DNA of 64,000 nt, taken from Alistipes sp. (GTDB lineage: Bacteria; Bacteroidota; Bacteroidia; Bacteroidales; Rikenellaceae). The notes under the pieces are model-generated. The model saw only the letters and a program-made list of their open reading frames with translations. It made no database searches and had not been told where the DNA came from. The translations under genes and the position numbers were made by a program. Each line of letters starts with the position of its first letter. The stretch's first letter is position 1. This document shows, one piece after another, positions 1 to 64,000 of this stretch. Where the stretch lies: contig JAFZFX010000009.1 in NCBI GenBank assembly GCA_017555695.1, positions 1-64,000 of the forward strand, in the 5' to 3' direction.

Positions 1-33
1 GAAAATTTAATTTAACCTTAATATTTATTACTT

Positions 34-678
34 ATGAAAAGATTGGTTACACTGCTTGCTTTATCATTGGTAATGATAGCTTGCAATAAGGAGGAGGAAA
101 ATGAGCAGTTGACGGGCTGGGACAAAATTGTTGCCGAAGTAGGCCAGACTAATAAATCTGCAATAGAGGTATTAAAAAGCCTCACCGATGATGAAGTTTG
201 GGTGATAGAAAATTATAGTTCTTTCTTCGTTGATGATGATAAGAATATAGTTGAGGAAGACTATTCAGGAGAGACTTATTACGGCGGCGGTGGTGCTAAC
301 AAATATCGTATAGCAGATGATGAAACAATGTTATTATATCATCATGATTTCGGCACAAAGTTAGGAGAACTTTACTATTACGAAACTTTGGGTCTTGAAA
401 TTTTAAGTAAAGACTGTTTGAAATTAACTTACAGCTATTATCCCAGAGAAGAAGATATTTTCCATATCGACATATGGAAGGTTTTGGCTTATGATGAAAA
501 TCAAATAGTTATTGAACTGACTTACGAAAAGGTGCCTATTTATTTAGGTGAGCCAGACCCAGAGTATGACAACTTCTTGTATTCAAAAATACGCCTTGTA
601 CGACAAATTCCAGCAGATAAAAGATGTCCGAAGGATGCTATTACTGAAAAAGAGTATTATGACGCACTAAAAGAATAA
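34..678 (+). CDS. Predicted lipoprotein of unknown function
   Basis: The 214-residue product opens with a Lys/Arg-containing n-region, a hydrophobic stretch and a lipobox ending MIAC at residue 17, so it should be lipidated and anchored in the envelope. The rest is acidic and rich in Tyr, Asp and Glu, with a Gly run (YYGGGG) near residue 85. I recognise no domain. The DNA is clearly more A+T-rich than the housekeeping genes that follow, which may indicate a recently acquired or weakly expressed gene. The ATG lies only 33 bases from the window edge, so any upstream operon partner is out of view. A hairpin terminator follows. The function is unknown. Confidence 0.75.
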   Translation: MKRLVTLLALSLVMIACNKEEENEQLTGWDKIVAEVGQTNKSAIEVLKSLTDDEVWVIENYSSFFVDDDKNIVEEDYSGETYYGGGGANKYRIADDETMLLYHHDFGTKLGELYYYETLGLEILSKDCLKLTYSYYPREEDIFHIDIWKVLAYDENQIVIELTYEKVPIYLGEPDPEYDNFLYSKIRLVRQIPADKRCPKDAITEKEYYDALKE

Positions 679-699
679 TTTTTTCTGCAAAAACTAACG

Positions 700-730
700 A
701 CTCCTTCGCTTTCGGGCGAGGGAGTTTTTT
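700..730 (+). terminator. Rho-independent terminator after the lipoprotein gene
   Basis: ACTCC-TTCGC pairs with GCGAG-GGAGT around a short loop and is followed by a run of six T. It isolates the lipoprotein gene from the rpsP promoter downstream. Confidence 0.8.
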
Positions 731-811
731 CTTCTTTTTATGTGACTACTATTTGGATTTACTATTTAACACTAAAAATATCTGATTCTCACAACAATTT
801 TGAATTGCGAA

Positions 812-844
812 TTTTGAATATTGAATTTATTTTTCTTACCTTTG
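812..844 (+). promoter_or_regulatory. Bacteroidota-type promoter of rpsP
   Basis: TTTTG at 812-816 and TACCTTTG at 837-844 match the Bacteroidota -33 and -7 elements with a 20-base spacer. The leader to the rpsP ATG is about 55 bases and contains a small AACCC/GGGTT hairpin. Confidence 0.8.
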
Positions 845-905
845 CGGCCGATAACCCAAAAGTGTAGGGTTGCGTTTAATATTAACTAATTAAATTTTAT
901 AGCAA

Positions 906-1433
906 ATGGCTGTTAAAATTCGTTTGGCACGTCACGGTAAGAAGGGTGCTCCTATTTACCACATCGTTGCCGCAGATAGCAGAGCGCCACGTGATGGTAG
1001 ATTTATCGAGAAATTGGGTGTTTACAATCCCAACACGAATCCTGCTACAATTGATTTGAAGTTCGAGAGAGCTTTGGATTGGTTACTCAAGGGCGCACAA
1101 CCTACCGATACTTGTCGAGCAATTCTCTCGTACAAGGGCGTATTATACAAGAAGCACCTGTTGGGCGGTGTAGCTAAGGGCGCGTTCACTGAGAGCGATG
1201 CTGAGGCTAAGTTCAACAAGTGGTTGGGTGAGAAGGAGAGCAAGATCGCTGCTAAGGTGAACAAGCTCGCTACTGATGCCAAGAATGCTGAGAAGGCTGC
1301 TCTTGCTGCCGAGACTAAGGTTAAGGAGGAGCGTGCTGCTGCTATCGCTGCTGCTAAGGCCGCTGCTGCTGCCGAGGCTGCTGCTGAGGAGGCTTCAGAG
1401 GAGGTAGCTGAGGAGGCTGCTTCAGAGGAGTAA
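906..1433 (+). CDS. rpsP: 30S ribosomal protein bS16
   Basis: This is small-subunit ribosomal protein bS16, which binds 16S rRNA early in 30S assembly. The first 80 or so residues are the conserved fold ([20 protein letters not shown] at the start). The remaining residues form a helical extension very rich in Ala, Glu and Lys, ending in acidic repeats ([15 protein letters not shown]). At 175 residues it is about twice the size of E. coli bS16; such extensions are known in Bacteroidota. The tail is encoded by GCT/GCC/GAG-rich DNA that looks repetitive. Codons favour GCT and GGT, as expected of a highly expressed gene. rimM follows, separated by a terminator. Confidence 0.97.
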
Positions 1434-1460
1434 TCCAACTGCGCTTCTTTTAAGCAACGA

Positions 1461-1499
1461 GGACTGTCTAATCGTGTTTTAGGCAGTCCTTATTTTTTA
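1461..1499 (+). terminator. Terminator between rpsP and rimM
   Basis: GGACTGTCTAA pairs with TTAGGCAGTCC (11 bp, one G-U) and is followed by TTATTTTTT. rimM starts only 20 bases later and shows no obvious promoter of its own, so partial readthrough from rpsP is the likely source of rimM mRNA. Confidence 0.85.
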
Positions 1500-1519
1500 A
1501 CACCAAACTTTCACATAGA

Positions 1520-2035
1520 ATGAGCAACAACAACCATATTGCCGTAGCGCGAGTAGGAAAACTCTTTGGAGAGGCCAACACTGGCGGAGTATCGCTCACG
1601 CTGTATGACACATTCGACGAGGTGGTGGATCCCGATACCGAACCCCTCTTCGTGGAGATTGATTCGCTGGATGTACCTCTGTGGTGCAACAGCTTCGAGC
1701 GTCGCGGACAGCGAGGCGCAACGGTACATTTTGCCGACTTCGACACGCCCCGCCGTGCCGAGGAGTTGCTGGGCAAGGAGTTGTATGTCATAGCTCAGGA
1801 GCAGGGCGAGAGTGACGAGTTCTATATGGAAGACCTGATTGGATTTACGGTCGAGGCCGAGGGCCTGCGCGGCGAGATTACCGACTACTACGACAGCGAC
1901 ATCAACCCGCTGTTCGGCATTGACTTCGGTAGCGGCGAGCAGTTGGTGCCTGCGGTCGAGGAGTTTATCGTGCAGATAGATTTCGACAACGGACATATCA
2001 AGATGGCTCTGCCCGAGGGTCTGCTCGACCTTTAG
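1520..2035 (+). CDS. rimM: Ribosome maturation factor RimM
   Basis: RimM assists 16S rRNA processing and assembly of the 30S head, where it binds uS19. The 171-residue length is normal. The N-terminal RimM barrel starts HIAVARVGKLFG and the C-terminal PRC-like barrel holds the region around YVIAQE and IVQIDFDNGHIKMALPEGLL. The position directly after rpsP is the classic rpsP-rimM arrangement and supports the call. The ATG is preceded by an A-rich tract (ACATAGA) rather than a Shine-Dalgarno site. Confidence 0.9.
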   Translation: MSNNNHIAVARVGKLFGEANTGGVSLTLYDTFDEVVDPDTEPLFVEIDSLDVPLWCNSFERRGQRGATVHFADFDTPRRAEELLGKELYVIAQEQGESDEFYMEDLIGFTVEAEGLRGEITDYYDSDINPLFGIDFGSGEQLVPAVEEFIVQIDFDNGHIKMALPEGLLDL

Positions 2036-2106
2036 TCCAACAACGACAAGCACTTTCCATTTAAGAAAAGTGCCAAGAAAAGATGCTTCGGCAAACGATT
2101 TATCAC

Positions 2107-2114
2107 TATCTTTG
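2107..2114 (+). promoter_or_regulatory. Putative -7 element of the prfC promoter
   Basis: TATCTTTG matches TAnnTTTG and lies about 40 bases before the prfC ATG. An unrelated stem (GCACTTT at 2050-2056 with AAAGTGC at 2067-2073) precedes it and may end rimM transcripts, though it lacks a T tract. The -33 element is unclear. Confidence 0.55.
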
Positions 2115-2153
2115 CCTCGCAATTCAGCATAACAGCGTATATAGAGAGATAAA

Positions 2154-3737
2154 ATGGCATTATTAGACGAAATTACAAAGCGACGCACATTCGCAGTCAT
2201 CGCACACCCCGACGCCGGTAAGACCACTCTTACCGAGAAGTTGCTCCTCTTCGGAGGCGCCATCCATGTGGCAGGCGCCGTAAAGAGCAACAAGATTAAG
2301 AAGAGTACCACATCCGACTTTATGGAAATCGAGCGCCAGCGAGGTATCTCGGTGGCCACTTCGGTTATGGGATTCAACTACAAGGATGTGAAAATCAACA
2401 TCCTCGATACTCCGGGTCACGAAGACTTCGCCGAGGATACATACCGTACTCTGACGGCCGTGGACTCTGTAATCATCGTTATCGACGGTGCCAAGGGTGT
2501 TGAGGCGCAGACCCGCAAGCTGATGAATGTCTGCCGTATGCGCAACACGCCCGTGATGGTATTCATCAACAAGTTGGACCGCCCCTGCAAGGATCCGTTT
2601 GATTTGTTGGACGAGGTGGAGCGCGAGTTGCAGATTCGCGTGCGCCCGTTGGCATTCCCCATCTCGAGTGGCGACACATTCAAGGGTGTGTATAACATCT
2701 ACGAGAAGAATCTCTCGCTCTTTACGACTGACGAGCGCCAGACCGCCGATGCCGAAACTGTCGATTTCAGCGACATCTCTTCACCCGAGCTGGACAACTA
2801 TATCACTCCCAAGTTCGCGTCACAGTTGCGTGACGACCTCGACCTGGTGGAGGCTGTATATGATGATTTCGACCGCGAGGAGTACCTGAAGGGAACTTTG
2901 GCTCCTGTATTCTTCGGTTCGGCTGTAAACAACTTTGGTGTACGCGAGTTGCTGGAGTGCTTCATCCGCATCGCTCCCTCACCCCGTCCCTCTACAACAG
3001 AGAGCCGTCCCATCGAGCCTTCGGAGCAGAAGATGACGGGCTTCATATTCAAGATTCACGCAAATATGGACCCCAACCACCGCGACCGTCTGGCCTTTAT
3101 GAAGATATGTTCGGGTACATTCGAGCGCAACAAGAACTACCTGCATGTGCGTAGTGGCAAGCAGCTCAAGTTCTCGTCACCCACAGCCTTTATGGCCGAG
3201 AAGAAGTCGGTTATCGACTTCGCCTACCCTGGTGACATCGTAGGTCTGCACGACACGGGAACATTTAAGATTGGCGACACCTTCACCGAGGGCGAAAAGC
3301 TGAAGTTCACGGGTATTCCGTCGTTCTCGCCCGAGTTGTTCCGTTACATCGAGAATGCCGACCCGATGAAGTTCAAGCAGTTGGCAAAGGGTGTGGATCA
3401 GTTGATGGACGAGGGTGTAGCACAGCTCTTCACTTCGTCGCTCAATGGCCGCAAAATTATTGGTACGGTTGGTCAGTTGCAGTTCGAGGTTATCCAGTAT
3501 CGTCTGGAGCACGAGTATGGCGCAAAGTGCCGCTGGGAGCCTATCTCGATTCACAAGGCTTGCTGGATTGAGAGCGACAACCAGGAGCAGTTGGCCGATT
3601 TCAAGCGCCGCAAGCACGCCAATATGGCTATCGACAAGCACGGCCGCGATGTATTCCTTGCCGACACCAGCTATGCTCTGGCTCTGGCACAGGAGAACTT
3701 CAAGGATATACGATTCCACTTCACATCGGAGTTTTAG
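2154..3737 (+). CDS. prfC: Peptide chain release factor 3
   Basis: RF3 is a translational GTPase that recycles RF1 and RF2 from terminating ribosomes. At 527 residues it has the normal length. The GTPase motifs are visible in order: [13 protein letters not shown] (P-loop, residue ~18), RQRGISV (G2 region), DTPGHEDF (G3) and FINKLDRP (G4). The EF-Tu-like domain 2 and the RF3 C-terminal domain follow ([20 protein letters not shown]). The next gene starts 2 bases after the stop, so the two are probably cotranscribed and translationally coupled. Confidence 0.97.
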
Positions 3738-3739
3738 AT

Positions 3740-4453
3740 ATGAAAAATTTGTTTGGTAGAAATTTTCTTGGCGTTATTTTTTGGTTAGCCCCGACATTGT
3801 TGATCATTGCCGCTGTCATTGCAGCAGCTATGGCTGGATGCTTACCGGCTGGCAATATCAATGTTTCGGACTTCTACTCATCGTTCATTGCTTTGTGCAC
3901 CACCTTTATTGTTGGATTCCAGATCTATAGTTCTATGGAATTAAACAACAAGATTAAGGAGTTAGATGAAAAAAGTATCGCATTAGAACAAAAGGCAAAG
4001 CAGCTTGAAGAGATGAACAAAAACCTTATCAAGAAGGCTCTGCAGAATGAATATTATAATGCATACACCATTGGCCTAACACATTTTAATAATGCAAGTT
4101 CTCAACCCCAATATTATTGGAACTCAATGAGGGCATACTGTAATGCATTACAATGTGCTACTGAGGGAGGTCACGATCCTTTGAAAGAGGCTTTTGAGGC
4201 AATAAGCAAGAAATTAATATGCTGTATTGATAATATCAAAAGCGTTCACGCAAACACAGATAATATTGTAGACGGGAATGACAATCTGCCAGCATTTGAT
4301 ATACGATTAATCATAATAAATGAGGTAAGCAATGCAATAAATGCTATTGATACTAATATCAAAGATAAAAAAGACATCGAGAGCATATCTTACAATTACC
4401 GAAAATTCAAAAATGAGTTTTTCAGTTTTATCAACGATTATAAAGAATATTAA
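3740..4453 (+). CDS. Membrane-anchored coiled-coil protein of unknown function
   Basis: The 237-residue product has two N-terminal membrane segments (about residues 8-34 and 42-60), then a charged coiled coil (NNKIKELDEKSIALEQKAKQ onward, about 65-95), then a helical soluble domain of about 140 residues with no motif I recognise. It was probably placed with the soluble part in the cytoplasm. The start lies 2 bases after the prfC stop, but the DNA is noticeably more A+T-rich than prfC, which suggests it joined this locus later. A strong terminator follows. I assign no function. Confidence 0.75.
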   Translation: MKNLFGRNFLGVIFWLAPTLLIIAAVIAAAMAGCLPAGNINVSDFYSSFIALCTTFIVGFQIYSSMELNNKIKELDEKSIALEQKAKQLEEMNKNLIKKALQNEYYNAYTIGLTHFNNASSQPQYYWNSMRAYCNALQCATEGGHDPLKEAFEAISKKLICCIDNIKSVHANTDNIVDGNDNLPAFDIRLIIINEVSNAINAIDTNIKDKKDIESISYNYRKFKNEFFSFINDYKEY

Positions 4454-4475
4454 TATTCACGATTGATATCTACCT

Positions 4476-4505
4476 TAGGGGACTATTTTAGTCCCCTATT
4501 TTTTT
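4476..4505 (+). terminator. Terminator after the prfC-membrane protein pair
   Basis: TAGGGGACT, loop ATTTT, AGTCCCCTA, then seven T. The stem sequence and the TTTTTTTGC that follows recur almost exactly at 9131-9161. Confidence 0.9.
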
Positions 4506-4583
4506 GCACTACACAAACCATCGAGCGTAAAGCTCCGCACAAAAGTTTATCTGATGTTTTTAAGGCGATAAATTATTTTTTAG

Positions 4584-4591
4584 TAACTTTG
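4584..4591 (+). promoter_or_regulatory. Putative -7 element before the FAD oxidoreductase gene
   Basis: TAACTTTG fits TAnnTTTG and is 22 bases upstream of the ATG. A T-rich stretch (GTTTTT, ending 4560) could serve as the upstream element, at slightly long spacing. Confidence 0.55.
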
Positions 4592-4613
4592 TTAAAAGTA
4601 AACTTTTGTTGTT

Positions 4614-6602
4614 ATGAGAAGATTTATCTGTTGTGCATTGTCTGCACTGATGCTGTTTGCTGTTGGTTGCTCGTCGCCCAAGGCCGAGTATGATGTATGC
4701 GTATATGGTGGTACTTCGGCTGGAGTAATTGCCGCCTATGCAGTTGCCAAGCAGGGCAAGAAGGTGTTGCTCGTCGAGCCCGCCTATCGTCTGGGCGGTA
4801 TGTCATCGGGTGGATTGGGACAGACCGACATCGGCAACAAGCAGGTGGTGAAGGGTCTGGCGCTGGACTTCTACCGCAGGGTGGGTGCCCACTACAACAG
4901 ATTGGAGAGTTGGATTTTCGAGCCGAGCGTGGCCGAGAATATATTTAAGGAGTACATCACACGCGGCAATGTCGAGGTGCTGTATGGTCACCGCATCACG
5001 AAGTTACGCAAGCAGGGCACGACCATCAGTTCTATCGCTGTGGAGAGTGTCGAGGATGGCTCGCGCAAGACAATCGGCGCCAAAGTATTCATCGATTGTT
5101 CGTACGATGGCGACCTGATGGCTCGCTCGGGAGTGAGCTATATAGTTGGCCGCGAAGATAATAAAGTCTATGGTGAGGATCACAACGGCGTACAGATGCA
5201 GCATCTGCATCAGTTCATCGATAACATCGACCCCTATGTCGTCAAGGGCGACCCCAATAGTGGGCTTTTGTGGGGAATATCAGATGCCGAGATGGCACCA
5301 ACAGGCTCGGGTGACAAGATGGTGCAGGCCTACAACTACCGTATATGCCTGACCAAAGATAAGGCTAATATGCTGCCTATCGAGAAGCCGGCAAACTACG
5401 ATGCATCGCGCTATGAGCTTCTGCTCCGCATAATCGAGGCGAGCAAGAACTACAACCTGAGTGCATACTTCATCATCAGCCCGATGCCCAACAACAAGAC
5501 CGACATCAACAACCGTGGCGCCTTCTCGACCGATATGATTGGTATGAACCACGACTACCCCGAGGCTTCGTACGAAAGACGAGCAGAGATTATCCAGGCG
5601 CACAAGGAGTACACACTCGGCCTGCTGTGGTTTATGGGTAACGACGAGCGCGTACCCCAACAGTTGCGCGACCAGATGCTGTCGTGGGGTCTGCCCAAGG
5701 ATGAGTACACCGAGTATGGACATTGGACTCCGCAGCTCTATATCCGCGAAGCTCGCCGTATGGTGGGTGAGTATGTGGCCACACAAGCCAACTGCGACAA
5801 CATCGCCAAGGTGGACGACGGCGTAGGTATGGCGGCATACACTATGGACTCACACAACTGCCAACGCATAGTCATCGTCAAGGATGGCAAGGCGATGGTC
5901 AAGAACGAGGGTAATGTCGAGATTTACGGCGGTTTGCCCTACGATGTGTCGTATCGCTGCCTGACGCCCAAGCGTGAGGAGTGCGACAACCTACTTGTTC
6001 CCGTCTGCCTATCAGCAAGCCATATTGCCTACGGCTCAATCAGAATGGAGCCCGTATTTATGCTTCTGGCGCAGAGTGCAGCCAAGGCCGCTTGTCTAGC
6101 CATAGATGGTGGCGTGAAGGTGCAGGAGGTGGATGTAGCAGAGATTCAGCGTATGTACGACGAGGATCCGTTGCTCGATGGCACTCCCGCCGATATTGTT
6201 ATTGACGATGCTGACATTGAGGCTCCCGCCGCTTGGCGCAGCATAAATAAGAACAACGGCTACGGCCGCTCATATCTGGTACTCGACCCCACGAAGGAGA
6301 AGCAGAGCATACGCTATCCGTTTACCGTCAAGACAGATGGCCGCTACGAGATTTACACCTACTTTATCCGCCGTGGCGAGTCGTCAAAAAAGACCGAGTT
6401 GCTGCTCAGCGACGGCTCTGCGCAGAAGAGCATCACGCTGAATGCTGACGATATTGAGATTCTCGGCCAGACCTCTGGCGAGTGGGTATCACTTGGCGAA
6501 TATGATTTGCAGAGCGACAAGGCTGGCTTCGTTGAGTTCACCAACCGAGGTGATGTGTCGGGACAGATTTGTGCCGATGCAGTGCTGCTGGTGAAGAAGT
6601 AG
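4614..6602 (+). CDS. Exported FAD-dependent oxidoreductase lipoprotein
   Basis: A 662-residue protein with a lipoprotein signal (LFAVGC, Cys at residue 19). A Rossmann FAD-binding segment follows directly (YDVCVYGGTSAGVIAAYAVA, then VLLVEP and GGMSSGGLG), placing it in the FAD_oxidored family. Residues ~540-660 form a beta-rich C-terminal domain beginning near NNGYGRSYLVLD; it resembles the golvesin/xanthan-lyase-type accessory domain found in many Bacteroidota envelope enzymes. The substrate is unknown; relatives are often encoded in polysaccharide-utilisation regions, and a GH92 gene follows here. It is bounded by terminators on both sides and probably monocistronic. Confidence 0.8.
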   Translation: MRRFICCALSALMLFAVGCSSPKAEYDVCVYGGTSAGVIAAYAVAKQGKKVLLVEPAYRLGGMSSGGLGQTDIGNKQVVKGLALDFYRRVGAHYNRLESWIFEPSVAENIFKEYITRGNVEVLYGHRITKLRKQGTTISSIAVESVEDGSRKTIGAKVFIDCSYDGDLMARSGVSYIVGREDNKVYGEDHNGVQMQHLHQFIDNIDPYVVKGDPNSGLLWGISDAEMAPTGSGDKMVQAYNYRICLTKDKANMLPIEKPANYDASRYELLLRIIEASKNYNLSAYFIISPMPNNKTDINNRGAFSTDMIGMNHDYPEASYERRAEIIQAHKEYTLGLLWFMGNDERVPQQLRDQMLSWGLPKDEYTEYGHWTPQLYIREARRMVGEYVATQANCDNIAKVDDGVGMAAYTMDSHNCQRIVIVKDGKAMVKNEGNVEIYGGLPYDVSYRCLTPKREECDNLLVPVCLSASHIAYGSIRMEPVFMLLAQSAAKAACLAIDGGVKVQEVDVAEIQRMYDEDPLLDGTPADIVIDDADIEAPAAWRSINKNNGYGRSYLVLDPTKEKQSIRYPFTVKTDGRYEIYTYFIRRGESSKKTELLLSDGSAQKSITLNADDIEILGQTSGEWVSLGEYDLQSDKAGFVEFTNRGDVSGQICADAVLLVKK

Positions 6603-6630
6603 AGGTTGCTTTTCGCTTCAGATAGGCTTA

Positions 6631-6660
6631 TCGCCCGCCCAACCACAATCGGGTGGGCGA
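6631..6660 (+). terminator. Terminator after the FAD oxidoreductase gene
   Basis: TCGCCCGCCC pairs with GGGTGGGCGA (one G-T) around a ten-base loop. The following TATTGTTTG is only moderately T-rich. Confidence 0.7.
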
Positions 6661-6712
6661 TATTGTTTGTGGTTGGCGCGTCAGCCACTGCACCTAAATA
6701 AAAATTTTATAG

Positions 6713-6720
6713 TATCTTTG
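6713..6720 (+). promoter_or_regulatory. Putative -7 element of the GH92 gene
   Basis: TATCTTTG, 41 bases before the chosen ATG. No clear -33 element. Confidence 0.5.
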
Positions 6721-6761
6721 TGGAGTAAACAATTACTTTGATTCAATTAAAAAAGAGTTAT

Positions 6762-9101
6762 ATGAAGACAAAAACTTTGCTTTATGTGTCAATGATGTTA
6801 CTCGCTGCGACCTCGTTGTTTGCACAGACAAAAAGGCCTGTAGAGTATGTTAATCCTATGATCGGCACCGATGGTATGGGACACACCTTTCCAGGCGCCT
6901 GCGCGCCGTTTGGCATTGTGCAGCTGAGCCCCGATACCGACACTATTCCCCACAACATCGATGGTAAATACCAGAAGAAGGTTTATGAGTACTGTGCAGG
7001 ATACCAATATCACGATACAACAATCGTAGGATTCAGCCACACCCATTTCAGCGGCACAGGCCACTCCGATTTGGGCGATATCCTAATTATGCCGACAACG
7101 GGAGAACTTAAGCTCAACCCCGGCACAGAGGATGATCCCGACAGCGGTTACCGTTCTCGCTTCTCGCACGAGAGTGAGAAGTCGATGCCTGGATATTATG
7201 AGGTGATGCTCGACGACTACAATGTAAAGGCTCAACTCACAGCTACTCAGCGTGTGGGCGTTCACAAATACACATTCCCGAAGAGTGGTGACGGACGCGT
7301 CATTCTCGACCTGAATCACGGTATCTATAACTATGACGGCAAGACTCTGTGGGCATCGGTACGCGTAGAGAGTCCTACGCTGATTACGGGTTACCGCATT
7401 ACAAACGGCTGGGCTCGTACAAACTACACCTACTTTGCCATCTCGTTCTCGCAGCCTATCAAGAACTACGGATACAAGGATTTCGAGAAGATTCTATACA
7501 ATGGTTTCTGGCGCAAATTCCAGGTGAACAGCAACTTCCCCGAGATGGCTGGCCGCAAGGTTGTCTCATATTTCGAGTTCGACACAGAGGCTAACGCCGA
7601 AGTGGTAGTCAAGGTTGCTCTCTCGGCTACAAGCACCGATGGTGCCGTGAAGAATCTGATGACAGAGGCGGCGACAAACGATTTCGAGACCATTGCCAGC
7701 AACACCTCGAATGAGTGGGACAAGCAGCTTTCGTCGATTGAGGTTGAGGGTACTGACGACCAAAAAGCTATGATTTACACATCGTTCTACCACACGATGA
7801 TAAACCCCTCGGTCTATATGGATGTTGATGGCAAATATCGCGGACTTGACCAAAACATCCATCAGGCAGATGGCTTCAAGAACTATACTATTTTCTCGTT
7901 GTGGGATACATATCGTGCCGAGCATCCCTTCCTTATGTTGATGAAGCCTACCGAGGCTCGCGATATGGCTATGTCGATGATTCGCCACCAGCAGCAGAGC
8001 GTACACGGCTTATTGCCAATTTGGAGCCATATGGCCAACGACAACTGGTGTATGAGTGGCTACCACGCCACATCGGTTTTGGCTGACGCCATCACCAAGG
8101 GCGCGGATGTGGATAAGGCTGAAGCATTAAAGGCAATGGTTACAACATCGAATGTGTCGTACTTCGACGGCATCGGAGAGTATATCAAGTTGGGATATGT
8201 ACCATTGGAGGCTACCAGCACCGCCGCATCGACCACATTGGAGTATTGCTACGACGACTGGACAATCTACAAGACGGCCCTCGCAACGGGCGACAAGGCG
8301 GTTGCCGACGAGTATTACAAGCGAGCTTTGAACTATCGCAACATCTACGACAAGGAGCTGGGATTTGCCCGTCCGAAATATCGTGATGGCTCATTCAAGC
8401 AGGAGTTTGATGTATTGCAGACTCACGGAGAGGGCTTCATCGAGGGCAACTCGTGGAACTTCTCATTCCATGTTCCCCACGATGTATTTGGCGTAATCAA
8501 TCAGATGGGGGGCGAGCAGGAGTTCTTGCGTAAACTCGACGAGTTGTTTGCTATGCATCTGCCCGAGGAGTATTATGCCGCAAACGAAGATATCACAGCG
8601 GACTGTTTGATTGGCGGATATGTACACGGAAATGAGCCGAGCCACCATGTCCCCTACCTCTATGCGTGGACATCACAGCCCTGGAAGACTCAATATTGGG
8701 TAAGAGAGGTGATGAACAAGATGTACAAGAACCATATCCGCGGTTTGGGCGGCAACGATGACTGCGGTCAGATGTCGGCTTGGTATCTCTTCTCGGCAAT
8801 GGGATTCTACCCCGTATGCCCCGGTACCGACCAGTATGTTATGGGTGCGCCCTATGTGCCCTATATGAAACTGACGCTGGATAATGGTAAGACATTCGAA
8901 ATCAAAGCCCCCGAGGTTAGCGACAAGAATCGCTATGTAAAGGCGGTATTGTTGAATGGCAAACCCTACACCAAGACCTATATCACACACGCCGACCTCG
9001 TAAGCGGAGGCACATTGGAGTTTGTGATGAGCGCAAAACCCAACAAGAGACGCGGTCTTGCCTCAAGCGACAAACCCTACTCACTGACCAATGGCGAGTA
9101 G
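6762..9101 (+). CDS. GH92 family alpha-mannosidase, exported
   Basis: Glycoside hydrolase family 92 enzymes are calcium-dependent exo-alpha-mannosidases that trim host N-glycans and yeast mannans. The product is about 779 residues with a Sec signal ending near SLFAQ (residue ~22). Family signatures are VEYVNPMIGTDG and FPGACAPFGIVQLSPDT at the start, GFSHTHFSGTGHSDLGD near residue 95, and GGNDDCGQMSAWYLFSAMGF near residue 660, which carries catalytic-site acidic residues. I chose the ATG at 6762 because the signal peptide begins there; an in-frame TTG at 6738 adds residues that spoil it. The linkage specificity cannot be read from sequence. Confidence 0.93.
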   Translation: MKTKTLLYVSMMLLAATSLFAQTKRPVEYVNPMIGTDGMGHTFPGACAPFGIVQLSPDTDTIPHNIDGKYQKKVYEYCAGYQYHDTTIVGFSHTHFSGTGHSDLGDILIMPTTGELKLNPGTEDDPDSGYRSRFSHESEKSMPGYYEVMLDDYNVKAQLTATQRVGVHKYTFPKSGDGRVILDLNHGIYNYDGKTLWASVRVESPTLITGYRITNGWARTNYTYFAISFSQPIKNYGYKDFEKILYNGFWRKFQVNSNFPEMAGRKVVSYFEFDTEANAEVVVKVALSATSTDGAVKNLMTEAATNDFETIASNTSNEWDKQLSSIEVEGTDDQKAMIYTSFYHTMINPSVYMDVDGKYRGLDQNIHQADGFKNYTIFSLWDTYRAEHPFLMLMKPTEARDMAMSMIRHQQQSVHGLLPIWSHMANDNWCMSGYHATSVLADAITKGADVDKAEALKAMVTTSNVSYFDGIGEYIKLGYVPLEATSTAASTTLEYCYDDWTIYKTALATGDKAVADEYYKRALNYRNIYDKELGFARPKYRDGSFKQEFDVLQTHGEGFIEGNSWNFSFHVPHDVFGVINQMGGEQEFLRKLDELFAMHLPEEYYAANEDITADCLIGGYVHGNEPSHHVPYLYAWTSQPWKTQYWVREVMNKMYKNHIRGLGGNDDCGQMSAWYLFSAMGFYPVCPGTDQYVMGAPYVPYMKLTLDNGKTFEIKAPEVSDKNRYVKAVLLNGKPYTKTYITHADLVSGGTLEFVMSAKPNKRRGLASSDKPYSLTNGE

Positions 9102-9130
9102 GCATTAGAGTGTGATAAATCACAAAATTT

Positions 9131-9161
9131 TAGGGGACTATAAATAGTCCCCTATTTTTTT
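9131..9161 (+). terminator. Terminator after the GH92 gene
   Basis: TAGGGGACTA, loop, TAGTCCCCTA, then seven T and GC: a near copy of the hairpin at 4476-4505. Confidence 0.9.
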
Positions 9162-9171
9162 GCCGTAAAAA

Positions 9172-9218
9172 ATTTTGTAAAGAGCGCTTGCTATTTTGTA
9201 AAGTTTATTTTACATTTG
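9172..9218 (+). promoter_or_regulatory. Promoter and candidate operator of the membrane protein/XRE operon
   Basis: The -7 element TACATTTG is at 9211-9218 and TTG at 9188-9190 gives a 20-base spacer. Two direct copies of ATTTTGTAAAG (9172-9182 and 9193-9203) start 21 bases apart, two helical turns. The second copy is part of a perfect dyad TGTAAA-N6-TTTACA (9197-9214) overlapping the -7 box. This fits binding by a dimeric HTH repressor, and the operon encodes one as its last gene. Autoregulation is inference. Confidence 0.6.
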
Positions 9219-9268
9219 CAGTGTATTCGAATACAATCAACTATTATTAAACAAAATTAGGACACACA

Positions 9269-9829
9269 ATGAAACGATTTCTATTACCTCACTTTTGCCG
9301 ACCTATCGGAATAGCAGTATGGCTCGTAGCGATAATTTGGGGATTTGGCCTAATCTACGATTGGGTTCACACCACTCCCCAATGGGCATACGCTCTACTT
9401 GGTCCAAGGCTTCAAGAAGAGAGTTTTGAATTTCCCATTTGGTCACGCCTCATCTATGACCGAGTACAGACAACCGCGCCTAACGGAGAATTGTGCTGGT
9501 ATGGCGATGCAGCCGCACCTCACCTTTTCAACCCACTTTTAGCACTTGCTATTTATATCGGTGCGGCTCTAATATTTTTCTCAAAAGAGAAAATCGAAGA
9601 CGAGATGGCTATATCAAAAAGATTACACTCTCTTATGATTGCATTTGCAATCAATATCTCACTACTCATCATCGGTTACGCCTGTGTATTTCTACCCAGC
9701 GGCATTCCTACTATCCTTGTGCAAATTATTGTCAATAATTTCGCAATATTTATGATTATTCTACCAATCGTATATATAATCCAACGCTGGTTAGATAATA
9801 GGAATCTAAAAGAGGAGATAATTTTATAA
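9269..9829 (+). CDS. Small membrane protein, paralogue 1 of 3
   Basis: A 186-residue protein with about four hydrophobic segments: one near residues 12-30, one before the charged loop, and two after it. The loop reads FSKEKIEDEMAISKRLHSL, near residue 108. This SKEKIEDEM sequence is the counterpart of CSREKVEDEM and CSREEVEDEM in the next two proteins, so the three are divergent paralogues. I recognise no named family. It heads a four-gene operon (gaps 11 and 36 bases, then an overlap) ending in an XRE-type regulator; such pairs may respond to envelope or membrane stress, but the role here is unknown. Confidence 0.75.
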   Translation: MKRFLLPHFCRPIGIAVWLVAIIWGFGLIYDWVHTTPQWAYALLGPRLQEESFEFPIWSRLIYDRVQTTAPNGELCWYGDAAAPHLFNPLLALAIYIGAALIFFSKEKIEDEMAISKRLHSLMIAFAINISLLIIGYACVFLPSGIPTILVQIIVNNFAIFMIILPIVYIIQRWLDNRNLKEEIIL

Positions 9830-9840
9830 CTATTACTACT

Positions 9841-10341
9841 ATGAAAGAAAAAGTTCCATTTGACCTTATTGGCCGCATCAAAGGCTCGGTCAAAAATTGG
9901 CTACTACCCTACCCGTTCAAGTTTGTCGGATTTGCGCTGTTGTTGGCGATGCTCGTCGCATTGGTTGCCAAAATCGCACTATTTGATGCCCCCACTAATG
10001 GCGACATCACTATCGACACAGTGGCAACCTCGATGACCATTAACAAAGTCTTAAGCATCGCGCTATATCTTGCAATATTCTTTATCACCTGCTCACGCGA
10101 AAAGGTGGAGGACGAGATGACAGCCGCCCTGCGAGGCGAGACATTGAAGGAGATTTGCTACTTGGTGTTGCTCGTATGGGTTGTAGCGCGCATCGCTATG
10201 ACCTGCGTTGCCGACAATACCTTCGCAATCACACACGACGACCCGATACTTGCACCCTTCATAATCTGGGTACTCTACTACGGTCGCTTCGAGCGCAAGA
10301 TGAAGGCACTCCGCCGCCAAAGCCGCGAATTCAAACTATAA
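9841..10341 (+). CDS. Small membrane protein, paralogue 2 of 3
   Basis: A 166-residue protein with about four hydrophobic segments and the shared loop ITCSREKVEDEMTAALRG near residue 80. The N-terminus is cytoplasmic-looking and basic (MKEKVPFDLIGRIKG), followed by the same short PYPFK element that precedes the first membrane span in its neighbours (LLPHF and LFPHRFK in the others). It lies between paralogues 1 and 3 in the same operon. Function unknown. Confidence 0.75.
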   Translation: MKEKVPFDLIGRIKGSVKNWLLPYPFKFVGFALLLAMLVALVAKIALFDAPTNGDITIDTVATSMTINKVLSIALYLAIFFITCSREKVEDEMTAALRGETLKEICYLVLLVWVVARIAMTCVADNTFAITHDDPILAPFIIWVLYYGRFERKMKALRRQSREFKL

Positions 10342-10377
10342 ACTATTACAATTACAAACGATAAAACTATTACAACA

Positions 10378-10830
10378 ATGAAAACACTGCTTTTTCCGCA
10401 CCGTTTCAAGAGAGTCGGATGGGTGATTTTTCCCTTTATCTTGATTATCGACATCGTAATAATGATTCTGATACACACCGAAGTACTCCAAAACACTACT
10501 GGCGTAATTCACGAAACTTTGAATATTGTAAATTCAAGCAGTGAGTTATTCACAAACATAGCAATCATAGGAAGTATAATCTGTATGCTGTTTATCACCT
10601 GTTCACGCGAGGAGGTCGAGGACGAAATGATTTCAAACATACGCTTGCAGGCGCTACTCGTTGCTCTTTATGTCAATTCGGCTATACTCATCGTTACATC
10701 GTTGATATTCTACTCGTTAGATTTCTTGAACATAATGATGTATAATATATTCACTACCCCACTTATCTTTATGGTGGTTTACCTTTGGAAGATGTGGATA
10801 TTAAAGAGAGGAGCAAGCGATGAACAATAA
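10378..10830 (+). CDS. Small membrane protein, paralogue 3 of 3
   Basis: A 150-residue protein with four predicted membrane spans and the shared loop FITCSREEVEDEMISNIRL near residue 76. The last 11 bases overlap the start of the downstream regulator gene, which indicates translational coupling between this membrane protein and the HTH protein. Function unknown. Confidence 0.75.
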   Translation: MKTLLFPHRFKRVGWVIFPFILIIDIVIMILIHTEVLQNTTGVIHETLNIVNSSSELFTNIAIIGSIICMLFITCSREEVEDEMISNIRLQALLVALYVNSAILIVTSLIFYSLDFLNIMMYNIFTTPLIFMVVYLWKMWILKRGASDEQ

Positions 10831-11020
10831 GATAAGAGTTGCGCGAGCCGAGGCGCGAATGACACAGCAACAGTTGGCCGAAGCGGCTGGCGTGAGCCGA
10901 CAGACTATCAACGCCATCGAGAGTGGCAAGTTCGTCCCATCGACGGTGCTGGCACTAAAGATGGCCCGCATATTCGGCAAACAAGTAGAGGAGATTTTCC
11001 AATTGGAAGATGAAGATTAG
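10820..11020 (+). CDS. XRE-family HTH transcriptional regulator
   Basis: A 66-residue protein that is essentially a single Cro/CI-type helix-turn-helix: RVARAEARMTQQQLAEAAGV (helices 1-2), SRQTINAIESGKFVPST (recognition helix and following turn) and ALKMARIFGKQVEEIFQLE. There is no sensor domain, so any signal must come through a partner, possibly the membrane proteins it is coupled to. It is the obvious candidate to bind the dyad TGTAAA-N6-TTTACA at the operon promoter. Confidence 0.9.
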   Translation: MNNKIRVARAEARMTQQQLAEAAGVSRQTINAIESGKFVPSTVLALKMARIFGKQVEEIFQLEDED

Positions 11021-11023
11021 AGT

Positions 11024-11066
11024 AAATCAATAAAGGCGATCTTCAGTGGGTCGCCTTTATTGATTT
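11024..11066. terminator. Bidirectional terminator between the XRE gene and queA
   Basis: AAATCAATAAAGGCGA and TCGCCTTTATTGATTT form a perfect 16-bp inverted repeat between two convergent genes. It ends both transcripts. Confidence 0.9.
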
Positions 11067-12279
11067 ATTTGTCGCATATAAGCAGTGACGAGTCACCGTA
11101 GGATAGGAAACGGAAGTCATTATCCAATGCGTAGTCGTACATTCTGCGCCAATCGCCATCGAGGTAGGCTGACACCAACAGCAGCAGAGTCGATTTCGGC
11201 TGATGGAAGTTGGTGATTATACGGCTCACAATGCGAAACTTGAAACCGAGCGGCGTAATCATTATCTGCGTTGCTGCCTTCAGGCGCTCGAGCCCCTCGC
11301 GCTGCATATAGCCGAGCAGATCCTCAATAGCCTCACGACCAGAATACTCCTGCGGAATGTCGTAGCTCTCCCACTGACCAATCACGCGCTCCTCATCGGG
11401 TCGTCCCGTCTGCCTTACACGCCAACCCAATACGGGCAGCGACTCCAAAGTGCGGACGCTCGTAGTACCCACAGCCGTAACATTGCCGTTGTGGCGCAGA
11501 AGATTCTCGAGCGTAGCACGGCGCACCTCAAAATGCTCGGTATGCATAGGGTGTTCAGCAGCGTTCTCGCTCTTGACGGGCAGGAACGTACCCGCACCCA
11601 CATGGAGCGTAACCTCGTCGAAGCAGAAGCCTCGCTGGCGCATATCGTCAATCATCTCAGCCGTGAAGTGCAGACCCGCAGTAGGTGCTGCCACCGAGCC
11701 CTCGAACTTGGAATAGACCGTCTGGTAGCGCTGTAAATCTACCTCCTCACTCTCGCGGTTGAGATAGGGCGGAATAGGAATACGACCCAGATACTCCAAC
11801 AACTGGCCGAAGGTCAAATCCACATCCCACTCAAAGCGCACGATATGCTCGCGCTCACCACGCTCTGCAATCTCGGCACGCAGAAGTGTTGTCGCACCCT
11901 CGTAGTCGAACTCAATCTGGATATACCCCTCCTTCCACTTCTTCAAGTTGCCGACGATGCAACTCCACTCGCACTCGCCCTTAACAGCAAAAGCGCGCTC
12001 GTAATCGGCAGGCTGATGTGGCTCGAGGCAGAAGACCTCGATACGCGCACCCGACGGCTTGTGCATAATCACGCGGGCACGAATCACCTTCGTGTTATTA
12101 AAGACGAGCAACGAACCCTCAGGCAGTTGCTCCGCGAGGTGTGCAAAGCGGCTCTGCTCGATGTTACCATTGCGGTAAACAAGCAGTTTTGAGTCGTTGC
12201 GGCGCTCAAGCGGGAACTTGGCGATGCGCTCATCGGGCAACGGATAGTCGAAGTCGTTTATATTGATGTGGCGTTCCAT
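11065..12279 (-). CDS. queA: S-adenosylmethionine:tRNA ribosyltransferase-isomerase
   Basis: QueA transfers and isomerises the ribose of S-adenosylmethionine onto preQ1-modified tRNA, making epoxyqueuosine in queuosine synthesis. The product is 404 residues, somewhat longer than the roughly 350 of E. coli QueA. Family signatures include LLVFNNTKVIRARV near residue 57, GLHFTAEMID with LHVGAGTFLPVK in the centre, and FHQPKSTLLLLVSA near the C-terminus. I start at the ATG at 12279 because the upstream in-frame TTG at 12300 overlaps the promoter -7 box and could not be transcribed. Other queuosine genes are not in the window. Confidence 0.95.
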   Translation of the reverse strand: MERHININDFDYPLPDERIAKFPLERRNDSKLLVYRNGNIEQSRFAHLAEQLPEGSLLVFNNTKVIRARVIMHKPSGARIEVFCLEPHQPADYERAFAVKGECEWSCIVGNLKKWKEGYIQIEFDYEGATTLLRAEIAERGEREHIVRFEWDVDLTFGQLLEYLGRIPIPPYLNRESEEVDLQRYQTVYSKFEGSVAAPTAGLHFTAEMIDDMRQRGFCFDEVTLHVGAGTFLPVKSENAAEHPMHTEHFEVRRATLENLLRHNGNVTAVGTTSVRTLESLPVLGWRVRQTGRPDEERVIGQWESYDIPQEYSGREAIEDLLGYMQREGLERLKAATQIMITPLGFKFRIVSRIITNFHQPKSTLLLLVSAYLDGDWRRMYDYALDNDFRFLSYGDSSLLICDK

Positions 12280-12297
12280 AAGATTCACTATTTTCTG

Positions 12298-12328
12298 CAA
12301 AGGTACAAAATTGGATTCGACCGAGCAA
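12298..12328 (-). promoter_or_regulatory. Bacteroidota-type promoter of queA
   Basis: On the minus strand TACCTTTG (plus-strand CAAAGGTA, 12298-12305) is preceded by TTG (plus CAA, 12326-12328) with a 20-base spacer. The resulting leader is only about 10-15 bases. Confidence 0.75.
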
Positions 12329-12340
12329 CATCATCACAAC

Positions 12341-12378
12341 AAAAAAGGGTTGCGCAACAATTAGTGCTGCTGCAACCC
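12341..12378 (-). terminator. Terminator of the GH95-GH33-lipoprotein operon
   Basis: On the minus strand GGGTTGC and GCAACCC pair and are followed by TTTTTTG. It lies directly behind the queA promoter. Confidence 0.75.
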
Positions 12379-12403
12379 CATATAAATTAAGCGAAAACGC
12401 CCC

Positions 12404-12838
12404 TTACTTCTTGCGAACAAGCTTGAAAGTGTAGGTTGTACCCACCTGCACGGGGTCGTCGTAGTCGAAATAGATCAAGTCGTTGTTACCATAGTTGATA
12501 CGACCCTCCAGAACCGCGTGAGTAACCTTCTGGGCATCATAGCCGAGCATCAAAATGATAGGATACTTTGTGGCGCGGTCAAAATCAACACCCCAAAGTG
12601 TCTCGGTGAACATACCATCCCAATCCGAACCCAACGAGAAGCGGTGGTCAGCCTTGAACTCGATAGTGTTACCCTCAGCAATGTAGGAATCAACCATAGG
12701 AGGCGACACACTCTCTACCAACCACTTACCCTGCAAAACAGTATCGTAGTTAATCTCCTCTACATCGTCCTTCTTGCACGACGAGAATATAACAGCCGAG
12801 CAGAGTGCAACGGCAACAATCATAAAAAATCTCTTCAT
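12404..12838 (-). CDS. Small lipocalin-like lipoprotein
   Basis: A 144-residue protein with a signal ending in the lipobox FSSC (Cys at residue 20). The mature part starts with a GKW element (LQGKWLVESVSPP) followed by beta-strand-like segments ending YTFKLVRK. The pattern suggests a lipocalin-like beta barrel, but this is a fold guess. It begins 75 bases after the sialidase stop with no recognisable promoter, so it is probably the last gene of the fucosidase-sialidase operon. Its role is unknown. Confidence 0.7.
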   Translation of the reverse strand: MKRFFMIVAVALCSAVIFSSCKKDDVEEINYDTVLQGKWLVESVSPPMVDSYIAEGNTIEFKADHRFSLGSDWDGMFTETLWGVDFDRATKYPIILMLGYDAQKVTHAVLEGRINYGNNDLIYFDYDDPVQVGTTYTFKLVRKK

Positions 12839-12913
12839 AGTAGTAATCTGTTTATGTAATTATCAATCTATTAACGCTTTTATCACTTGTTTTATTGCTT
12901 GGCGCACATTGCA

Positions 12914-14245
12914 TTAAAAGTTCAACACCTTCGCCTGCTTCTTGTCGTAGCGGTACTTGCCATTGGTGAGTTGCTCAAGCGAGTAACTGTCGTAGACAAT
13001 GGTATAGCCACCACCCTCCCACGGAGAGTAGGTCTCCTCCTCGAAGAGGAACGCCAGACGGTTGTTGCGCTGCCAGCTCATAGTTGAGTAGGCCGAGCCG
13101 AGTTTGGTCACCTGATAATATCCCTCCCAATCGGCTGCCACCTTGGCGGGTGTGGCGTAGTCCGCCTCATCGACCAGAGCCTTGTAGTAGATTCCCACAT
13201 TTGTGCGCTTGGGACCCATAGGTACCGACTGCACCAGCAGGCTCACGGGCTTGCCGTCGCTAACACGGCAGGCGGGCAAGAGCATAATCTCGCCGTTGCA
13301 GGCGTTATCCTTCGACTCGACACCTCTGTTCGAGGCCAGCGACTGAGCCATCGTACCCCACGCACCTGTACCTTTGGCAACATCGTCGTAGGTAAAGATA
13401 TTCATCTGTCGGCCACCCCACACTCGTGAGCTAATAAGCACACGGCCATCGGGCAACTCCTCGACCTTGGCCTCGTCGGCCTGTTGGGGAATGGCAGCGA
13501 CCTCCACTCCACCCAATACTCGCCAGTTACCGCCGAAATTATCGGAGTAAAGCACGAAGTTCACCCACGAACCTTTGGCTGGCTGCACCAGCACAGCGCA
13601 GTAGAGGCGGTAGTATTTACCCATCTTCACATAGCGACTCTGCACGATGCGACCCGACGCCACAAACATAGACTTCACTGGGCCGTAGGGGCTATTATCG
13701 AACTGCTCGTAGATGCTCTCCGAGATATCCTCGGGCGTACTCCAGGTGTTGCCATAGTCACCACTATAGAAGCGCGCAATGGCCTGATGGTTGTGGCGCG
13801 TACCCTTGATATACGACACATTACCCGCACAGCTCAACACCATCACCTGGCTGCTCTCCTTGTCAGCCACGATGGCAGGGTCACCAAACGCGACATTCAG
13901 GAAGTTGGGCGACTCCTCGCCCTGACCCTCTGCCAGAAGGTATGTCTTACCCCACTTTTTACCGTGGTTGCGGCTTGTGCGATAGACCAAATCGATGCGA
14001 CCATTAGGCACAACACCGATATCCTCACGGCTGAAACGATAGTCACACACCGTCACCAGATGACCATTCGACGCAGTCGCGATTGCGGGGATACGGAATG
14101 GTATGCAGGTGGTATTAGGCTTGATATAAAGCTCACGGCGTGTAGCGCTCTCTCCATCTGCGCCAGCAGTTTGAGCCACAGCCTCGCGGCTTGCCATTGC
14201 AGCAAAGCCGAGCAACAGAAGGGCAAATATTCTCTTGCGAATCAT
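12914..14245 (-). CDS. Exported exo-alpha-sialidase (GH33)
   Basis: GH33 sialidases release terminal sialic acids from host glycoconjugates. The product is about 443 residues with a Sec signal ending near AVAQ (residue ~25). The family hallmarks are the Arg-bearing FRIP element (CIPFRIPAIA) and at least three Asp boxes (SRNHGKKW, SGDYGNTW, SDNFGGNW). The protein is short: many Bacteroidales sialidases carry an extra N-terminal carbohydrate-binding domain of about 100-150 residues that is absent here. I start at the ATG at 14245, 12 bases after the fucosidase stop; the TTG at 14257 adds no signal-like residues. It is cotranscribed with the upstream GH95 gene. Confidence 0.92.
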   Translation of the reverse strand: MIRKRIFALLLLGFAAMASREAVAQTAGADGESATRRELYIKPNTTCIPFRIPAIATASNGHLVTVCDYRFSREDIGVVPNGRIDLVYRTSRNHGKKWGKTYLLAEGQGEESPNFLNVAFGDPAIVADKESSQVMVLSCAGNVSYIKGTRHNHQAIARFYSGDYGNTWSTPEDISESIYEQFDNSPYGPVKSMFVASGRIVQSRYVKMGKYYRLYCAVLVQPAKGSWVNFVLYSDNFGGNWRVLGGVEVAAIPQQADEAKVEELPDGRVLISSRVWGGRQMNIFTYDDVAKGTGAWGTMAQSLASNRGVESKDNACNGEIMLLPACRVSDGKPVSLLVQSVPMGPKRTNVGIYYKALVDEADYATPAKVAADWEGYYQVTKLGSAYSTMSWQRNNRLAFLFEEETYSPWEGGGYTIVYDSYSLEQLTNGKYRYDKKQAKVLNF

Positions 14246-14257
14246 CTTAATTATCAA

Positions 14258-16702
14258 CTATTTTATACCATTAATCTTATAAATGCCGCCCTTTTCGGTC
14301 TGGATTTCGGCAACATAGTAATCACCCTGAAGCGTAGCCTCAACACCAGATAGTTTGAATGGTGATTTAGCACGCACTACACACGCCTGACCCTGCAACG
14401 AGAGAATCTTTCCGCCCGTTACTCGGCCAGCGCTCCACTCCAAGTCCACCTCAAAGGCACCGCGGGCACGCAGACCACGATAGCTACCCTCGCTCCAAGC
14501 GGTAGGAAGTGCGGGCAGGAGATCTACACTGCCGTGATGGCTCTGCAACAACATCTCGGCAACGCCAGAGATACCGCCGAAGTTACCATCAATCTGGAAT
14601 GGCGGGTGAGCATCCAACAAGTTGGGATATGTACCGCCACCCGTAGCATATTGAGTACGGCCATCATCCACATAGGTGAGCAACATACGGTAGATGCGGT
14701 GAGCGTGGTCGCCATCCAGCAGACGAGCCCACAGATTGACTCTCCAGCCAGTAGACCATCCCGTAGCCTTATCGCCACGTAACTCCAGCGAGCGAGCCGA
14801 TGCGGCAGCCAAGTCGGGAGTCTTCTCGGGTGTGATATGGCTACCAGGGAAGAGACCAATCAGGTGTGACTGGTGACGATGCAGAGGCTCGGGGTCCTCC
14901 CAATCGTAATACCACTCCTGAAGGTTCCCCTTATGGCCAATCTGATAGGGATAGAGGCGCACCATAACATCGGCGATGCGTTTCTGCAACTCCTCGTCCA
15001 CGCCCAACACCTCGGCAGCCGATGCCGTAGCCGAAAGACACTCACGGATGATTGCCAAGTCGCAAGTGGTACCATAAGCCGTCGGACCAGCATAGCCATC
15101 GGGCGTACGGAAGTAGTTTTCGGGCGAAGTGGCGGGCGAAGTTATCAGGTTGCCGTTCTTATCCTCAACGAGCCAGTCGAGACAGAACTCGGCTGCACCC
15201 TTCAGCAGAGGATAACCTCTCTCGGCGAGGAACTCCTTGTCGAGAGTGAACTGATAGTGCTCCCACAGATGTGTCGAGAGCCACGCACCACCCATAGGCC
15301 AGCAAGCCCACGAGGGGTCACCCCAGAACTCTCCTACGGGGTTGGTCATAGCCCAAATATCAGAGTTGTGGCAAGTCACCCAACCGCCACAATTATAGTA
15401 GTTGCGAGCAGAGTGTTTACCCGTTTGTGCGATGTTACCGATAAATGACAACAGAGGCTCGTGCAGCTCCGAGAGGTTGAGCACCTCGGCGGGCCAATAG
15501 TTCTCCTCGGTATTGATGTTCACGGTATAGTTACTATGCCACGGGGCAGTCAAATTATCGTTCCATATACCCTGCAGATTCATCGGCACGCCCTCTGTGC
15601 GCGAAGCCGAAATCATCAGATAACGACCAAACTGGAAGTAGAGCATCTCGAGGTTGTTATCCTCGGCGCCAGCGGTCATAGCCTTCAAGCGCTCATCGGT
15701 GGGCAGCGGCGATACCTCGCTCACGGCACCCAACTGCAAATCGACTCTATCGAAGAACGAAGCGAAGTCCTCAGTGTGACGCTTACGGAGCTGCTTAAAT
15801 GAGTGGCGCTCGGCCGATGCCATACGCTCGGCGGCAATGGCTGTGGGGTCCACACCCTCCTTGGCGGGGTCTTTATCGAATCCGTTGAAACTTGTGGCAG
15901 CGGTCAAAAGCAACACCACGCGGCGACAATCCTTGAGTTGCAACTTGCCATCCTGGCTCACCACCTGGCCATCAACCTCGACGGGTTTAATCATAGTCGT
16001 AAAGCGCATACCGCGACTCTCATCCCACGATACGGCACGATGATAAGAGATATGATACGGAGCATAACCCTCGGCAACAAGCATATCCTGCTCCGAGCGA
16101 GTCGTATAGCGCAGCTTGCTATCGAACGAGAGTACGCCATTCATCGGCTGCTCACCCTCGGCCTTGAGTTCTACAACCATAGCCTTGTCGGGGTATGAGA
16201 CAAAATAGGTGCGTGTGTATTCGGTATTGTCGGCCGAATAGCTCACCTTCGACAACGCCTTGCTGATATCCAGCTCACGCGAATAGTTACTAACATCTCC
16301 GCCCTTATCGAAATCTATCAGCAACGAACCCATAGGCAGGTAGAACTCCGAGAAGCTACCCTGCAGACGCTGCTGGAGGCGATTGGCCGTAGCATAATCC
16401 TCTCGCACCAAAGCCTCACGCACAGGTGCCAAACCCTCCTTGGCGGCCAATGTATCGACATTGACATCGACGGGCTCGCCCGACCACAAAGTCATATCAT
16501 TCAGGTCGATGCGTTCACGCTCGACACCGCCATAGATGATGGCTCCCTGCTGGCCATTACCCATTACCAGAGTCTCGATAAAGACCTCGGCGGGTTTATC
16601 GTACCACAAACGCCAACGGGCATCCGACTTCTCGCTATTGCAGCTAACCGACAACAGCACTGCACCCAAAGCGACCAATCTGAACAACGGCTTAATCTTC
16701 AT
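14258..16702 (-). CDS. GH95 alpha-L-fucosidase lipoprotein
   Basis: GH95 enzymes are inverting fucosidases or galactosidases; most act on Fuc-alpha-1,2-Gal caps of mucins and milk oligosaccharides. The product is about 814 residues with a lipobox LLSVSC (Cys ~22). The active-site signatures are present: NINTEENYW near residue 396 (paired Asn), [10 protein letters not shown] near 526 (catalytic Glu) and QIDGNFGG near 704 (catalytic Asp). I start at the ATG at 16702 since the TTG at 16735 only lengthens the n-region. With the sialidase immediately downstream, the operon looks built to uncap fucosylated and sialylated mucin-type glycans. Confidence 0.93.
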
Positions 16703-16752
16703 ATTCAAAACTTTTAGGTTAATTACGGGCGGCAACTCGCCCCCGACATTGA

Positions 16753-16760
16753 CAAATATA
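16753..16760 (-). promoter_or_regulatory. Putative -7 element of the GH95-GH33 operon
   Basis: TATATTTG on the minus strand, about 50 bases before the GH95 ATG. A TTTTG lies 12 bases further upstream, closer than the usual 19-20. Confidence 0.5.
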
Positions 16761-16823
16761 CATCATTTTATCCAAAATTTAGCACGACCGCGGGCAAGAT
16801 GTTTCATTTATAGTTTTTTTTCT

Positions 16824-16831
16824 TAAATTTG
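16824..16831 (+). promoter_or_regulatory. Putative -7 element of the kdgK-eda-exuT operon
   Basis: TAAATTTG, 33 bases before the kdgK ATG, in a divergent region shared with the GH95 promoter. Confidence 0.5.
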
Positions 16832-16864
16832 TAGAGATGTTTTCCAATTATAGACTCTTTTTTT

Positions 16865-17902
16865 ATGGGTAAAGTCGTTACTTTCGGTGAGATTATGTTG
16901 CGCTTGGCAACCCCCGATTATCTGCGATTCGCGCAGTCAAACACCTTCTCGGCAACATACGGCGGAGGTGAGGCCAATGTAGCGGTGTCGCTGGCCAACT
17001 ATGGTATTGATGTAGACTTCGTTACACGCCTACCACAGAACGATATAGCAGCAGCCTGCGTAGCAGAACTACGCAAACACAATGTCGGCACACGCAACAT
17101 CGTCTATGGCGGTGAGCGCCTGGGTATATACTTTCTCGAGACGGGAGCGGTAGCACGCCCGAGCAAGGTGGTGTATGACCGTGCCCACTCGTCAATCTCG
17201 ACAATCGAAAAGGGCATGATTGATTGGGAGAAGGTCTTTGACGGAGCAACCTGGTTTCACTGGACTGGCATCACTCCCGCCATCAGCGCCTCGGCAGCCG
17301 AAGTGTGTCTGGAGGCGTGTCGCGCAGCCAACCGACTCGGCATCACAGTATCGTGCGACCTGAACTATCGCAAGAATCTTTGGAAATATGGCAAGAGCGC
17401 ATCGGAGGTAATGCCTGCCCTTGTTGAGTGCTGCGACATAATACTTGGCAACGAGGAGGATGCCGAAAAGGTCTTTGGCATCAAGCCCGAGGGTTTCGAC
17501 GTAACCGCCACAGAGGGCAAGGTCGATTCGGCAGCGTTCCGCAGCGTATGCGAGCAACTGATGACGCGTTTCCCACGAGCAAAAAAGGTAATCATCACTC
17601 TGCGTGGCTCAATCAACGCCAACCACAACACTTGGGGCGGCGTGCTTTTCGACGGAGCAACACTCTTTGAGTCACCCCGTTACGACATCACTCACATCGT
17701 GGATAGAGTGGGTGGCGGCGACTCGTTTATGGGCGGTCTAATCTACGGACTTATCACCTACGACAGCGACCAGCGCGCGCTCGACTTTGCCGTTGCGGCA
17801 TCGTGCCTCAAGCACACCATCTACGGCGACTTCAATATGGTGAGCGTCAGCGAGGTGGAGAATCTGATGAAGGGCGATGGCTCGGGACGAGTATCTCGCT
17901 AA
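16865..17902 (+). CDS. kdgK: 2-keto-3-deoxygluconate kinase (PfkB family)
   Basis: The enzyme phosphorylates 2-keto-3-deoxygluconate to KDPG in hexuronate catabolism. It is a 345-residue ribokinase/PfkB protein: GGEANVAVSLANYG near residue 38 (sugar binding), and VDRVGGGDSFMGGLIYGL near 280, the anion-hole and catalytic-base signature with Gly in place of the usual Ala. The assignment to KDG rather than another sugar rests on the next gene, a KDPG aldolase, and a hexuronate-type transporter after that. The operon spacing is 57 and 27 bases. Confidence 0.88.
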   Translation: MGKVVTFGEIMLRLATPDYLRFAQSNTFSATYGGGEANVAVSLANYGIDVDFVTRLPQNDIAAACVAELRKHNVGTRNIVYGGERLGIYFLETGAVARPSKVVYDRAHSSISTIEKGMIDWEKVFDGATWFHWTGITPAISASAAEVCLEACRAANRLGITVSCDLNYRKNLWKYGKSASEVMPALVECCDIILGNEEDAEKVFGIKPEGFDVTATEGKVDSAAFRSVCEQLMTRFPRAKKVIITLRGSINANHNTWGGVLFDGATLFESPRYDITHIVDRVGGGDSFMGGLIYGLITYDSDQRALDFAVAASCLKHTIYGDFNMVSVSEVENLMKGDGSGRVSR

Positions 17903-17959
17903 ACATAAAAAACTCAACACAATAAAAACAGAACTAAACCGATTGAACCAAATAAAAAC

Positions 17960-18631
17960 ATGGCACGATTTACAAAGATAGAGGTCTTGACGGCTATGCA
18001 GCTTACGGGTGTTGTTCCCGTCTTTTACAACGCCGACCTCGAGACAGCAAAGCAGGTGGTGAAAGCCTGCTACGAGGGTGGCATCCGCGCCTTTGAGTTT
18101 ACCAACCGCGGTGACTTCGCACACGAGATATTCGGTAGCCTGAACAAGTGGGCGGCCAAGGAGTGCCCCGAGTTGATTTTAGGTGTGGGTAGCATCGTCG
18201 ATGCACCAACGGCTGCGCTCTACATCCAGCTGGGCGCCAACTTCATCGTAGGTCCGCTCTTCAATGCCGAGGTGGCCAAGGTCTGCAACCGCCGACTCAT
18301 ACCCTACACTCCAGGCTGCGGCAGCGTTAGCGAAATAGGCACAGCACAAGAAGCAGGATGTGATTTAGTTAAAATCTTCCCTGCAGGAGAGGTTGGTGGA
18401 CCCTCATTCGTCAAGAATATCAAGGCGCCTATGCCGTGGTCGATGATTATGGCTACGGGAGCCGTCGAGCCCGAGGAGGGCAACCTCACAAAGTGGTTCA
18501 AGGCGGGCGTAACGGTGGTAGGTATGGGCTCAAAGCTCTTCCCCAAGGATGTGATAGCCAACAAGGATTGGACCTTCATCAGCAACCAATGCCGCTTCGC
18601 CATAGAGGTGATAGCCAAAGCAAAAGAGTAA
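17960..18631 (+). CDS. eda: 2-keto-3-deoxy-6-phosphogluconate aldolase
   Basis: KDPG aldolase splits KDPG into pyruvate and glyceraldehyde 3-phosphate. The 223-residue protein carries the family landmarks: FEFTNRGD (Glu near residue 46, base), [21 protein letters not shown] and [10 protein letters not shown], where the Lys (~140) forms the Schiff base. It follows kdgK and precedes a hexuronate transporter, giving the lower half of glucuronate/galacturonate degradation. Uronate isomerase, the reductases and the dehydratases are not in this window. Confidence 0.93.
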
Positions 18632-18658
18632 AACAACTATACCTAAAACTTCAACTAA

Positions 18659-20110
18659 ATGACAAACAACAGCCAAAAGAAAATGACATCGTACCGCTGG
18701 GTAATATGTAGTCTGTTGTTCTTCGCAACGACTATCAACTACCTCGACCGCCAGGTACTGTCGCTTACTTGGGAGGATTTCATCCGTCCCGAATTCCATT
18801 GGACCAACTCACACTACGGCTGGGTAACGGGTATCTTCTCGCTCGTTTATGCCATCGCAATGCTCTTTGCGGGTCGTGTCGTGGATAAGCTCGACACCAA
18901 GAAGGGATATATGTGGAGCATCGGCATCTGGTCGGTAGGCGCCTGCGTACACGCCCTGTGCGGTGTAGCAACCGAGTGGGTGGTGGATCTGCCCAACGCC
19001 GAGGCATTGAGAGCGGCTATCGACAACGCAGAGTTAGTGTCGAAGATAGCCATCGTTTCGCTGACATTCTTCATCATTGCGCGATGCGTTCTTGCTGTGG
19101 GTGAAGCGGGTAACTTCCCCGCAGCCATCAAGGCCACAGCCGAATACTTCCCCAAGAAGGACCGCGCCTATGCTACAAGTATCTTCAACGCGGGCTCGAC
19201 TATCGGTGCCCTGCTCGCTCCGTTTACCATTCCCGTACTTGCCTCCAAATTCGGCTGGGAGGCCTCGTTCATCATCATCGGTGCGCTCGGCTTCGTGTGG
19301 ATGGGATTCTGGCAATTCCTCTACAAGAAACCCGAGAACAACCCTATGGTGAGCGCTGCCGAGTTGGAGTACATCAACTCAGACTCCGCCGAGGAGGCTG
19401 CCGCCACAGCCAAGGCACAGCAGGAGGCCGCCAAAGCCCCAAAGGTGTCGCTCTGGAAGTGCTTTAGCTACCGCCAGACCTGGGCCTTCATCTCGGGCAA
19501 GGCTATTGCCGACGGCGTATGGTGGTTCTATCTGTTCTGGATGCCTTCTTATCTGAAGAACGCCTGCGGAATGTCATCTACGAGCTTCGAATTCCAGTTG
19601 GCGTTGGGTGTTCTATATCTGATTGTTATGATTTCGCTCGTCGGTGGTTACCTGCCCACAATCTTTATCGAGCGTTATAAGATGAACCCCTATGCGGGCC
19701 GTATGCGTGCGATGCTTATCTTCGCATTCTTCCCGCTGTTGGCACTACTGGCACAGCCCCTATCGCAGTACTCTTATTGGTTCCCCGTAGTTATCGTGGG
19801 TATCGCTGCCGCGGCACACCAGTCGTGGTCGGCCAACATCTTCTCGACCGTGGGTGATATGTTCCCCAAATCGATGATTGCTACCATTACCGGCATCGGC
19901 GGTATGGCAGGCGGTGTAGGCTCATTCGGTATTCAGCTAGGCGCAGGTAAGCTCTTCGACTACGCCGAGCAGTCGAATATGGCCTTTATGGGTTATTCGG
20001 GCATCGAGGCTGGTTATATGATTGCCTTCTCGTTCTGCGCCGTAGCCTATCTGGCAAGCTGGATGGCAATGAAGGCGTTTGTTCCGAAATACAAGCCGAT
20101 AGTATTGTAA
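18659..20110 (+). CDS. exuT: MFS hexuronate transporter
   Basis: A 483-residue major facilitator of the anion:cation symporter type. The first span contains the ExuT-like INYLDRQVLSL, followed by GWVTGIFSLVYA and ARCVLAVGEAGNFPAAIKAT near residue 155, with about 12 membrane spans in total. It is expected to import glucuronate or galacturonate by proton symport. A central cytoplasmic loop (~240-260) is Ala/Lys-rich. It closes the kdgK-eda operon and is followed by a terminator-like inverted repeat. Confidence 0.88.
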   Translation: MTNNSQKKMTSYRWVICSLLFFATTINYLDRQVLSLTWEDFIRPEFHWTNSHYGWVTGIFSLVYAIAMLFAGRVVDKLDTKKGYMWSIGIWSVGACVHALCGVATEWVVDLPNAEALRAAIDNAELVSKIAIVSLTFFIIARCVLAVGEAGNFPAAIKATAEYFPKKDRAYATSIFNAGSTIGALLAPFTIPVLASKFGWEASFIIIGALGFVWMGFWQFLYKKPENNPMVSAAELEYINSDSAEEAAATAKAQQEAAKAPKVSLWKCFSYRQTWAFISGKAIADGVWWFYLFWMPSYLKNACGMSSTSFEFQLALGVLYLIVMISLVGGYLPTIFIERYKMNPYAGRMRAMLIFAFFPLLALLAQPLSQYSYWFPVVIVGIAAAAHQSWSANIFSTVGDMFPKSMIATITGIGGMAGGVGSFGIQLGAGKLFDYAEQSNMAFMGYSGIEAGYMIAFSFCAVAYLASWMAMKAFVPKYKPIVL

Positions 20111-20131
20111 TACAACTATCATCTTAAAGCA

Positions 20132-20168
20132 AAAAGGGTTGTTCGGCGGCAGCGTCGGCAACCCTTTC
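20132..20168 (+). terminator. Terminator after exuT
   Basis: AAAGGGTTG and CAACCCTTT pair around a 19-base loop. The tail (CTTCGTTG) is poor in T, so efficiency is uncertain. Confidence 0.65.
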
Positions 20169-20275
20169 TTCGTTGTGTAGGCAGAGTTTTTCGGTATGCT
20201 CTACGGCCACTGCCGCACTGCGTTATACCTTATATTTGGCACGAAAGCCATTGAAGGCACTTTTTGCGAGGTTTA

Positions 20276-20309
20276 TTTTTTGCTATTTAGCAATAAATCA
20301 TTATCTTTG
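20276..20309 (+). promoter_or_regulatory. Bacteroidota-type promoter of secA
   Basis: TTTTTTG (20276-20282) and TATCTTTG (20302-20309) with a 19-base spacer. The secA leader is about 35 bases and A-rich. Confidence 0.8.
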
Positions 20310-20351
20310 TAAGATTTATAACCGCAAGAGAAAAAAATAATAAATATAATT

Positions 20352-23300
20352 ATGGATATAGTTAGTAGCATTATCAAACTGTTGTTCGGTTCAAAGGCCG
20401 ACAAGGACAGAAAGCAGATAGAGCCTTATGTGAAGAAAATCACTGAGATTTATCCTTCAATCAAGGCTTTGTCTAACGACGAGTTGCGCGCACGAAGCGC
20501 AGCCCTGATGAAGAAGATTGCCGACTTCATCGCCTCTGACGAGGCTCACATCGCAGAGCAGAAGGCAAAGTTGGAGATAGCCGAGACATCACTCTCTGAC
20601 AAGGAGAAGATTTCGAAGGATATCGACCAGACCACGAAGCGCATCGACGAAAAGATCGAGCAGGTGCTGGACGAGATTCTGCCCGAGGCCTTCGCTATTA
20701 TGAAGGATACGGCTCGCCGTTTCACCGAGATGGAGACTGTAGTGGTTACAGCCAACGCCTTCGACCGCGACCTGGCGGCGCACAAGGACTTTGTCACCAT
20801 CGAGGATGACAAGGCCATCTATCAAACACACTGGACTGCAGGCGGTAACGACCTGAAGTGGGAGATGGTACACTACGATGTACAGCTCTTCGGTGGTGTG
20901 GTTCTGCACAAGGGTAAGATTTCGGAGATGGCAACGGGTGAGGGTAAGACCTTGGTGGCTACACTTCCCGTATTCCTCAACGCCTTGGCTCGCAAGGGTG
21001 TGCATGTGGTGACTGTGAACGACTACCTGGCTCGTCGTGACTCGGAGTGGATGGGTCCGATGTATGAGTTCCACGGTCTGTCGGTAGATTGCATCGACAA
21101 GCACCAGCCCAACTCTGAGGCTCGCCGCAAGGCATATATGGCCGATATCACATTCGGTACAAATAACGAATACGGCTTCGACTACCTGCGCGACAATATG
21201 GCTTCATCGCCCAAGGATCTTGTTCAGCGCAAGCACCACTACGCTATCGTCGATGAGGTGGACTCTGTATTGATTGACGATGCGCGTACTCCGCTTATCA
21301 TCTCGGGTCCCGTACCAAAGGGTGACGACCAGCTCTTCGAGCAGTATCGTCCCTCGATCGAGCACCTCTACAACTTGCAGAAGAATATGGTGACATCGCT
21401 GGTTGCCGAGTCACGCAAGCTCTTTGCCGAGGGTAAGGTTGATGAGGGTGGCGTGCTGTTGTATCGTGCCCACAAGGGTCTGCCCAAGTACAAGCCAATC
21501 ATCAAGTTCCTCTCGGAGCAGGGTATCAAGGTTCAGTTCCAGAAGACCGAGAACATCTTTATGCAGGATAACAACCGCCGTATGCCCGAGATTACCGACG
21601 AGCTCTACTTCGTCATCGACGAGAAGATGAACTCTGTCGAGCTTACTGACAAGGGCCACGATGTATTGTCAAAGTACTTCAACGAGGAGGGCTTCTTCGT
21701 ATTGCCCGACATCGGTAGCGTTGTTGCCGAGTTGGAGAAGAGCGACCTCAGCCCCGAGGAGAAGATGCAGCGCAAGGATCAGGTTATCAACGACTACTCG
21801 ATCAAGACCGAGCGCGTTCACACCGTCAATCAGTTGCTCAAGGCCTACTCTATGTTCGAGAAGGATGTTGAGTATGTGGTGATGGACAACAAGGTGAAGA
21901 TTGTGGACGAGCAGACTGGTCGTATTCTCGACGGCCGCCGCTACTCTGACGGTCTGCACCAGGCTATCGAGGCCAAGGAGCGCGTAAAGGTAGAGGCTGC
22001 TACACAGACATTTGCAACAATCACACTCCAGAACTACTTCCGTATGTACCACAAGTTGGCAGGTATGACAGGTACCGCCGAGACCGAGGCATCGGAGTTC
22101 TGGAACATCTATAAGTTGGATGTTGTGGCTATTCCCACAAACAAGCCCGTCATCCGCGACGACCGCGACGACCTTGTTTACAAGACCAAGCGCGAGAAGT
22201 ACAACGCCGTAATCGACGAGGTAGTACGCCTCGTTGAGCAGAAGCGCCCCGTATTGGTGGGTACTACTTCGGTTGAGATTTCGGAGTTGTTGAGCCGTAT
22301 GCTTAAGTTGCGCGGCATCAAGCACAATGTACTTAACGCCAAGCAGCACCAGCTGGAGGCACAGATCGTAGCCGAGGCAGGTCGTGCTGGACAGGTTACC
22401 ATCGCCACCAATATGGCGGGTCGTGGTACCGATATCAAGCTTACACCCGAGGTTAAGGAGGCAGGCGGTCTGGCCATCATCGGTACAGAGCGTCACGAGA
22501 GCCGCCGTGTAGACCGCCAGTTGCGTGGTCGTGCCGGCCGTCAGGGTGACCCCGGTTCTTCACAGTTCTTTGTATCGTTGGAGGATGACCTTATGCGTCT
22601 GTTCGGTTCGGAGCGTATCGCTTCGATGATGGATAGAATGGGTATCCAGGAGGGTGAGGTTATTCAGGCATCGATTATGTCGAAGGCCATCGAGCGCGCC
22701 CAGAAGAAGGTCGAGGAGAACAACTTTGGTATCCGTAAGCGTCTGTTGGAGTATGACGATGTGATGAACTCACAGCGTGAGGTTATCTACACTCGTCGTC
22801 GCCACGCACTCTACGGCGAAAGAATCGAGATTGACCTTAACAATACGATGTACGACTTTGCCGAGAAGTTTATGGAGTCACACGAGGGTATGGACTACGA
22901 CACATTCTCATTCGAGTTGATTCGTGAGGTAGCCCTGCAGCCCACATTTGACGAGGCTACATACAACGCCGCCAAGCCGAAGGAGTTGGTAGAGCTGATC
23001 GTAAAGGATCTGCACTCACTCTATATGCGTCGTGGCAAGGCTGCGGCTGACACCGTACGCCAGACTATGGAGCGCATCTATGAGGACAACAAGTTGATGA
23101 TGGATCGTGTTATCCACTTCCCGCTCACTGATGGCCACTTGGGCTTCCATGTGCCTGTAGAGTTGCAGAAGTGCAAGGATACAGACTGCGCCGAGATTTA
23201 CAAAGTATTCGCCAAGATTGTGATGTTCACAACAATCGACGATGCTTGGCGTGAGCACCTGCGCGAGATGGACGAGTTGCGCCAGAGTGTACAGAACGCT

Positions 23301-23645
23301 ACATACGAGCAGAAAGACCCGCTGTTGATTTACAAGTTGGAGTCGTATGAGCTCTTCGCAAAGATGCTCGACAAGATTAACCGCGAGACTCTCTCAATTC
23401 TGAACAAGGCATACATCCCCACCCGTGAGAACAACCCCGAGTCGGTTCAGCAGGAGCGCGAGCAGAAGGCAAAGGTGGATGTAAACAAGTTGCAGGCATC
23501 GCGTATGGCAGCTGCCGCAGCGGCTGGTCAGGCCGAGAAGAGCAAGCCCGCACCCATCAAGGTAGAGAAGAAGGTAGGTCGTAACGACCCCTGCCCTTGC
23601 GGTAGCGGTAAGAAGTTCAAGCACTGCCACGGCAAGGCTTTGTAA
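20352..23645 (+). CDS. secA: Preprotein translocase ATPase SecA
   Basis: SecA drives export of unfolded preproteins through SecYEG. At 1097 residues it is longer than E. coli SecA (901), as usual in Bacteroidota, because of insertions in the N-terminal and preprotein-binding regions. Visible motifs are [14 protein letters not shown] (Walker A, ~residue 195), [20 protein letters not shown] (DEAD-like Walker B region), [14 protein letters not shown] and [20 protein letters not shown] (motifs V-VI). The C-terminal zinc-binding SEC-C tail is [17 protein letters not shown]. The next gene begins 20 bases after the stop. Confidence 0.98.
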
Positions 23646-23665
23646 GTGGCCAAAAACGAAGCAAT

Positions 23666-24856
23666 ATGAGATTAGTTAGTCTGACAATTTTCTCGTTGCT
23701 CTGCTTGATGCTCGGCGGAGTCGATGCAAAGGCTCAAGAGAGCAAGCAGAAGTACGATGTGGCGGCATTCCTATACCCAGCATACGCCTCTGATGATGTG
23801 CGTTTGCGACCTTTCTGGCCGATGGGTATAGGCGAGTGGGAGACTGTCCTTACGATGCAGCAGCGTAACCCCGGTCACTACTGGGACCGCAAGCCGTTGT
23901 GGGGATACATCAACGAGGCCGACCCAAGCGTTATGGAGATGGAGATTGAGCAGGCTACAAAGCACGGCGTAAACATCTTTATATTTGATTGGTATTGGTA
24001 TGACGGTCGCCCCTTTATGGAGACTACGCTCAACAACGGATTCCTCAAGGCGAAGAATGTAGATAAGATGCAGTTCTATCTGATGTGGGCAAACCACGAT
24101 GTGCTGAACCTTTGGGATACGCGACTCGCACGCTACAACGAGGACAATGTAATATGGCAGGGCAAGGTTGACCGTGAGGAGTTTGAGCGAATATGCAAGC
24201 GCAATATAGAGATGTACTTCAAGCATCCGCAATACTACAAGATTGACGGCAAGCCTGTATTTATGATTTATGAGTTGCCCAACCTTATCAACGGTTTGGG
24301 TGGCATAGAGCAGACTGTAGATGCGCTGAAGTGGTTTCGCAAGGAGGTAAAGAAGGCTGGATTCCCCGACTTGGAGTTGCAGTTTGCGATGTGGGCAATA
24401 AACCTAAACTATAGTGGTCTGGATGCCAACAAGAGCGACAATCCGCAGGATGATTTCATCCGCAAGTTGGGATTTGACAGCGCAACGCACTATCAATTTG
24501 TACACTTTACGGATGTTAATCGTGACTACGCCGAGATGATGAAGGATGTAGTAAATGAGTGGAATAGAATCGACAACGACTATTCATTCACCTACTATCC
24601 TCATGTCAGCATCGGTTGGGATAACAGCCCCCGCACTGTGCATAGTGCCGTGATGAAAAACAATACGCCCGAAGCATTTGCCGAGGCTCTGCGACAGGCA
24701 AAGGCTCACGCTGACAAACACCCCGATCGCACGCCTCTGATTACGATAAACAGCTGGAACGAATGGACAGAGACAAGTTTCCTGCAACCCTGCAATATGT
24801 ACGGTTATGGTTACCTGGAGGCTGTAAAAAAGGTATTTATTGACGAAGTAAAATAA
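23666..24856 (+). CDS. Exported GH99-like (WbsX-type) protein
   Basis: A 396-residue protein with a Sec signal ending near VDAKAQ (residue ~24). The mature part begins YDVAAFLYPAYASDD and continues through GVNIFIFDWYWYDGRPFMET, YYKIDGKPVFMIYELPNL and TINSWNEWTETSFLQP. This arrangement belongs to the WbsX/GH99-like group, which includes enzymes acting on alpha-mannosidic linkages and proteins of unproven activity. The conserved ending NSWNEWTE is diagnostic. It sits 20 bases after secA and 7 bases before a dCMP deaminase gene; the three have no functional link I can see beyond possible cotranscription. Confidence 0.83.
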   Translation: MRLVSLTIFSLLCLMLGGVDAKAQESKQKYDVAAFLYPAYASDDVRLRPFWPMGIGEWETVLTMQQRNPGHYWDRKPLWGYINEADPSVMEMEIEQATKHGVNIFIFDWYWYDGRPFMETTLNNGFLKAKNVDKMQFYLMWANHDVLNLWDTRLARYNEDNVIWQGKVDREEFERICKRNIEMYFKHPQYYKIDGKPVFMIYELPNLINGLGGIEQTVDALKWFRKEVKKAGFPDLELQFAMWAINLNYSGLDANKSDNPQDDFIRKLGFDSATHYQFVHFTDVNRDYAEMMKDVVNEWNRIDNDYSFTYYPHVSIGWDNSPRTVHSAVMKNNTPEAFAEALRQAKAHADKHPDRTPLITINSWNEWTETSFLQPCNMYGYGYLEAVKKVFIDEVK

Positions 24857-24863
24857 GCGAATT

Positions 24864-25298
24864 ATGGGATACGAAGAGGAGAAACTCCGACAGTTGGATG
24901 TACGCTACCTGCGTATGGCGCGTGTGTGGGCCGAGAACTCATACTGCGTGCGTCGTCAGGTAGGTGCGCTTATCGTGAAGGATAAGATGATTATTTCGGA
25001 TGGCTATAACGGTACTCCCTCGGGATTTGAGAATATCTGCGAGGATGAGACAGGCAAGACAAAGTCTTATGTACTGCACGCCGAGGCCAACGCCATCACA
25101 AAAGTGGCAAAGAGCGCCAACAACTGCGACGGCTCGACTCTCTACATCACAGCCGCACCCTGCATCGAGTGCTCTAAGCTGATTATCCAGGCTGGTATCA
25201 AGCGCGTGGTATATTGCGACGACTATCGCTCAGAGGATGGACTGAACCTACTGAAACGAGTAGGCATCGAGTGCGTAAAACGCGATATCGAGGAGTAA
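24864..25298 (+). CDS. dCMP deaminase family protein
   Basis: Zinc-dependent deaminases of this group convert dCMP to dUMP, feeding thymidylate synthesis. The 144-residue protein has the zinc-site motifs HAEANAI (near residue 73) and PCIECSKLI (near 102), and an extra Cys-rich N-terminal zone typical of the ComEB/dCMP branch (CVRRQVGALIVKDK, NGTPSGFENICEDE). It follows the GH99-like gene closely and precedes a strong bidirectional terminator. A tRNA or riboflavin deaminase is excluded by the motif spacing, though substrate identity rests on family resemblance. Confidence 0.9.
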   Translation: MGYEEEKLRQLDVRYLRMARVWAENSYCVRRQVGALIVKDKMIISDGYNGTPSGFENICEDETGKTKSYVLHAEANAITKVAKSANNCDGSTLYITAAPCIECSKLIIQAGIKRVVYCDDYRSEDGLNLLKRVGIECVKRDIEE

Positions 25299-25331
25299 GG
25301 CGAGGGGCTACGCCTCGCTCTGCGAATAAAT

Positions 25332-25365
25332 AATGGGCTGCTAACCGTATGAGTTAGCAGCCCAT
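25332..25365. terminator. Bidirectional terminator between the dCMP deaminase and GH5 genes
   Basis: AATGGGCTGCTAAC and GTTAGCAGCCCATT, a perfect 14-bp stem with a 6-base loop, lies between convergent genes. Confidence 0.9.
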
Positions 25366-25397
25366 TTTCTATATAGGTATATACCCTATCGGCCTAT

Positions 25398-26630
25398 CTA
25401 ATCAACCTTGAGCTGAATGGCACGAATATAACCCTTCTGAATAGTACAATTTTCGAAACGGCTGTTGTCGATAAACTGCATCAACGCCTTACGAGCCTCC
25501 TCCTGATTGGGGCGAGCCTTACGGATGTCGTTGTAAGTGCCACGGTCAGCCTCAGAGAATGCTACGATAAGCTTGCGCCAACCCTCGGGAGCCTTGATAC
25601 CCACGAAAGAGCTGTTGTGAATCTTCTTGTAGGGCCAGAATGTGTAGCCGATATTGTTCTCCACCATAGTCTTGCAGAACGAAGCCATCCACTCGTCGGT
25701 GTTGTGACCAATCTCTCCCATATACATCGGGCGGTTGTGGCGGTCACGGAACTCGATAAAGCTACGAATGGCATTGGCATCGGTACCGCCTCCATAGCGG
25801 TGGCAAGTATACATAATCTTATCGTCGAAGAGTGTATTCTCCAGCGGCTTGAAGTTACCATTCCACTGCGCACCACCCAGCAGGATGATGTGATTGTTAT
25901 CCACCTCTCGGATGGCATCTACACCCATCTTATATACGCCCGCTAACTTGGCATCAATCTCGGCCTGATTCTCGAAGTAGGGTGCGATAGGCTCATTGAG
26001 CAGGTCGTAGCCAAGAATGATAGGCTCGTTCTTGTAGTGGGCTGCAATCTTACGCCAAATGTCGCAGTAGAGTTTCTGGCTCGCCTCGCTCTCGAACAAC
26101 CAAGGGTAGCCGTGGCTGTCGTCGATGTTGTCGCCAGTCTGACCACCAGGAGCATCGTGCATATCGAGGATAAGGTAGAGCCCCTTACCTCGGCACCACT
26201 CCACCAGCTGGTCGATGCGTGCAAAGCCGTCCTGATTAGACGACAAACCCATATAATCCTCGTCGGTAAAGAGTTTATAATGGAAAGGCACGCGGATAGT
26301 ATTAGCACCCGTAGAGGCGATGAAATCGATATCCTTCTCTGTGATGTAGTTATCTTTGAAGGCCTGCCAGAACTCTGCAGCGAAGTCGGGACCCACCAGC
26401 TGGCAGAGCATCATATTGATGTTGCTTGCCGAGTTGGTCTTCGAGAAACCGAACATATATCCCTCGGGGTTGAGCCAGTTACCGAGGTTTGTACCGCGGA
26501 TAAAGAACTTTTCGCCATCGGGAGCAACCAAGTTGGGGCCATCAATGGTGATAAACTTTGAGCGCTTCTTAGCATCTGCTCCAGCACATACGGCCAGCAA
26601 CATAAAAGCGAGGAGTAAAACTTTTTTCAT
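25398..26630 (-). CDS. Exported GH5 family glycoside hydrolase
   Basis: A 410-residue retaining beta-glycanase of clan GH-A. The Sec signal ends near CAGADA (residue ~20). Landmarks are FIRGTNLGNWLNPEGYMF, YLILDMHDAPGGQTGD, YDLLNEPI near residue 210 (acid/base Glu) and MYMGEIGHNTDEW near 304 (nucleophile Glu). The substrate could be a beta-glucan, a mannan or a host-type glycan; subfamily assignment needs comparison with characterised members. It stands alone on the minus strand between a terminator and a 400-base gap. Confidence 0.9.
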   Translation of the reverse strand: MKKVLLLAFMLLAVCAGADAKKRSKFITIDGPNLVAPDGEKFFIRGTNLGNWLNPEGYMFGFSKTNSASNINMMLCQLVGPDFAAEFWQAFKDNYITEKDIDFIASTGANTIRVPFHYKLFTDEDYMGLSSNQDGFARIDQLVEWCRGKGLYLILDMHDAPGGQTGDNIDDSHGYPWLFESEASQKLYCDIWRKIAAHYKNEPIILGYDLLNEPIAPYFENQAEIDAKLAGVYKMGVDAIREVDNNHIILLGGAQWNGNFKPLENTLFDDKIMYTCHRYGGGTDANAIRSFIEFRDRHNRPMYMGEIGHNTDEWMASFCKTMVENNIGYTFWPYKKIHNSSFVGIKAPEGWRKLIVAFSEADRGTYNDIRKARPNQEEARKALMQFIDNSRFENCTIQKGYIRAIQLKVD

Positions 26631-26655
26631 AGTATTAGTTAAAGGTTTGTATGTA

Positions 26656-26663
26656 CAAAGTTA
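26656..26663 (-). promoter_or_regulatory. Putative -7 element of the GH5 gene
   Basis: TAACTTTG on the minus strand, 25 bases before the ATG. Confidence 0.5.
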
Positions 26664-26695
26664 AAATATTTTGCGAAAAAAATTAGAAATAATAA

Positions 26696-26771
26696 GGCGC
26701 AAGTTTTACGATAAGAGCCTATAAAAACAGTTAACAAAAAATATACACGAAATAACCGCAAAACCTGCGCC
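26696..26771. repeat. Imperfect inverted repeat in the GH5/DUF6377 intergenic region
   Basis: GGCGCAAGTTTTACG (26696-26710) is matched at 13 of 15 positions by the reverse complement of CGCAAAACCTGCGCC (26757-26771), with 46 A+T-rich bases between. Both mismatches would be G-U pairs in a minus-strand RNA. The rest of the 411-base gap (26631-27041) holds the two flanking promoters and no gene I can support. Confidence 0.5.
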
Positions 26772-26968
26772 CAGAGATATATCACAAATATTTGTAGAAC
26801 TTTGGCAACGGATTTTTATGGCAACCCGTTTCCTTATACAAATATACTAATAAAACAGGGCGGGCAGGTCTGCGCCAAGGTCACCGTGATTCAGAATATA
26901 GATTTAGGCAACATTTTGTATCTGATTAACAACTACTTAACACGCAATAAAAGTGGATTCTATATTGA

Positions 26969-26997
26969 TTGTATTAAAAGAAATATTATTATATTTG
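26969..26997 (+). promoter_or_regulatory. Bacteroidota-type promoter of the DUF6377 gene
   Basis: TTG (26969-26971) and TATATTTG (26990-26997) with an 18-base spacer, 44 bases upstream of the ATG. Confidence 0.7.
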
Positions 26998-27041
26998 TAT
27001 AACCTTTTGACCTAAAACTAACCAATCAGCAGAAAAAGCAG

Positions 27042-28718
27042 ATGAAATCGAACATATTGCAACGACTCCTCCTCGCCGTGATGATGACCCTCGCCGCAGC
27101 GTCGGCATCGGCATCGGCCGAGAGATTGGAGCGCGAGTTGACCAAACTCGACCAGACGCTCGCCGCATCAGACCTATATCTCAAGCAGCACCTCGACAAG
27201 ATAGAGAACCTGAAGGAGATATTGAGAATGCCCAACATCTCGTTGGAGCATCAGTATGAGTTGTACGAGAAGTTGTATGACGAGTACGAGGTATTTCAGT
27301 TCGACAATGCCCTCGAGATGCTCAATCGCCGTTACGACATTGCCGTAAAACTCGACGATAAACAACGCCAGGTGGACACCGAACTCGACCGAGCGCAGCT
27401 CTACACCATATCGGGAATGTTCACTGAGGCCGACAATATCTTCTCATCAAAAATCGACACTCTGGCGCTTACGCCTACACAGCTGACCAACTATTACTAT
27501 ATACAGCAGCGCTTCCTTCGCAATCTGGAGTGGAAGATGGGCTATGCGCAGACCGAGGAGAGCCACCTGAATGTATCGCGCAAGTGGCAATACTACTGCA
27601 ACAAACTTATCGAGGACGACAACCCATCGTCTGAACTGCACCAATATGTGCTGATGCTCCACTATATGAGCATCAAGGAGTGGCAGAAGGCCGAGGAGGT
27701 GAATGAGATGCTGATTGCATATTGCTCGCCCGACAGCCACAGCTACGCCGAGTATGCCTACTACCGAGCCGAGATCTACGATGCGTGGGGCAAGCCAAAC
27801 GACGCCATTTTGTGGTATATCCGCTCGTCGATAGCCGATATTATGTCGGCCACGAAGGATACCGCCTCGATGCGAATCCTATCCGAGAAGCTACTCAAGA
27901 CGGACATCAACCGCGCCTTCCGCTACATCAACATCGCCCTTGAGGATGCCATCTTCTACAACGCCCAGCTACGCCACGAGCATATCACAGCCATACTCCC
28001 CTCGATCGAGAGCGAGTATATGCAGACGCAGGCCGCGCAGGTGGCACAGACCAACCGACTGCTGAACATCATCTCGGTGCTGGCCATAGCATTGGCAGCG
28101 ATATGTCTGGTGGTGATATATATGTATTACCGCTCGGTGATGGCACGCCGCGAGATTGCGAAAATCAACCTGCAGATTAAGCAGTACAACGACTCGCTCT
28201 CGGAGATAAATCTACAGCTAAAGAATGCCAACGACAACCTGGCGGAGGCCAACGCCGTCAAGGAGGAGTATATTGGTCTGTTCCTATCGATGTGTTCGAA
28301 CTATATCGACAAACTCAAGTCGTATCAGCGTAGCGTCAAGCGCAAGTTGGCCGCAGGTCGTAGCCAAGAGGTGCAGAACGAGGTGTCGTCGTCGTTGCTG
28401 ATTGACACCGAGCTAAAACACTTCTACGAGATGTTCGACAACGCCTTCCTGCAGTTGTACCCCAACTTCGTGGAGGAGTTCAACGGCCTGCTCAAGGCCG
28501 ACAGACGCATCGAGTTAGCAAAGGGGGAGAAGATGAACACCGAGCTGAGAATCTTCGCCCTCATACGCTTGGGCATCACCGAGTCATCACGCATTGCGGC
28601 CCTGCTCCGTTACTCGGCCAACACAATATATAACTATCGTGCGCGCGTGAAGAACAACGCCGCAGATAGTCGCGACGAGTTCGAGGAGCGCGTAAAGGAG
28701 ATTGGCGGCAAGAAGTAG
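27042..28718 (+). CDS. DUF6377-type TPR membrane regulator
   Basis: A 558-residue protein with a signal peptide (to about residue 26), a helical TPR-like periplasmic region (about 30-340), a single membrane span (LLNIISVLAIALAAICLVVI, ~343-362), a cytoplasmic coiled coil (QIKQYNDSLSEINLQLKNAN) and a C-terminal domain containing LRIFALIRLGITESSRIAAL and YSANTIYNYRARVKNNA, which reads like a LuxR-type HTH. This layout is the Bacteroidota DUF6377 family, thought to act as membrane-bound transcription regulators. The ligand and targets are unknown; the glycan genes nearby are candidates only by position. Confidence 0.82.
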   Translation: MKSNILQRLLLAVMMTLAAASASASAERLERELTKLDQTLAASDLYLKQHLDKIENLKEILRMPNISLEHQYELYEKLYDEYEVFQFDNALEMLNRRYDIAVKLDDKQRQVDTELDRAQLYTISGMFTEADNIFSSKIDTLALTPTQLTNYYYIQQRFLRNLEWKMGYAQTEESHLNVSRKWQYYCNKLIEDDNPSSELHQYVLMLHYMSIKEWQKAEEVNEMLIAYCSPDSHSYAEYAYYRAEIYDAWGKPNDAILWYIRSSIADIMSATKDTASMRILSEKLLKTDINRAFRYINIALEDAIFYNAQLRHEHITAILPSIESEYMQTQAAQVAQTNRLLNIISVLAIALAAICLVVIYMYYRSVMARREIAKINLQIKQYNDSLSEINLQLKNANDNLAEANAVKEEYIGLFLSMCSNYIDKLKSYQRSVKRKLAAGRSQEVQNEVSSSLLIDTELKHFYEMFDNAFLQLYPNFVEEFNGLLKADRRIELAKGEKMNTELRIFALIRLGITESSRIAALLRYSANTIYNYRARVKNNAADSRDEFEERVKEIGGKK

Positions 28719-28742
28719 CAACCGCCCCAAAGAGAAAAAAAA

Positions 28743-28779
28743 AGAGATGAGACCCAGCAACAACTGAAGTCTCATCTCT
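28743..28779. terminator. Bidirectional terminator between the DUF6377 gene and ssb
   Basis: AGAGATGAGAC and GTCTCATCTCT form an 11-bp stem, with an A-run upstream and TATCTTTT downstream. Confidence 0.8.
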
Positions 28780-28821
28780 ATCTTTTGGTAGTGGCCTCTT
28801 GATCGCCCACCCTCCTATCTA

Positions 28822-29268
28822 CTAAAACGGCAGATCATCGGGATCATCGTTCACAGCAGGTACTGTCTGCGGAGCTGCGGGCTGCGCTACGGGCTGTGCA
28901 GCGGGAGCGGCCATAGTTGCGCCACCCTGCTGGCCATCGCTACGGCGACCCAACAACTTCATCTCGTCTGCCATAATCTCGGTAGTATAGCGCTTGATAT
29001 TCTCCTTATCGGTCCACTCGCGAGTACGCAGGCGACCCTCGATATAGAGCTGGCTACCCTTCTTCACATAGCGATCCACCACATCGGCCAGACCACGCCA
29101 CAGCGTGATTGTGTGCCACTCGGTGAGCTCCTTTGTCTCGTTAGTCTGACGATCATACAGACGCTCGGTTGTTGCCAAACGCACGCGTGCAACCTTTACG
29201 CCTGACTCGGTAGTGCGTACCTCGGGGTCTACACCCACATTACCCACCAATATTACTTTATTTACCAT
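28822..29268 (-). CDS. ssb: Single-stranded DNA-binding protein
   Basis: A 148-residue SSB: an OB-fold domain starting MVNKVILVGNVGVDPEVRTT through ITLWRGLADVVDRYVKKGSQ and YIEGRLRTREWTDKENIKRY, then a Gln/Ala/Pro-rich linker, then the acidic tip DDPDDLPF that recruits replication and repair partners. It begins 85 bases after lpxK on the same strand with no promoter that I can see, so it may be cotranscribed with lpxK, although the functions are unrelated. Confidence 0.97.
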   Translation of the reverse strand: MVNKVILVGNVGVDPEVRTTESGVKVARVRLATTERLYDRQTNETKELTEWHTITLWRGLADVVDRYVKKGSQLYIEGRLRTREWTDKENIKRYTTEIMADEMKLLGRRSDGQQGGATMAAPAAQPVAQPAAPQTVPAVNDDPDDLPF

Positions 29269-29353
29269 AGTTTTCTTATCCTTATTTTTTATTAATTACC
29301 TTACTCTTCCACTTAAACTTTTCTTGAACTCTACCTGAATCCGTCCAGTCCCA

Positions 29354-30421
29354 TTACTCTTTGCCGCCGATGGTCAAATCGCCAATATGCACCTTACCTT
29401 CCAGATCGTTCTTGAGCGTTCCAAGGAAGTCGTCATCAGAACCCTCGAGGAAGTCCATTACAACGGGCATATAGAACAGTCGCTGACGCACCACATCGGG
29501 CACACGACGGCTTCGGCGCAACTTCACGGCATCCTTCTCGGTAGTAAGCAAGCGGGCATTGGGGTGACGCTCCAAAGCCGTAGCCACATGCTGCAGGTCG
29601 CTTACCGAGTAGATATGGTGATCGGGGAAGTTGAATTTCTCCACCACATTGTAGCGCTCACGCATACTTGTCACAAAAGATTTGGGATTGCCGATACCCG
29701 ACATCAGTACAACCTCGTCACCACACTCCAGCGAGAACTCCGATGGGAAGAGTGGCACAGGCGAAGCGGGCACCACGCGTGTGAAGTAAATCTTCTGGTA
29801 GGCCACCTTCTGCAAATCCTTACGCCACAGACGCTGATCGAGTTGCGACATATTGTTCGAGCACTTTGTCACGATGAAGTAGTGGGCACGCCACAGCGAA
29901 TCGAGCTTATCGCGCAGAGAGCCTGCGGGCAGATAGTCATCCTTGGCGAAGGGGCGCGTAGAGTCGATAATCACCACATTGATGCGGGCCTCGACCTTGC
30001 GGTGCTGGAAGCCGTCATCCATAACGATAAGACCTATCTCGGGGTGTTCGGCCTCGATGCGAGTGATTGCCTCGGCTCTATCCTCACAAACAACAACCAA
30101 CACATCGGGGAACTTCAGTTTAATCTGCAGAGGCTCGTCACCCACATCGCGATACGATGAGTTGGGTTTAACCTCGTAGTAACCCTTTGTGCGGCGACCA
30201 TAACCACGCGAGAGCAGAGCCACGCGATAGTGAGGACGCATATAGTTGATGATAAGCTCGGCGGTGGGAGTCTTGCCCGTACCGCCTACGGTGATGTTAC
30301 CGACACAGATGATGGGAGTCGAAAATGACTGCTGCTTTAACACCTTGATATCGAACAGCCAATGACGAATCGTGATGGCCATCCGATAGATGTAGGATAA
30401 AAGTTTTAGTATCAGTTTCAT
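29354..30421 (-). CDS. lpxK: Tetraacyldisaccharide 4'-kinase
   Basis: LpxK phosphorylates the 4' position of the lipid A disaccharide precursor at the inner membrane. The 355-residue protein has an N-terminal hydrophobic helix and a Walker A motif (CVGNITVGGTGKTPTAELI, near residue 38), then LLSRGYGRRTKG, and the DDGFQHRK box near residue 137, all typical of the family. Its presence confirms a Gram-negative, lipid A-producing cell. Confidence 0.96.
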   Translation of the reverse strand: MKLILKLLSYIYRMAITIRHWLFDIKVLKQQSFSTPIICVGNITVGGTGKTPTAELIINYMRPHYRVALLSRGYGRRTKGYYEVKPNSSYRDVGDEPLQIKLKFPDVLVVVCEDRAEAITRIEAEHPEIGLIVMDDGFQHRKVEARINVVIIDSTRPFAKDDYLPAGSLRDKLDSLWRAHYFIVTKCSNNMSQLDQRLWRKDLQKVAYQKIYFTRVVPASPVPLFPSEFSLECGDEVVLMSGIGNPKSFVTSMRERYNVVEKFNFPDHHIYSVSDLQHVATALERHPNARLLTTEKDAVKLRRSRRVPDVVRQRLFYMPVVMDFLEGSDDDFLGTLKNDLEGKVHIGDLTIGGKE

Positions 30422-30490
30422 ACTCCTCGCGACGAGTTATTTGACAATGGCTTGACAAAAAGAGCCACTGACATAAGTTTACAATCTTGT

Positions 30491-30521
30491 CAAAGATATA
30501 TATTTATTTAACATTATGCAA
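30491..30521 (-). promoter_or_regulatory. Bacteroidota-type promoter of lpxK-ssb
   Basis: On the minus strand TATCTTTG (plus CAAAGATA, 30491-30498) with TTG (plus CAA, 30519-30521) 20 bases upstream. The leader of about 65 bases contains two copies of TTGTCAA. Confidence 0.7.
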
Positions 30522-30572
30522 TTTTAAGCCTCTTTTTTTATATTTTTATACTATTTATAGGCTCTTTTTTCG

Positions 30573-30600
30573 TTGTATCGACAAAAAATAAGTATTTTTG
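30573..30600 (+). promoter_or_regulatory. Promoter abutting the M23 peptidase start codon
   Basis: TTG (30573-30575) and TATTTTTG (30593-30600), spacer 17. The -7 box ends 6 bases before the ATG at 30607, so transcription would begin at or next to the start codon. Confidence 0.6.
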
Positions 30601-30606
30601 TGGACT

Positions 30607-31923
30607 ATGAAACGATTTATTTTTTTCACATACGCAATTATATCTCTCCTGGCTGTCAGCTGCAACAAGTCAGACTCTGAGCAGGAGATTGAGGCCGCTG
30701 CAGAGGAGCCGCAGCACACCATTCTCTACGGAATCATCGCCGACGACTATCGTACCGAACAGGGCGAGATAGGCCAGGGCGAGACTCTGGGTAAGATTTT
30801 GGGCAAGTATGGCGTGTCGGCCGTTACGGTGGACAAGCTCGACAAGGCGGCAAAGGATATCTTTCCACTCCGACAAATCAGAGCGGGCCGACCCTACACA
30901 GCATTTATCGCTGGCGACTCAACAAGCGGAAGCAAGCTCGACTACTTTGTCTATGAGAAGGATGTAATAGAGTATGTAGTCTTTGGCTTCAAGAACGACA
31001 GCCTCACCATCACCAAGGGCGAGAAGGATGTGACTATCAAGCGTCAGCGCCGCTCGGCAGTGATTGAGTCGTCGCTGTGGGGTGCTATTATGCGCGACAG
31101 TCTGCCCTACTCGTTGGCGGCAGAGTTGGAGGATATCTATCAGTGGACTGTGGACTTTTTCGGCATACAGAAGGGCGACAACTTCACCGTCATCTACGAC
31201 GAGAAACTCATCGACACCACCCATGTCGGCATCGGCCGTATCTGGGGTGCGAAGTTCACCCACGCAGGCAAAGATGTCTATGCAATCCCCTTCAAGCAGA
31301 ACGGCAAGATTCAATATTGGGAGTTCAATGGAGCATCGTTGCGCAAGCAGCTGCTGAAGGCTCCGCTGAAGTTCTCACGCATCAGTTCGCGCTTCTCACG
31401 CGCAAGACTCCACCCCGTACATCGCGTCTATCGCCCGCACCTGGGTGTGGACTACGCAGCGCCATCGGGTACACCCGTACACGCCGTAGCTGACGGAGTA
31501 GTTACATTCAAGGGCTGGGACCGTGGTGGAGGCGGTAATACACTGAAAATCAAGCACGCAGGCAACCTTATGACGGGATACCTGCACTTGAGCAAATTTG
31601 CCAAGGGCATCAGCCAAGGCTCGCGCGTATCGCAGGGCCAGCTCATTGGTTATGTGGGTAGCACGGGTACATCTACTGGTCCGCACTTGGACTATCGTAT
31701 CTGGAAGAACGGCACCAACATCGACCCGCTGAAGGTTCCGCAGGAGCCTGCCGAGCCCATCAACGATGCAAACAAGGCTGCCTTCGAACAGATTAGAGAC
31801 CGCGTGATTGCTGAGCTCAACGGCGAGGCTACACCCGATATGATTGTAACACAACTCGACAGCGTAGTGATGGTAGCCGACACGGTGAAAGTCACTGTAG
31901 CAGAAGAGAAAATAACCAAATAA
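30607..31923 (+). CDS. M23 family peptidase lipoprotein
   Basis: A 438-residue lipoprotein (lipobox LLAVSC, Cys ~19). The N-terminal half has the OapA/LysM-like domain of MepM-type proteins (GQGETLGKILGKYGVSA). The C-terminal lysostaphin-fold domain has HLGVDYAAPSGTPVHAVADG (Zn ligands His and Asp near residue 278), GYLHLS, and GPHLDYRIW near residue 360. In the last motif the usual HxH reads HxD, so one zinc ligand is Asp rather than His. It is expected to cut or regulate cutting of peptidoglycan cross-bridges. The next gene is 6 bases downstream, and the operon continues to ispD. Confidence 0.9.
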   Translation: MKRFIFFTYAIISLLAVSCNKSDSEQEIEAAAEEPQHTILYGIIADDYRTEQGEIGQGETLGKILGKYGVSAVTVDKLDKAAKDIFPLRQIRAGRPYTAFIAGDSTSGSKLDYFVYEKDVIEYVVFGFKNDSLTITKGEKDVTIKRQRRSAVIESSLWGAIMRDSLPYSLAAELEDIYQWTVDFFGIQKGDNFTVIYDEKLIDTTHVGIGRIWGAKFTHAGKDVYAIPFKQNGKIQYWEFNGASLRKQLLKAPLKFSRISSRFSRARLHPVHRVYRPHLGVDYAAPSGTPVHAVADGVVTFKGWDRGGGGNTLKIKHAGNLMTGYLHLSKFAKGISQGSRVSQGQLIGYVGSTGTSTGPHLDYRIWKNGTNIDPLKVPQEPAEPINDANKAAFEQIRDRVIAELNGEATPDMIVTQLDSVVMVADTVKVTVAEEKITK

Positions 31924-31929
31924 CGACCG

Positions 31930-32349
31930 ATGGAGGTAGATAAGAAAATAGATAATTTCATCAGCGAACACCATGTGCTAACACTTGCGGTGGCTACGCC
32001 TGACGGAGCCCCCTACTGCTGCAACTGCTTCTATGCTTACGACAGCAAGACGGCGGCCTTCATCTTCACATCGGGAATGGAGACCCACCACGCACAGCTG
32101 ATGACGGCCAACAACCGCGTGGCCGCCTCAATCGTACTGGAAACACGCACCGTGGGTAAGGTGCAGGGCTTGCAGATTACGGGACACATCCGCGAGGCTA
32201 TCGAGGGCGACAAGCTCGCCTACATCAAACAGTACCCCTACGCCGCCGTGGCTGACCTTACGCTGTGGCGACTGGAGGCCGACTTTATGAAACTAACCGA
32301 TAACACTTTAGGCTTCGGCAAGAAACTTATATGGCAGAAACAGGAATAA
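31930..32349 (+). CDS. Pyridoxamine 5'-phosphate oxidase-like FMN-binding protein
   Basis: A 139-residue split-barrel protein of the PNPOx-like superfamily: ISEHHVLTLAVATPDGAPYC at the start, FIFTSGMETHHAQLM in the middle, then VQGLQITGHIREA. Such proteins bind flavins or haem; real PNPOx enzymes are longer (about 215 residues), so vitamin B6 synthesis should not be assumed. Its 3' end overlaps the start of ispD by 19 bases. Confidence 0.8.
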   Translation: MEVDKKIDNFISEHHVLTLAVATPDGAPYCCNCFYAYDSKTAAFIFTSGMETHHAQLMTANNRVAASIVLETRTVGKVQGLQITGHIREAIEGDKLAYIKQYPYAAVADLTLWRLEADFMKLTDNTLGFGKKLIWQKQE

Positions 32350-33011
32350 TCATCGTGGCGGGAGGCTCTGGCCAGCGTATGGGCAGCAGCATACCCAAGC
32401 AGTTCTTGATGCTGGGCAACCAGCCCGTGCTGGTACACTCCATCAACCGCATACACCAAACACTGCCCGCAGCAGAGATTGTGGTGGTGTTGCCCGAGGA
32501 GCATATACCTCTGTGGCAGAATCTGGCGGCCAGATTCGATGTGGCCAAGCATAAGATAGCAACGGGCGGTAGCGAACGCTTCTATTCGGTCAAGAACGGC
32601 TTGAAGGAGTTGAGCGACGATGTAAAGATTGTGGCAGTACACGATGCCGTAAGACCTCTGGTGTCGAAGAAACTACTTATCCGCCTGGTGCTCCAGGCCG
32701 AGAAGAGTGTGGCCGTGATACCCACCCTGCCGCCAGTGGATTCGTTCCGCTATGTGCAGGGCGACGACTCGTCAATCATCGACCGCTCGGCACTGCGTAT
32801 TGTGCAGACCCCGCAGATGTTCAACGCCGAGGTGCTGCGCCGCGCCTACGAGCAGGAGTTCTCGACAAAGTTTACCGACGACGCCTCGGTGGTGGAGTCT
32901 ATGGGCGAGAAGATTACCCTCTGCGAGGGCGAGCACCAGAACCTGAAGATAACCACACCCGAAGACCTTGTTATTGCCACAGCACTGCTCGATGCCGAGC
33001 AGGAGGCATAA
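32331..33011 (+). CDS. ispD: 2-C-methyl-D-erythritol 4-phosphate cytidylyltransferase
   Basis: IspD makes CDP-methylerythritol in the non-mevalonate isoprenoid pathway. The 226-residue protein shows the nucleotidyltransferase signature IIVAGGSGQRMGSSIPKQFL at the N-terminus, VHDAVRPLVS near residue 104 and the family ending LKITTPEDLVIATALL. It overlaps the upstream PNPOx-like gene, so translation is probably coupled. Confidence 0.95.
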   Translation: MAETGIIIVAGGSGQRMGSSIPKQFLMLGNQPVLVHSINRIHQTLPAAEIVVVLPEEHIPLWQNLAARFDVAKHKIATGGSERFYSVKNGLKELSDDVKIVAVHDAVRPLVSKKLLIRLVLQAEKSVAVIPTLPPVDSFRYVQGDDSSIIDRSALRIVQTPQMFNAEVLRRAYEQEFSTKFTDDASVVESMGEKITLCEGEHQNLKITTPEDLVIATALLDAEQEA

Positions 33012-33065
33012 CCTTGCGTCATACTCCGCAAAGCGATATAACCCACGCAAACCCAGCTTTTTAAG

Positions 33066-33596
33066 ATGATACGCAGCTTCAAATACAACATCGACCGCAA
33101 GACCATCATCAAAACCGTGCTGACCATCCTCATTCTGGTGGCGGGCGCCGTTTTGCTCTATGTGCTGTACACGGGAGGTGCCTTTTCGGCGTGGTTCGTG
33201 TCGGCCATCTTGGCCGTGTTGGCGCTGATGGTACTATCCATTCCGCAACGCGTGGTGCTGCTCGATGGCACGCTCGAGATTCAGTGTATCTCTGACATCA
33301 CCGAGATTAATATCCGCGAGATAGCCACAATCCGCAAGGTCGAGAAACGCGATATGCGCTGGATTAAGGTTCTGTTCGGCGCAGCGGGATTCTTCGGTTA
33401 TTACGGCAAATACTTCGATTTTAAGGAGTTTGACACCGTTATGGTCTATGCCTCGGAGTGGAACAACTTTGTGGAAATTACCGACATCTACGACACCCGC
33501 ATCTACATCTCGTGCCGCGAGGCCGACGCCCTAATCGATGCCGTCACCCAAGCCCAAAAGATGTTTGGCACAGAAGATAAAGATTCGACTGAATAA
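33066..33596 (+). CDS. Membrane protein with PH-like domain
   Basis: A 176-residue protein with two adjacent N-terminal membrane spans (about residues 14-58) followed by a beta-rich soluble domain (RVVLLDGTLEIQCISDITEI; FDTVMVYASEWNNFVEITD) and a C-terminal helix. The pattern fits bacterial PH-like domain membrane proteins. It lies 54 bases after ispD on the same strand and before a bidirectional terminator. No enzymatic motif is present. Confidence 0.75.
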   Translation: MIRSFKYNIDRKTIIKTVLTILILVAGAVLLYVLYTGGAFSAWFVSAILAVLALMVLSIPQRVVLLDGTLEIQCISDITEINIREIATIRKVEKRDMRWIKVLFGAAGFFGYYGKYFDFKEFDTVMVYASEWNNFVEITDIYDTRIYISCREADALIDAVTQAQKMFGTEDKDSTE

Positions 33597-33603
33597 TAAA
33601 AAG

Positions 33604-33634
33604 ACTGGCTGTCAGATATGCTCCGACAGCCAGT
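33604..33634. terminator. Bidirectional terminator before the ZIP gene
   Basis: ACTGGCTGTC pairs with GACAGCCAGT, with A-run upstream and TTTTCTTTT downstream, between convergent genes. Confidence 0.88.
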
Positions 33635-33671
33635 TTTTCTTTTATGGTTTGTTTTGTGGATGGCAGCGCAG

Positions 33672-34454
33672 TTAGCCTAATGCGACATCGAGCAACATCA
33701 TCAAGGCGAAGCCGACAGCGGCGCCTACGGTGCCGATGTTGGAGTGGCGGCCGTTCTGCGACTCGGGGATAAGCTCCTCGATGACCACATACATCATAGC
33801 GCCCGCCGCAAATGCCAACAAGAAGGGCAACACGGGGTGAAGTATATCTATCAAAAGAATGGTCACAATAGCTGCAACCGGCTCTACCACACCCGACAAC
33901 ACTCCGTAGGTAAAGGCTCTACGGCGTGAGCAGGAGCTGCTCTTCAGCGGCATAGAGACGATAGCACCCTCGGGGAAATTCTGTATAGCGATACCGAACG
34001 ACAGAGCCATTGCTGCCGCCATAGTTATCTCGGCATTATCGGCCATCACGCTCGCAAATACCACACCTACGGCCATACCCTCGGGGATATTGTGCAGCGT
34101 AACAGCAAAAAGGAGCATCGCCGAGCGACCCAAGCCACTCTTCACTCCCTCGGGTTCAGATGAGCCGATATGCATATGTGGCACGAATGTGTCGAGCACC
34201 AGAAGCGAGAACATTCCCGCCAGGAAACCCGTCACGGCTGGCAACCACTCGACGCCTCCGCTTGCTGCCGTCATATTGATTGAGGGGATTAGCAGCGACC
34301 ACACCGAGGCGGCAATCATCACACCCGCAGCAAATCCCAACAACAGTTTCTGCAGCCACGAGCTAATCTGCTCACGCAACAGAAAGACCATACCAGCACC
34401 CAACACGGTGCCTAAAAACGGCAACAGAAGACCATACAATACGGCTGTATTCAT
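33672..34454 (-). CDS. ZIP family metal transporter
   Basis: A 260-residue protein with eight predicted membrane spans. The metal-binding motifs of span IV (HNIPEGMAVGVVFAS, ~residue 121) and span V (FPEGAIVSMPL, ~160) are present. It should import Zn2+ or Fe2+ into the cytoplasm. It is the last gene of a minus-strand operon with DUF2148, luxS and SAH nucleosidase. LuxS is a divalent-metal enzyme, so coupling to metal uptake makes sense, although that link is inference. Confidence 0.9.
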   Translation of the reverse strand: MNTAVLYGLLLPFLGTVLGAGMVFLLREQISSWLQKLLLGFAAGVMIAASVWSLLIPSINMTAASGGVEWLPAVTGFLAGMFSLLVLDTFVPHMHIGSSEPEGVKSGLGRSAMLLFAVTLHNIPEGMAVGVVFASVMADNAEITMAAAMALSFGIAIQNFPEGAIVSMPLKSSSCSRRRAFTYGVLSGVVEPVAAIVTILLIDILHPVLPFLLAFAAGAMMYVVIEELIPESQNGRHSNIGTVGAAVGFALMMLLDVALG

Positions 34455-34464
34455 ACAAGCAAAC

Positions 34465-35052
34465 CTATCTTAATGACTCAAGACAATCAACAAATAGGCC
34501 GAAATCGCTATGTGAATCAACAAACTCATCGTATGACTGCTCGGAGTCACCCTCCTCGGGGACATCCGAAATCATCTTTACAACCACCACGGGCAGATCG
34601 AAGAGCTCGGCAGCCTGGCAGACAGCCGTAGCCTCCATATCGAACAGACCATCAGTAAAACCATACTTGGCTTTTGTGGCCGCTATAATTTCGCCATCGA
34701 CAAAAGAGTCACCAGTCCAGATACCCATATCGTCGTGACCGATAAGCAGATGCGGGTCGGTAAGTTCGGGCACAAAGTCGCCGGGGATACGGCAGTCGTG
34801 GTAGCGGGCAATGCGAGGCATAACCACCTCACCACGCTTACGGCCAATGGTCGATGCTGCATAACCAACAACGGCCACACGGTCGAACTCGCCACCTGCA
34901 CGCATCACAGCCATAGCTGTATTTGCCGCAGCCAACGCCTTGCCGACACCCGTACGCACGATGGTATAGCTATTCTTCAACTCCTTGCCCTCGATGGCGG
35001 CGCTCATATTGCGGTACTCACGCTCGGTGGGAACAATCACAAGGTATCTCAT
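34465..35052 (-). CDS. S-adenosylhomocysteine/MTA nucleosidase-like protein
   Basis: A 195-residue nucleoside phosphorylase-fold protein, shorter than E. coli Pfs (232). The diagnostic segment FDMEATAVCQAAELFDLPVV and the following VVKMISDVPEE match the Pfs active-site Glu and catalytic Asp; TGDSFVD is also present. It starts one base after the luxS stop. Pfs produces S-ribosylhomocysteine, the LuxS substrate, so the two complete the activated-methyl cycle. The alternative is futalosine hydrolase of menaquinone synthesis, a close relative, but the luxS linkage favours Pfs. Confidence 0.83.
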   Translation of the reverse strand: MRYLVIVPTEREYRNMSAAIEGKELKNSYTIVRTGVGKALAAANTAMAVMRAGGEFDRVAVVGYAASTIGRKRGEVVMPRIARYHDCRIPGDFVPELTDPHLLIGHDDMGIWTGDSFVDGEIIAATKAKYGFTDGLFDMEATAVCQAAELFDLPVVVVKMISDVPEEGDSEQSYDEFVDSHSDFGLFVDCLESLR

Positions 35053-35053
35053 A

Positions 35054-35572
35054 CTACCACAACGGATTATAGATTGAACCTATACCCTCCTGCTCAGCCT
35101 GCTCACGAGTGAACAGACAGCGCATATACTGCGCCATAGCGTCGTTGGTAGCGGCGATAGCATACAGTCCAGGGTTACCGCACTGCACCTCGTTCAAACC
35201 TACGATATCATCCTTCGATTTGAGGGGGAACACATTTTTATATACGCGCGCAAGAGCCAGACGGATATCCTCTGCATCGACATTGTTCATTGTCGAGAGG
35301 TAGAAACCTGTCTTGCAACCCATCGGGCAGAACGACACGATGCTGGCGCCGATAACGGGGTCGAGACGCAGATGGTAGGCCATCAGATGCTCGATGGTGT
35401 GTACCTCACCCGAGCCAAGGGGCGAGTGATCCATAGGCGCACGGAAGCGCATATCCCACGAGTGAACGGCCAAAGTGTCGTTGATTGTGTAAACAGACCT
35501 CAAGTAAAGGCCCTCCTTAAGTGTTATATGGTCTACATCGAATGACGAAACCACCGATTTCTTGTTCTCCAT
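35054..35572 (-). CDS. luxS: S-ribosylhomocysteine lyase
   Basis: LuxS cleaves S-ribosylhomocysteine to homocysteine and the AI-2 precursor DPD. The 172-residue protein has the metal motif HTIEHLMAYHLR and the catalytic Cys in CPMGCKTGFYL, with FDVDHITLKEGLYLRS at the N-terminus. I start at the ATG at 35572; a GTG 42 bases upstream adds a basic tail not expected in the family. It is sandwiched between DUF2148 and the nucleosidase gene. Confidence 0.96.
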   Translation of the reverse strand: MENKKSVVSSFDVDHITLKEGLYLRSVYTINDTLAVHSWDMRFRAPMDHSPLGSGEVHTIEHLMAYHLRLDPVIGASIVSFCPMGCKTGFYLSTMNNVDAEDIRLALARVYKNVFPLKSKDDIVGLNEVQCGNPGLYAIAATNDAMAQYMRCLFTREQAEQEGIGSIYNPLW

Positions 35573-35624
35573 ATCTCGTTTTGTTTTAATTTTTCCTTTT
35601 TTCTGACACCACACCAGAAGACAA

Positions 35625-36167
35625 CTACTTCTTCACGGGCGACTTGCGGTCGAAGAAGGGGTTTTTCGACGAGGCGCTCAACGGAATAGCAAATGTCAGG
35701 TCGGCATCGGGAATAACATTCATACGCTTGGCAGCCCATCCAGCCGAGAACATCACGCGCGAATCGAGACGCAGGTCGGCAATCTTCGAGCAGGCAGCAC
35801 CGATAGCGATACCCACATCCACGCTGTTCATTGCACAAGGTGTAGCCTCGGGTTTAGCCTCGCAAGCGGCGTAACCGCAATAGCCGCAGTTAAGACCGCA
35901 GGGAAAGCCCTTCTCCTTAACACCAATTACGATAATAGCCTCAGCCTGAAGCACATTGGCTGCATCGCGCAACAAGAACTTCATACCCGACTCCTCGCTC
36001 AAGGCAAGCATATTCTGTGATAACTCCTCGATGTGCTCATCTGTAATCATAGCCACCTCTACCAGGTCACGGCCCTTGGCCTTGGGAGCTGTGCGGGCTG
36101 CAGTCATCACAGCCTCGGCAAGCATTCTGACGCTCTGTCCGCGCAATTCACGCTCGTTGTAAATCAT
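35625..36167 (-). CDS. DUF2148 ferredoxin-like protein
   Basis: A 180-residue protein of the DUF2148 family. Its Cys cluster CGLNCGYCGYAACEA (near residue 90) plus Cys at ATPCAMNSVD could bind an iron-sulfur cluster. The function of the family is not established. It is the first gene of the luxS operon, 52 bases upstream of luxS, and its promoter lies in the 169-base divergent gap towards the thioredoxin-fold gene; I see only a weak TACTTTT there. Confidence 0.8.
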   Translation of the reverse strand: MIYNERELRGQSVRMLAEAVMTAARTAPKAKGRDLVEVAMITDEHIEELSQNMLALSEESGMKFLLRDAANVLQAEAIIVIGVKEKGFPCGLNCGYCGYAACEAKPEATPCAMNSVDVGIAIGAACSKIADLRLDSRVMFSAGWAAKRMNVIPDADLTFAIPLSASSKNPFFDRKSPVKK

Positions 36168-36336
36168 AACTCTTCTCCTTTATTTAATTACTTTTCGGGC
36201 CTAAAAGTACAACTTTTTTCGATAACGGCCTACTATCGGCCCACTATTTCGTTCAAATAGCCCCTCTACGACTCTCAACAAAGAGCGCGTGGCTCACTTT
36301 TTGCGTTGGCATAGAACAGAGAAAATAATCACTTCT

Positions 36337-37410
36337 ATGGAGAGAATCAGAATATATCAGTTTACCGACCCCACCTGCATCTGGTGTTGGGGCAACGAGC
36401 CTGCAATCAGGGCGTTGGACTATCTTTACGGCAGCAAGATAGATATAGAATTCATCATGGGCGGACTCGTCGAGGATATCTACACGCTCTACAACATCGA
36501 GGGTAGCCGCCAGCACATACTCGACTGCGCCAACGCCCGAATCACCGACACCTGGCGTGCCGCCTCGAAGTGCCACGCGATGCCCATCAGAGAGGGTGCC
36601 GTGGCGCTCTACAACGAGAACTACACTTCGAGTTTCCCGCAGAACATAGCCTACGAAGCGGCCAAACGCATCGACCGCCAGAAGGCCAAACACTTTCTGC
36701 GACTGCTACGCGAAGCGACCTTCACCGAGGGTAAGCGCACCTCGCAGATTGATGTGCTGATTGAGTTGGCCGCGAAGGCGGGAATCGACGCCACGCAGTT
36801 CATCGACGCCTACACCAACGGCGACGCGCAGGCCGACTTCCTGAGCGACAGGATGCTCTGCCAGCGCAATGGCATCACGGGCTTCCCATCGTATATGATT
36901 AAGTACAACGACACGAGCATCATACTCGGTGGATATCAGAATCTTGATACATTCCACAACATCATAGCACGCCTATCGGGTGGCAAGGTAAAACCCAAGA
37001 AGGCGGGCCCCTCGCTGGCCAATGTACGCGAATTCATCAACCACTACGAGAGGGTCTATCCCGTCGAGATTGAGACCGCCTTTGGCCTCGACAAGGCGGC
37101 CACCGACCTGATGATAAGCAACCTTATCGAGGATGGCAGCGTAGCAACAACCCCCATTGGACAAGGACAAAGACTTTCGTTGTCGGGCGCATACCGCACG
37201 GCACAACACAATAAAAAATTTAATTATAAAACTATGGAAAAGAAAGAGTTGAAAACAACAGCCACAAAGGCCGAAAACGCAGCAACCAAATCAGCAGCCG
37301 AAAAGTCGGCTACAAAGGCCTCTGCAGAGAAGTGTACAACAAAGGGTTGTGGCACATCGAAGCCCAAGGCTACCACTGCGAAGAAGGAGAAGCAGACCGT
37401 TAAGGCATAG
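36337..37410 (+). CDS. DsbA-like thioredoxin-fold protein with Lys/Ala-rich tail
   Basis: The main part (about 290 residues) resembles DsbA-family proteins of the FrnE/SpxH (YjbH) branch: IYQFTDPTCIWCWG at the start with an active-site CxxC, FIMGGLVEDI, and GITGFPSYMIKYND with the cis-Pro. No signal peptide is visible, so it is probably cytoplasmic; relatives act in oxidative-stress proteolysis. The last ~58 residues, from an internal Met at 37234, are Lys/Ala/Thr repeats (KTTATKAENAATKSAAEKSA) resembling histone H1-like tails. The junction (CACAATAAAAAATTTAATTA) looks like intergenic DNA, so this may be a fusion. I use the ATG at 36337 rather than a GTG at 36289. Confidence 0.75.
   Translation: MERIRIYQFTDPTCIWCWGNEPAIRALDYLYGSKIDIEFIMGGLVEDIYTLYNIEGSRQHILDCANARITDTWRAASKCHAMPIREGAVALYNENYTSSFPQNIAYEAAKRIDRQKAKHFLRLLREATFTEGKRTSQIDVLIELAAKAGIDATQFIDAYTNGDAQADFLSDRMLCQRNGITGFPSYMIKYNDTSIILGGYQNLDTFHNIIARLSGGKVKPKKAGPSLANVREFINHYERVYPVEIETAFGLDKAATDLMISNLIEDGSVATTPIGQGQRLSLSGAYRTAQHNKKFNYKTMEKKELKTTATKAENAATKSAAEKSATKASAEKCTTKGCGTSKPKATTAKKEKQTVKA
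37234..37410 (+). CDS. Possible independently translated Lys/Ala-rich small protein
   Basis: An in-frame ATG inside the previous gene is preceded by an A+T-rich, leader-like tract and would give a 58-residue basic protein containing CTTKGCG and ending KKEKQTVKA. It could be a separate histone-like gene whose upstream neighbour lost its stop codon, or simply the tail of a longer protein. I list it as an alternative reading, not as a second certain gene. Confidence 0.3.
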   Translation: MEKKELKTTATKAENAATKSAAEKSATKASAEKCTTKGCGTSKPKATTAKKEKQTVKA

Positions 37411-37459
37411 GGTCACTGCATCACCAACAGCAGACAAAATTTATTGGTTTGGTTTTAAC

Positions 37460-37498
37460 GGGGTTGTCCAGCAATTTGTCGGACAACCCCTTATTTTT
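37460..37498 (+). terminator. Terminator after the thioredoxin-fold gene
   Basis: GGGGTTGTCC pairs with GGACAACCCC (10 bp) followed by TTATTTTT. It separates this gene from the ilv promoter. Confidence 0.9.
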
Positions 37499-37658
37499 AG
37501 AAATTGCATAACAAAAGCTATTTTCAGAGTGGGTACTTACAGTTTTCAAAAGATAATTATGCATAACCAATGCAACAAAATCGGGCGTAAAATCAAGTAA
37601 ATAGAGGTTTTGGGCGCATAAACAGCGGACTTTATATGCAGAAAAGTGGATATTTTTC

Positions 37659-37689
37659 TTGTTTTTAATATTTTTTACTATTATATTTG
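37659..37689 (+). promoter_or_regulatory. Promoter of the ilv-leu operon
   Basis: TTG (37659-37661) and TATATTTG (37682-37689) with a 20-base spacer. Transcription should start near 37695, giving a leader of about 225 bases before ilvD. A GGTGTTT/AAACACC hairpin (37722-37743) lies early in the leader. Confidence 0.75.
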
Positions 37690-37771
37690 CAGTGTAGTTA
37701 GGTTTTTTAGGTGAAATGAGGGGTGTTTTAGCCCCGAAACACCGTAAAAGTTAGGTAATTTAAGTTAATTT

Positions 37772-37828
37772 ATGAATAGCTGTTTGTATATTATTATCAA
37801 CCTAATCCTCGTGGTCTTGCGTAGATAA
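37772..37828 (+). CDS. ilv-leu operon leader peptide
   Basis: An 18-codon reading frame, ATG to TAA, encodes MNSCLYIIINLILVVLRR; ten residues are Ile, Leu or Val, the three end products of the operon. It lies between the operon promoter and the attenuator hairpins, with the A+T-rich upstream context common for starts in this genome. A ribosome slowed at the Ile/Leu/Val codons would cover CAACCT (37798-37803), the region that otherwise pairs with AGGTTG (37837-37842). This is the arrangement of ilvL/leuL leaders in enterobacteria, but the sequence is unrelated to them. Confidence 0.85.
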   Translation: MNSCLYIIINLILVVLRR

Positions 37829-37900
37829 CGGGAGAAAGGTTGTATGTATACAGTAGCTGAATTATACCAAGCCTTTCTCCTTGCTGGAGAAAGGTTTTTT
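37798..37900 (+). promoter_or_regulatory. Transcription attenuator of the ilv-leu operon
   Basis: Four segments can form exclusive pairs. Segment 1 CAACCT (37798-37803) pairs with AGGTTG (37837-37842). Segment 2 GGAGAAAGG (37831-37839) pairs perfectly with segment 3 CCTTTCTCC (37872-37880): the antiterminator. Segment 3 pairs with segment 4 GGAGAAAGG (37886-37894), a 9-bp stem with a 5-base loop followed by six T (37895-37900): the terminator. Segments 2 and 4 are identical. Stalling on the leader peptide frees segment 2 and lets transcription reach ilvD; completion to the stop codon covers segment 2 and favours termination. Confidence 0.85.
37872..37900 (+). terminator. Attenuator terminator before ilvD
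   Basis: CCTTTCTCC, loop TTGCT, GGAGAAAGG, TTTTTT, ending 20 bases before the ilvD ATG. It is the off state of the leader switch. Confidence 0.9.
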
Positions 37901-37920
37901 AGTTAAAAACAAGGTTAGTG

Positions 37921-39744
37921 ATGAAACATCAATTACGAAGCGCAGTAACCACCGTAGGACGCCGTATGGCTGGCGCGAGAAGTCTTTGGAGAGCAAACGG
38001 AATGAAGAAGGAGCAGATGGGTATGCCTATCATCGGCATCGCCAACTCTTTTACGCAAATGGTTCCGGGACATGTACATCTGCACGAGATTGGCCAGTAT
38101 GTAAAGCAACTCATCGAGGAGCAGGGCTGTTTCGCCGCCGAGTTCAATACCATCGCCATCGACGATGGTATCGCAATGGGCCACGACGGTATGCTCTACT
38201 CGCTGCCTTCGCGTGACATCATTGCCGACAGCGTAGAGTACATGGCCAACGCCCACAAAGTGGACGCACTGGTTTGCATCAGCAACTGCGACAAGATTAC
38301 GCCCGGTATGTTGATGGCATCTATGCGACTGAACATCCCCACAATCTTCGTTTCGGGTGGTCCGATGGAGGCTGGCGTATTCCGTGGCCGTGGCGCCGAC
38401 CTGATTGACGCTATGGTATTGAGCGCCGACGAGAAGTGTACCGACGAGGATGCCGACGAGATTGAGGCTTCGGCTTGCCCTGGTTGCGGCTCTTGCTCGG
38501 GTATGTTTACCGCTAACTCTATGAACTGTCTGAACGAGGCTCTGGGTCTGGCTCTGCCTGGCAATGGTACTATCGTTGCCACACACGAGAATCGCAAGGC
38601 TCTCTTCGAGAAGGCTGCCCGCATCATCGTCGAGAATGCCAAGCGCTACTACTTCGAGGGTGACGACAGCGTTCTGCCCCGCTCTATCGCAACAAAGGCT
38701 GCCTTCGAGAATGCTATGTCGCTCGACATCGCTATGGGTGGCTCTACAAACACCGTACTGCACCTGCTGGCCGTAGCTCACGAGGCTGGTGTAGATTTCA
38801 CAATGGCCGACATCGACCGTCTTTCACGCATGATTCCCGTACTCTGCAAGGTGGCACCCAACGGACACTACCACATTCAGGATGTGAATCGCGCTGGCGG
38901 TATTATGGGCATCTTGGGCGAGCTCTCTCGCAATGGTCTTATTGACTCTACAGCCCGCCGAGTGGATGCAGCATCGTTGGCCGACATTCTGGATAAATAC
39001 TACTTCGGTTCGGAGAATTTCTCTGACGAGGCACGCAAGATATATTTGAGCGCCCCCGCCAACCGCTACAGCCGCGTGATGGCGTCACAGGCCACCTACT
39101 ACAAGGAGATGGACGACGACCACGCCGAGGGTTGCATCCGCGACTTCGACCACGCCTACTTCCGTGACGGAGGTCTGGCAGTGCTGACTGGTAACATCGC
39201 CCGCAAGGGTTGTATCGTGAAAACTGCAGGTGTGGACAAGAGCCTGATGCAGTTCAGCGGCAAGGCCAAGGTATTCGAGTCGCAGGAGCAGGCTATGAAT
39301 GGCATCCTGGGTGGCGAGGTAGAGGCTGGCGATGTGGTTGTCATTCGCTACGAAGGTCCGAAGGGTGGCCCTGGTATGCAGGAGATGCTCTACCCCACTT
39401 CGTACCTCAAGTCGAAGCATCTGGATAAGGCGTGTGCGCTGATTACCGACGGCCGCTTCTCTGGTGGAACATCGGGTCTGTCGATTGGCCATGTATCGCC
39501 CGAGGCCGCATCGGGTGGTGAGATTGGTATCATCAACGATGGTGACATCATTGACATCAACATCACCGAGCGCTCGATTAACCTGCGCATCAGCGAGAGC
39601 GAACTCAGCGAGCGTATGGCCGCGTGGACTCTGCACGCTCCCGTAAACCGCGACCGTGTGATACCGCAGTCGCTCCGTGCATACTCACTGCTCGTCTCGT
39701 CAGCTGACCAGGGCGCAGTAAGAATCCTGCCCGACGAGAAATAG
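37921..39744 (+). CDS. ilvD: Dihydroxy-acid dehydratase
   Basis: IlvD dehydrates dihydroxyisovalerate and dihydroxymethylvalerate to the 2-oxo acids that precede valine, leucine and isoleucine. At 607 residues it matches E. coli IlvD. Landmarks are [30 protein letters not shown] and [19 protein letters not shown], which carry Fe-S cluster Cys, and [20 protein letters not shown] near the C-terminus. A GTG directly before the ATG is a possible but unnecessary start. It is the first structural gene after the attenuator; ilvB follows after 35 bases. Confidence 0.97.
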
Positions 39745-39779
39745 TAACCGAAAACAAGAATAACTACTAACTAAACGAT

Positions 39780-41516
39780 ATGATTTCAGGTTTTTCAGAT
39801 AATAGTGTCGCAGAGCAGCCCAAGAAGGATTTGCCACGCATCTCGGGTGCAGAGGCGGTTATCCGCTCTTTCATCGAGGAGGGTGTGGAGACAATCTTCG
39901 GTTACCCTGGAGGTGCCATCATCCCCGTATACGATGCTCTGTACGACTATCAGGATAAGTTAAATCATATTCTAGTGCGTCACGAGCAGTGTGCGCTGCA
40001 CTCGGCACAGGGCTATGCCCGCGCCAGCGGCCGCACAGGAGTCTGCATCGTAACATCGGGCCCTGGTGCTACAAACACCGTGACAGGTTTGGCCGATGCT
40101 ATGCTCGACTCAACGCCCGTGGTACTCATCAGTGGTCAGGTGGCATCAAGCACACTCGGTACTGACGCCTTTCAGGAGATTAACTTCTTGGAGATTACAC
40201 AATCAGTCACAAAGTGGAATTGCCAGGTGAAGCGCGCTGAGGATATCCCCGCCGCCATCGCCAAGGCCTTCTACATCGCATCAAGCGGACGCCCCGGCCC
40301 CGTAGTGGTGGATATCACGAAGGATGCACAGAATGGCCTGCTCGACTTCGAGTACAAGCCCGTTAAGTTCATACGCAGCTACCAGCCCTACCGCGAGATT
40401 GACAGCGACCAGATTCTGGAGGCTGCACGATTGATAAACCTCTCGAAGAAGCCCATGGCTCTCATCGGTCAGGGTGTTATCCTGGGAGGTGCCGAGAAGG
40501 AGCTCAAGGAGTTCCTGGAGAAGAGCGGTATGCCCGCCGCAGCTACACTGCTGGGTCTGTCGGCTCTGCCCTCTGACCACCCGCAGTATGTGGGTATGCT
40601 CGGTATGCACGGCAACTATGGCCCCAACATCAAGAACCGCGACTGCGATCTGCTGGTTGCCATCGGTATGCGTTTCGACGACCGCGTGACGGGCGATGCT
40701 TCGCAGTTTGGTATCAACGCCAAGGTGGTGCATCTCGAGATCGACCCCGCCGAGGTGAACAAGCTGGTATATGCCGATGTTCCCGTTATTGGCAATGTCA
40801 AGGAGTCGCTGCCACTGCTCACCGAGAAGATCTCAAAGAAGGAGCATACAAAGTGGCTCGACGAGTTCCGCGTATGCTACAACATCGAACGAGAGGATAT
40901 CATCGAACCAGCTATTGCACGCCGTGGCCCGCATCTGAGAATGGGCGAAGTGGTGGATGCCGTAGCCAGCCGATTCGACGACGCCATCCTCGTTACGGAT
41001 GTGGGTCAGCAGCAGATGTTCGCATCGCGCTACTTCAAGTTCAAGCAGACACGTAGCATCATCACATCGGGCGGTCTGGGTACAATGGGCTTTGGCCTGC
41101 CCGCAGCCATCGGCGCAAAGATTGGCGCACCCGAGCGAGATGTATGCCTGTTCGTAGGTGACGGAGGTCTGCAAATGACATCGCAGGAGCTGGGCACAAT
41201 CTACCAGTCGCAGGTGGGAGTGAAAATCATCCTGATGAACAACGGCTACCTGGGTATGGTGCGTCAGTGGCAGGAACTCTTCTACAACCGTCGCTACTCG
41301 TTCACCGAGCTGACAAACCCCGACTTCGAGTTGCTGGCAAAGGCCAACCGCATACCCTACCGTTGCGTTGAGCGTCACGAGGATTTGGACGAGGCCATAG
41401 CCGAGATGAAGGCAACAGAGGGTGCATTCCTGCTGGAGGTGAGAGTCGAGAAGGAGGAGAATGTATTCCCGATGGTACCCGCAGGACAACCCGTAACTAA
41501 CATCCGATTGGAGTAA
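39780..41516 (+). CDS. ilvB: Acetolactate synthase, large subunit
   Basis: The thiamine diphosphate enzyme that condenses pyruvate with pyruvate or 2-oxobutyrate. The 578-residue protein has FGYPGGAIIPVYDALY at the N-terminus, GPGATNTVTGLADAMLDSTP, and the ThDP-binding block starting GDGGLQMTSQELGTI and ending with NNGYLGMVRQWQ (near residue 490). The catalytic Glu lies in LVRHEQCALHSAQGYARASG. It pairs with the regulatory subunit encoded 15 bases downstream. Confidence 0.97.
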   Translation: MISGFSDNSVAEQPKKDLPRISGAEAVIRSFIEEGVETIFGYPGGAIIPVYDALYDYQDKLNHILVRHEQCALHSAQGYARASGRTGVCIVTSGPGATNTVTGLADAMLDSTPVVLISGQVASSTLGTDAFQEINFLEITQSVTKWNCQVKRAEDIPAAIAKAFYIASSGRPGPVVVDITKDAQNGLLDFEYKPVKFIRSYQPYREIDSDQILEAARLINLSKKPMALIGQGVILGGAEKELKEFLEKSGMPAAATLLGLSALPSDHPQYVGMLGMHGNYGPNIKNRDCDLLVAIGMRFDDRVTGDASQFGINAKVVHLEIDPAEVNKLVYADVPVIGNVKESLPLLTEKISKKEHTKWLDEFRVCYNIEREDIIEPAIARRGPHLRMGEVVDAVASRFDDAILVTDVGQQQMFASRYFKFKQTRSIITSGGLGTMGFGLPAAIGAKIGAPERDVCLFVGDGGLQMTSQELGTIYQSQVGVKIILMNNGYLGMVRQWQELFYNRRYSFTELTNPDFELLAKANRIPYRCVERHEDLDEAIAEMKATEGAFLLEVRVEKEENVFPMVPAGQPVTNIRLE

Positions 41517-41531
41517 GAAAGGAGCAAAGAG

Positions 41532-42068
41532 ATGGAAAAAGAGTTTATCATAACAATATTTTCGGAGAACACGGTCGGATTGCTCAGTCAGATTACAACC
41601 GTCTTCACACACCGTAATGTAAACATCGAGTCGTTCACCGCCTCGGAGTCGGCTATCGAGGGTATCTACAAGCATACCATCATCGTCAAGAACGATGCCG
41701 AGAAGGTGGCCAACCTGGTGAAGCAGATTGAGAAGAAGATTGATGTGCTGAAGGTATTTTGCTACAGCCCCAACGAGGTGGTATTGCAGGAGTTGGCACT
41801 CTACAAGGTGCAGCGCAGCCGCAATGTCGAGGAGTTGGTTAGACGACACAATGTGCGTATTCTGGATATCCACGACGACTACATCGTGCTGGAGAAAACG
41901 GGCCACAAGGAGGAGATTCGCGAGCTCTACAAGATGCTGGAGCCCTACGGCGTTTACCAATTTGTCTGCTCGGGACAGGTGGCCATCATCAAGTCACAGC
42001 GCGAATTGCTGAGCGAGTATCTCGAGTATGTGGACCAAAGACAGAAGCAGATTGAGAATAACGAATAG
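41532..42068 (+). CDS. ilvN: Acetolactate synthase, regulatory subunit
   Basis: A 178-residue small subunit with an N-terminal ACT domain (IITIFSENTVGLLSQITTVF, ~residues 5-75) that binds valine in related proteins, and a C-terminal ALS-small-subunit domain ending near YLEYVDQR. It confers feedback control on the catalytic subunit. Its gene lies 15 bases after ilvB and 60 before ilvC. Confidence 0.94.
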   Translation: MEKEFIITIFSENTVGLLSQITTVFTHRNVNIESFTASESAIEGIYKHTIIVKNDAEKVANLVKQIEKKIDVLKVFCYSPNEVVLQELALYKVQRSRNVEELVRRHNVRILDIHDDYIVLEKTGHKEEIRELYKMLEPYGVYQFVCSGQVAIIKSQRELLSEYLEYVDQRQKQIENNE

Positions 42069-42128
42069 ACCTAAATAACAAATTGAACAACAAATAATTA
42101 ATAATATAAACAAAAAAACTACAGAATT

Positions 42129-43175
42129 ATGGCAAAGATGAATTTCGGCGGCGTAGAGGAAAATGTCGTAACACGCGAGGAGTATCCATTGGCAAAGGCT
42201 TTGGAGACATTGAAGGATGAGACAATCGCTATCATTGGTTATGGTGTACAGGGCCCTGGCCAGTCACTCAACCTTCGTGACAACGGTTTCAATGTAATCG
42301 TAGGTCAGCGTAAGGATTCAAAGAGCTGGGACAAGGCCGTAACAGACGGTTGGGTTCCTGGTGAGAACCTCTTTGACATCGAGGAGGCTTGCGAGAAGGC
42401 TACAATCATCGAGTACCTGCTTTCTGATGCTGGTCAGATTGCTGTTTGGCCCACAATCAAGAAGCACCTTACTCCTGGTAAGGCTCTCTACTTCTCACAC
42501 GGTTTCGGTATCACTTACAAGGAGCGCACAGGTATCGTTCCTCCCGCTGATGTTGATGTTATCTTGGTTGCTCCCAAGGGTTCAGGTACATCACTCCGTC
42601 GTATGTTCTTGCAGGGCCGTGGCTTGAACTCAAGCTACGCTATCTTCCAGGATGCTACTGGCAAGGCTTGGGACCGCGTAATCGCACTCGGTATCGGTGT
42701 TGGTTCAGGTTACCTCTTCGAGACTACATTCAAGCGTGAGGTTTACTCTGACCTTACAGGTGAGCGTGGTACATTGATGGGTGCTATCCAGGGTATCTTC
42801 GCTGCACAGTACGAGGTATTGCGTCAGAACGGCCACACACCCTCTGAGGCTTTCAACGAGACAGTAGAGGAGCTCTCACAGAGCCTTATGCCTCTGATCG
42901 CCGAGAACGGTATGGATTGGATGTACGCTAACTGCTCTACAACAGCACAGCGCGGTGCGCTCGACTGGTGGAAGAAGTTCCGCGATGCAACTCGTCCCGT
43001 ATTCGAGGAGTTGTACAGCGAAGTAGCGTGCGGTAACGAGGCACAGCGCAGCATCGACACCAACTCACAGCCCGACTATCGTCAGAAGTTGGAGGAGGAG
43101 CTCAAGGAGATGCGCGAGACAGAGATGTGGCAGGCTGGTGCCGTTGTACGCAAACTCCGTCCCGAGAACAACTAA
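42129..43175 (+). CDS. ilvC: Ketol-acid reductoisomerase
   Basis: IlvC isomerises and reduces acetolactate or acetohydroxybutyrate with NAD(P)H and Mg2+. The 348-residue class I enzyme has the dinucleotide motif AIIGYGVQGPGQSLNLRDNG near residue 35, VILVAPKGSGTSLRR, and FKREVYSDLTGERGTLMGAI with metal-binding acids. The cofactor loop is GQRKDSKSWDKA; I cannot decide NADH versus NADPH from it. Codon choice (GGT, GCT, CTT, ACA) is strongly biased compared with the rest of the operon, suggesting unusually high expression. Confidence 0.96.
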   Translation: MAKMNFGGVEENVVTREEYPLAKALETLKDETIAIIGYGVQGPGQSLNLRDNGFNVIVGQRKDSKSWDKAVTDGWVPGENLFDIEEACEKATIIEYLLSDAGQIAVWPTIKKHLTPGKALYFSHGFGITYKERTGIVPPADVDVILVAPKGSGTSLRRMFLQGRGLNSSYAIFQDATGKAWDRVIALGIGVGSGYLFETTFKREVYSDLTGERGTLMGAIQGIFAAQYEVLRQNGHTPSEAFNETVEELSQSLMPLIAENGMDWMYANCSTTAQRGALDWWKKFRDATRPVFEELYSEVACGNEAQRSIDTNSQPDYRQKLEEELKEMRETEMWQAGAVVRKLRPENN

Positions 43176-43193
43176 TCATTTTTCAGATACAAT

Positions 43194-43228
43194 CCGACAA
43201 TAAGGCCTCATCGTAGGCCTTTGTCGGG
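43194..43228 (+). other. Hairpin between ilvC and leuA
   Basis: CCGACAA-TA-AGGCCT pairs with AGGCCT-TTGTCGG: 13 bp with a two-base bulge and a 6-base loop, followed by GTTAATATT rather than a T run. It may be a weak terminator or an mRNA end-protecting stem that separates the levels of the ilv and leu halves. Confidence 0.65.
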
Positions 43229-43257
43229 TTAATATTCCCACCCTACTATCAGTAAGT

Positions 43258-44754
43258 ATGAGCGAGAAAGTATATATATTTGACACCACATTGCGCGACG
43301 CCGAGCAGGTACCTGGTTGCCAGCTCAACACAATCGAGAAGATTGAGGTTGCGCGTCAGCTGGAGAAGCTGGGCGTAGATATCATCGAGGCGGGTTTCCC
43401 CATCTCAAGCCCTGGTGACTTCAACTCGGTGGTAGAGATTTCAAAGGCTGTGACTAACCCCACCATCTGTGCCTTGACGCGTGCCGTCAAGAAGGATATT
43501 GATGTGGCAGCTCAGTCGTTGGAGTTCGCCAAGCGAGGCCGAATCCACACAGGTATCGGCACCTCTACCTACCACATCTACGAGAAGCTGCGTATGACTC
43601 CCGAGACCGTTCTGGAGCAGGCCGTAGAGGCTGTGAAGTATGCACGCCGATTCGTCGATGATGTAGAGTTCTATGCCGAGGATGCTGGCCGTACCGACGA
43701 GGAGTTCCTGGCACGCGTGGTAGAGGCTGTGATTGCAGCGGGTGCTACGGTTGTGAACATCCCCGACACTACGGGTTACTGTCTGCCGAGCGAGTATGGT
43801 GCCAAGATTGCATATCTGAAGAACAATGTGCCCAACATCGACAAGGCCATCATCTCGACACACTGTCACAACGACCTGGGTATGGCTACGGCCAACACCT
43901 TGGCTGGTGTGCAGAACGGTGCGCGACAGGTGGAGGTTACAATCAACGGTTTGGGCGAAAGAGCTGGTAACACCGCTATGGAGGAGGTTGTAATGGCTAT
44001 CAAGTGCCACTCTAACCTCGACTTCGAGGTGGGCATCGACTCAAAGCAGATTGTCACTACCAGCAAGTTGGTATCTAACCTTATGCGTATGCCCGTCCAG
44101 GCCAACAAGGCTATCGTTGGTCGCAACGCATTTGCTCACTCGTCGGGTATCCATCAGGATGGCGTGCTTAAGAGCCGCGAGACATACGAGATTATCGACC
44201 CCGAGGATGTAGGCATAGACCAGTCGAGCATCGTGCTCACAGCCCGCAGTGGCCGTGCTGCACTGAAGCACCACCTCGCCGAGCTCGGTTACACACCTGA
44301 GAACGAGGAGTTGGACGACATCTATCAGCGTTTCCTGGATTTGGCCGACAAGAAGAAGATGGTGACTACACGCGACCTAGAGGTGCTCATCGGCACAGCC
44401 TCATCGCGTCGTCGTATGAGCATACAGCTCACAGGCCTGCAGGTTGTCTGCGGTAAGTCGAGCATCCCTACAGCTACCGTACAGATTAGCTTCGATGGTG
44501 ACACCTTCACCGAGACAGCGTGCGGTAACGGTCCCGTGGATGCAGCCATCACAGCCGTTAAGAACATCACCAAGCGCCGTGTCCACATCGAGGAGTTCCT
44601 CGTGCAGGCCATTACGCGCGGTAGCGATGACTTGGGTAAGGTACACATCCAGATTTCGCACAAGGGTAAGATTTACCACGGTTTCGGTGCAAATACCGAC
44701 ATCGTAACAGCATCGGTGGAGTCGTTCATTGATGCAATATCGAAAATAGCATAA
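43258..44754 (+). CDS. leuA: 2-Isopropylmalate synthase
   Basis: LeuA condenses 2-oxoisovalerate with acetyl-CoA, the first leucine-specific step. The 498-residue protein has [16 protein letters not shown] (catalytic Arg-Asp) at the start, [20 protein letters not shown] (metal His) near residue 203 and [18 protein letters not shown]. The C-terminal domain from about residue 385 ([20 protein letters not shown]) is the LeuA regulatory domain where leucine inhibits. A hairpin precedes the gene; leuC follows after 10 bases. Confidence 0.95.
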
Positions 44755-44764
44755 TTAGCGACAG

Positions 44765-46159
44765 ATGAATACATTATTCGACAAAATATGGGATGCACAC
44801 ACCGTCAGAATGTTGGACGGAGCATCGTGTGTACTCTACATTGACCGTCAATACATACACGAGGTGACAAGCCCGCAAGCCTTTGCGGGTCTGCGCCGAC
44901 GCGGCATCGGGGTATTCCGTCCCGAGCAGGTGACGGCAAGTCCCGACCACAACATCCCCACACAGAATCAGCACCTGCCCATCTCTGAGCCGCAGTCAGC
45001 CGAGCAGGTTGCCACTCTGGAGCGCAACTGCGCCGAAAACAATATCACCATATTCCCCATCGGCTCGGAGCGCAACGGCATCATCCATGTGATTGGCCCG
45101 CAGACAGGACTCACACAGCCTGGCATGACCATCGTTTGTGGCGATAGCCACACCTCTACTCACGGTGCGCTGGGTTGCGTAGCCTTCGGTATCGGTACAA
45201 GCGAGGTGGAGATGGCGCTGGCATCGCAGTGTATCCTGCAATCGAAGCCGAAGAGTATGCGTATAAATGTCGAGGGTGAGTTGCGCGAGGGCGTATGCTC
45301 GAAGGATATCATCCTCTACATCATCTCGAAGTTGGGCACAGGCGGTGGCACAGGCCACTTCGTCGAGTTCGCTGGCTCGGCTATCCGTTCACTCTCGATG
45401 GAGGCTCGTATGACAATCTGCAATATGAGTATCGAAATGGGAGCCCGTGGTGGTATGATTGCCCCCGACGAGGTGACATTCGAATACCTGAAGGGCCGCG
45501 AGTTCGCACCCAAGGGCGAGGAGTGGGATAAGGCCGTGGAGCGTTGGAAGAGCCTCAAGTCAGAGGATGATGCCATCTTCGACAAGGAGGAGACATTCGA
45601 CGCTGCCGACATCGAGCCTATGATTACCTACGGTACAAACCCAGGTATGGGCATCGCCATCAACGCCGAGATTCCCTCGGCCGAGGGTCTTGACGAGGCA
45701 TCGAAGGCTTCGTTCGACAAGGCGCTGGCTTATATGGGCTTCAACGCAGGCGAGAAGATGGCGGGCAAGAGAGTCGATTATGTATTCGTTGGCAGCTGCA
45801 CAAACGGCCGTATCGAGGACCTGAGAGCCTTTGCTCACTTTGTTAAGGGTCGCAAGAAGGCCGACAGCGTGACGGCGTGGATTGTCCCTGGCAGCAAGGA
45901 GGTTGAGCGTATGGCTATCGAGGAGGGTCTGCGCGACATTCTTCAGGAGGCAGGCTTCGAGTTGCGCCAACCAGGATGCTCGGCTTGTCTGGCAATGAAC
46001 GACGACAAGATTCCCGCAGGCAAATATTGTGTAGCCACATCCAACCGCAACTTCGAGGGTCGTCAGGGCCCCGATGCTCGCACTCTGCTGGCAGGACCTC
46101 TGGTAGCAGCCGCAGCAGCGGTAACGGGCGTGGTAACCGACCCCAGAGAGTTGATGTAA
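44765..46159 (+). CDS. leuC: 3-Isopropylmalate dehydratase, large subunit
   Basis: A 464-residue aconitase-family subunit that, with LeuD, isomerises 2- to 3-isopropylmalate. Landmarks are [20 protein letters not shown] near residue 130, [15 protein letters not shown] (first cluster Cys, near residue 345) and [14 protein letters not shown] (CxxC, two cluster Cys near 405-408). Twenty-two bases separate it from leuD. Confidence 0.97.
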
Positions 46160-46181
46160 GAATATTCAGAAGTAAGCAATT

Positions 46182-46769
46182 ATGAGAAATAAATTCACTA
46201 CACTCCAATCGACGGTGGTACCTCTGCCCATCGAGAATATCGATACCGACCAGATTATCCCCGCCCGCTTTCTGAAGGCCACCACACGCGAGGGCTTCGG
46301 CGAAAACCTCTTCCGCGACTGGCGCTACGACAACAACGGAGAGCCCAAGGCCGACTTCGTGATGAACAACGCCACATACAAGGGTGAGATTTTGGTTGCA
46401 GGCAAGAACTTCGGTTGTGGCTCAAGCCGTGAGCACGCAGCGTGGGCCATCGATGGTGCTGGCTTCCGCGCAGTGGTATCGAGTTTCTTCGCCGACATCT
46501 TCCGTAACAACGCCCTCAACAACGGACTCCTGCCCGTAACGGTGAGTGAGGAGATGCTGGCCGAGATTTTCAAGGCCGTAGAGGCTAACCCCGCAACAAC
46601 GCTGAAGATTGACCTCAGCGAGCAGACTATCGAGATTGAGGGTCAGCCGATGAAGGAGAAGTTCGATATTACCCCCTACAAGAAGCAGTGTCTGATGAAC
46701 GGATACGACGATGTGGACTATCTGGTCAGCATACACGAAGAGATTGAGAATTACGAGAACGAGAGATAA
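46182..46769 (+). CDS. leuD: 3-Isopropylmalate dehydratase, small subunit
   Basis: A 195-residue partner of LeuC carrying the swivelling domain. Motifs are [16 protein letters not shown] near the start and [20 protein letters not shown] near residue 70. Length and position are standard. leuB follows. Confidence 0.97.
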
Positions 46770-46799
46770 CTCTCTTTGAACAAGCAAGATATTACGCAG

Positions 46800-47867
46800 A
46801 TGAAAAATATTAAGATTGCTGTATTGCCAGGCGACGGCATTGGTCCCGAGATTGTAGCCCAGGCAGTGAAGGTTGTAGACAAAGTAGCAGCAAAATTCGA
46901 TTACAACATCGAGTACTCATACGGCATCGTGGGTGCCGCCGCTATCGATGCGGTGGGTGACCCCTACCCTGCCGAGACGCACGAGAAGTGTATGGCTGCC
47001 GATGCCGTTCTGTTCGGAGCGATTGGCGACCCCCGCTTTGACAACAACCCCGAGGCGAAGGTACGCCCCGAGCAGGGTCTGTTGGCTATGCGCAAGCAGT
47101 TGGGTCTCTATGCCAACCTGCGCCCCGTTACCACCTTCGAGTCGTTGCTCCACCGCTCGCCCCTGCGCTATGACCTGGTTGCAGGCGCCGACTTTATGTG
47201 CGTACGCGAGCTGACGGGAGGTCTCTACTTCGGTCGTCCGCAGGGCCGTTCAGAGGATGGTCAGACAGCATACGACACCTGCGTATATACTCGCAAGGAG
47301 ATTGAGCGCATCTGCCGTCTGGGATTCCAGTATGCCGCCAGCCGTCGTGGCAAGCTGACCGTCGTGGACAAGGCCAATGTACTGGCTACATCGCGTCTGT
47401 GGCGTGAGACTGCCAAGTCAATGGAGAAGGATTACCCCAATGTGGAGGTCGAGTATATGTTCGTGGACAACGCTGCGATGAAGCTCATCCAGCAGCCCAG
47501 CCACTTCGATGTGATTGTGACCGAAAATATGTTCGGCGACATCCTCACCGACGAGGCGAGCGTAATCACTGGCTCGTTGGGTCTGTTGCCTTCGGCATCT
47601 ATCGGCGAGGGCACATCGCTCTTTGAGCCTATCCACGGCTCATACCCGCAGGCTGCAGGCAAGAACATCGCCAACCCGATTGCCACTATTCTCTCGGCTG
47701 CGATGATGTTCGAGTACGCCTTCTCGGATATGGAGGCGGGTGCCGCCATTCGCAAGGCCGTGGCTCTGTCGATTGAGCAGAACATCTCGACCGAGGATAT
47801 CATCCCCGAGGGATGCCAGCCGCACTCAACAACTGAGGTGGGCGACTTTATTGCCTCACACATTTAA
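46800..47867 (+). CDS. leuB: 3-Isopropylmalate dehydrogenase
   Basis: LeuB oxidatively decarboxylates 3-isopropylmalate using NAD+. The 355-residue protein has [20 protein letters not shown] at the N-terminus, [15 protein letters not shown] near residue 132, and the signature [20 protein letters not shown] near 242. I choose the ATG at 46800; the in-frame TTG at 46776 adds eight residues not seen in the family. Confidence 0.96.
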
Positions 47868-47888
47868 CCCCCAAAAACGCTTTCGATT

Positions 47889-49154
47889 ATGAGTAATGCG
47901 AACAAATATTTTCCGGCTCTAAACGACATTATGACGGCAGAGCATACGCTGAGCGAGATTCTCTCGGCTACACCGCTTATGCATAATAGAAATCTGTCGG
48001 ATAAGTTCGGAGCAGAGGTGATGCTCAAGCGCGAGGATTTGCAGATGGTGCGTTCGTATAAGATTCGCGGTGCCTACAACAAGATTCGCTCACTTACCGA
48101 GGAGCAGACCGCCCGCGGTATAGGCTGTGCGAGTGCGGGCAACCACGCCCAGGGTGTGGCACTGTCGTGCAACAAACTGCAAATCAAAGGCAAGATATTT
48201 ATGCCTGTGACCACCCCCAAGCAGAAGATCAATCAGGTGAAGATGTTTGGCGGCGAGTTCGTCGAGGTGGTATTAGTGGGCGATACATTCGACCAGGCCA
48301 ACACGGCAGCCATCGAGACCTGCCAGGCCGAGGGCAAGACATTCATCCCGCCCTTCAACGACCCCAAAATCATCGAGGGTCAGGGCACTGTAGGTCTGGA
48401 GATTCTGCAGCAGAGCAGAGCCGCTATCGACTATATCTTCGTTCCCATCGGAGGCGGTGGTTTGGCATCGGGCTTGGGTAGCGTATGCAAGATGATGTCA
48501 CCCAACACCAAAATTATCGGCGTCGAGCCCGCAGGTGCTGCTGGCATGAAGCAGTCATTCGAGAAGGGCGAGGTAGTGGAGTTGGAACACATCGACAAAT
48601 TCGTGGATGGCGCAGCCGTACAGAAGGTGGGCGACATCACATTCGACATCTGCCGTCAGGTGCTTGACGATATCGTGGTTGTTCCCGAGGGCAAGGTATG
48701 TTCGACAATTCTCAACCTCTACAACTTCGACGCTATCGTAGTTGAGCCCGCAGGAGCATTGAGCATCAGCGCCTTGGACTACTACCGCGACAAGATCAAG
48801 GGCAAGAATGTGGTCTGCATCGTCAGCGGCAGCAACAACGACATCGTGCGTATGGAGGATATCAAGGAGCGCTCGTTGCTCTATGAGGGACTGAAGCACT
48901 ACTTCGTAGTACGCTTCCCGCAGAGAGCAGGTGCCCTGCAGAACTTCGTGAGCTATGTATTGGGCCCGCACGACGATATCACCTACTTCGAGTATAAGAA
49001 GAAGACCAACCGCGAGAAGGGTCCCGTGCTGATTGGTATCGAGTTGCAGAACCTCAACGACTTCGAGGGTCTGACCGAGCGTATGCGTCAGAGCAACATC
49101 GACTACGAATACCTGAACGACAACCCCAACCTCTTCGAGTTCCTGATTGGATAG
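47889..49154 (+). CDS. ilvA: Threonine ammonia-lyase (threonine dehydratase)
   Basis: The PLP enzyme that makes 2-oxobutyrate from threonine for isoleucine synthesis. The 421-residue protein has SYKIRGAYNKIRSL (PLP Lys near residue 60), GCASAGNHAQGVA, and the phosphate-binding PIGGGGLASGLGSV near residue 190. The C-terminus has a single ACT-like regulatory domain (VRFPQRAGALQNFVSYVLG), shorter than the E. coli enzyme (514 residues, two such units). Its place at the end of the operon brings isoleucine precursor supply under the same attenuator. Confidence 0.94.
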   Translation: MSNANKYFPALNDIMTAEHTLSEILSATPLMHNRNLSDKFGAEVMLKREDLQMVRSYKIRGAYNKIRSLTEEQTARGIGCASAGNHAQGVALSCNKLQIKGKIFMPVTTPKQKINQVKMFGGEFVEVVLVGDTFDQANTAAIETCQAEGKTFIPPFNDPKIIEGQGTVGLEILQQSRAAIDYIFVPIGGGGLASGLGSVCKMMSPNTKIIGVEPAGAAGMKQSFEKGEVVELEHIDKFVDGAAVQKVGDITFDICRQVLDDIVVVPEGKVCSTILNLYNFDAIVVEPAGALSISALDYYRDKIKGKNVVCIVSGSNNDIVRMEDIKERSLLYEGLKHYFVVRFPQRAGALQNFVSYVLGPHDDITYFEYKKKTNREKGPVLIGIELQNLNDFEGLTERMRQSNIDYEYLNDNPNLFEFLIG

Positions 49155-49196
49155 TAAGAAGAAACGGGCAAAGAGTAATTACAAAAGAGAAAAATT

Positions 49197-49571
49197 ATGA
49201 GTTTAATAGGAAATATCATCTGGGTAGTATTTGGCGGAGCGTTGCTCTCGCTGGGCTATCTGTTCGGCGGCCTGGTGTTGTGCCTGACTATCGTCGGCAT
49301 CCCCTTTGGCGTGCAGATTATGCGTCTGGGTATGTTCGCCTTGTGGCCCTTTGGTGGCGTGGTGAAATCGGCAGACAATGTGGGAGGTTGCCTGCCCGTA
49401 TTGATGAATGTACTGTGGATTATCTTCGGCGGCATCGAGGTGGCGCTGGCTCACCTTTCGATGGGCGTAGTGTTCTGCATTACAATCATCGGAATACCCT
49501 TCGGTATTCAGCACTTCAAGCTGATGATGTATGCGCTGTTGCCTTTTGGTCACCGCGTAGTACGCCGATAG
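49197..49571 (+). CDS. YccF domain inner-membrane protein
   Basis: A 124-residue protein made of two similar YccF halves: LIGNIIWVVFGGALLSLGYL with TIVGIPFGVQIMRLGMFALW, and NVLWIIFGGIEVALAHL with ITIIGIPFGIQHFKLMMYAL. Each half has two hydrophobic segments. The function of YccF proteins is unknown. It follows ilvA by 42 bases and precedes a terminator, so it may be the last, unrelated gene of the ilv-leu transcript. Confidence 0.88.
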   Translation: MSLIGNIIWVVFGGALLSLGYLFGGLVLCLTIVGIPFGVQIMRLGMFALWPFGGVVKSADNVGGCLPVLMNVLWIIFGGIEVALAHLSMGVVFCITIIGIPFGIQHFKLMMYALLPFGHRVVRR

Positions 49572-49590
49572 CGAACGCAAAACTAAATAA

Positions 49591-49626
49591 AAAAGTGTCG
49601 TATCCTTTGCGGGGTACGACACTTTT
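49591..49626. terminator. Bidirectional terminator ending the ilv-leu operon and malQ
   Basis: AAAAGTGTCGTA pairs with TACGACACTTTT (12 bp), followed by ATTTTT. It lies between convergent transcripts. Confidence 0.9.
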
Positions 49627-49642
49627 ATTTTTGCCTATACAG

Positions 49643-52102
49643 CTACTCCATTCTAAGATGCACCAGGCGGGTGATTGCCTCGTTGGTCTTTTCGGCCGAG
49701 AGCAACTCCTCTAAAGTGATGTGCATACGATAACGCCAATAGTGGTTCGGGTCGGCAGGGATGTTTATGCGCTCGGCATCGACATCCTCGGCGCGAATAT
49801 CCTCATCCTCCGCGAGCCAATCCTGCAACGGCAGAATGGCAAGGATAGAGTTAGAGCGCATCTGACGCGTGAGTATCTCGCTTGCCACATCGCCCGAACA
49901 GTCAGCGTCAGCCTCGGCCGCACGAGCGAGAACTTCAGTCCAATAACGCTGTGTAAGACAAGCATCCTCACGCCACCAACCTCTGATGGTGGACATATCG
50001 TGAGTGGATGTTGCCGCCACCGAGAAGTAGGGATAAGCCGACACTTCGCCAAAGGCGAGGCCAAACTGCTTGGGCATACGCTCAATCTCGAGCGAGAGAA
50101 TACGCTCGGACTCCATAACCTCGGCTACGCAGGCGGGAATCATACCCAAATCTTCGCCGCAGGTGAGCATACGCGAGGCCGCAGAGAGTACACGCAGACG
50201 CTTGATGGCATTCTTTCGCCACAGGTCGTTGTGGCGGTTATAGTAAAACTCCTCATACAGACGCATATATGCCTGCTGCTGTGCGGGTTCAAGAGCCTCA
50301 AACTTGGCAGTGCGGAAGCCCTCGATGCGGGGGAAATAACGCCCCGCAGCGTATGAATCCTCCAAGAACAGTACATCCGTAGAGAGCATATCTGTGGCTA
50401 CATCGCGCTCAACATCAAAGTCAAAGCCAAACGACACAATCTCCTCTACACTATACGGCAACGATGGGTTGAAGTGTCCCAATACAGCACTCTTGGCACC
50501 GCGTGGCACCTCCCAAATGCGGAAGAAGCCAAGGATATGGTCAATACGGTAGGCATCGAAGTAGCGCTCCATCTTCCGCAGACGGGCACACCACCACGCA
50601 TAGCCATCCTCTGCCATACGCGACCAGTTATAGGTTGGGAAGCCCCAATTCTGACCATCCTCCGAGAAGGCATCGGGCGGAGCACCAGCCGACATAGTGC
50701 AGTTGTAGAGTTCGGGGGCACACCACACATCTACGCTGAACGGTGCAACGCCGATGGGGATATCGCCCTTAAGCGCCACGCCCGCATCGTGAGCATAGGC
50801 GTTGGCTGCACGCAACTGCTCGTCGAGCAGATACTGCACAAAGGCATAGAAGTATGTGTGGACACGATTTTTCTCGATATACTCTTTCACCGCCTCCTCG
50901 TCGTAGCTCGAGAGTTCGCCCCAGCGAGAGAACTCCACCGTCGCATATTTATCACGCAGAGCGCAGTAAACCATATATGGCAACAACCAACTGCGGCTCT
51001 CGTCGAAGAAACGAGCAAACGACTCGGCCGAAATGATGCTCTGGCCGCACAGTTCGTACACCTGGTGTAGGAACTCGGTCTTGAGCGCCATCACCGCCTC
51101 GTAATCTACTGCCGCCTTGGCATTGAGTCGGCGGCCTCGCTGTGAGAATTTACGCTTTAGCTCACGCAAAGATTTTGCCGTCGCAGTATCAGTCATCTTT
51201 GCACACAGCTCTACGGCATCGTTGGGCGAGAGGTAGAGCGGATGGAGAGCAAACGACGAAATGGCATTATAGGGATAGGAGTCGGAGTAGGAGCCATCCT
51301 TAGTGGTGTCATTGACAGGCAAGAGCTGAATCACCGACATACCCGTAGCGGCTGCCCAATCGACCATCAGGCGCAAGTCACCAAAATCACCACTACCCCA
51401 ACTATGCTTGCTACGCAACGAAAATACGGGGATAGCAACGCCCGCACCTCGCCAACGCATAGCATCACGCAGACGCAGACCTTTGACCTGCACGCAGGGG
51501 AAATTATCAGCGGGGAAGCGACGATTCTCGCCCTGCTCATAGCGCTTGAATGAGTGTGTTGCGGCATCCACCACAACAAATTTATACTCCGTCGATGCCA
51601 CCTCTGCGGGCAGACTCACACTCCACACCGCATAGGCGAGGGGAGTCATCTCAACAGCTCGCTCGACACACCAACCTCCCAACGCCTCACTCTCGCCTAC
51701 GATAGCGAGAGCCTCATCCTTCATCAATGCGGGGGCTGCGACCTCGACACTAATGGGATTTTGCGCCGTATAGGCGACGGCCGGCAGCGTCTGACGACGG
51801 AATATGCACTGCTGAAAGAGCGTAGAGTAGTATGGTCGCTCGATGGGGTTATCGCTCCAACAATCATAGATATGTGCATCAGTATCGCACTCTATACTAT
51901 GAGAAAACTCCTCTCGGCGGAGCGTACTGCCATTAGTGCCCTGCAGCACATATTCGTACTCGGCACCTCGCTCGGCATCGCACTCGGCCACCCACACGCC
52001 ATTGGCGCAGGGGGTCATAGCGATTTTTCTGCCATCGGCAAACGCGATTGCAATGACCTCGTCCGAGGCCGTATAATATTCAATTTGAAACCTTATTAAC
52101 AT
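49643..52102 (-). CDS. malQ: 4-Alpha-glucanotransferase (GH77) with N-terminal CBM20-like domains
   Basis: MalQ disproportionates maltodextrins during glycogen or starch use in the cytoplasm. The 819-residue protein is longer than E. coli MalQ because about 210 N-terminal residues form two starch-binding CBM20-like domains (e.g. LAIVGESEALGGWCVERAVE). The GH77 part shows YRIDHILGFFRIWEVP near residue 520 (nucleophile Asp), CGEDLGMIP near 649 (acid/base Glu) and STHDMSTIRGWW near 700 (third Asp). The two-CBM form resembles plant DPE2 and is common in Bacteroidota. Confidence 0.93.
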   Translation of the reverse strand: MLIRFQIEYYTASDEVIAIAFADGRKIAMTPCANGVWVAECDAERGAEYEYVLQGTNGSTLRREEFSHSIECDTDAHIYDCWSDNPIERPYYSTLFQQCIFRRQTLPAVAYTAQNPISVEVAAPALMKDEALAIVGESEALGGWCVERAVEMTPLAYAVWSVSLPAEVASTEYKFVVVDAATHSFKRYEQGENRRFPADNFPCVQVKGLRLRDAMRWRGAGVAIPVFSLRSKHSWGSGDFGDLRLMVDWAAATGMSVIQLLPVNDTTKDGSYSDSYPYNAISSFALHPLYLSPNDAVELCAKMTDTATAKSLRELKRKFSQRGRRLNAKAAVDYEAVMALKTEFLHQVYELCGQSIISAESFARFFDESRSWLLPYMVYCALRDKYATVEFSRWGELSSYDEEAVKEYIEKNRVHTYFYAFVQYLLDEQLRAANAYAHDAGVALKGDIPIGVAPFSVDVWCAPELYNCTMSAGAPPDAFSEDGQNWGFPTYNWSRMAEDGYAWWCARLRKMERYFDAYRIDHILGFFRIWEVPRGAKSAVLGHFNPSLPYSVEEIVSFGFDFDVERDVATDMLSTDVLFLEDSYAAGRYFPRIEGFRTAKFEALEPAQQQAYMRLYEEFYYNRHNDLWRKNAIKRLRVLSAASRMLTCGEDLGMIPACVAEVMESERILSLEIERMPKQFGLAFGEVSAYPYFSVAATSTHDMSTIRGWWREDACLTQRYWTEVLARAAEADADCSGDVASEILTRQMRSNSILAILPLQDWLAEDEDIRAEDVDAERINIPADPNHYWRYRMHITLEELLSAEKTNEAITRLVHLRME

Positions 52103-52149
52103 TGTCGTTCTATATATCTTTGGGCTTGCTATTTAGGTCAGCCCTCTAA

Positions 52150-54549
52150 CTAAAAGTCTTTACCCACAAATGCCGCACCCGAAGTGACTGCGCCCTTCTG
52201 CTCCTTGCCCGCCGAAGAGTTGAAGTGGTAACTCAACGAGAGGGTTATATTAGGATAGCGCGGTTTGACGAAGGTGGTAGCCTTCAGCGTCTGCGAGTCG
52301 CGTATATGGTCGTAGCGCGCCGTACGGAACAGATCGTGAGCCACCAGCGCAAGCGACATTTTGTTTTTCAGCAGTTGTTGCCTTATGGCAAGGTCGAAGT
52401 AACAATAGGCCTCCTCGCGACCCTGAGTCAGGACGGTCGGACCTACGAAGTTGGCATCGAACTGCATACGGGTTGTAGGCGAAAGCGTGAAGTTATTTAT
52501 CCACGATGCAGCGTAGCTCGTATTCTCGGAGTCGGTGCTGCCAACAAAATCGGCCATAAACTTATAGTGGAACAGGCTACCATTCATCGTCATACTCCAC
52601 CAACGGGTGTTGCGAGTCTGCAGGTTGGCCTCGATACCCATCGTGCGGTCCACACCCGCATTGATAAGCGAGTCGAGTGTCACACCAGGCTCATACGCCA
52701 CACGGATAAGGTCATAAACACCACGGCGGTGACGATAGAAGCCCGACACAGAGAGCGAATTGGAGTTCTTGAAGCTCTTGCGGTAGCCCACCTCTGCCGA
52801 GTGGATATACTCGGGAGCAAGGTCGGGGTTACCTGTCAGGCGTGTATAGTAGTCCTTATATGTGATGTAGGGCTCCAACTTCCATACGCCAGCGCGGTTG
52901 GTGCGGTAAGAGTAGCCCGCAGTGATGGTGTTGCCATTGCCTGCATCGTAGGCTATATGGGTCGAGGGGAAGAGCTCCAGGCGCTTCACATCGCGATCGG
53001 CACCCTCGAAATCGATTGTAAGCACATCGTGCATATTGTCAGCACGCACACCCGCATCGAGTGTCACGGGGCCGAACTTATCGGTGAACATCACATAGGC
53101 CGAGTGAATCTGTCGGCGGTAGTAGAAGGGGGTGTACAAATCCTCCTGCCACTCGTAGTCCTGCACCTCGCGGTTCCAATAGCGGATATTGTAGTTGCCA
53201 TGCTCGCTATACGATGTGTACTGATAGCCCAACTCCATCTTGCCACCCTCGCGGTAGTTGAGTTCGTAGTTGGCCGAGCCATCAAAGTCCCAATGGTGTT
53301 CCGACTCGTAGCCACGCGTACCCTCCCAACGGGCACCTGACAGCTCGAAGAGGTTACTCTCAGTGTACTCCAGCGAATACCAATCGTAGCGCATACGGCT
53401 ATCGAGCGAGATTTTGTCGCCTCTATCGTTGAGTTTCCACACATAGTCAAACGATGCCTGACCGATGTGCTTCTCGATGTAGTTGTGGTCGTGGCTGTCG
53501 TATATGGCATCGTTAATCACAACACCACCCTGCTCACGATGCTCGTCATAGAGCATATCGCCACCATTGAGCCAGCGGGTCATACCGCCCTGCACCTCGA
53601 CCGTAAGCGCGTGGTTGGATTTATTGAACTCCCAGCCCACACGGCCTATCTGCGAGTCGGTGCTACGGTAGCGGCTACCGTCGGCATCGGATGTGGTGAT
53701 GTAGTCATCGACGATGGTGGTCTTAAGCTGGCGGAACTCACTCTCGTCCTTGAGTTGTGAGCCTGCATAGCCCACATACCAGCGATTTGCACCCTTGCGG
53801 TAGCCAAACAACAGGTCGCTGTTCCAAGTGCCGATAGTGCTGGCCGAGAGGTTTACCGAGCCACTGAAGCCCTGCTTATTGTCGTTCTTGGTGATGATAT
53901 TCACGATACCCACATCGCCATCGGTCTTATACTTGGCCGAGGGCGTAGTGATAATCTCAATATCGGCAATATTTGCTGCGGCAATCTGATTGAGCGCCTG
54001 CGTGCCCTCCAGCATACTCGGCTTGCCATCTACATAGACCAAAAAGCCCGTACTACCACGAAACGAGAGGTTGCCGTCAGCATCTATTCTGACCGAAGGT
54101 GCCGACTTCAGTACATCGACAGCCGTACCGCCCGAAGCCGACAACGAGGCCGAGCCGCTGATGCGCTGGCGGTCGAGTTTATATACAATCTTACTGCGTT
54201 CACCCTCGACGACGACCTCCTTGAGGCCTGTTTCGACCATACTGAGCGCTATCTCGCCAAGGTCAATCTTGGCGCCACGGCTGAAAGTGAGCTTATCACT
54301 CGTATAGGGTTGGTAGCCAACGACCATAATCGTCAGGTAGAAGCTACCATCACGCACATTATCAAGTGTAAATTTGCCCTCTCGCACTGCTGTCGAAGCC
54401 ACCGTCTTGTTGTCGGCATCGACCACTACTACATCGGCATAATCAATCGCTTTGCGGGTGGTGGCATCGACAACACGGCCCGTAACGCTCTGGGCATAGG
54501 TAGCGACACAACACATCATCGCACAAATCACAAGTAGTAAATCTCTCAT
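52150..54549 (-). CDS. Outer-membrane beta-barrel receptor (TonB-dependent-like)
   Basis: A 799-residue protein with a Sec signal ending near ATYAQ, a carboxypeptidase-regulatory-like domain (SVTGRVVDATTRKAIDYADV, ~20-105), a plug region (DVLKSAPSVRIDADGNLSF) and a large OMP beta-barrel rich in alternating aromatic residues, ending in LSLSYHFNSS. It belongs to the OMP_b-brl_3-type outer membrane proteins. No SusD partner is adjacent, so it is not a standard polysaccharide-utilisation pair; the ligand is unknown. I use the ATG at 54549, since the TTG at 54558 adds only three residues. Confidence 0.88.
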   Translation of the reverse strand: MRDLLLVICAMMCCVATYAQSVTGRVVDATTRKAIDYADVVVVDADNKTVASTAVREGKFTLDNVRDGSFYLTIMVVGYQPYTSDKLTFSRGAKIDLGEIALSMVETGLKEVVVEGERSKIVYKLDRQRISGSASLSASGGTAVDVLKSAPSVRIDADGNLSFRGSTGFLVYVDGKPSMLEGTQALNQIAAANIADIEIITTPSAKYKTDGDVGIVNIITKNDNKQGFSGSVNLSASTIGTWNSDLLFGYRKGANRWYVGYAGSQLKDESEFRQLKTTIVDDYITTSDADGSRYRSTDSQIGRVGWEFNKSNHALTVEVQGGMTRWLNGGDMLYDEHREQGGVVINDAIYDSHDHNYIEKHIGQASFDYVWKLNDRGDKISLDSRMRYDWYSLEYTESNLFELSGARWEGTRGYESEHHWDFDGSANYELNYREGGKMELGYQYTSYSEHGNYNIRYWNREVQDYEWQEDLYTPFYYRRQIHSAYVMFTDKFGPVTLDAGVRADNMHDVLTIDFEGADRDVKRLELFPSTHIAYDAGNGNTITAGYSYRTNRAGVWKLEPYITYKDYYTRLTGNPDLAPEYIHSAEVGYRKSFKNSNSLSVSGFYRHRRGVYDLIRVAYEPGVTLDSLINAGVDRTMGIEANLQTRNTRWWSMTMNGSLFHYKFMADFVGSTDSENTSYAASWINNFTLSPTTRMQFDANFVGPTVLTQGREEAYCYFDLAIRQQLLKNKMSLALVAHDLFRTARYDHIRDSQTLKATTFVKPRYPNITLSLSYHFNSSAGKEQKGAVTSGAAFVGKDF

Positions 54550-54615
54550 CTCTGTCAAGTTATGTGGTTAGTATAACATAAAAAAGCGGCCGCAAGCGAC
54601 CACCATTGCATTTGT

Positions 54616-54643
54616 CAAAGATAGAAAAAAATTGGCTCACCAA
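54616..54643 (-). promoter_or_regulatory. Promoter of the outer-membrane receptor gene
   Basis: On the minus strand TATCTTTG (plus CAAAGATA, 54616-54623) with TTG (plus CAA, 54641-54643) 17 bases upstream. The leader of about 60 bases contains the palindrome GCGGCCGC. Confidence 0.65.
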
Positions 54644-54680
54644 CAAATCATTACGCCAATATTACACGCCTCGTCAAACA

Positions 54681-54708
54681 AAAGGCCCGCCCCTTGGGGG
54701 AGCGAGCC
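54681..54708 (-). terminator. Terminator after the sugar permease gene
   Basis: On the minus strand GGCTCGCTCCCC pairs with GGGGCGGGCC (two G-U, one bulge), followed by TTTTG. Confidence 0.75.
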
Positions 54709-54733
54709 TTATAGCATAATCGAGCAATGGAGA

Positions 54734-55744
54734 TTAGTTTCCGCCCGACATTACAATCAGCGCCAAGCCTGCGATGAAGAAGAGGAACATCACGCCCAAC
54801 AGAGTGTCGGTCTTGCGGTCGCTACCCTTAAACTCCTTCCAGATGAATACACCCCAAATGGCGGCAATCATAGGAGCGCCCTGACCCAAGGCGTAAGAGA
54901 TGGCGGCACCAGCCTTACCCGCAGCAATATAGCTGAAGGCTGTACCCAAGCACCATACGTCACCACCCAAAACACCAACCAAGTGTGTAGAGAGCGAGCC
55001 CTTGAAGTATTCGCTATACGATACGGGCGCACCAACAAACGGGCGGCGCATAACGAGTGTATTGAATACGAAGTTGCTCAACAAAACACCAATCGAGAAT
55101 ACGAATATAGCCGAGTAGGGGGTAAGCATACCCGCTGTAGGCTGCTCGAAGTTATCCAAATCCATAGCCGCGGCAACGAAGCGGTAGAAGCACGACATCA
55201 GCACACCAGCCACCATCGAGAGGATGATACCCTTGCGGTTAGCGGCGTTCTTCTCGCCACTCTTGCTCATTCGGCCCGACGCGATACCGTTGCAGATGAC
55301 AGCCACAACGATGAGCGCCACACCTAGGAAGAGCAACATCGGGTCACCCTTCGGAGCGCCTATATAGTTAATAATCACACCCAACACGAGAGCCAAACCA
55401 ACACCCAAGGGGAAGGCCACAGCCATACCAGCCAACGACACCGAAGCCGAAAGCAGGATGTTAGATGCGTTGAAGATGATACCGCCCAGCAGTACGCTCA
55501 AGATTCCCGAACCCTTAGCCTGCATCAAATCCTCAACGAAGGGACGACCCTGCTCGCCGATGCTACCCATCGTAAGGCCAAGCAGAAGCGCGAACAGCAC
55601 CATACCGATTACATAGTCCCAATAGAAAAGTTCGTAACGCCAAGTCTTGCCAGCGAGTTTCTGTGTATTACCCCACGAGCCCCAACAGAACATCGTGATA
55701 AAGCAGAATACGACTGCTAAAAGATAACTGTGTACAATAAACAT
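54734..55744 (-). CDS. Ten-span sugar permease (GRP/RhaT-like DMT superfamily)
   Basis: A 336-residue inner-membrane protein with about ten spans. It starts FCFITMFCWGSWGNTQKLAG, typical of the glucose/ribose porter and rhamnose symporter group in the drug/metabolite superfamily, with LSASVSLAGMAVAFPLGVGL and AISYALGQGAPMIAAIWGVF later. It follows ribokinase by 20 bases on the same strand, so ribose or a related pentose from nucleosides is the likely substrate; that is inferred from context. Confidence 0.78.
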   Translation of the reverse strand: MFIVHSYLLAVVFCFITMFCWGSWGNTQKLAGKTWRYELFYWDYVIGMVLFALLLGLTMGSIGEQGRPFVEDLMQAKGSGILSVLLGGIIFNASNILLSASVSLAGMAVAFPLGVGLALVLGVIINYIGAPKGDPMLLFLGVALIVVAVICNGIASGRMSKSGEKNAANRKGIILSMVAGVLMSCFYRFVAAAMDLDNFEQPTAGMLTPYSAIFVFSIGVLLSNFVFNTLVMRRPFVGAPVSYSEYFKGSLSTHLVGVLGGDVWCLGTAFSYIAAGKAGAAISYALGQGAPMIAAIWGVFIWKEFKGSDRKTDTLLGVMFLFFIAGLALIVMSGGN

Positions 55745-55764
55745 AATTTAACTTTTTTAGGTTA

Positions 55765-56712
55765 TTACTTCTTCTTACGCAGGAACTCCTGTACCTCCTC
55801 GCGTGTAGGAGCTGCGGGCTGTGCGCCCATACGGGTTACACTGATGGCAGCTGCGGCACTCGCCTCGCGCACGGCATCAATCACCGAGCGACCCTCCGAC
55901 ATAACGCTGACCAACACGCCGTTGAATGTGTCGCCAGCGGCGGTAGTATCCACAGCCTCGACCTTGCGAGCCTCGACACGCATAAACATTGCACCGTCGT
56001 AAACCATTGCGCCGTCGCTACCCAATGTGACGATGACATTACGCGGACCCATATCGTAGAGAGCCTGGGCGGCACGCTGTGCAGTGAGCATATCCTTAAC
56101 CTCGATGCCCGTCAGACGCGATGCCTCGCTACGGTTGGGCGTAATCAAGTAGAGGCTCTTCAACAACTCCTCGCTGAGGGGTTCTGCAGGTGCGGGTGCA
56201 GGGTTCAACACCACGGGAATACCCGCCTCGGCAGCCATCTTGGCTACATAGGTAACGGTCTCGACGGGAGTCTCCAACTGCATAAGCACGATGCTGGCAC
56301 TCTTAATCTCGTCGGCCGCTACATCAATGTCGGCGGGCGTAAGGTGCATATTGGCACCCGAAGCCACAACGATGCAGTTCTCGGCATTGCTGTCAATAGT
56401 AATCAGCGCTACACCCGACGGATGCTCCTTATCGACAAACACATAGTCAGTAACGATGCCGTCCTGCTTCATCGATTCGCGCACCTGACGGCCAAACAAA
56501 TCGTCGCCCGTCTTGGCCACAAACACAACTCGGTTACCATAGCGAGCCGCTGCAACAGCCTGATTGGCACCCTTACCTCCTGCATTCATAAAGAAGTCGC
56601 CACCCAACACCGTCTCACCGCCTGCGGGCAAGTGCGATGTCTTGACAACCATATCGGTATTACTGCTACCTACAACAACAATAGTCTTCTTTCGCATAGT
56701 TTTAAGTTTCAT
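55765..56712 (-). CDS. rbsK: Ribokinase
   Basis: A 315-residue PfkB-family kinase that phosphorylates ribose to ribose 5-phosphate. It has GGDFFMNAGGKGANQAVAAA near residue 38, LNPAPAPAEPLSEELL and the ATP/catalytic box DTTAAGDTFNGVLV near residue 255. The ATG at 56712 comes just after a palindromic promoter; an alternative ATG at 56697 (MRKKTIVVVGSSN) gives a start more like other ribokinases and a longer leader. It forms an operon with the permease downstream. Confidence 0.9.
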   Translation of the reverse strand: MKLKTMRKKTIVVVGSSNTDMVVKTSHLPAGGETVLGGDFFMNAGGKGANQAVAAARYGNRVVFVAKTGDDLFGRQVRESMKQDGIVTDYVFVDKEHPSGVALITIDSNAENCIVVASGANMHLTPADIDVAADEIKSASIVLMQLETPVETVTYVAKMAAEAGIPVVLNPAPAPAEPLSEELLKSLYLITPNRSEASRLTGIEVKDMLTAQRAAQALYDMGPRNVIVTLGSDGAMVYDGAMFMRVEARKVEAVDTTAAGDTFNGVLVSVMSEGRSVIDAVREASAAAAISVTRMGAQPAAPTREEVQEFLRKKK

Positions 56713-56713
56713 C

Positions 56714-56759
56714 TATCCTATCCCCAAAGATAGGATATTTATGTCAATATAACAAAAAA
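56714..56759 (-). promoter_or_regulatory. rbsK promoter with palindromic candidate operator
   Basis: On the minus strand TTTTTTG (plus 56753-56759) and TATCTTTG (plus CAAAGATA, 56725-56732) are spaced by 20 bases. The -7 box lies inside a perfect 9-bp inverted repeat TATCCTATC-CCCAAA-GATAGGATA (56714-56737). This symmetry is typical of a repressor site. Confidence 0.7.
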
Positions 56760-56787
56760 TAGCGAGCAACTTTTATGCCCGCTATTT
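56757..56787 (-). terminator. Terminator after deoD
   Basis: On the minus strand AAATAGCG pairs with CGCTATTT, followed by TTTTG. Its T-tract is also the -33 element of the rbsK promoter. Confidence 0.75.
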
Positions 56788-56810
56788 ATCGTTGAATCTA
56801 AAATTCGCTC

Positions 56811-57521
56811 TTAGATGATATCAAACGCTATCTCCATCATATTCGTGAAGCTCGTCTGGCGCTGCTCGGCCGAACACGATGTACCGTGAACGAGCGAGTC
56901 AGAGATGGTGCAGATGCAGAGAGCCTGATTGCCACTGCGTGCCGCATTCATATAGAGAGCCGCAGCCTCCATCTCAACGGCCAAAACACCCATCTTCTGC
57001 CAAGCCTTCCAGCCATCAGCTGAATCGCCATAGAACACATCGCTCGAAAGCAGGTTGCCGACCTTGTAGTCGATGCCCATACTCTCGGCCTTCTCCACTG
57101 CGGCACGAGCCATAGCGAAGTCGGCAATGGGAGCGAATGTTCCAGGCAGGCCATACTGCGCGCCATAGTTCGAGTCGGTACAAGCACCAACGCCTATGAC
57201 CACATCGCCCAACGCCAAATCGGCATTGTATGCGCCCGCAGAGCCTGTGCGGATGATGCGCTTGACGCCATAGAAGTTAAACAGTTCGTATGTGTAGATG
57301 CCAATCGAGGGCATACCCATACCGTGGCCCTGCACCGACACACGCTTACCCTTATACTCTCCCGTATAGCCGAGCATACCTCTGACGGCATTGTACTGCA
57401 CGGGGTTCTCCAGGAAACGCTCTGCCATAAACTTGGCACGCAGGGGGTCACCCGCCATAATCACGCGGTCGGCAATCTCGCCCTCTTTCGCCCCGATATG
57501 TGGTGTAGGAACTACTGACAT
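56811..57521 (-). CDS. deoD: Purine-nucleoside phosphorylase, DeoD type
   Basis: The enzyme cleaves purine (deoxy)ribonucleosides with phosphate. The 236-residue protein shows the DeoD signatures [50 protein letters not shown] near residue 85, and [17 protein letters not shown] with the catalytic Asp near 205. It starts 13 bases after nagB on the same strand, and lies upstream of ribokinase, consistent with nucleoside salvage. Confidence 0.95.
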
Positions 57522-57534
57522 AACTTACTACAGA

Positions 57535-58326
57535 TTACAAATTGTCCTTCTCAATATCCTTGAAGTAGCGGTAGGTATTAACCTTCAACTCGCCAACAGC
57601 GGGCTCGTCGCATACCAAGATGCCCTTGGGGTGCATCTGCAACGCTGTGATAGTCCAAGCGTGTGATACATCGCCCTCAACGCAGTGCTGAACTGCGCGA
57701 GCCTTCTTGTGACCCAGAGCCAATACCAACACCTGCTTTGCAGCGCAAACTGTACCTACACCTACTGTGAGAGCCAACTTGGGAACCTTGTTTACATCGT
57801 TGTCGAAGAAACGAGAGTTCACGATGATTGTATCCTCGGTCAAAGTCTTGATGCGTGTGCGTGAATTGAGTGAAGAGAAGGGCTCGTTGAAAGCCAAGTG
57901 GCCATCCTCACCAACACCACCGATGAAGAGGTCGATGCCACCAGCAGCCTCGATGCGCTTCTCATAACCCTCGCACTCGGCAGTCAAATCCTCGGCGTTA
58001 CCGTTCAAGATGTTTACATTCTCGGGCTTGATGTCGATGTGTGAGAAAAAGTTGTTCCACATAAATGAGTGGTAGCTCTCGGGGTGCTCCTCGGGCAAAC
58101 CAACATACTCGTCCATATTGAATGTAACAACATTCTTGAACGATACCTTACCAGCCTTGTAGAGGTTAATCAACTCGGCATACATACCCAACGGAGTTGA
58201 ACCTGTGGGCAAACCCAATACAAAAGGCTCGCTGCAAACAGCAGCCTTAGCGTTAATCTGCGCGGCAACATAGTTAGCTGCCCAACGGCCAGCCTCGGCC
58301 GCATTATTCTCAATAATTACTCTCAT
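57535..58326 (-). CDS. nagB: Glucosamine-6-phosphate deaminase
   Basis: NagB converts glucosamine 6-phosphate to fructose 6-phosphate and ammonia. The 263-residue protein is a normal-length copy with intact catalytic motifs: [35 protein letters not shown] (proton-transfer Asp) and [14 protein letters not shown] near residue 138 (catalytic Asp, His and Glu), then [11 protein letters not shown]. It lies 34 bases after the large NagB-PIG-L gene, making the two likely cotranscribed. Confidence 0.96.
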
Positions 58327-58360
58327 TTTTTTGTTTTATTTTAGTTGTTTATGTTTTCAA

Positions 58361-60301
58361 TTACAATGTCATCTTAACGAAAACCTCGATCGCCTGATAC
58401 TCGGCCATACCCAACAAATCGTAGAGGCGTGCAGTATTCTGCGTACGCTCCTCGGCACGCTGCCAGAACTCGCGGCTGTCATCACCAGGGAAGGGAACGA
58501 TATCCTTCTGTGAGAGGTGACGATAGATGGCGTGACGCTTCTTGATAAGCTCGTCGGGGCTCAGAGGCACTGCCATATCAACCATATCGATATCCCACTC
58601 CATCCAGGCGCCACGATAGAGCCATACAACGCACTCGTTGAGCCACTCCTCGCCAGCATCCTTCAAACGGTAGAGAGCCTCCAGTACAGCCTCGGTGCAG
58701 ACACGGTGAGTGCCGTGGGGGTCAGCCAAGTCGCCAGCCAAATAAACCTGGTGGGGCTTAACCTGCTGCAGCAACTCGGTGATAATCTCGATGTCCTTGT
58801 CAGTGCGCTGACCCTTCTTGATACCGCCAGTCTCGTAGAAAGGTAGGTTCAGGAAGTGAGCGTTGGTGTCGGGGTTCAGACCGAATGAGCGAACCGCAGC
58901 ACGAGCCTCGGCACGACGGATAGCACCCTTCAGATTGAGCAGAGCGCGAGGCTCGGGGTCGCCCTTCTTCTTTGATGCGATAATCTGGCAAACCTCCTCC
59001 ACGCGGTCACCGAAGCCAAGCTCGCGAGCTGAATCCATATGCTGAACCACTACATCGTCGTGAACGGCCACATTACCCGAAGTCTCGTAAGCCACATGCA
59101 CATCGTGACCCTGCTCCACCAAACGGATGAATGTACCACCCATTGAAATCACATCATCATCGGGGTGGGGTGAGAATATAACAACACGCTTGGGGTAAGG
59201 TGTAGATGCCACGGGACGAGTCGAATCGTCGGCGTTGGGCTTACCGCCGGGCCAACCGGTGATTGTATGCTGCAGGTCGTTGAAGACCTTGATGTTTACC
59301 TTGTCGTAGGTAGTCTCAACTGCGTCGAGCAACTCACCCAGAGAGTGCTCGATATAGTCATTGTATGTGAGCTTGAGGATGGGCTTCTCAACTACGCTGC
59401 ACAACCAAAGCACAGCCTTACGCACCAGACGGGGAGTCCAGTTGCAGGGACCCACCAACCAGGGAGCCTTCTTAACTGTGAGGTTATCGGCTGCGGGGTC
59501 ATCAACCACGGCCTCGATAGCGGGATGGTTCTGGAGTGTAGATGCGGGGATAAGACGGCTTGCGTCACCCTCTACTACTTGCTTTATAACCTTGGCCTTA
59601 TCCTCACCCCAAGCCATCAACACGATACGCTTGGCGCTCATCACTGTGTTAAGACCCATCGTGATAGCCATCTTGGGTGTGTTGTCCACGCCGTTGAAGA
59701 TACCAGCCTGAGCCTTGCGTGACTCGTAAGTGAGCTGTACCATTCGTGTTACAGACTTGATGTAAGAGCCAGGCTCGTTGAAGCCAATCTGACCCTTAAC
59801 ACCCATACCGATAACCATCAGGTCGATGTTGCGTGCCTTCTTATCGTACTCGGCGCAGTAAGCCGACACCTCCTCTACGGGAACATTGCCGTTGATGAGG
59901 TGGATATTCTCGGGAAGAATATCTACATAGTTGAGCAAATCCTCGTGGATACGGTAGTTGCGGCTCTGAATCTCGCCACTGCCGATAGGATAGAACTCGT
60001 CGATGCTGTAGACCTCAACCTGTTTGAACGACACCTCGCCGCTCTTGTAACGCTCAACCAACTCGTTGTACAATCCGAGCGGAGTACGACCCGTAGTGAG
60101 ACCCAAAGCGAAAAGACGACTCTCGCCCGAAGCCTGGTGGTCGTTGATAGCCTTCACAACGGTGTCGGCCACATACTTCACTCCGTCAGACTCTGTCTCG
60201 TAAACTGATGTAGGGATTTTCTCGTAACGGTGGATGATATCCTTGGGGATACCATTCAGCGCCAACCCTCCATCCTGAGGTAAAGAAAATTTCTTTTCCA
60301 T
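58361..60301 (-). CDS. NagB-like protein fused to a PIG-L (LmbE) deacetylase domain
   Basis: A 646-residue two-domain protein. Residues ~20-270 are NagB-like (LGLTTGRTPLGLYNELVERY, YSIDEFYPI), but the active-site block reads GMGVKGQIGFNEPG: the catalytic Asp and His of NagB (GNDGHIAFNEP in E. coli) are Lys and Gln, and only the Glu remains. Residues ~390-640 are a PIG-L/LmbE zinc deacetylase with VVIFSPHPDDDVISMGG and a second His site in ADPHGTHRVCTEA. It may deacetylate an N-acetylated amino sugar while the first domain binds sugar phosphate. I use the ATG at 60301; the one at 60376 would leave almost no leader. Confidence 0.85.
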   Translation of the reverse strand: MEKKFSLPQDGGLALNGIPKDIIHRYEKIPTSVYETESDGVKYVADTVVKAINDHQASGESRLFALGLTTGRTPLGLYNELVERYKSGEVSFKQVEVYSIDEFYPIGSGEIQSRNYRIHEDLLNYVDILPENIHLINGNVPVEEVSAYCAEYDKKARNIDLMVIGMGVKGQIGFNEPGSYIKSVTRMVQLTYESRKAQAGIFNGVDNTPKMAITMGLNTVMSAKRIVLMAWGEDKAKVIKQVVEGDASRLIPASTLQNHPAIEAVVDDPAADNLTVKKAPWLVGPCNWTPRLVRKAVLWLCSVVEKPILKLTYNDYIEHSLGELLDAVETTYDKVNIKVFNDLQHTITGWPGGKPNADDSTRPVASTPYPKRVVIFSPHPDDDVISMGGTFIRLVEQGHDVHVAYETSGNVAVHDDVVVQHMDSARELGFGDRVEEVCQIIASKKKGDPEPRALLNLKGAIRRAEARAAVRSFGLNPDTNAHFLNLPFYETGGIKKGQRTDKDIEIITELLQQVKPHQVYLAGDLADPHGTHRVCTEAVLEALYRLKDAGEEWLNECVVWLYRGAWMEWDIDMVDMAVPLSPDELIKKRHAIYRHLSQKDIVPFPGDDSREFWQRAEERTQNTARLYDLLGMAEYQAIEVFVKMTL

Positions 60302-60383
60302 AAAGTATATTTCAATTAACAATTTATTAGTTCTTTCGGCTCCATTGGCCCACCTTAAAAACGACGAGGGGCACATATCATTG

Positions 60384-60391
60384 CAAATTTA
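60384..60391 (-). promoter_or_regulatory. Putative -7 element of the nagB operon
   Basis: TAAATTTG on the minus strand, about 83 bases upstream of the ATG at 60301. No clear -33 element. Confidence 0.5.
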
Positions 60392-60549
60392 GAAATATTT
60401 TTTCTTTTTGCGCTCCATTTTAGGTACAAAAATTAAGCGTCTGCAAAACTTTTTTCACCCTTACGACCACACCCGACACACAATCGTCACAAAATGATAT
60501 TACGAAGCAAAATATCGAAGATATGGTTCCGTTTTTCGAGCTATTTTCT

Positions 60550-60557
60550 TATATTTG
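60550..60557 (+). promoter_or_regulatory. Putative -7 element of the amidase-ior operon
   Basis: TATATTTG, 33 bases before the amidase ATG, in a 289-base divergent region with the nagB promoter. Nothing else is identified in that region. Confidence 0.55.
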
Positions 60558-60590
60558 CATGATTAAGATTTGCGAAAAATCACTTTAGAG

Positions 60591-61340
60591 ATGAAAGTAA
60601 CCATTCTTCAACGCGATATAGCGTGGGCCGACCCCGCAACAAACCGAGAGCTAACAGACCAGGCCATCGACCGAAATCCTGGCGCAGATATCTATGTGCT
60701 GCCCGAGATGTTCTCGACTGGTTTCTGCACCCAGCCCGAGGGCATAGCCGAGAGCAACAATAGCGACACACTAAAGTGGATGCAGCGTAAGGCCGCCGCA
60801 ACCAACGCCGCCATTGCGGGCAGCGTAGCAGTCGTTGAGGATGGACGCTACTACAACCGTTTTTACTTTGTAAAGCCCGACGGCGAGGTCGAACATTATG
60901 ACAAGAAGCATCTATTCACCTACGGCGGCGAGCACAAGCGTTTCACTGCGGGCGATAGACGCGTGGTGGTGGAGTTTCGCGGAGTTCGCATCCTGCTGGA
61001 GGTGTGCTACGACCTTCGCTTCCCCATCTGGGCACGCAACCGTGGCGACTATGATATGATTCTCTATGTAGCAAGCTGGCCGACACCTCGCGTCGAGGCT
61101 TGGAGCGCATTGCTGGTGGCTCGAGCTATCGAGAATCAGTGCTATGTGGCGGGTGTGAACCGCGTGGGCACCGACCCCTCGTGCGAATATTGCGGCGGCA
61201 GCGTCATCATCGATCCCTACGGCCGACGCATTGCCGAGTGCGAAAGAGGCAAAGAGTGCGAGGCTACAGCCGAGATAGATATGACAGCATTGGAGGCTTT
61301 CCGCGAAAAGTTCCCCGTGCTGAAGGATTCAGATATTTAG
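60591..61340 (+). CDS. Nitrilase-superfamily omega-amidase-like hydrolase
   Basis: A 249-residue C-N hydrolase with the Glu-Lys-Cys triad: LPEMFSTGFC (Glu near residue 42), YDKKHLFTYGGEHKRF (Lys near 107) and LLEVCYDLRFPIWARN (Cys near 140). The combination matches the YafV/omega-amidase branch, which hydrolyses alpha-ketoglutaramate left by glutamine transaminases. The next genes encode IorA, IorB and an aminotransferase, with gaps of 13, -4 and 10 bases, which supports a role beside a glutamine-dependent transaminase. I start at the ATG at 60591, not the upstream TTG. Confidence 0.85.
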   Translation: MKVTILQRDIAWADPATNRELTDQAIDRNPGADIYVLPEMFSTGFCTQPEGIAESNNSDTLKWMQRKAAATNAAIAGSVAVVEDGRYYNRFYFVKPDGEVEHYDKKHLFTYGGEHKRFTAGDRRVVVEFRGVRILLEVCYDLRFPIWARNRGDYDMILYVASWPTPRVEAWSALLVARAIENQCYVAGVNRVGTDPSCEYCGGSVIIDPYGRRIAECERGKECEATAEIDMTALEAFREKFPVLKDSDI

Positions 61341-61353
61341 CAAAAGAAGAGAT

Positions 61354-62949
61354 ATGATTTCAAAGAGATTACTTTTGGGCGATGAGGCTATAGCCTTGGG
61401 TGCCGTTCACGCTGGAATAAGTGGCGTGTACGCATACCCTGGCACGCCCTCAACCGAGATAACAGAGTTTATTCAGAGCAACGCCCCCGAGGTGCGTAGC
61501 CGTTGGTGCACCAACGAGAAGACCGCAATGGAGGCCGCGCTCGGCATGTCATACGCAGGCAAGCGTGCGCTGGTGTGCATGAAGCATGTGGGTATGAATG
61601 TTGCAGCCGATGCGTTTGTCAATTCGGCTATCACAGGCGTGAACGGAGGCCTGGTGGTGCTGGCTGCCGATGACCCCTCGATGCACTCATCACAAAACGA
61701 GCAGGACTCACGCTTCTATGGCAAGTTCGCAATGATTCCCATCCTTGAGCCCTCATCACAGCAAGAGGCCTACGATATGATGCCCTACGCATTCTCGCTC
61801 TCGGAGCAGATGCGACTGCCCGTACTGATGCGCGTGGTGACACGCCTGGCTCACTCGCGTGCTGGCGTGCAAGTCACTACCCCCATTGCACAGAACGCTC
61901 TCAACCCCGACAACGAGCGCACACATTGGGTACTGCTCCCTGGCAACGCACGCCGACAGTACGCCTCACTCGTTGAGAAGCAGCCGCAGCTGGATAAGTC
62001 AGCCGAGACATCGCCTTACAACAGACTACACACCGCCAACAACGCCACTATGGGCGTGATTGCCTGCGGAATAGCATATAACTATGTGATGGAGAACGAG
62101 CCGCTGAAGCGTGGCATCTCTGTGTTGAAGGTATCGCAATACCCTCTGCCCGAGAAGACTATCAAGGAGTTTGCCGCATCGGTAGATACGCTTCTTATCG
62201 CCGAGGATGGCCAACCCGTAGCCGAGGAGCAGATTAGGGCTATGCTCGGTGCGGAGTACAACCTGCGTGGCCGCCTCAACGGAGCCCTGCCCCGTATGGG
62301 TGAGCTTACACCCGACTGCGTAGGCGCAGCCTTGGGCGTGGAGGCTACAACTTCGTTTGCCGCATCGAATGGTGTCGTTGCCCGTCCGCCCGCACTGTGT
62401 CAGGGTTGCGGTCACCGCGATGTGTATGATGCGCTGAACAAGGTGGCGGCCGAGTATGCCGACGCTCGCATCTTTGGCGACATCGGCTGTTACACACTGG
62501 GCGCACTGCCTCCGTTCCGAGCCATCGACTCTTGCGTGGATATGGGCGCATCAATCACTATGGCCAAGGGTGCTGCCGACGCTGGCGTTCACCCCGCCAT
62601 TGCCGTTATCGGCGACTCAACATTCACCCACTCGGGAATGACAGGCCTGTTGGATGCCATCAACGACAAGGCCAACATCACGGTAATCATCTCCGACAAC
62701 CTGACAACGGCTATGACCGGAGGTCAGGACTCGGCTGGCACAAACAAGTTCGAGGCCATCTGCCTTGGTTTGGGTGTGGAGCCCGAGCATCTGCATGTGG
62801 TTACACCCCTGCCCAAGAATATGGAGCAGATTACACAAATCATTCGCGACGAAATCGAGTACAAGGGTGTATCGGTGATTATTCCCCGCCGCGAGTGCAT
62901 ACAGACATTGAATCGTAAATTACGCCAAAAAAGAGCACAGGAGCAATGA
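61354..62949 (+). CDS. iorA: Indolepyruvate ferredoxin oxidoreductase, alpha subunit
   Basis: The ThDP-binding subunit of the enzyme that interconverts arylpyruvates and arylacetyl-CoA with ferredoxin. The 531-residue protein has YAYPGTPSTEITEFIQ near residue 27, LCQGCGHRDVYDALNKVAAE near 348 and the ThDP block GDIGCYTLGALPPF to IAVIGDSTFTHSGMTGLLDA. Archaeal IorA ends in a ferredoxin-like domain with two [4Fe-4S] clusters; here the chain ends shortly after SVIIPRRECIQTL, so that domain is missing. iorB overlaps the stop by four bases. Confidence 0.92.
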   Translation: MISKRLLLGDEAIALGAVHAGISGVYAYPGTPSTEITEFIQSNAPEVRSRWCTNEKTAMEAALGMSYAGKRALVCMKHVGMNVAADAFVNSAITGVNGGLVVLAADDPSMHSSQNEQDSRFYGKFAMIPILEPSSQQEAYDMMPYAFSLSEQMRLPVLMRVVTRLAHSRAGVQVTTPIAQNALNPDNERTHWVLLPGNARRQYASLVEKQPQLDKSAETSPYNRLHTANNATMGVIACGIAYNYVMENEPLKRGISVLKVSQYPLPEKTIKEFAASVDTLLIAEDGQPVAEEQIRAMLGAEYNLRGRLNGALPRMGELTPDCVGAALGVEATTSFAASNGVVARPPALCQGCGHRDVYDALNKVAAEYADARIFGDIGCYTLGALPPFRAIDSCVDMGASITMAKGAADAGVHPAIAVIGDSTFTHSGMTGLLDAINDKANITVIISDNLTTAMTGGQDSAGTNKFEAICLGLGVEPEHLHVVTPLPKNMEQITQIIRDEIEYKGVSVIIPRRECIQTLNRKLRQKRAQEQ

Positions 62950-63521
62950 AAAAAGATATAATTCTATCTGGCGTGGGCGGACAGGGTATCCTGACCATCG
63001 CCACAATCATAGGTGATGCCGCAGCCGAGGCGGGCATCAACCTCAAGCAGGCCGAGGTACACGGCATGAGCCAGCGCGGCGGAGATGTGCAGTCTAATCT
63101 GCGCCTCTCGACCGAGGAGATTTACTCCGATCTGATTAAGCAGGGTGCTGCCGATATGATTATCTCGATGGAGCCGATGGAGGCTCTGCGCTACCTGCCC
63201 TACCTGAGCAGCGAGGGCGTGATAGTCACATCATCACACCCTTTCAAGAATATCCCCAACTACCCAGACGAGGAGGCGCTCTATGCGGCGCTGAACTCGC
63301 TCTGTAGCGTATCGATTCTCCCAATCGAGGATTTGGCCAAGCAGAACAACATCCCCAAGTGTGCAAATGTACTACTATTGGGTATGGCTGCAAAGTATTT
63401 AGAGATTCTCTCGCCCGAGCAGTTGCGTGAGAGCATCAAGCGCGTATTCTCGTCAAAGGGAGAAAAGGTGGTTGAGATGAACTGCCAGGCATTTGATATT
63501 GGACTCAATTCGGTGAAATAA
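62946..63521 (+). CDS. iorB: Indolepyruvate ferredoxin oxidoreductase, beta subunit
   Basis: A 191-residue gamma-domain subunit: DIILSGVGGQGILTIATIIG at the N-terminus, then QAEVHGMSQRGGDVQSNLRL and ADMIISMEPMEALRYLPYLS. It forms the complex with IorA; the start overlaps the iorA stop (ATGA), indicating coupled translation. Confidence 0.94.
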   Translation: MKKDIILSGVGGQGILTIATIIGDAAAEAGINLKQAEVHGMSQRGGDVQSNLRLSTEEIYSDLIKQGAADMIISMEPMEALRYLPYLSSEGVIVTSSHPFKNIPNYPDEEALYAALNSLCSVSILPIEDLAKQNNIPKCANVLLLGMAAKYLEILSPEQLRESIKRVFSSKGEKVVEMNCQAFDIGLNSVK

Positions 63522-63531
63522 CTACGGGCGT

Positions 63532-64000
63532 ATGAAGATTTTTAGCGAAGAGTTGGTAGCCAAAGCGGTGAAGGAGTCGCACATTGCCGACCTCTCACAA
63601 GCCACCATCGGCGAGGTATTGCTCGTGGCGCAATATCTTGAGCGCGAGACAGGTATTCCCTTCATCCGTATGGATCAAGGCTCACCTGGACTACCCGTAA
63701 ACCGATTCGGCGTTGAGGCCGAGAAGGCCGCCCTCGACCGAGGCGTAGGCTCGCAGTACCCTGCAGCGGCGGGTGTACCCGAACTGAAGAGCGAGGCCTC
63801 GCGATTCGTGAAGGCGTTTCTCAATGTAGATATCTCGGCTCGTGCCTGCGTGCCCACAGTGGGTAGTGTGGCGGGCTCGTTCGGAGCATTCATCGCCTGC
63901 ACACAGCGCATCCCCGAGAAGAACAAGGTGCTTTTCATCGACCCTGGTTTCCCGATTCAGAAGTCGCAACTAAGAGTAATCGGCGCCGACTGGGTGGAGT
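63532..64000 (+). CDS. Class I/II aminotransferase (5' part, cut by window end)
   Basis: The first 156 codons of a PLP-dependent aminotransferase begin 10 bases after iorB. Visible features are IRMDQGSPGLPVNRFGVEAE, GSQYPAAAGVPELKSEASRF (substrate-side segment), and VGSVAGSFGAFIA with FIDPGFPIQ. The catalytic Lys lies beyond the window. With IorAB it would interconvert aromatic amino acids and arylpyruvates. Confidence 0.88.
   Translation, partial: MKIFSEELVAKAVKESHIADLSQATIGEVLLVAQYLERETGIPFIRMDQGSPGLPVNRFGVEAEKAALDRGVGSQYPAAAGVPELKSEASRFVKAFLNVDISARACVPTVGSVAGSFGAFIACTQRIPEKNKVLFIDPGFPIQKSQLRVIGADWVE

Follow-up and report, generated by a model that had tools for sequence, protein, structure and literature searches.

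Organization of the ilv-leu locus

The window, i.e. the whole stretch of 64,000 nucleotides that was analysed, carries a compact block of nine genes on the plus strand. The block begins with ilvD (dihydroxy-acid dehydratase, 37921-39744) and continues with ilvB and ilvN (large and small subunits of acetolactate synthase, 39780-41516 and 41532-42068), ilvC (ketol-acid reductoisomerase, 42129-43175), leuA (2-isopropylmalate synthase, 43258-44754), leuC and leuD (large and small subunits of isopropylmalate dehydratase, 44765-46159 and 46182-46769), leuB (3-isopropylmalate dehydrogenase, 46800-47867, with a presumed start; the ORF list has 46776) and ilvA (threonine ammonia-lyase, 47889-49154). 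Gaps within the ilvDBNC-leuACDB-ilvA block do not exceed 82 nt. Every gene was matched in NCBIfam, as expected from the original prediction of a nine-gene ilv-leu block including ilvA. Upstream of the block, GGGGTTGTCC and GGACAACCCC, followed by a T-rich stretch, were noticed by eye at 37460-37498. The sigma-70/terminator scan did not flag this hairpin, which is perhaps the terminator of the upstream gene ending at 37410.

A putative promoter of the Bacteroidota type lies at 37659-37689 (plus strand). It consists of TTG at 37659-37661, which we take to be the -33 element, separated by 20 nt from TATATTTG at 37682-37689. The consensus promoter that had been predicted here thus fits in its Bacteroidota form but not as an E. 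coli-type promoter, for which a sigma-70 scan gave no match on this strand. Transcription would start near 37696. Between the promoter and the leader, a separate hairpin can be seen by eye at 37720-37743. A stem differing in sequence is also visible between promoter and ATG in L003, L006, L008, L009 and L010, and none was seen in L005 or L007. This hairpin is perhaps a 5′ stabiliser.

The leader peptide frame MNSCLYIIINLILVVLRR occupies positions 37772-37828, from the ATG at 37772-37774 to the TAA stop at 37826-37828. Ten of its 18 residues are Ile, Leu or Val (branched-chain amino acids, BCAA). The control codons are Ile at 37790-37798 and 37805, Leu at 37784, 37802, 37808 and 37817, and Val at 37811-37816. 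Segment 2, the 5′ strand of the antiterminator (GGGAGAAAGGTTG, 37830-37842), begins 4 nt past the first base of the stop codon. Segment 3 (37869-37880) is the strand common to antiterminator and terminator. Segment 4 (37886-37897) is the second arm of an intrinsic terminator of 12 pairs and runs into six T at 37895-37900, the whole element spanning 37886-37900. The antiterminator strand is identical to the terminator's second arm: GGAGAAAGG occurs at both 37831-37839 and 37886-37894, and CCTTTCTCC at 37872-37880. Finally, folding yields a 1:2 protector/pause hairpin at 37777-37859, in which 37777-37781, 37784-37791 and 37798-37803 pair with 37837-37842, 37846-37853 and 37855-37859. It includes CAACCT (37798-37803, across Ile-Asn-Leu codons) facing AGGTTG (37837-37842). 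The 18-residue frame with its ten Ile/Leu/Val, the repeated segments, the six T and the CAACCT/AGGTTG pair had all been predicted correctly to the base.

Chance occurrence of the leader elements

The leader fold has a z-score of -4.0, and none of 200 shuffles was equally stable. In the 64 kb, both strands considered, there is a single perfect 9-mer triple of the form X...rc(X)...X, and 10 one-strand shuffles contained none. An ATG frame with at least 10 Ile/Leu/Val in 12 residues arose in 18 of 20,000 dinucleotide shuffles of 37659-37921, and 2 of 974 sliding 263-nt windows, possibly including the leader site itself, reached 10 such residues. The BCAA-rich frame by itself is therefore weaker evidence. 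In this genome, a pattern search for the same stem matched the leader site only. With the covariance model also, only the leader site fell below E = 0.1, the 9 further matches (E 0.14 to 9.2) including the reverse strand of the same terminator.

The leader is conserved upstream of ilvD in Bacteroidota

A search for ilvD in 101 genomes gave matches in 38, own genome included, and 30 loci with upstream DNA, the window's among them. A leader was defined as a short frame with at least 8 Ile/Leu/Val in 12 residues. Such a leader precedes ilvD in 28 of the 29 upstream regions of relatives (29 of 30 with the window), the exception being L029. By the same rule, a leader was found in 24 of 80 named public contigs carrying an ilvD relative. 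All of these are among the 49 loci assigned to Bacteroidota by record title, as compared to none of the 31 others (Fisher p = 5e-7). The leader-bearing Bacteroidota include Alistipes, Odoribacter, Bacteroides, Phocaeicola, Saccharicrinis, Labilibaculum, Heminiphilus and Prolixibacteraceae. In the remaining 25 of the 49 named Bacteroidota loci no leader was found by the rule; three of them have at most 224 nt upstream. None of the 7 contigs with Prevotella, Prevotellaceae or Marseilla in their titles yielded a leader. By the rule, one is missing from Prevotella-like ilvD loci and from some with Bacteroidaceae titles (L060, L061, L068-L071, L083, L085, L086, L089). Since Bacteroides and Phocaeicola do have leaders, this absence may reflect a loss that could be dated.

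Altogether, a leader together with a terminator was found in 53 of 110 upstream regions, window included: 50 by rule and 3 by hand (L016, L032, L036), where the T-run is interrupted. The -7 box TAnnTTTG of Bacteroidota promoters, as named in PMC9723704, is present no more than 130 nt ahead of the leader ATG in 50 of the 52 leaders with enough upstream DNA, versus 5.0 expected from shuffles. No Shine-Dalgarno-like site was found within 16 nt of the leader ATG in any of these 52. Among the 10 leaders of 18 codons, the BCAA columns are largely kept; variable sites number 7, 8 and 10 by codon position, the third being little above the others. At E <= 0.01, covariance model R1 had matches in 208 of 393 genomes from the order and in 135 of 296 sampled from the phylum, tallies that count the own genome in both sets and contain plain terminators.

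Compensatory changes support the three helices

Alignment A2 contained 45 of the 53 leaders; L031, L057, L096, L008, L028, L037, L053 and L064 were left out as duplicate or atypical. On A2, 96.7% of the cells of the 3:4 helix are paired, 8 of its 12 pairs changed on both sides and no slid register comes near. For 2:3, 95.0% of the cells are paired and 3 of 8 pairs changed on both sides, which 6 of 500 shuffles reach. Sliding the 2:3 partner by +2 columns gave as many both-side pairs and a covariation of 0.113 versus 0.103, with 70% of paired cells versus 95%. Covariation on A2 is thus clear for 3:4 and modest for 2:3. The omissions from A2 favour structure, and a permutation test on all 53 leaders is fairer.

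In this alignment-free re-pairing test, each leader's own segments were compared with segments swapped between leaders over 10,000 permutations. Own segments paired more stably than exchanged ones for 1:2 (-18.99 versus -14.71 kcal/mol), 2:3 (-14.52 versus -12.26 kcal/mol) and 3:4 (-18.65 versus -13.36 kcal/mol), and in each case none of the permutations did as well. Among the 17 leaders of the window's genus, own segments still do better for 1:2 and 3:4. For 2:3, 7437 of 10,000 permutations were as good in the genus, because this near-invariant helix hardly varies there. Taken leader by leader, 1:2 is better than shuffles at p <= 0.05 in 17 of 53, and 2:3 alone is better in 41 and no better in 12, where more than 2 of 100 shuffles were as good. 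Overall, the original prediction that an alignment upstream of ilvD would reveal a kept short frame and three stems with compensatory changes holds in these relatives, the antiterminator being the least clear of the three.

The effect of a ribosome was approached by folding the leader with the ribosome-covered part kept unpaired, the footprint being assumed. Masking up to 37823 or 37826, as by a ribosome on the Leu/Val codons, gave the antiterminator. Masking up to 37841, as by one at the stop codon, gave the terminator, and leaving out the ribosome gave 1:2 together with the terminator. With a mask up to 37805, mimicking an early stall on Ile, the antiterminator formed while the polymerase was at segment 3 and the full leader favoured the terminator. 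Early Ile stalls should therefore act more weakly.

Spacing between control codons and segment 2

In 52 of the 53 leaders, 7-17 nt separate the end of the last BCAA codon from segment 2, and in 34 of them the distance is 9-12 nt. Relative to the start of segment 2, the stop codon ranges from 13 nt ahead to 24 nt beyond. It falls within -2 to +7 nt of that start in 37 of 53, so that it is often contained in or abuts segment 2. Because the codon-to-segment 2 distance is held while the stop position is loose, selection seems to act on distance rather than on peptide length. Such a fixed distance would make sense if a ribosome halted at the final control codons has to stay just short of segment 2.

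The codons nearest to the switch are mostly Leu-Val-Val. Indeed, codons whose first base lies 15-20 nt ahead of segment 2 are Val in 70-75% of the 53 leaders, and the preceding codon is Leu in 57%. This position next to the antiterminator suggests that shortages of Val and Leu are probably the strongest signals. The predicted response to all three branched-chain amino acids is consistent with codons for all three being present, but their positions in the 53 leaders make Val and Leu the probable dominant inputs.

Control codons follow the downstream pathway

The relation between control codons and operon was examined at 89 loci of the order, taken from the upper part of the model's match list. 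They comprise 63 ilvD, 20 leuA and 2 ilvB loci, as well as 4 with unusable leaders (L133, L148, L199, L230). One operon is present in two copies (L177/L178), one place is included twice (L121/L185), and A2 shares eight places with this set. The mean number of Val codons is 4.37 in the 63 ilvD leaders versus 0.45 in the 20 leuA leaders (p = 4e-11, kinship ignored), 12 of which have no Val at all. As the last BCAA codon, Val is found in 68% of these ilvD leaders and Leu in 80% of these leuA leaders. The model was built from ilvD leaders, so that the bias runs against finding Val-free ones.

Of 11 congeners fetched, 6 retain the nine-gene order; in the remaining 5, within the stretch read, a leader of this kind is followed by ilvDBNC only. 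Leaders of the window's clade (11, of which 7, window included, were checked for the nine genes) contain 2-3 Val each, and the 7 of its sister clade 3-5. These counts agree with a possible shift to Leu/Ile once leuACDB and ilvA had joined the operon, in a comparison that amounts to one clade split and hence one event at most.

Outside the order, 47 loci were considered (27 search loci and 20 fetched stretches). The next gene was scanned for 20 of them, most picked by peptide bias. Trp/aromatic-rich leaders precede trpE in 6 of 6 cases and Thr/Ile-rich leaders precede the bifunctional aspartokinase/homoserine dehydrogenase gene (thrA) in 3 of 3; the leader before a fourth such gene (L245) is less clear. 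Ile-rich leaders stand before ilvE in three cases, and a fourth ilvE (L167) has a Leu/Ile-rich frame. Met/Cys-rich leaders were found before two O-acetylhomoserine sulfhydrylase genes and one metN (L166, L242, L246); Met/Cys leader attenuators seem rare. In L171, a Cys-rich leader precedes a gene without NCBIfam match. The switch at these four loci is of the type described above. At 1e-20, no NCBIfam match was obtained for 3 of the 20 downstream proteins (L156, L171, L254). At 8 of the 47 loci, only a hairpin or an unrelated frame was seen (L163, L169, L173, L236, L237, L238, L241, L251).

The window's genome apparently contains a second candidate attenuator. At hisG, on the minus strand of contig G000:C37, a His-rich leader MITMLHIHHYHHHILRKIR with its ATG near 22662 (L268) is followed by a terminator-like hairpin built, as judged by eye, on a different stem. 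Visual inspection revealed no leader upstream of the aspartate kinase gene in this genome, and trpE gave no match in the assembly, which is 88% complete. Overall, control codons follow the pathway, which is hard to explain except by ribosome sensing.

A proposed ribosome-mediated attenuator and its alternatives

The region thus combines a short frame with a run of operon-product codons, an intrinsic terminator between the leader and the first gene, an antiterminator that excludes this terminator, and a 1:2 hairpin that overlaps the control codons. With the assumed footprint, a ribosome on the control codons leaves segment 2 free and a ribosome at the stop codon covers it. Together with conservation in relatives, re-pairing, covariation and the match between codons and operon, this supports the original reading as a ribosome-mediated (leader-peptide) transcription attenuator, here proposed to set the whole Ile/Leu/Val pathway. 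We put the probability of this reading at about 0.92.

According to this model, after transcription has begun, a ribosome would start on the 18-codon leader without a Shine-Dalgarno sequence. When Leu, Val and Ile tRNAs are charged, it would reach the stop codon at 37826 and cover segment 2 (37830-37842); 3:4 would then pair and RNA polymerase would stop at the T-run near 37900. When charged tRNA is short, the ribosome would stall on control codons, best on the Leu-Val-Val-Leu stretch at 37808-37819. The stalled ribosome would block 1:2 and free segment 2, and 2:3 would pair as soon as segment 3 is made. The terminator would thereby be excluded and ilvD to ilvA transcribed. In the case of no translation, 1:2 and 3:4 should both form and transcription should end.

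Other explanations deserve consideration. The leader could be translated and conserved while regulation takes another route, such as reinitiation at ilvD, Rho-dependent termination or a leader-binding protein, the hairpins setting a fixed level of termination. There are precedents: ilvB and leuA leaders of Actinobacteria are conserved and behaved non-classically when mutated, and, in Streptomyces coelicolor, altered control codons in the ilvB leader were without effect (PMC1262725). Leader genes close to structural genes have also been proposed to help reinitiation (PMC4833913), but the same source gives a Bacteroidetes peak at 11-14 bp, as compared to 92 nt from the leader stop to the ilvD ATG. 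The conserved intrinsic terminator, the antiterminator excluding it and control codons that change with the operon also argue against such a route, which we regard as improbable.

A T-box or a metabolite riboswitch, reading uncharged tRNA or the amino acid directly, would equally account for a terminator/antiterminator pair, and BCAA operons of Firmicutes are under T-box control. However, the conserved core consists of the reading frame and the switch helices. No Rfam family was found at gathering score in the 64 kb. Between 37600 and 37950, five Rfam matches with E <= 10 were all far below cut-offs, and none was a T-box, an amino-acid riboswitch or a leader family. A known RNA family, whether an Rfam leader or a T-box, was therefore rejected, and direct sensing of this kind is very improbable. 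No greater place can be given to chance, i.e. to a terminator and a spurious hydrophobic frame in an AT-rich intergenic region. Ile, Leu and Val codons share a middle T, AT-rich DNA yields such frames and 2.8% of shuffles reach 8 of 12 residues, but chance does not predict a leader in 28 of 29 relatives, the outcome of the re-pairing tests or the near absence of Val from leuA leaders.

Relation to known leaders

Leader-peptide attenuators are classical in enterobacteria, where ilvL, ivbL and leuL precede ilvGMEDA, ilvBN and leuABCD, respectively. As in these systems, the window has a short frame dense in product codons, then 1:2, 2:3 and 3:4 pairings and a T-run before a biosynthetic operon. 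The enterobacterial ilvL/leuL logic that had been proposed is thus present with all its segments, homology to enterobacterial leaders not being implied. Unlike them, the window's leader is without an Rfam leader match, has a Bacteroidota promoter and belongs to a set devoid of Shine-Dalgarno-like sites (0 of 52). Also in contrast with them, one switch stands over all nine genes and the stop codon frequently lies in segment 2 or directly beside it. Ribosome-mediated attenuation has long been known, and the window's leader is a well-supported further case.

In the same phylum, clues to leader-peptide attenuation at amino-acid operons were obtained in Flavobacterium psychrophilum, pheA and hisG being among the genes named as having new structured 5′ elements that match no Rfam family (PMC9723704). 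The main text of that article does not contain 'ilv', and its section on these elements names no ilv/leu leader and gives no anatomy. Attenuator-like short frames in long 5′ UTRs are mentioned for Bacteroides thetaiotaomicron (PMC7366714). The candidate ilvB/cys leaders of Actinobacteria likewise have Ile/Val/Leu codon runs and terminators before an ilv operon, but elements are missing there or mutations speak against classical attenuation (PMC1262725), whereas the window has all segments. A leucine-rich attenuator peptide for BCAA synthesis is reported in Staphylococcus aureus (PMC5794164); it is also a BCAA leader peptide, in another phylum, and acts beside CodY. We found no description of an ilv/leu leader in Bacteroidota in the open-access articles searched. 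Overall, this type of leader recurs widely in Bacteroidota and is little written about there.

A possible phylum-wide set of leaders

We tentatively propose, at slightly less than even odds, that a whole set of leader-peptide attenuators extends across Bacteroidota, sharing one recurring scaffold in which control codons have been exchanged per pathway; this reading rests on partly hand-picked loci. In this scaffold, the stop codon would lie within or next to a first copy of GAGAAAGG; CCTTTCTC and a second copy of GAGAAAGG, followed by T, would come after it. The codon sets would be Ile/Leu/Val before ilv, Leu/Ile with almost no Val before leuA, Ile before ilvE and Trp before trpE. Further sets might be Thr/Ile before thrA, Met/Cys before the genes of O-acetylhomoserine sulfhydrylase and MetN and, with a different stem, His before hisG. 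Such an interchangeable-codon set with Shine-Dalgarno-free initiation is the more interesting part, as compared to the single leader.

Leader-peptide attenuation works only with the ribosome close behind RNA polymerase, and Bacillus subtilis is said to run uncoupled. If true, the phylum-wide set would imply tight coupling of RNA polymerase and ribosome, as well as fast Shine-Dalgarno-free initiation on the leaders. A conserved, codon-specific Bacteroidota attenuator makes both coupling and initiation testable by a simple reporter in this phylum, outside Proteobacteria, and offers genomic evidence for coupled, Shine-Dalgarno-free translation control there. Attenuator codons would also allow prediction of the amino acids that govern pathway expression in gut bacteria, and the leader could serve as a codon-swappable switch for Bacteroides engineering.

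Finally, at four Bacteroidota loci (L143, L188, L195 and L255), two complete putative leader-peptide attenuators stand in series before ilv genes. Such serial attenuators possibly require two stalls for full expression.
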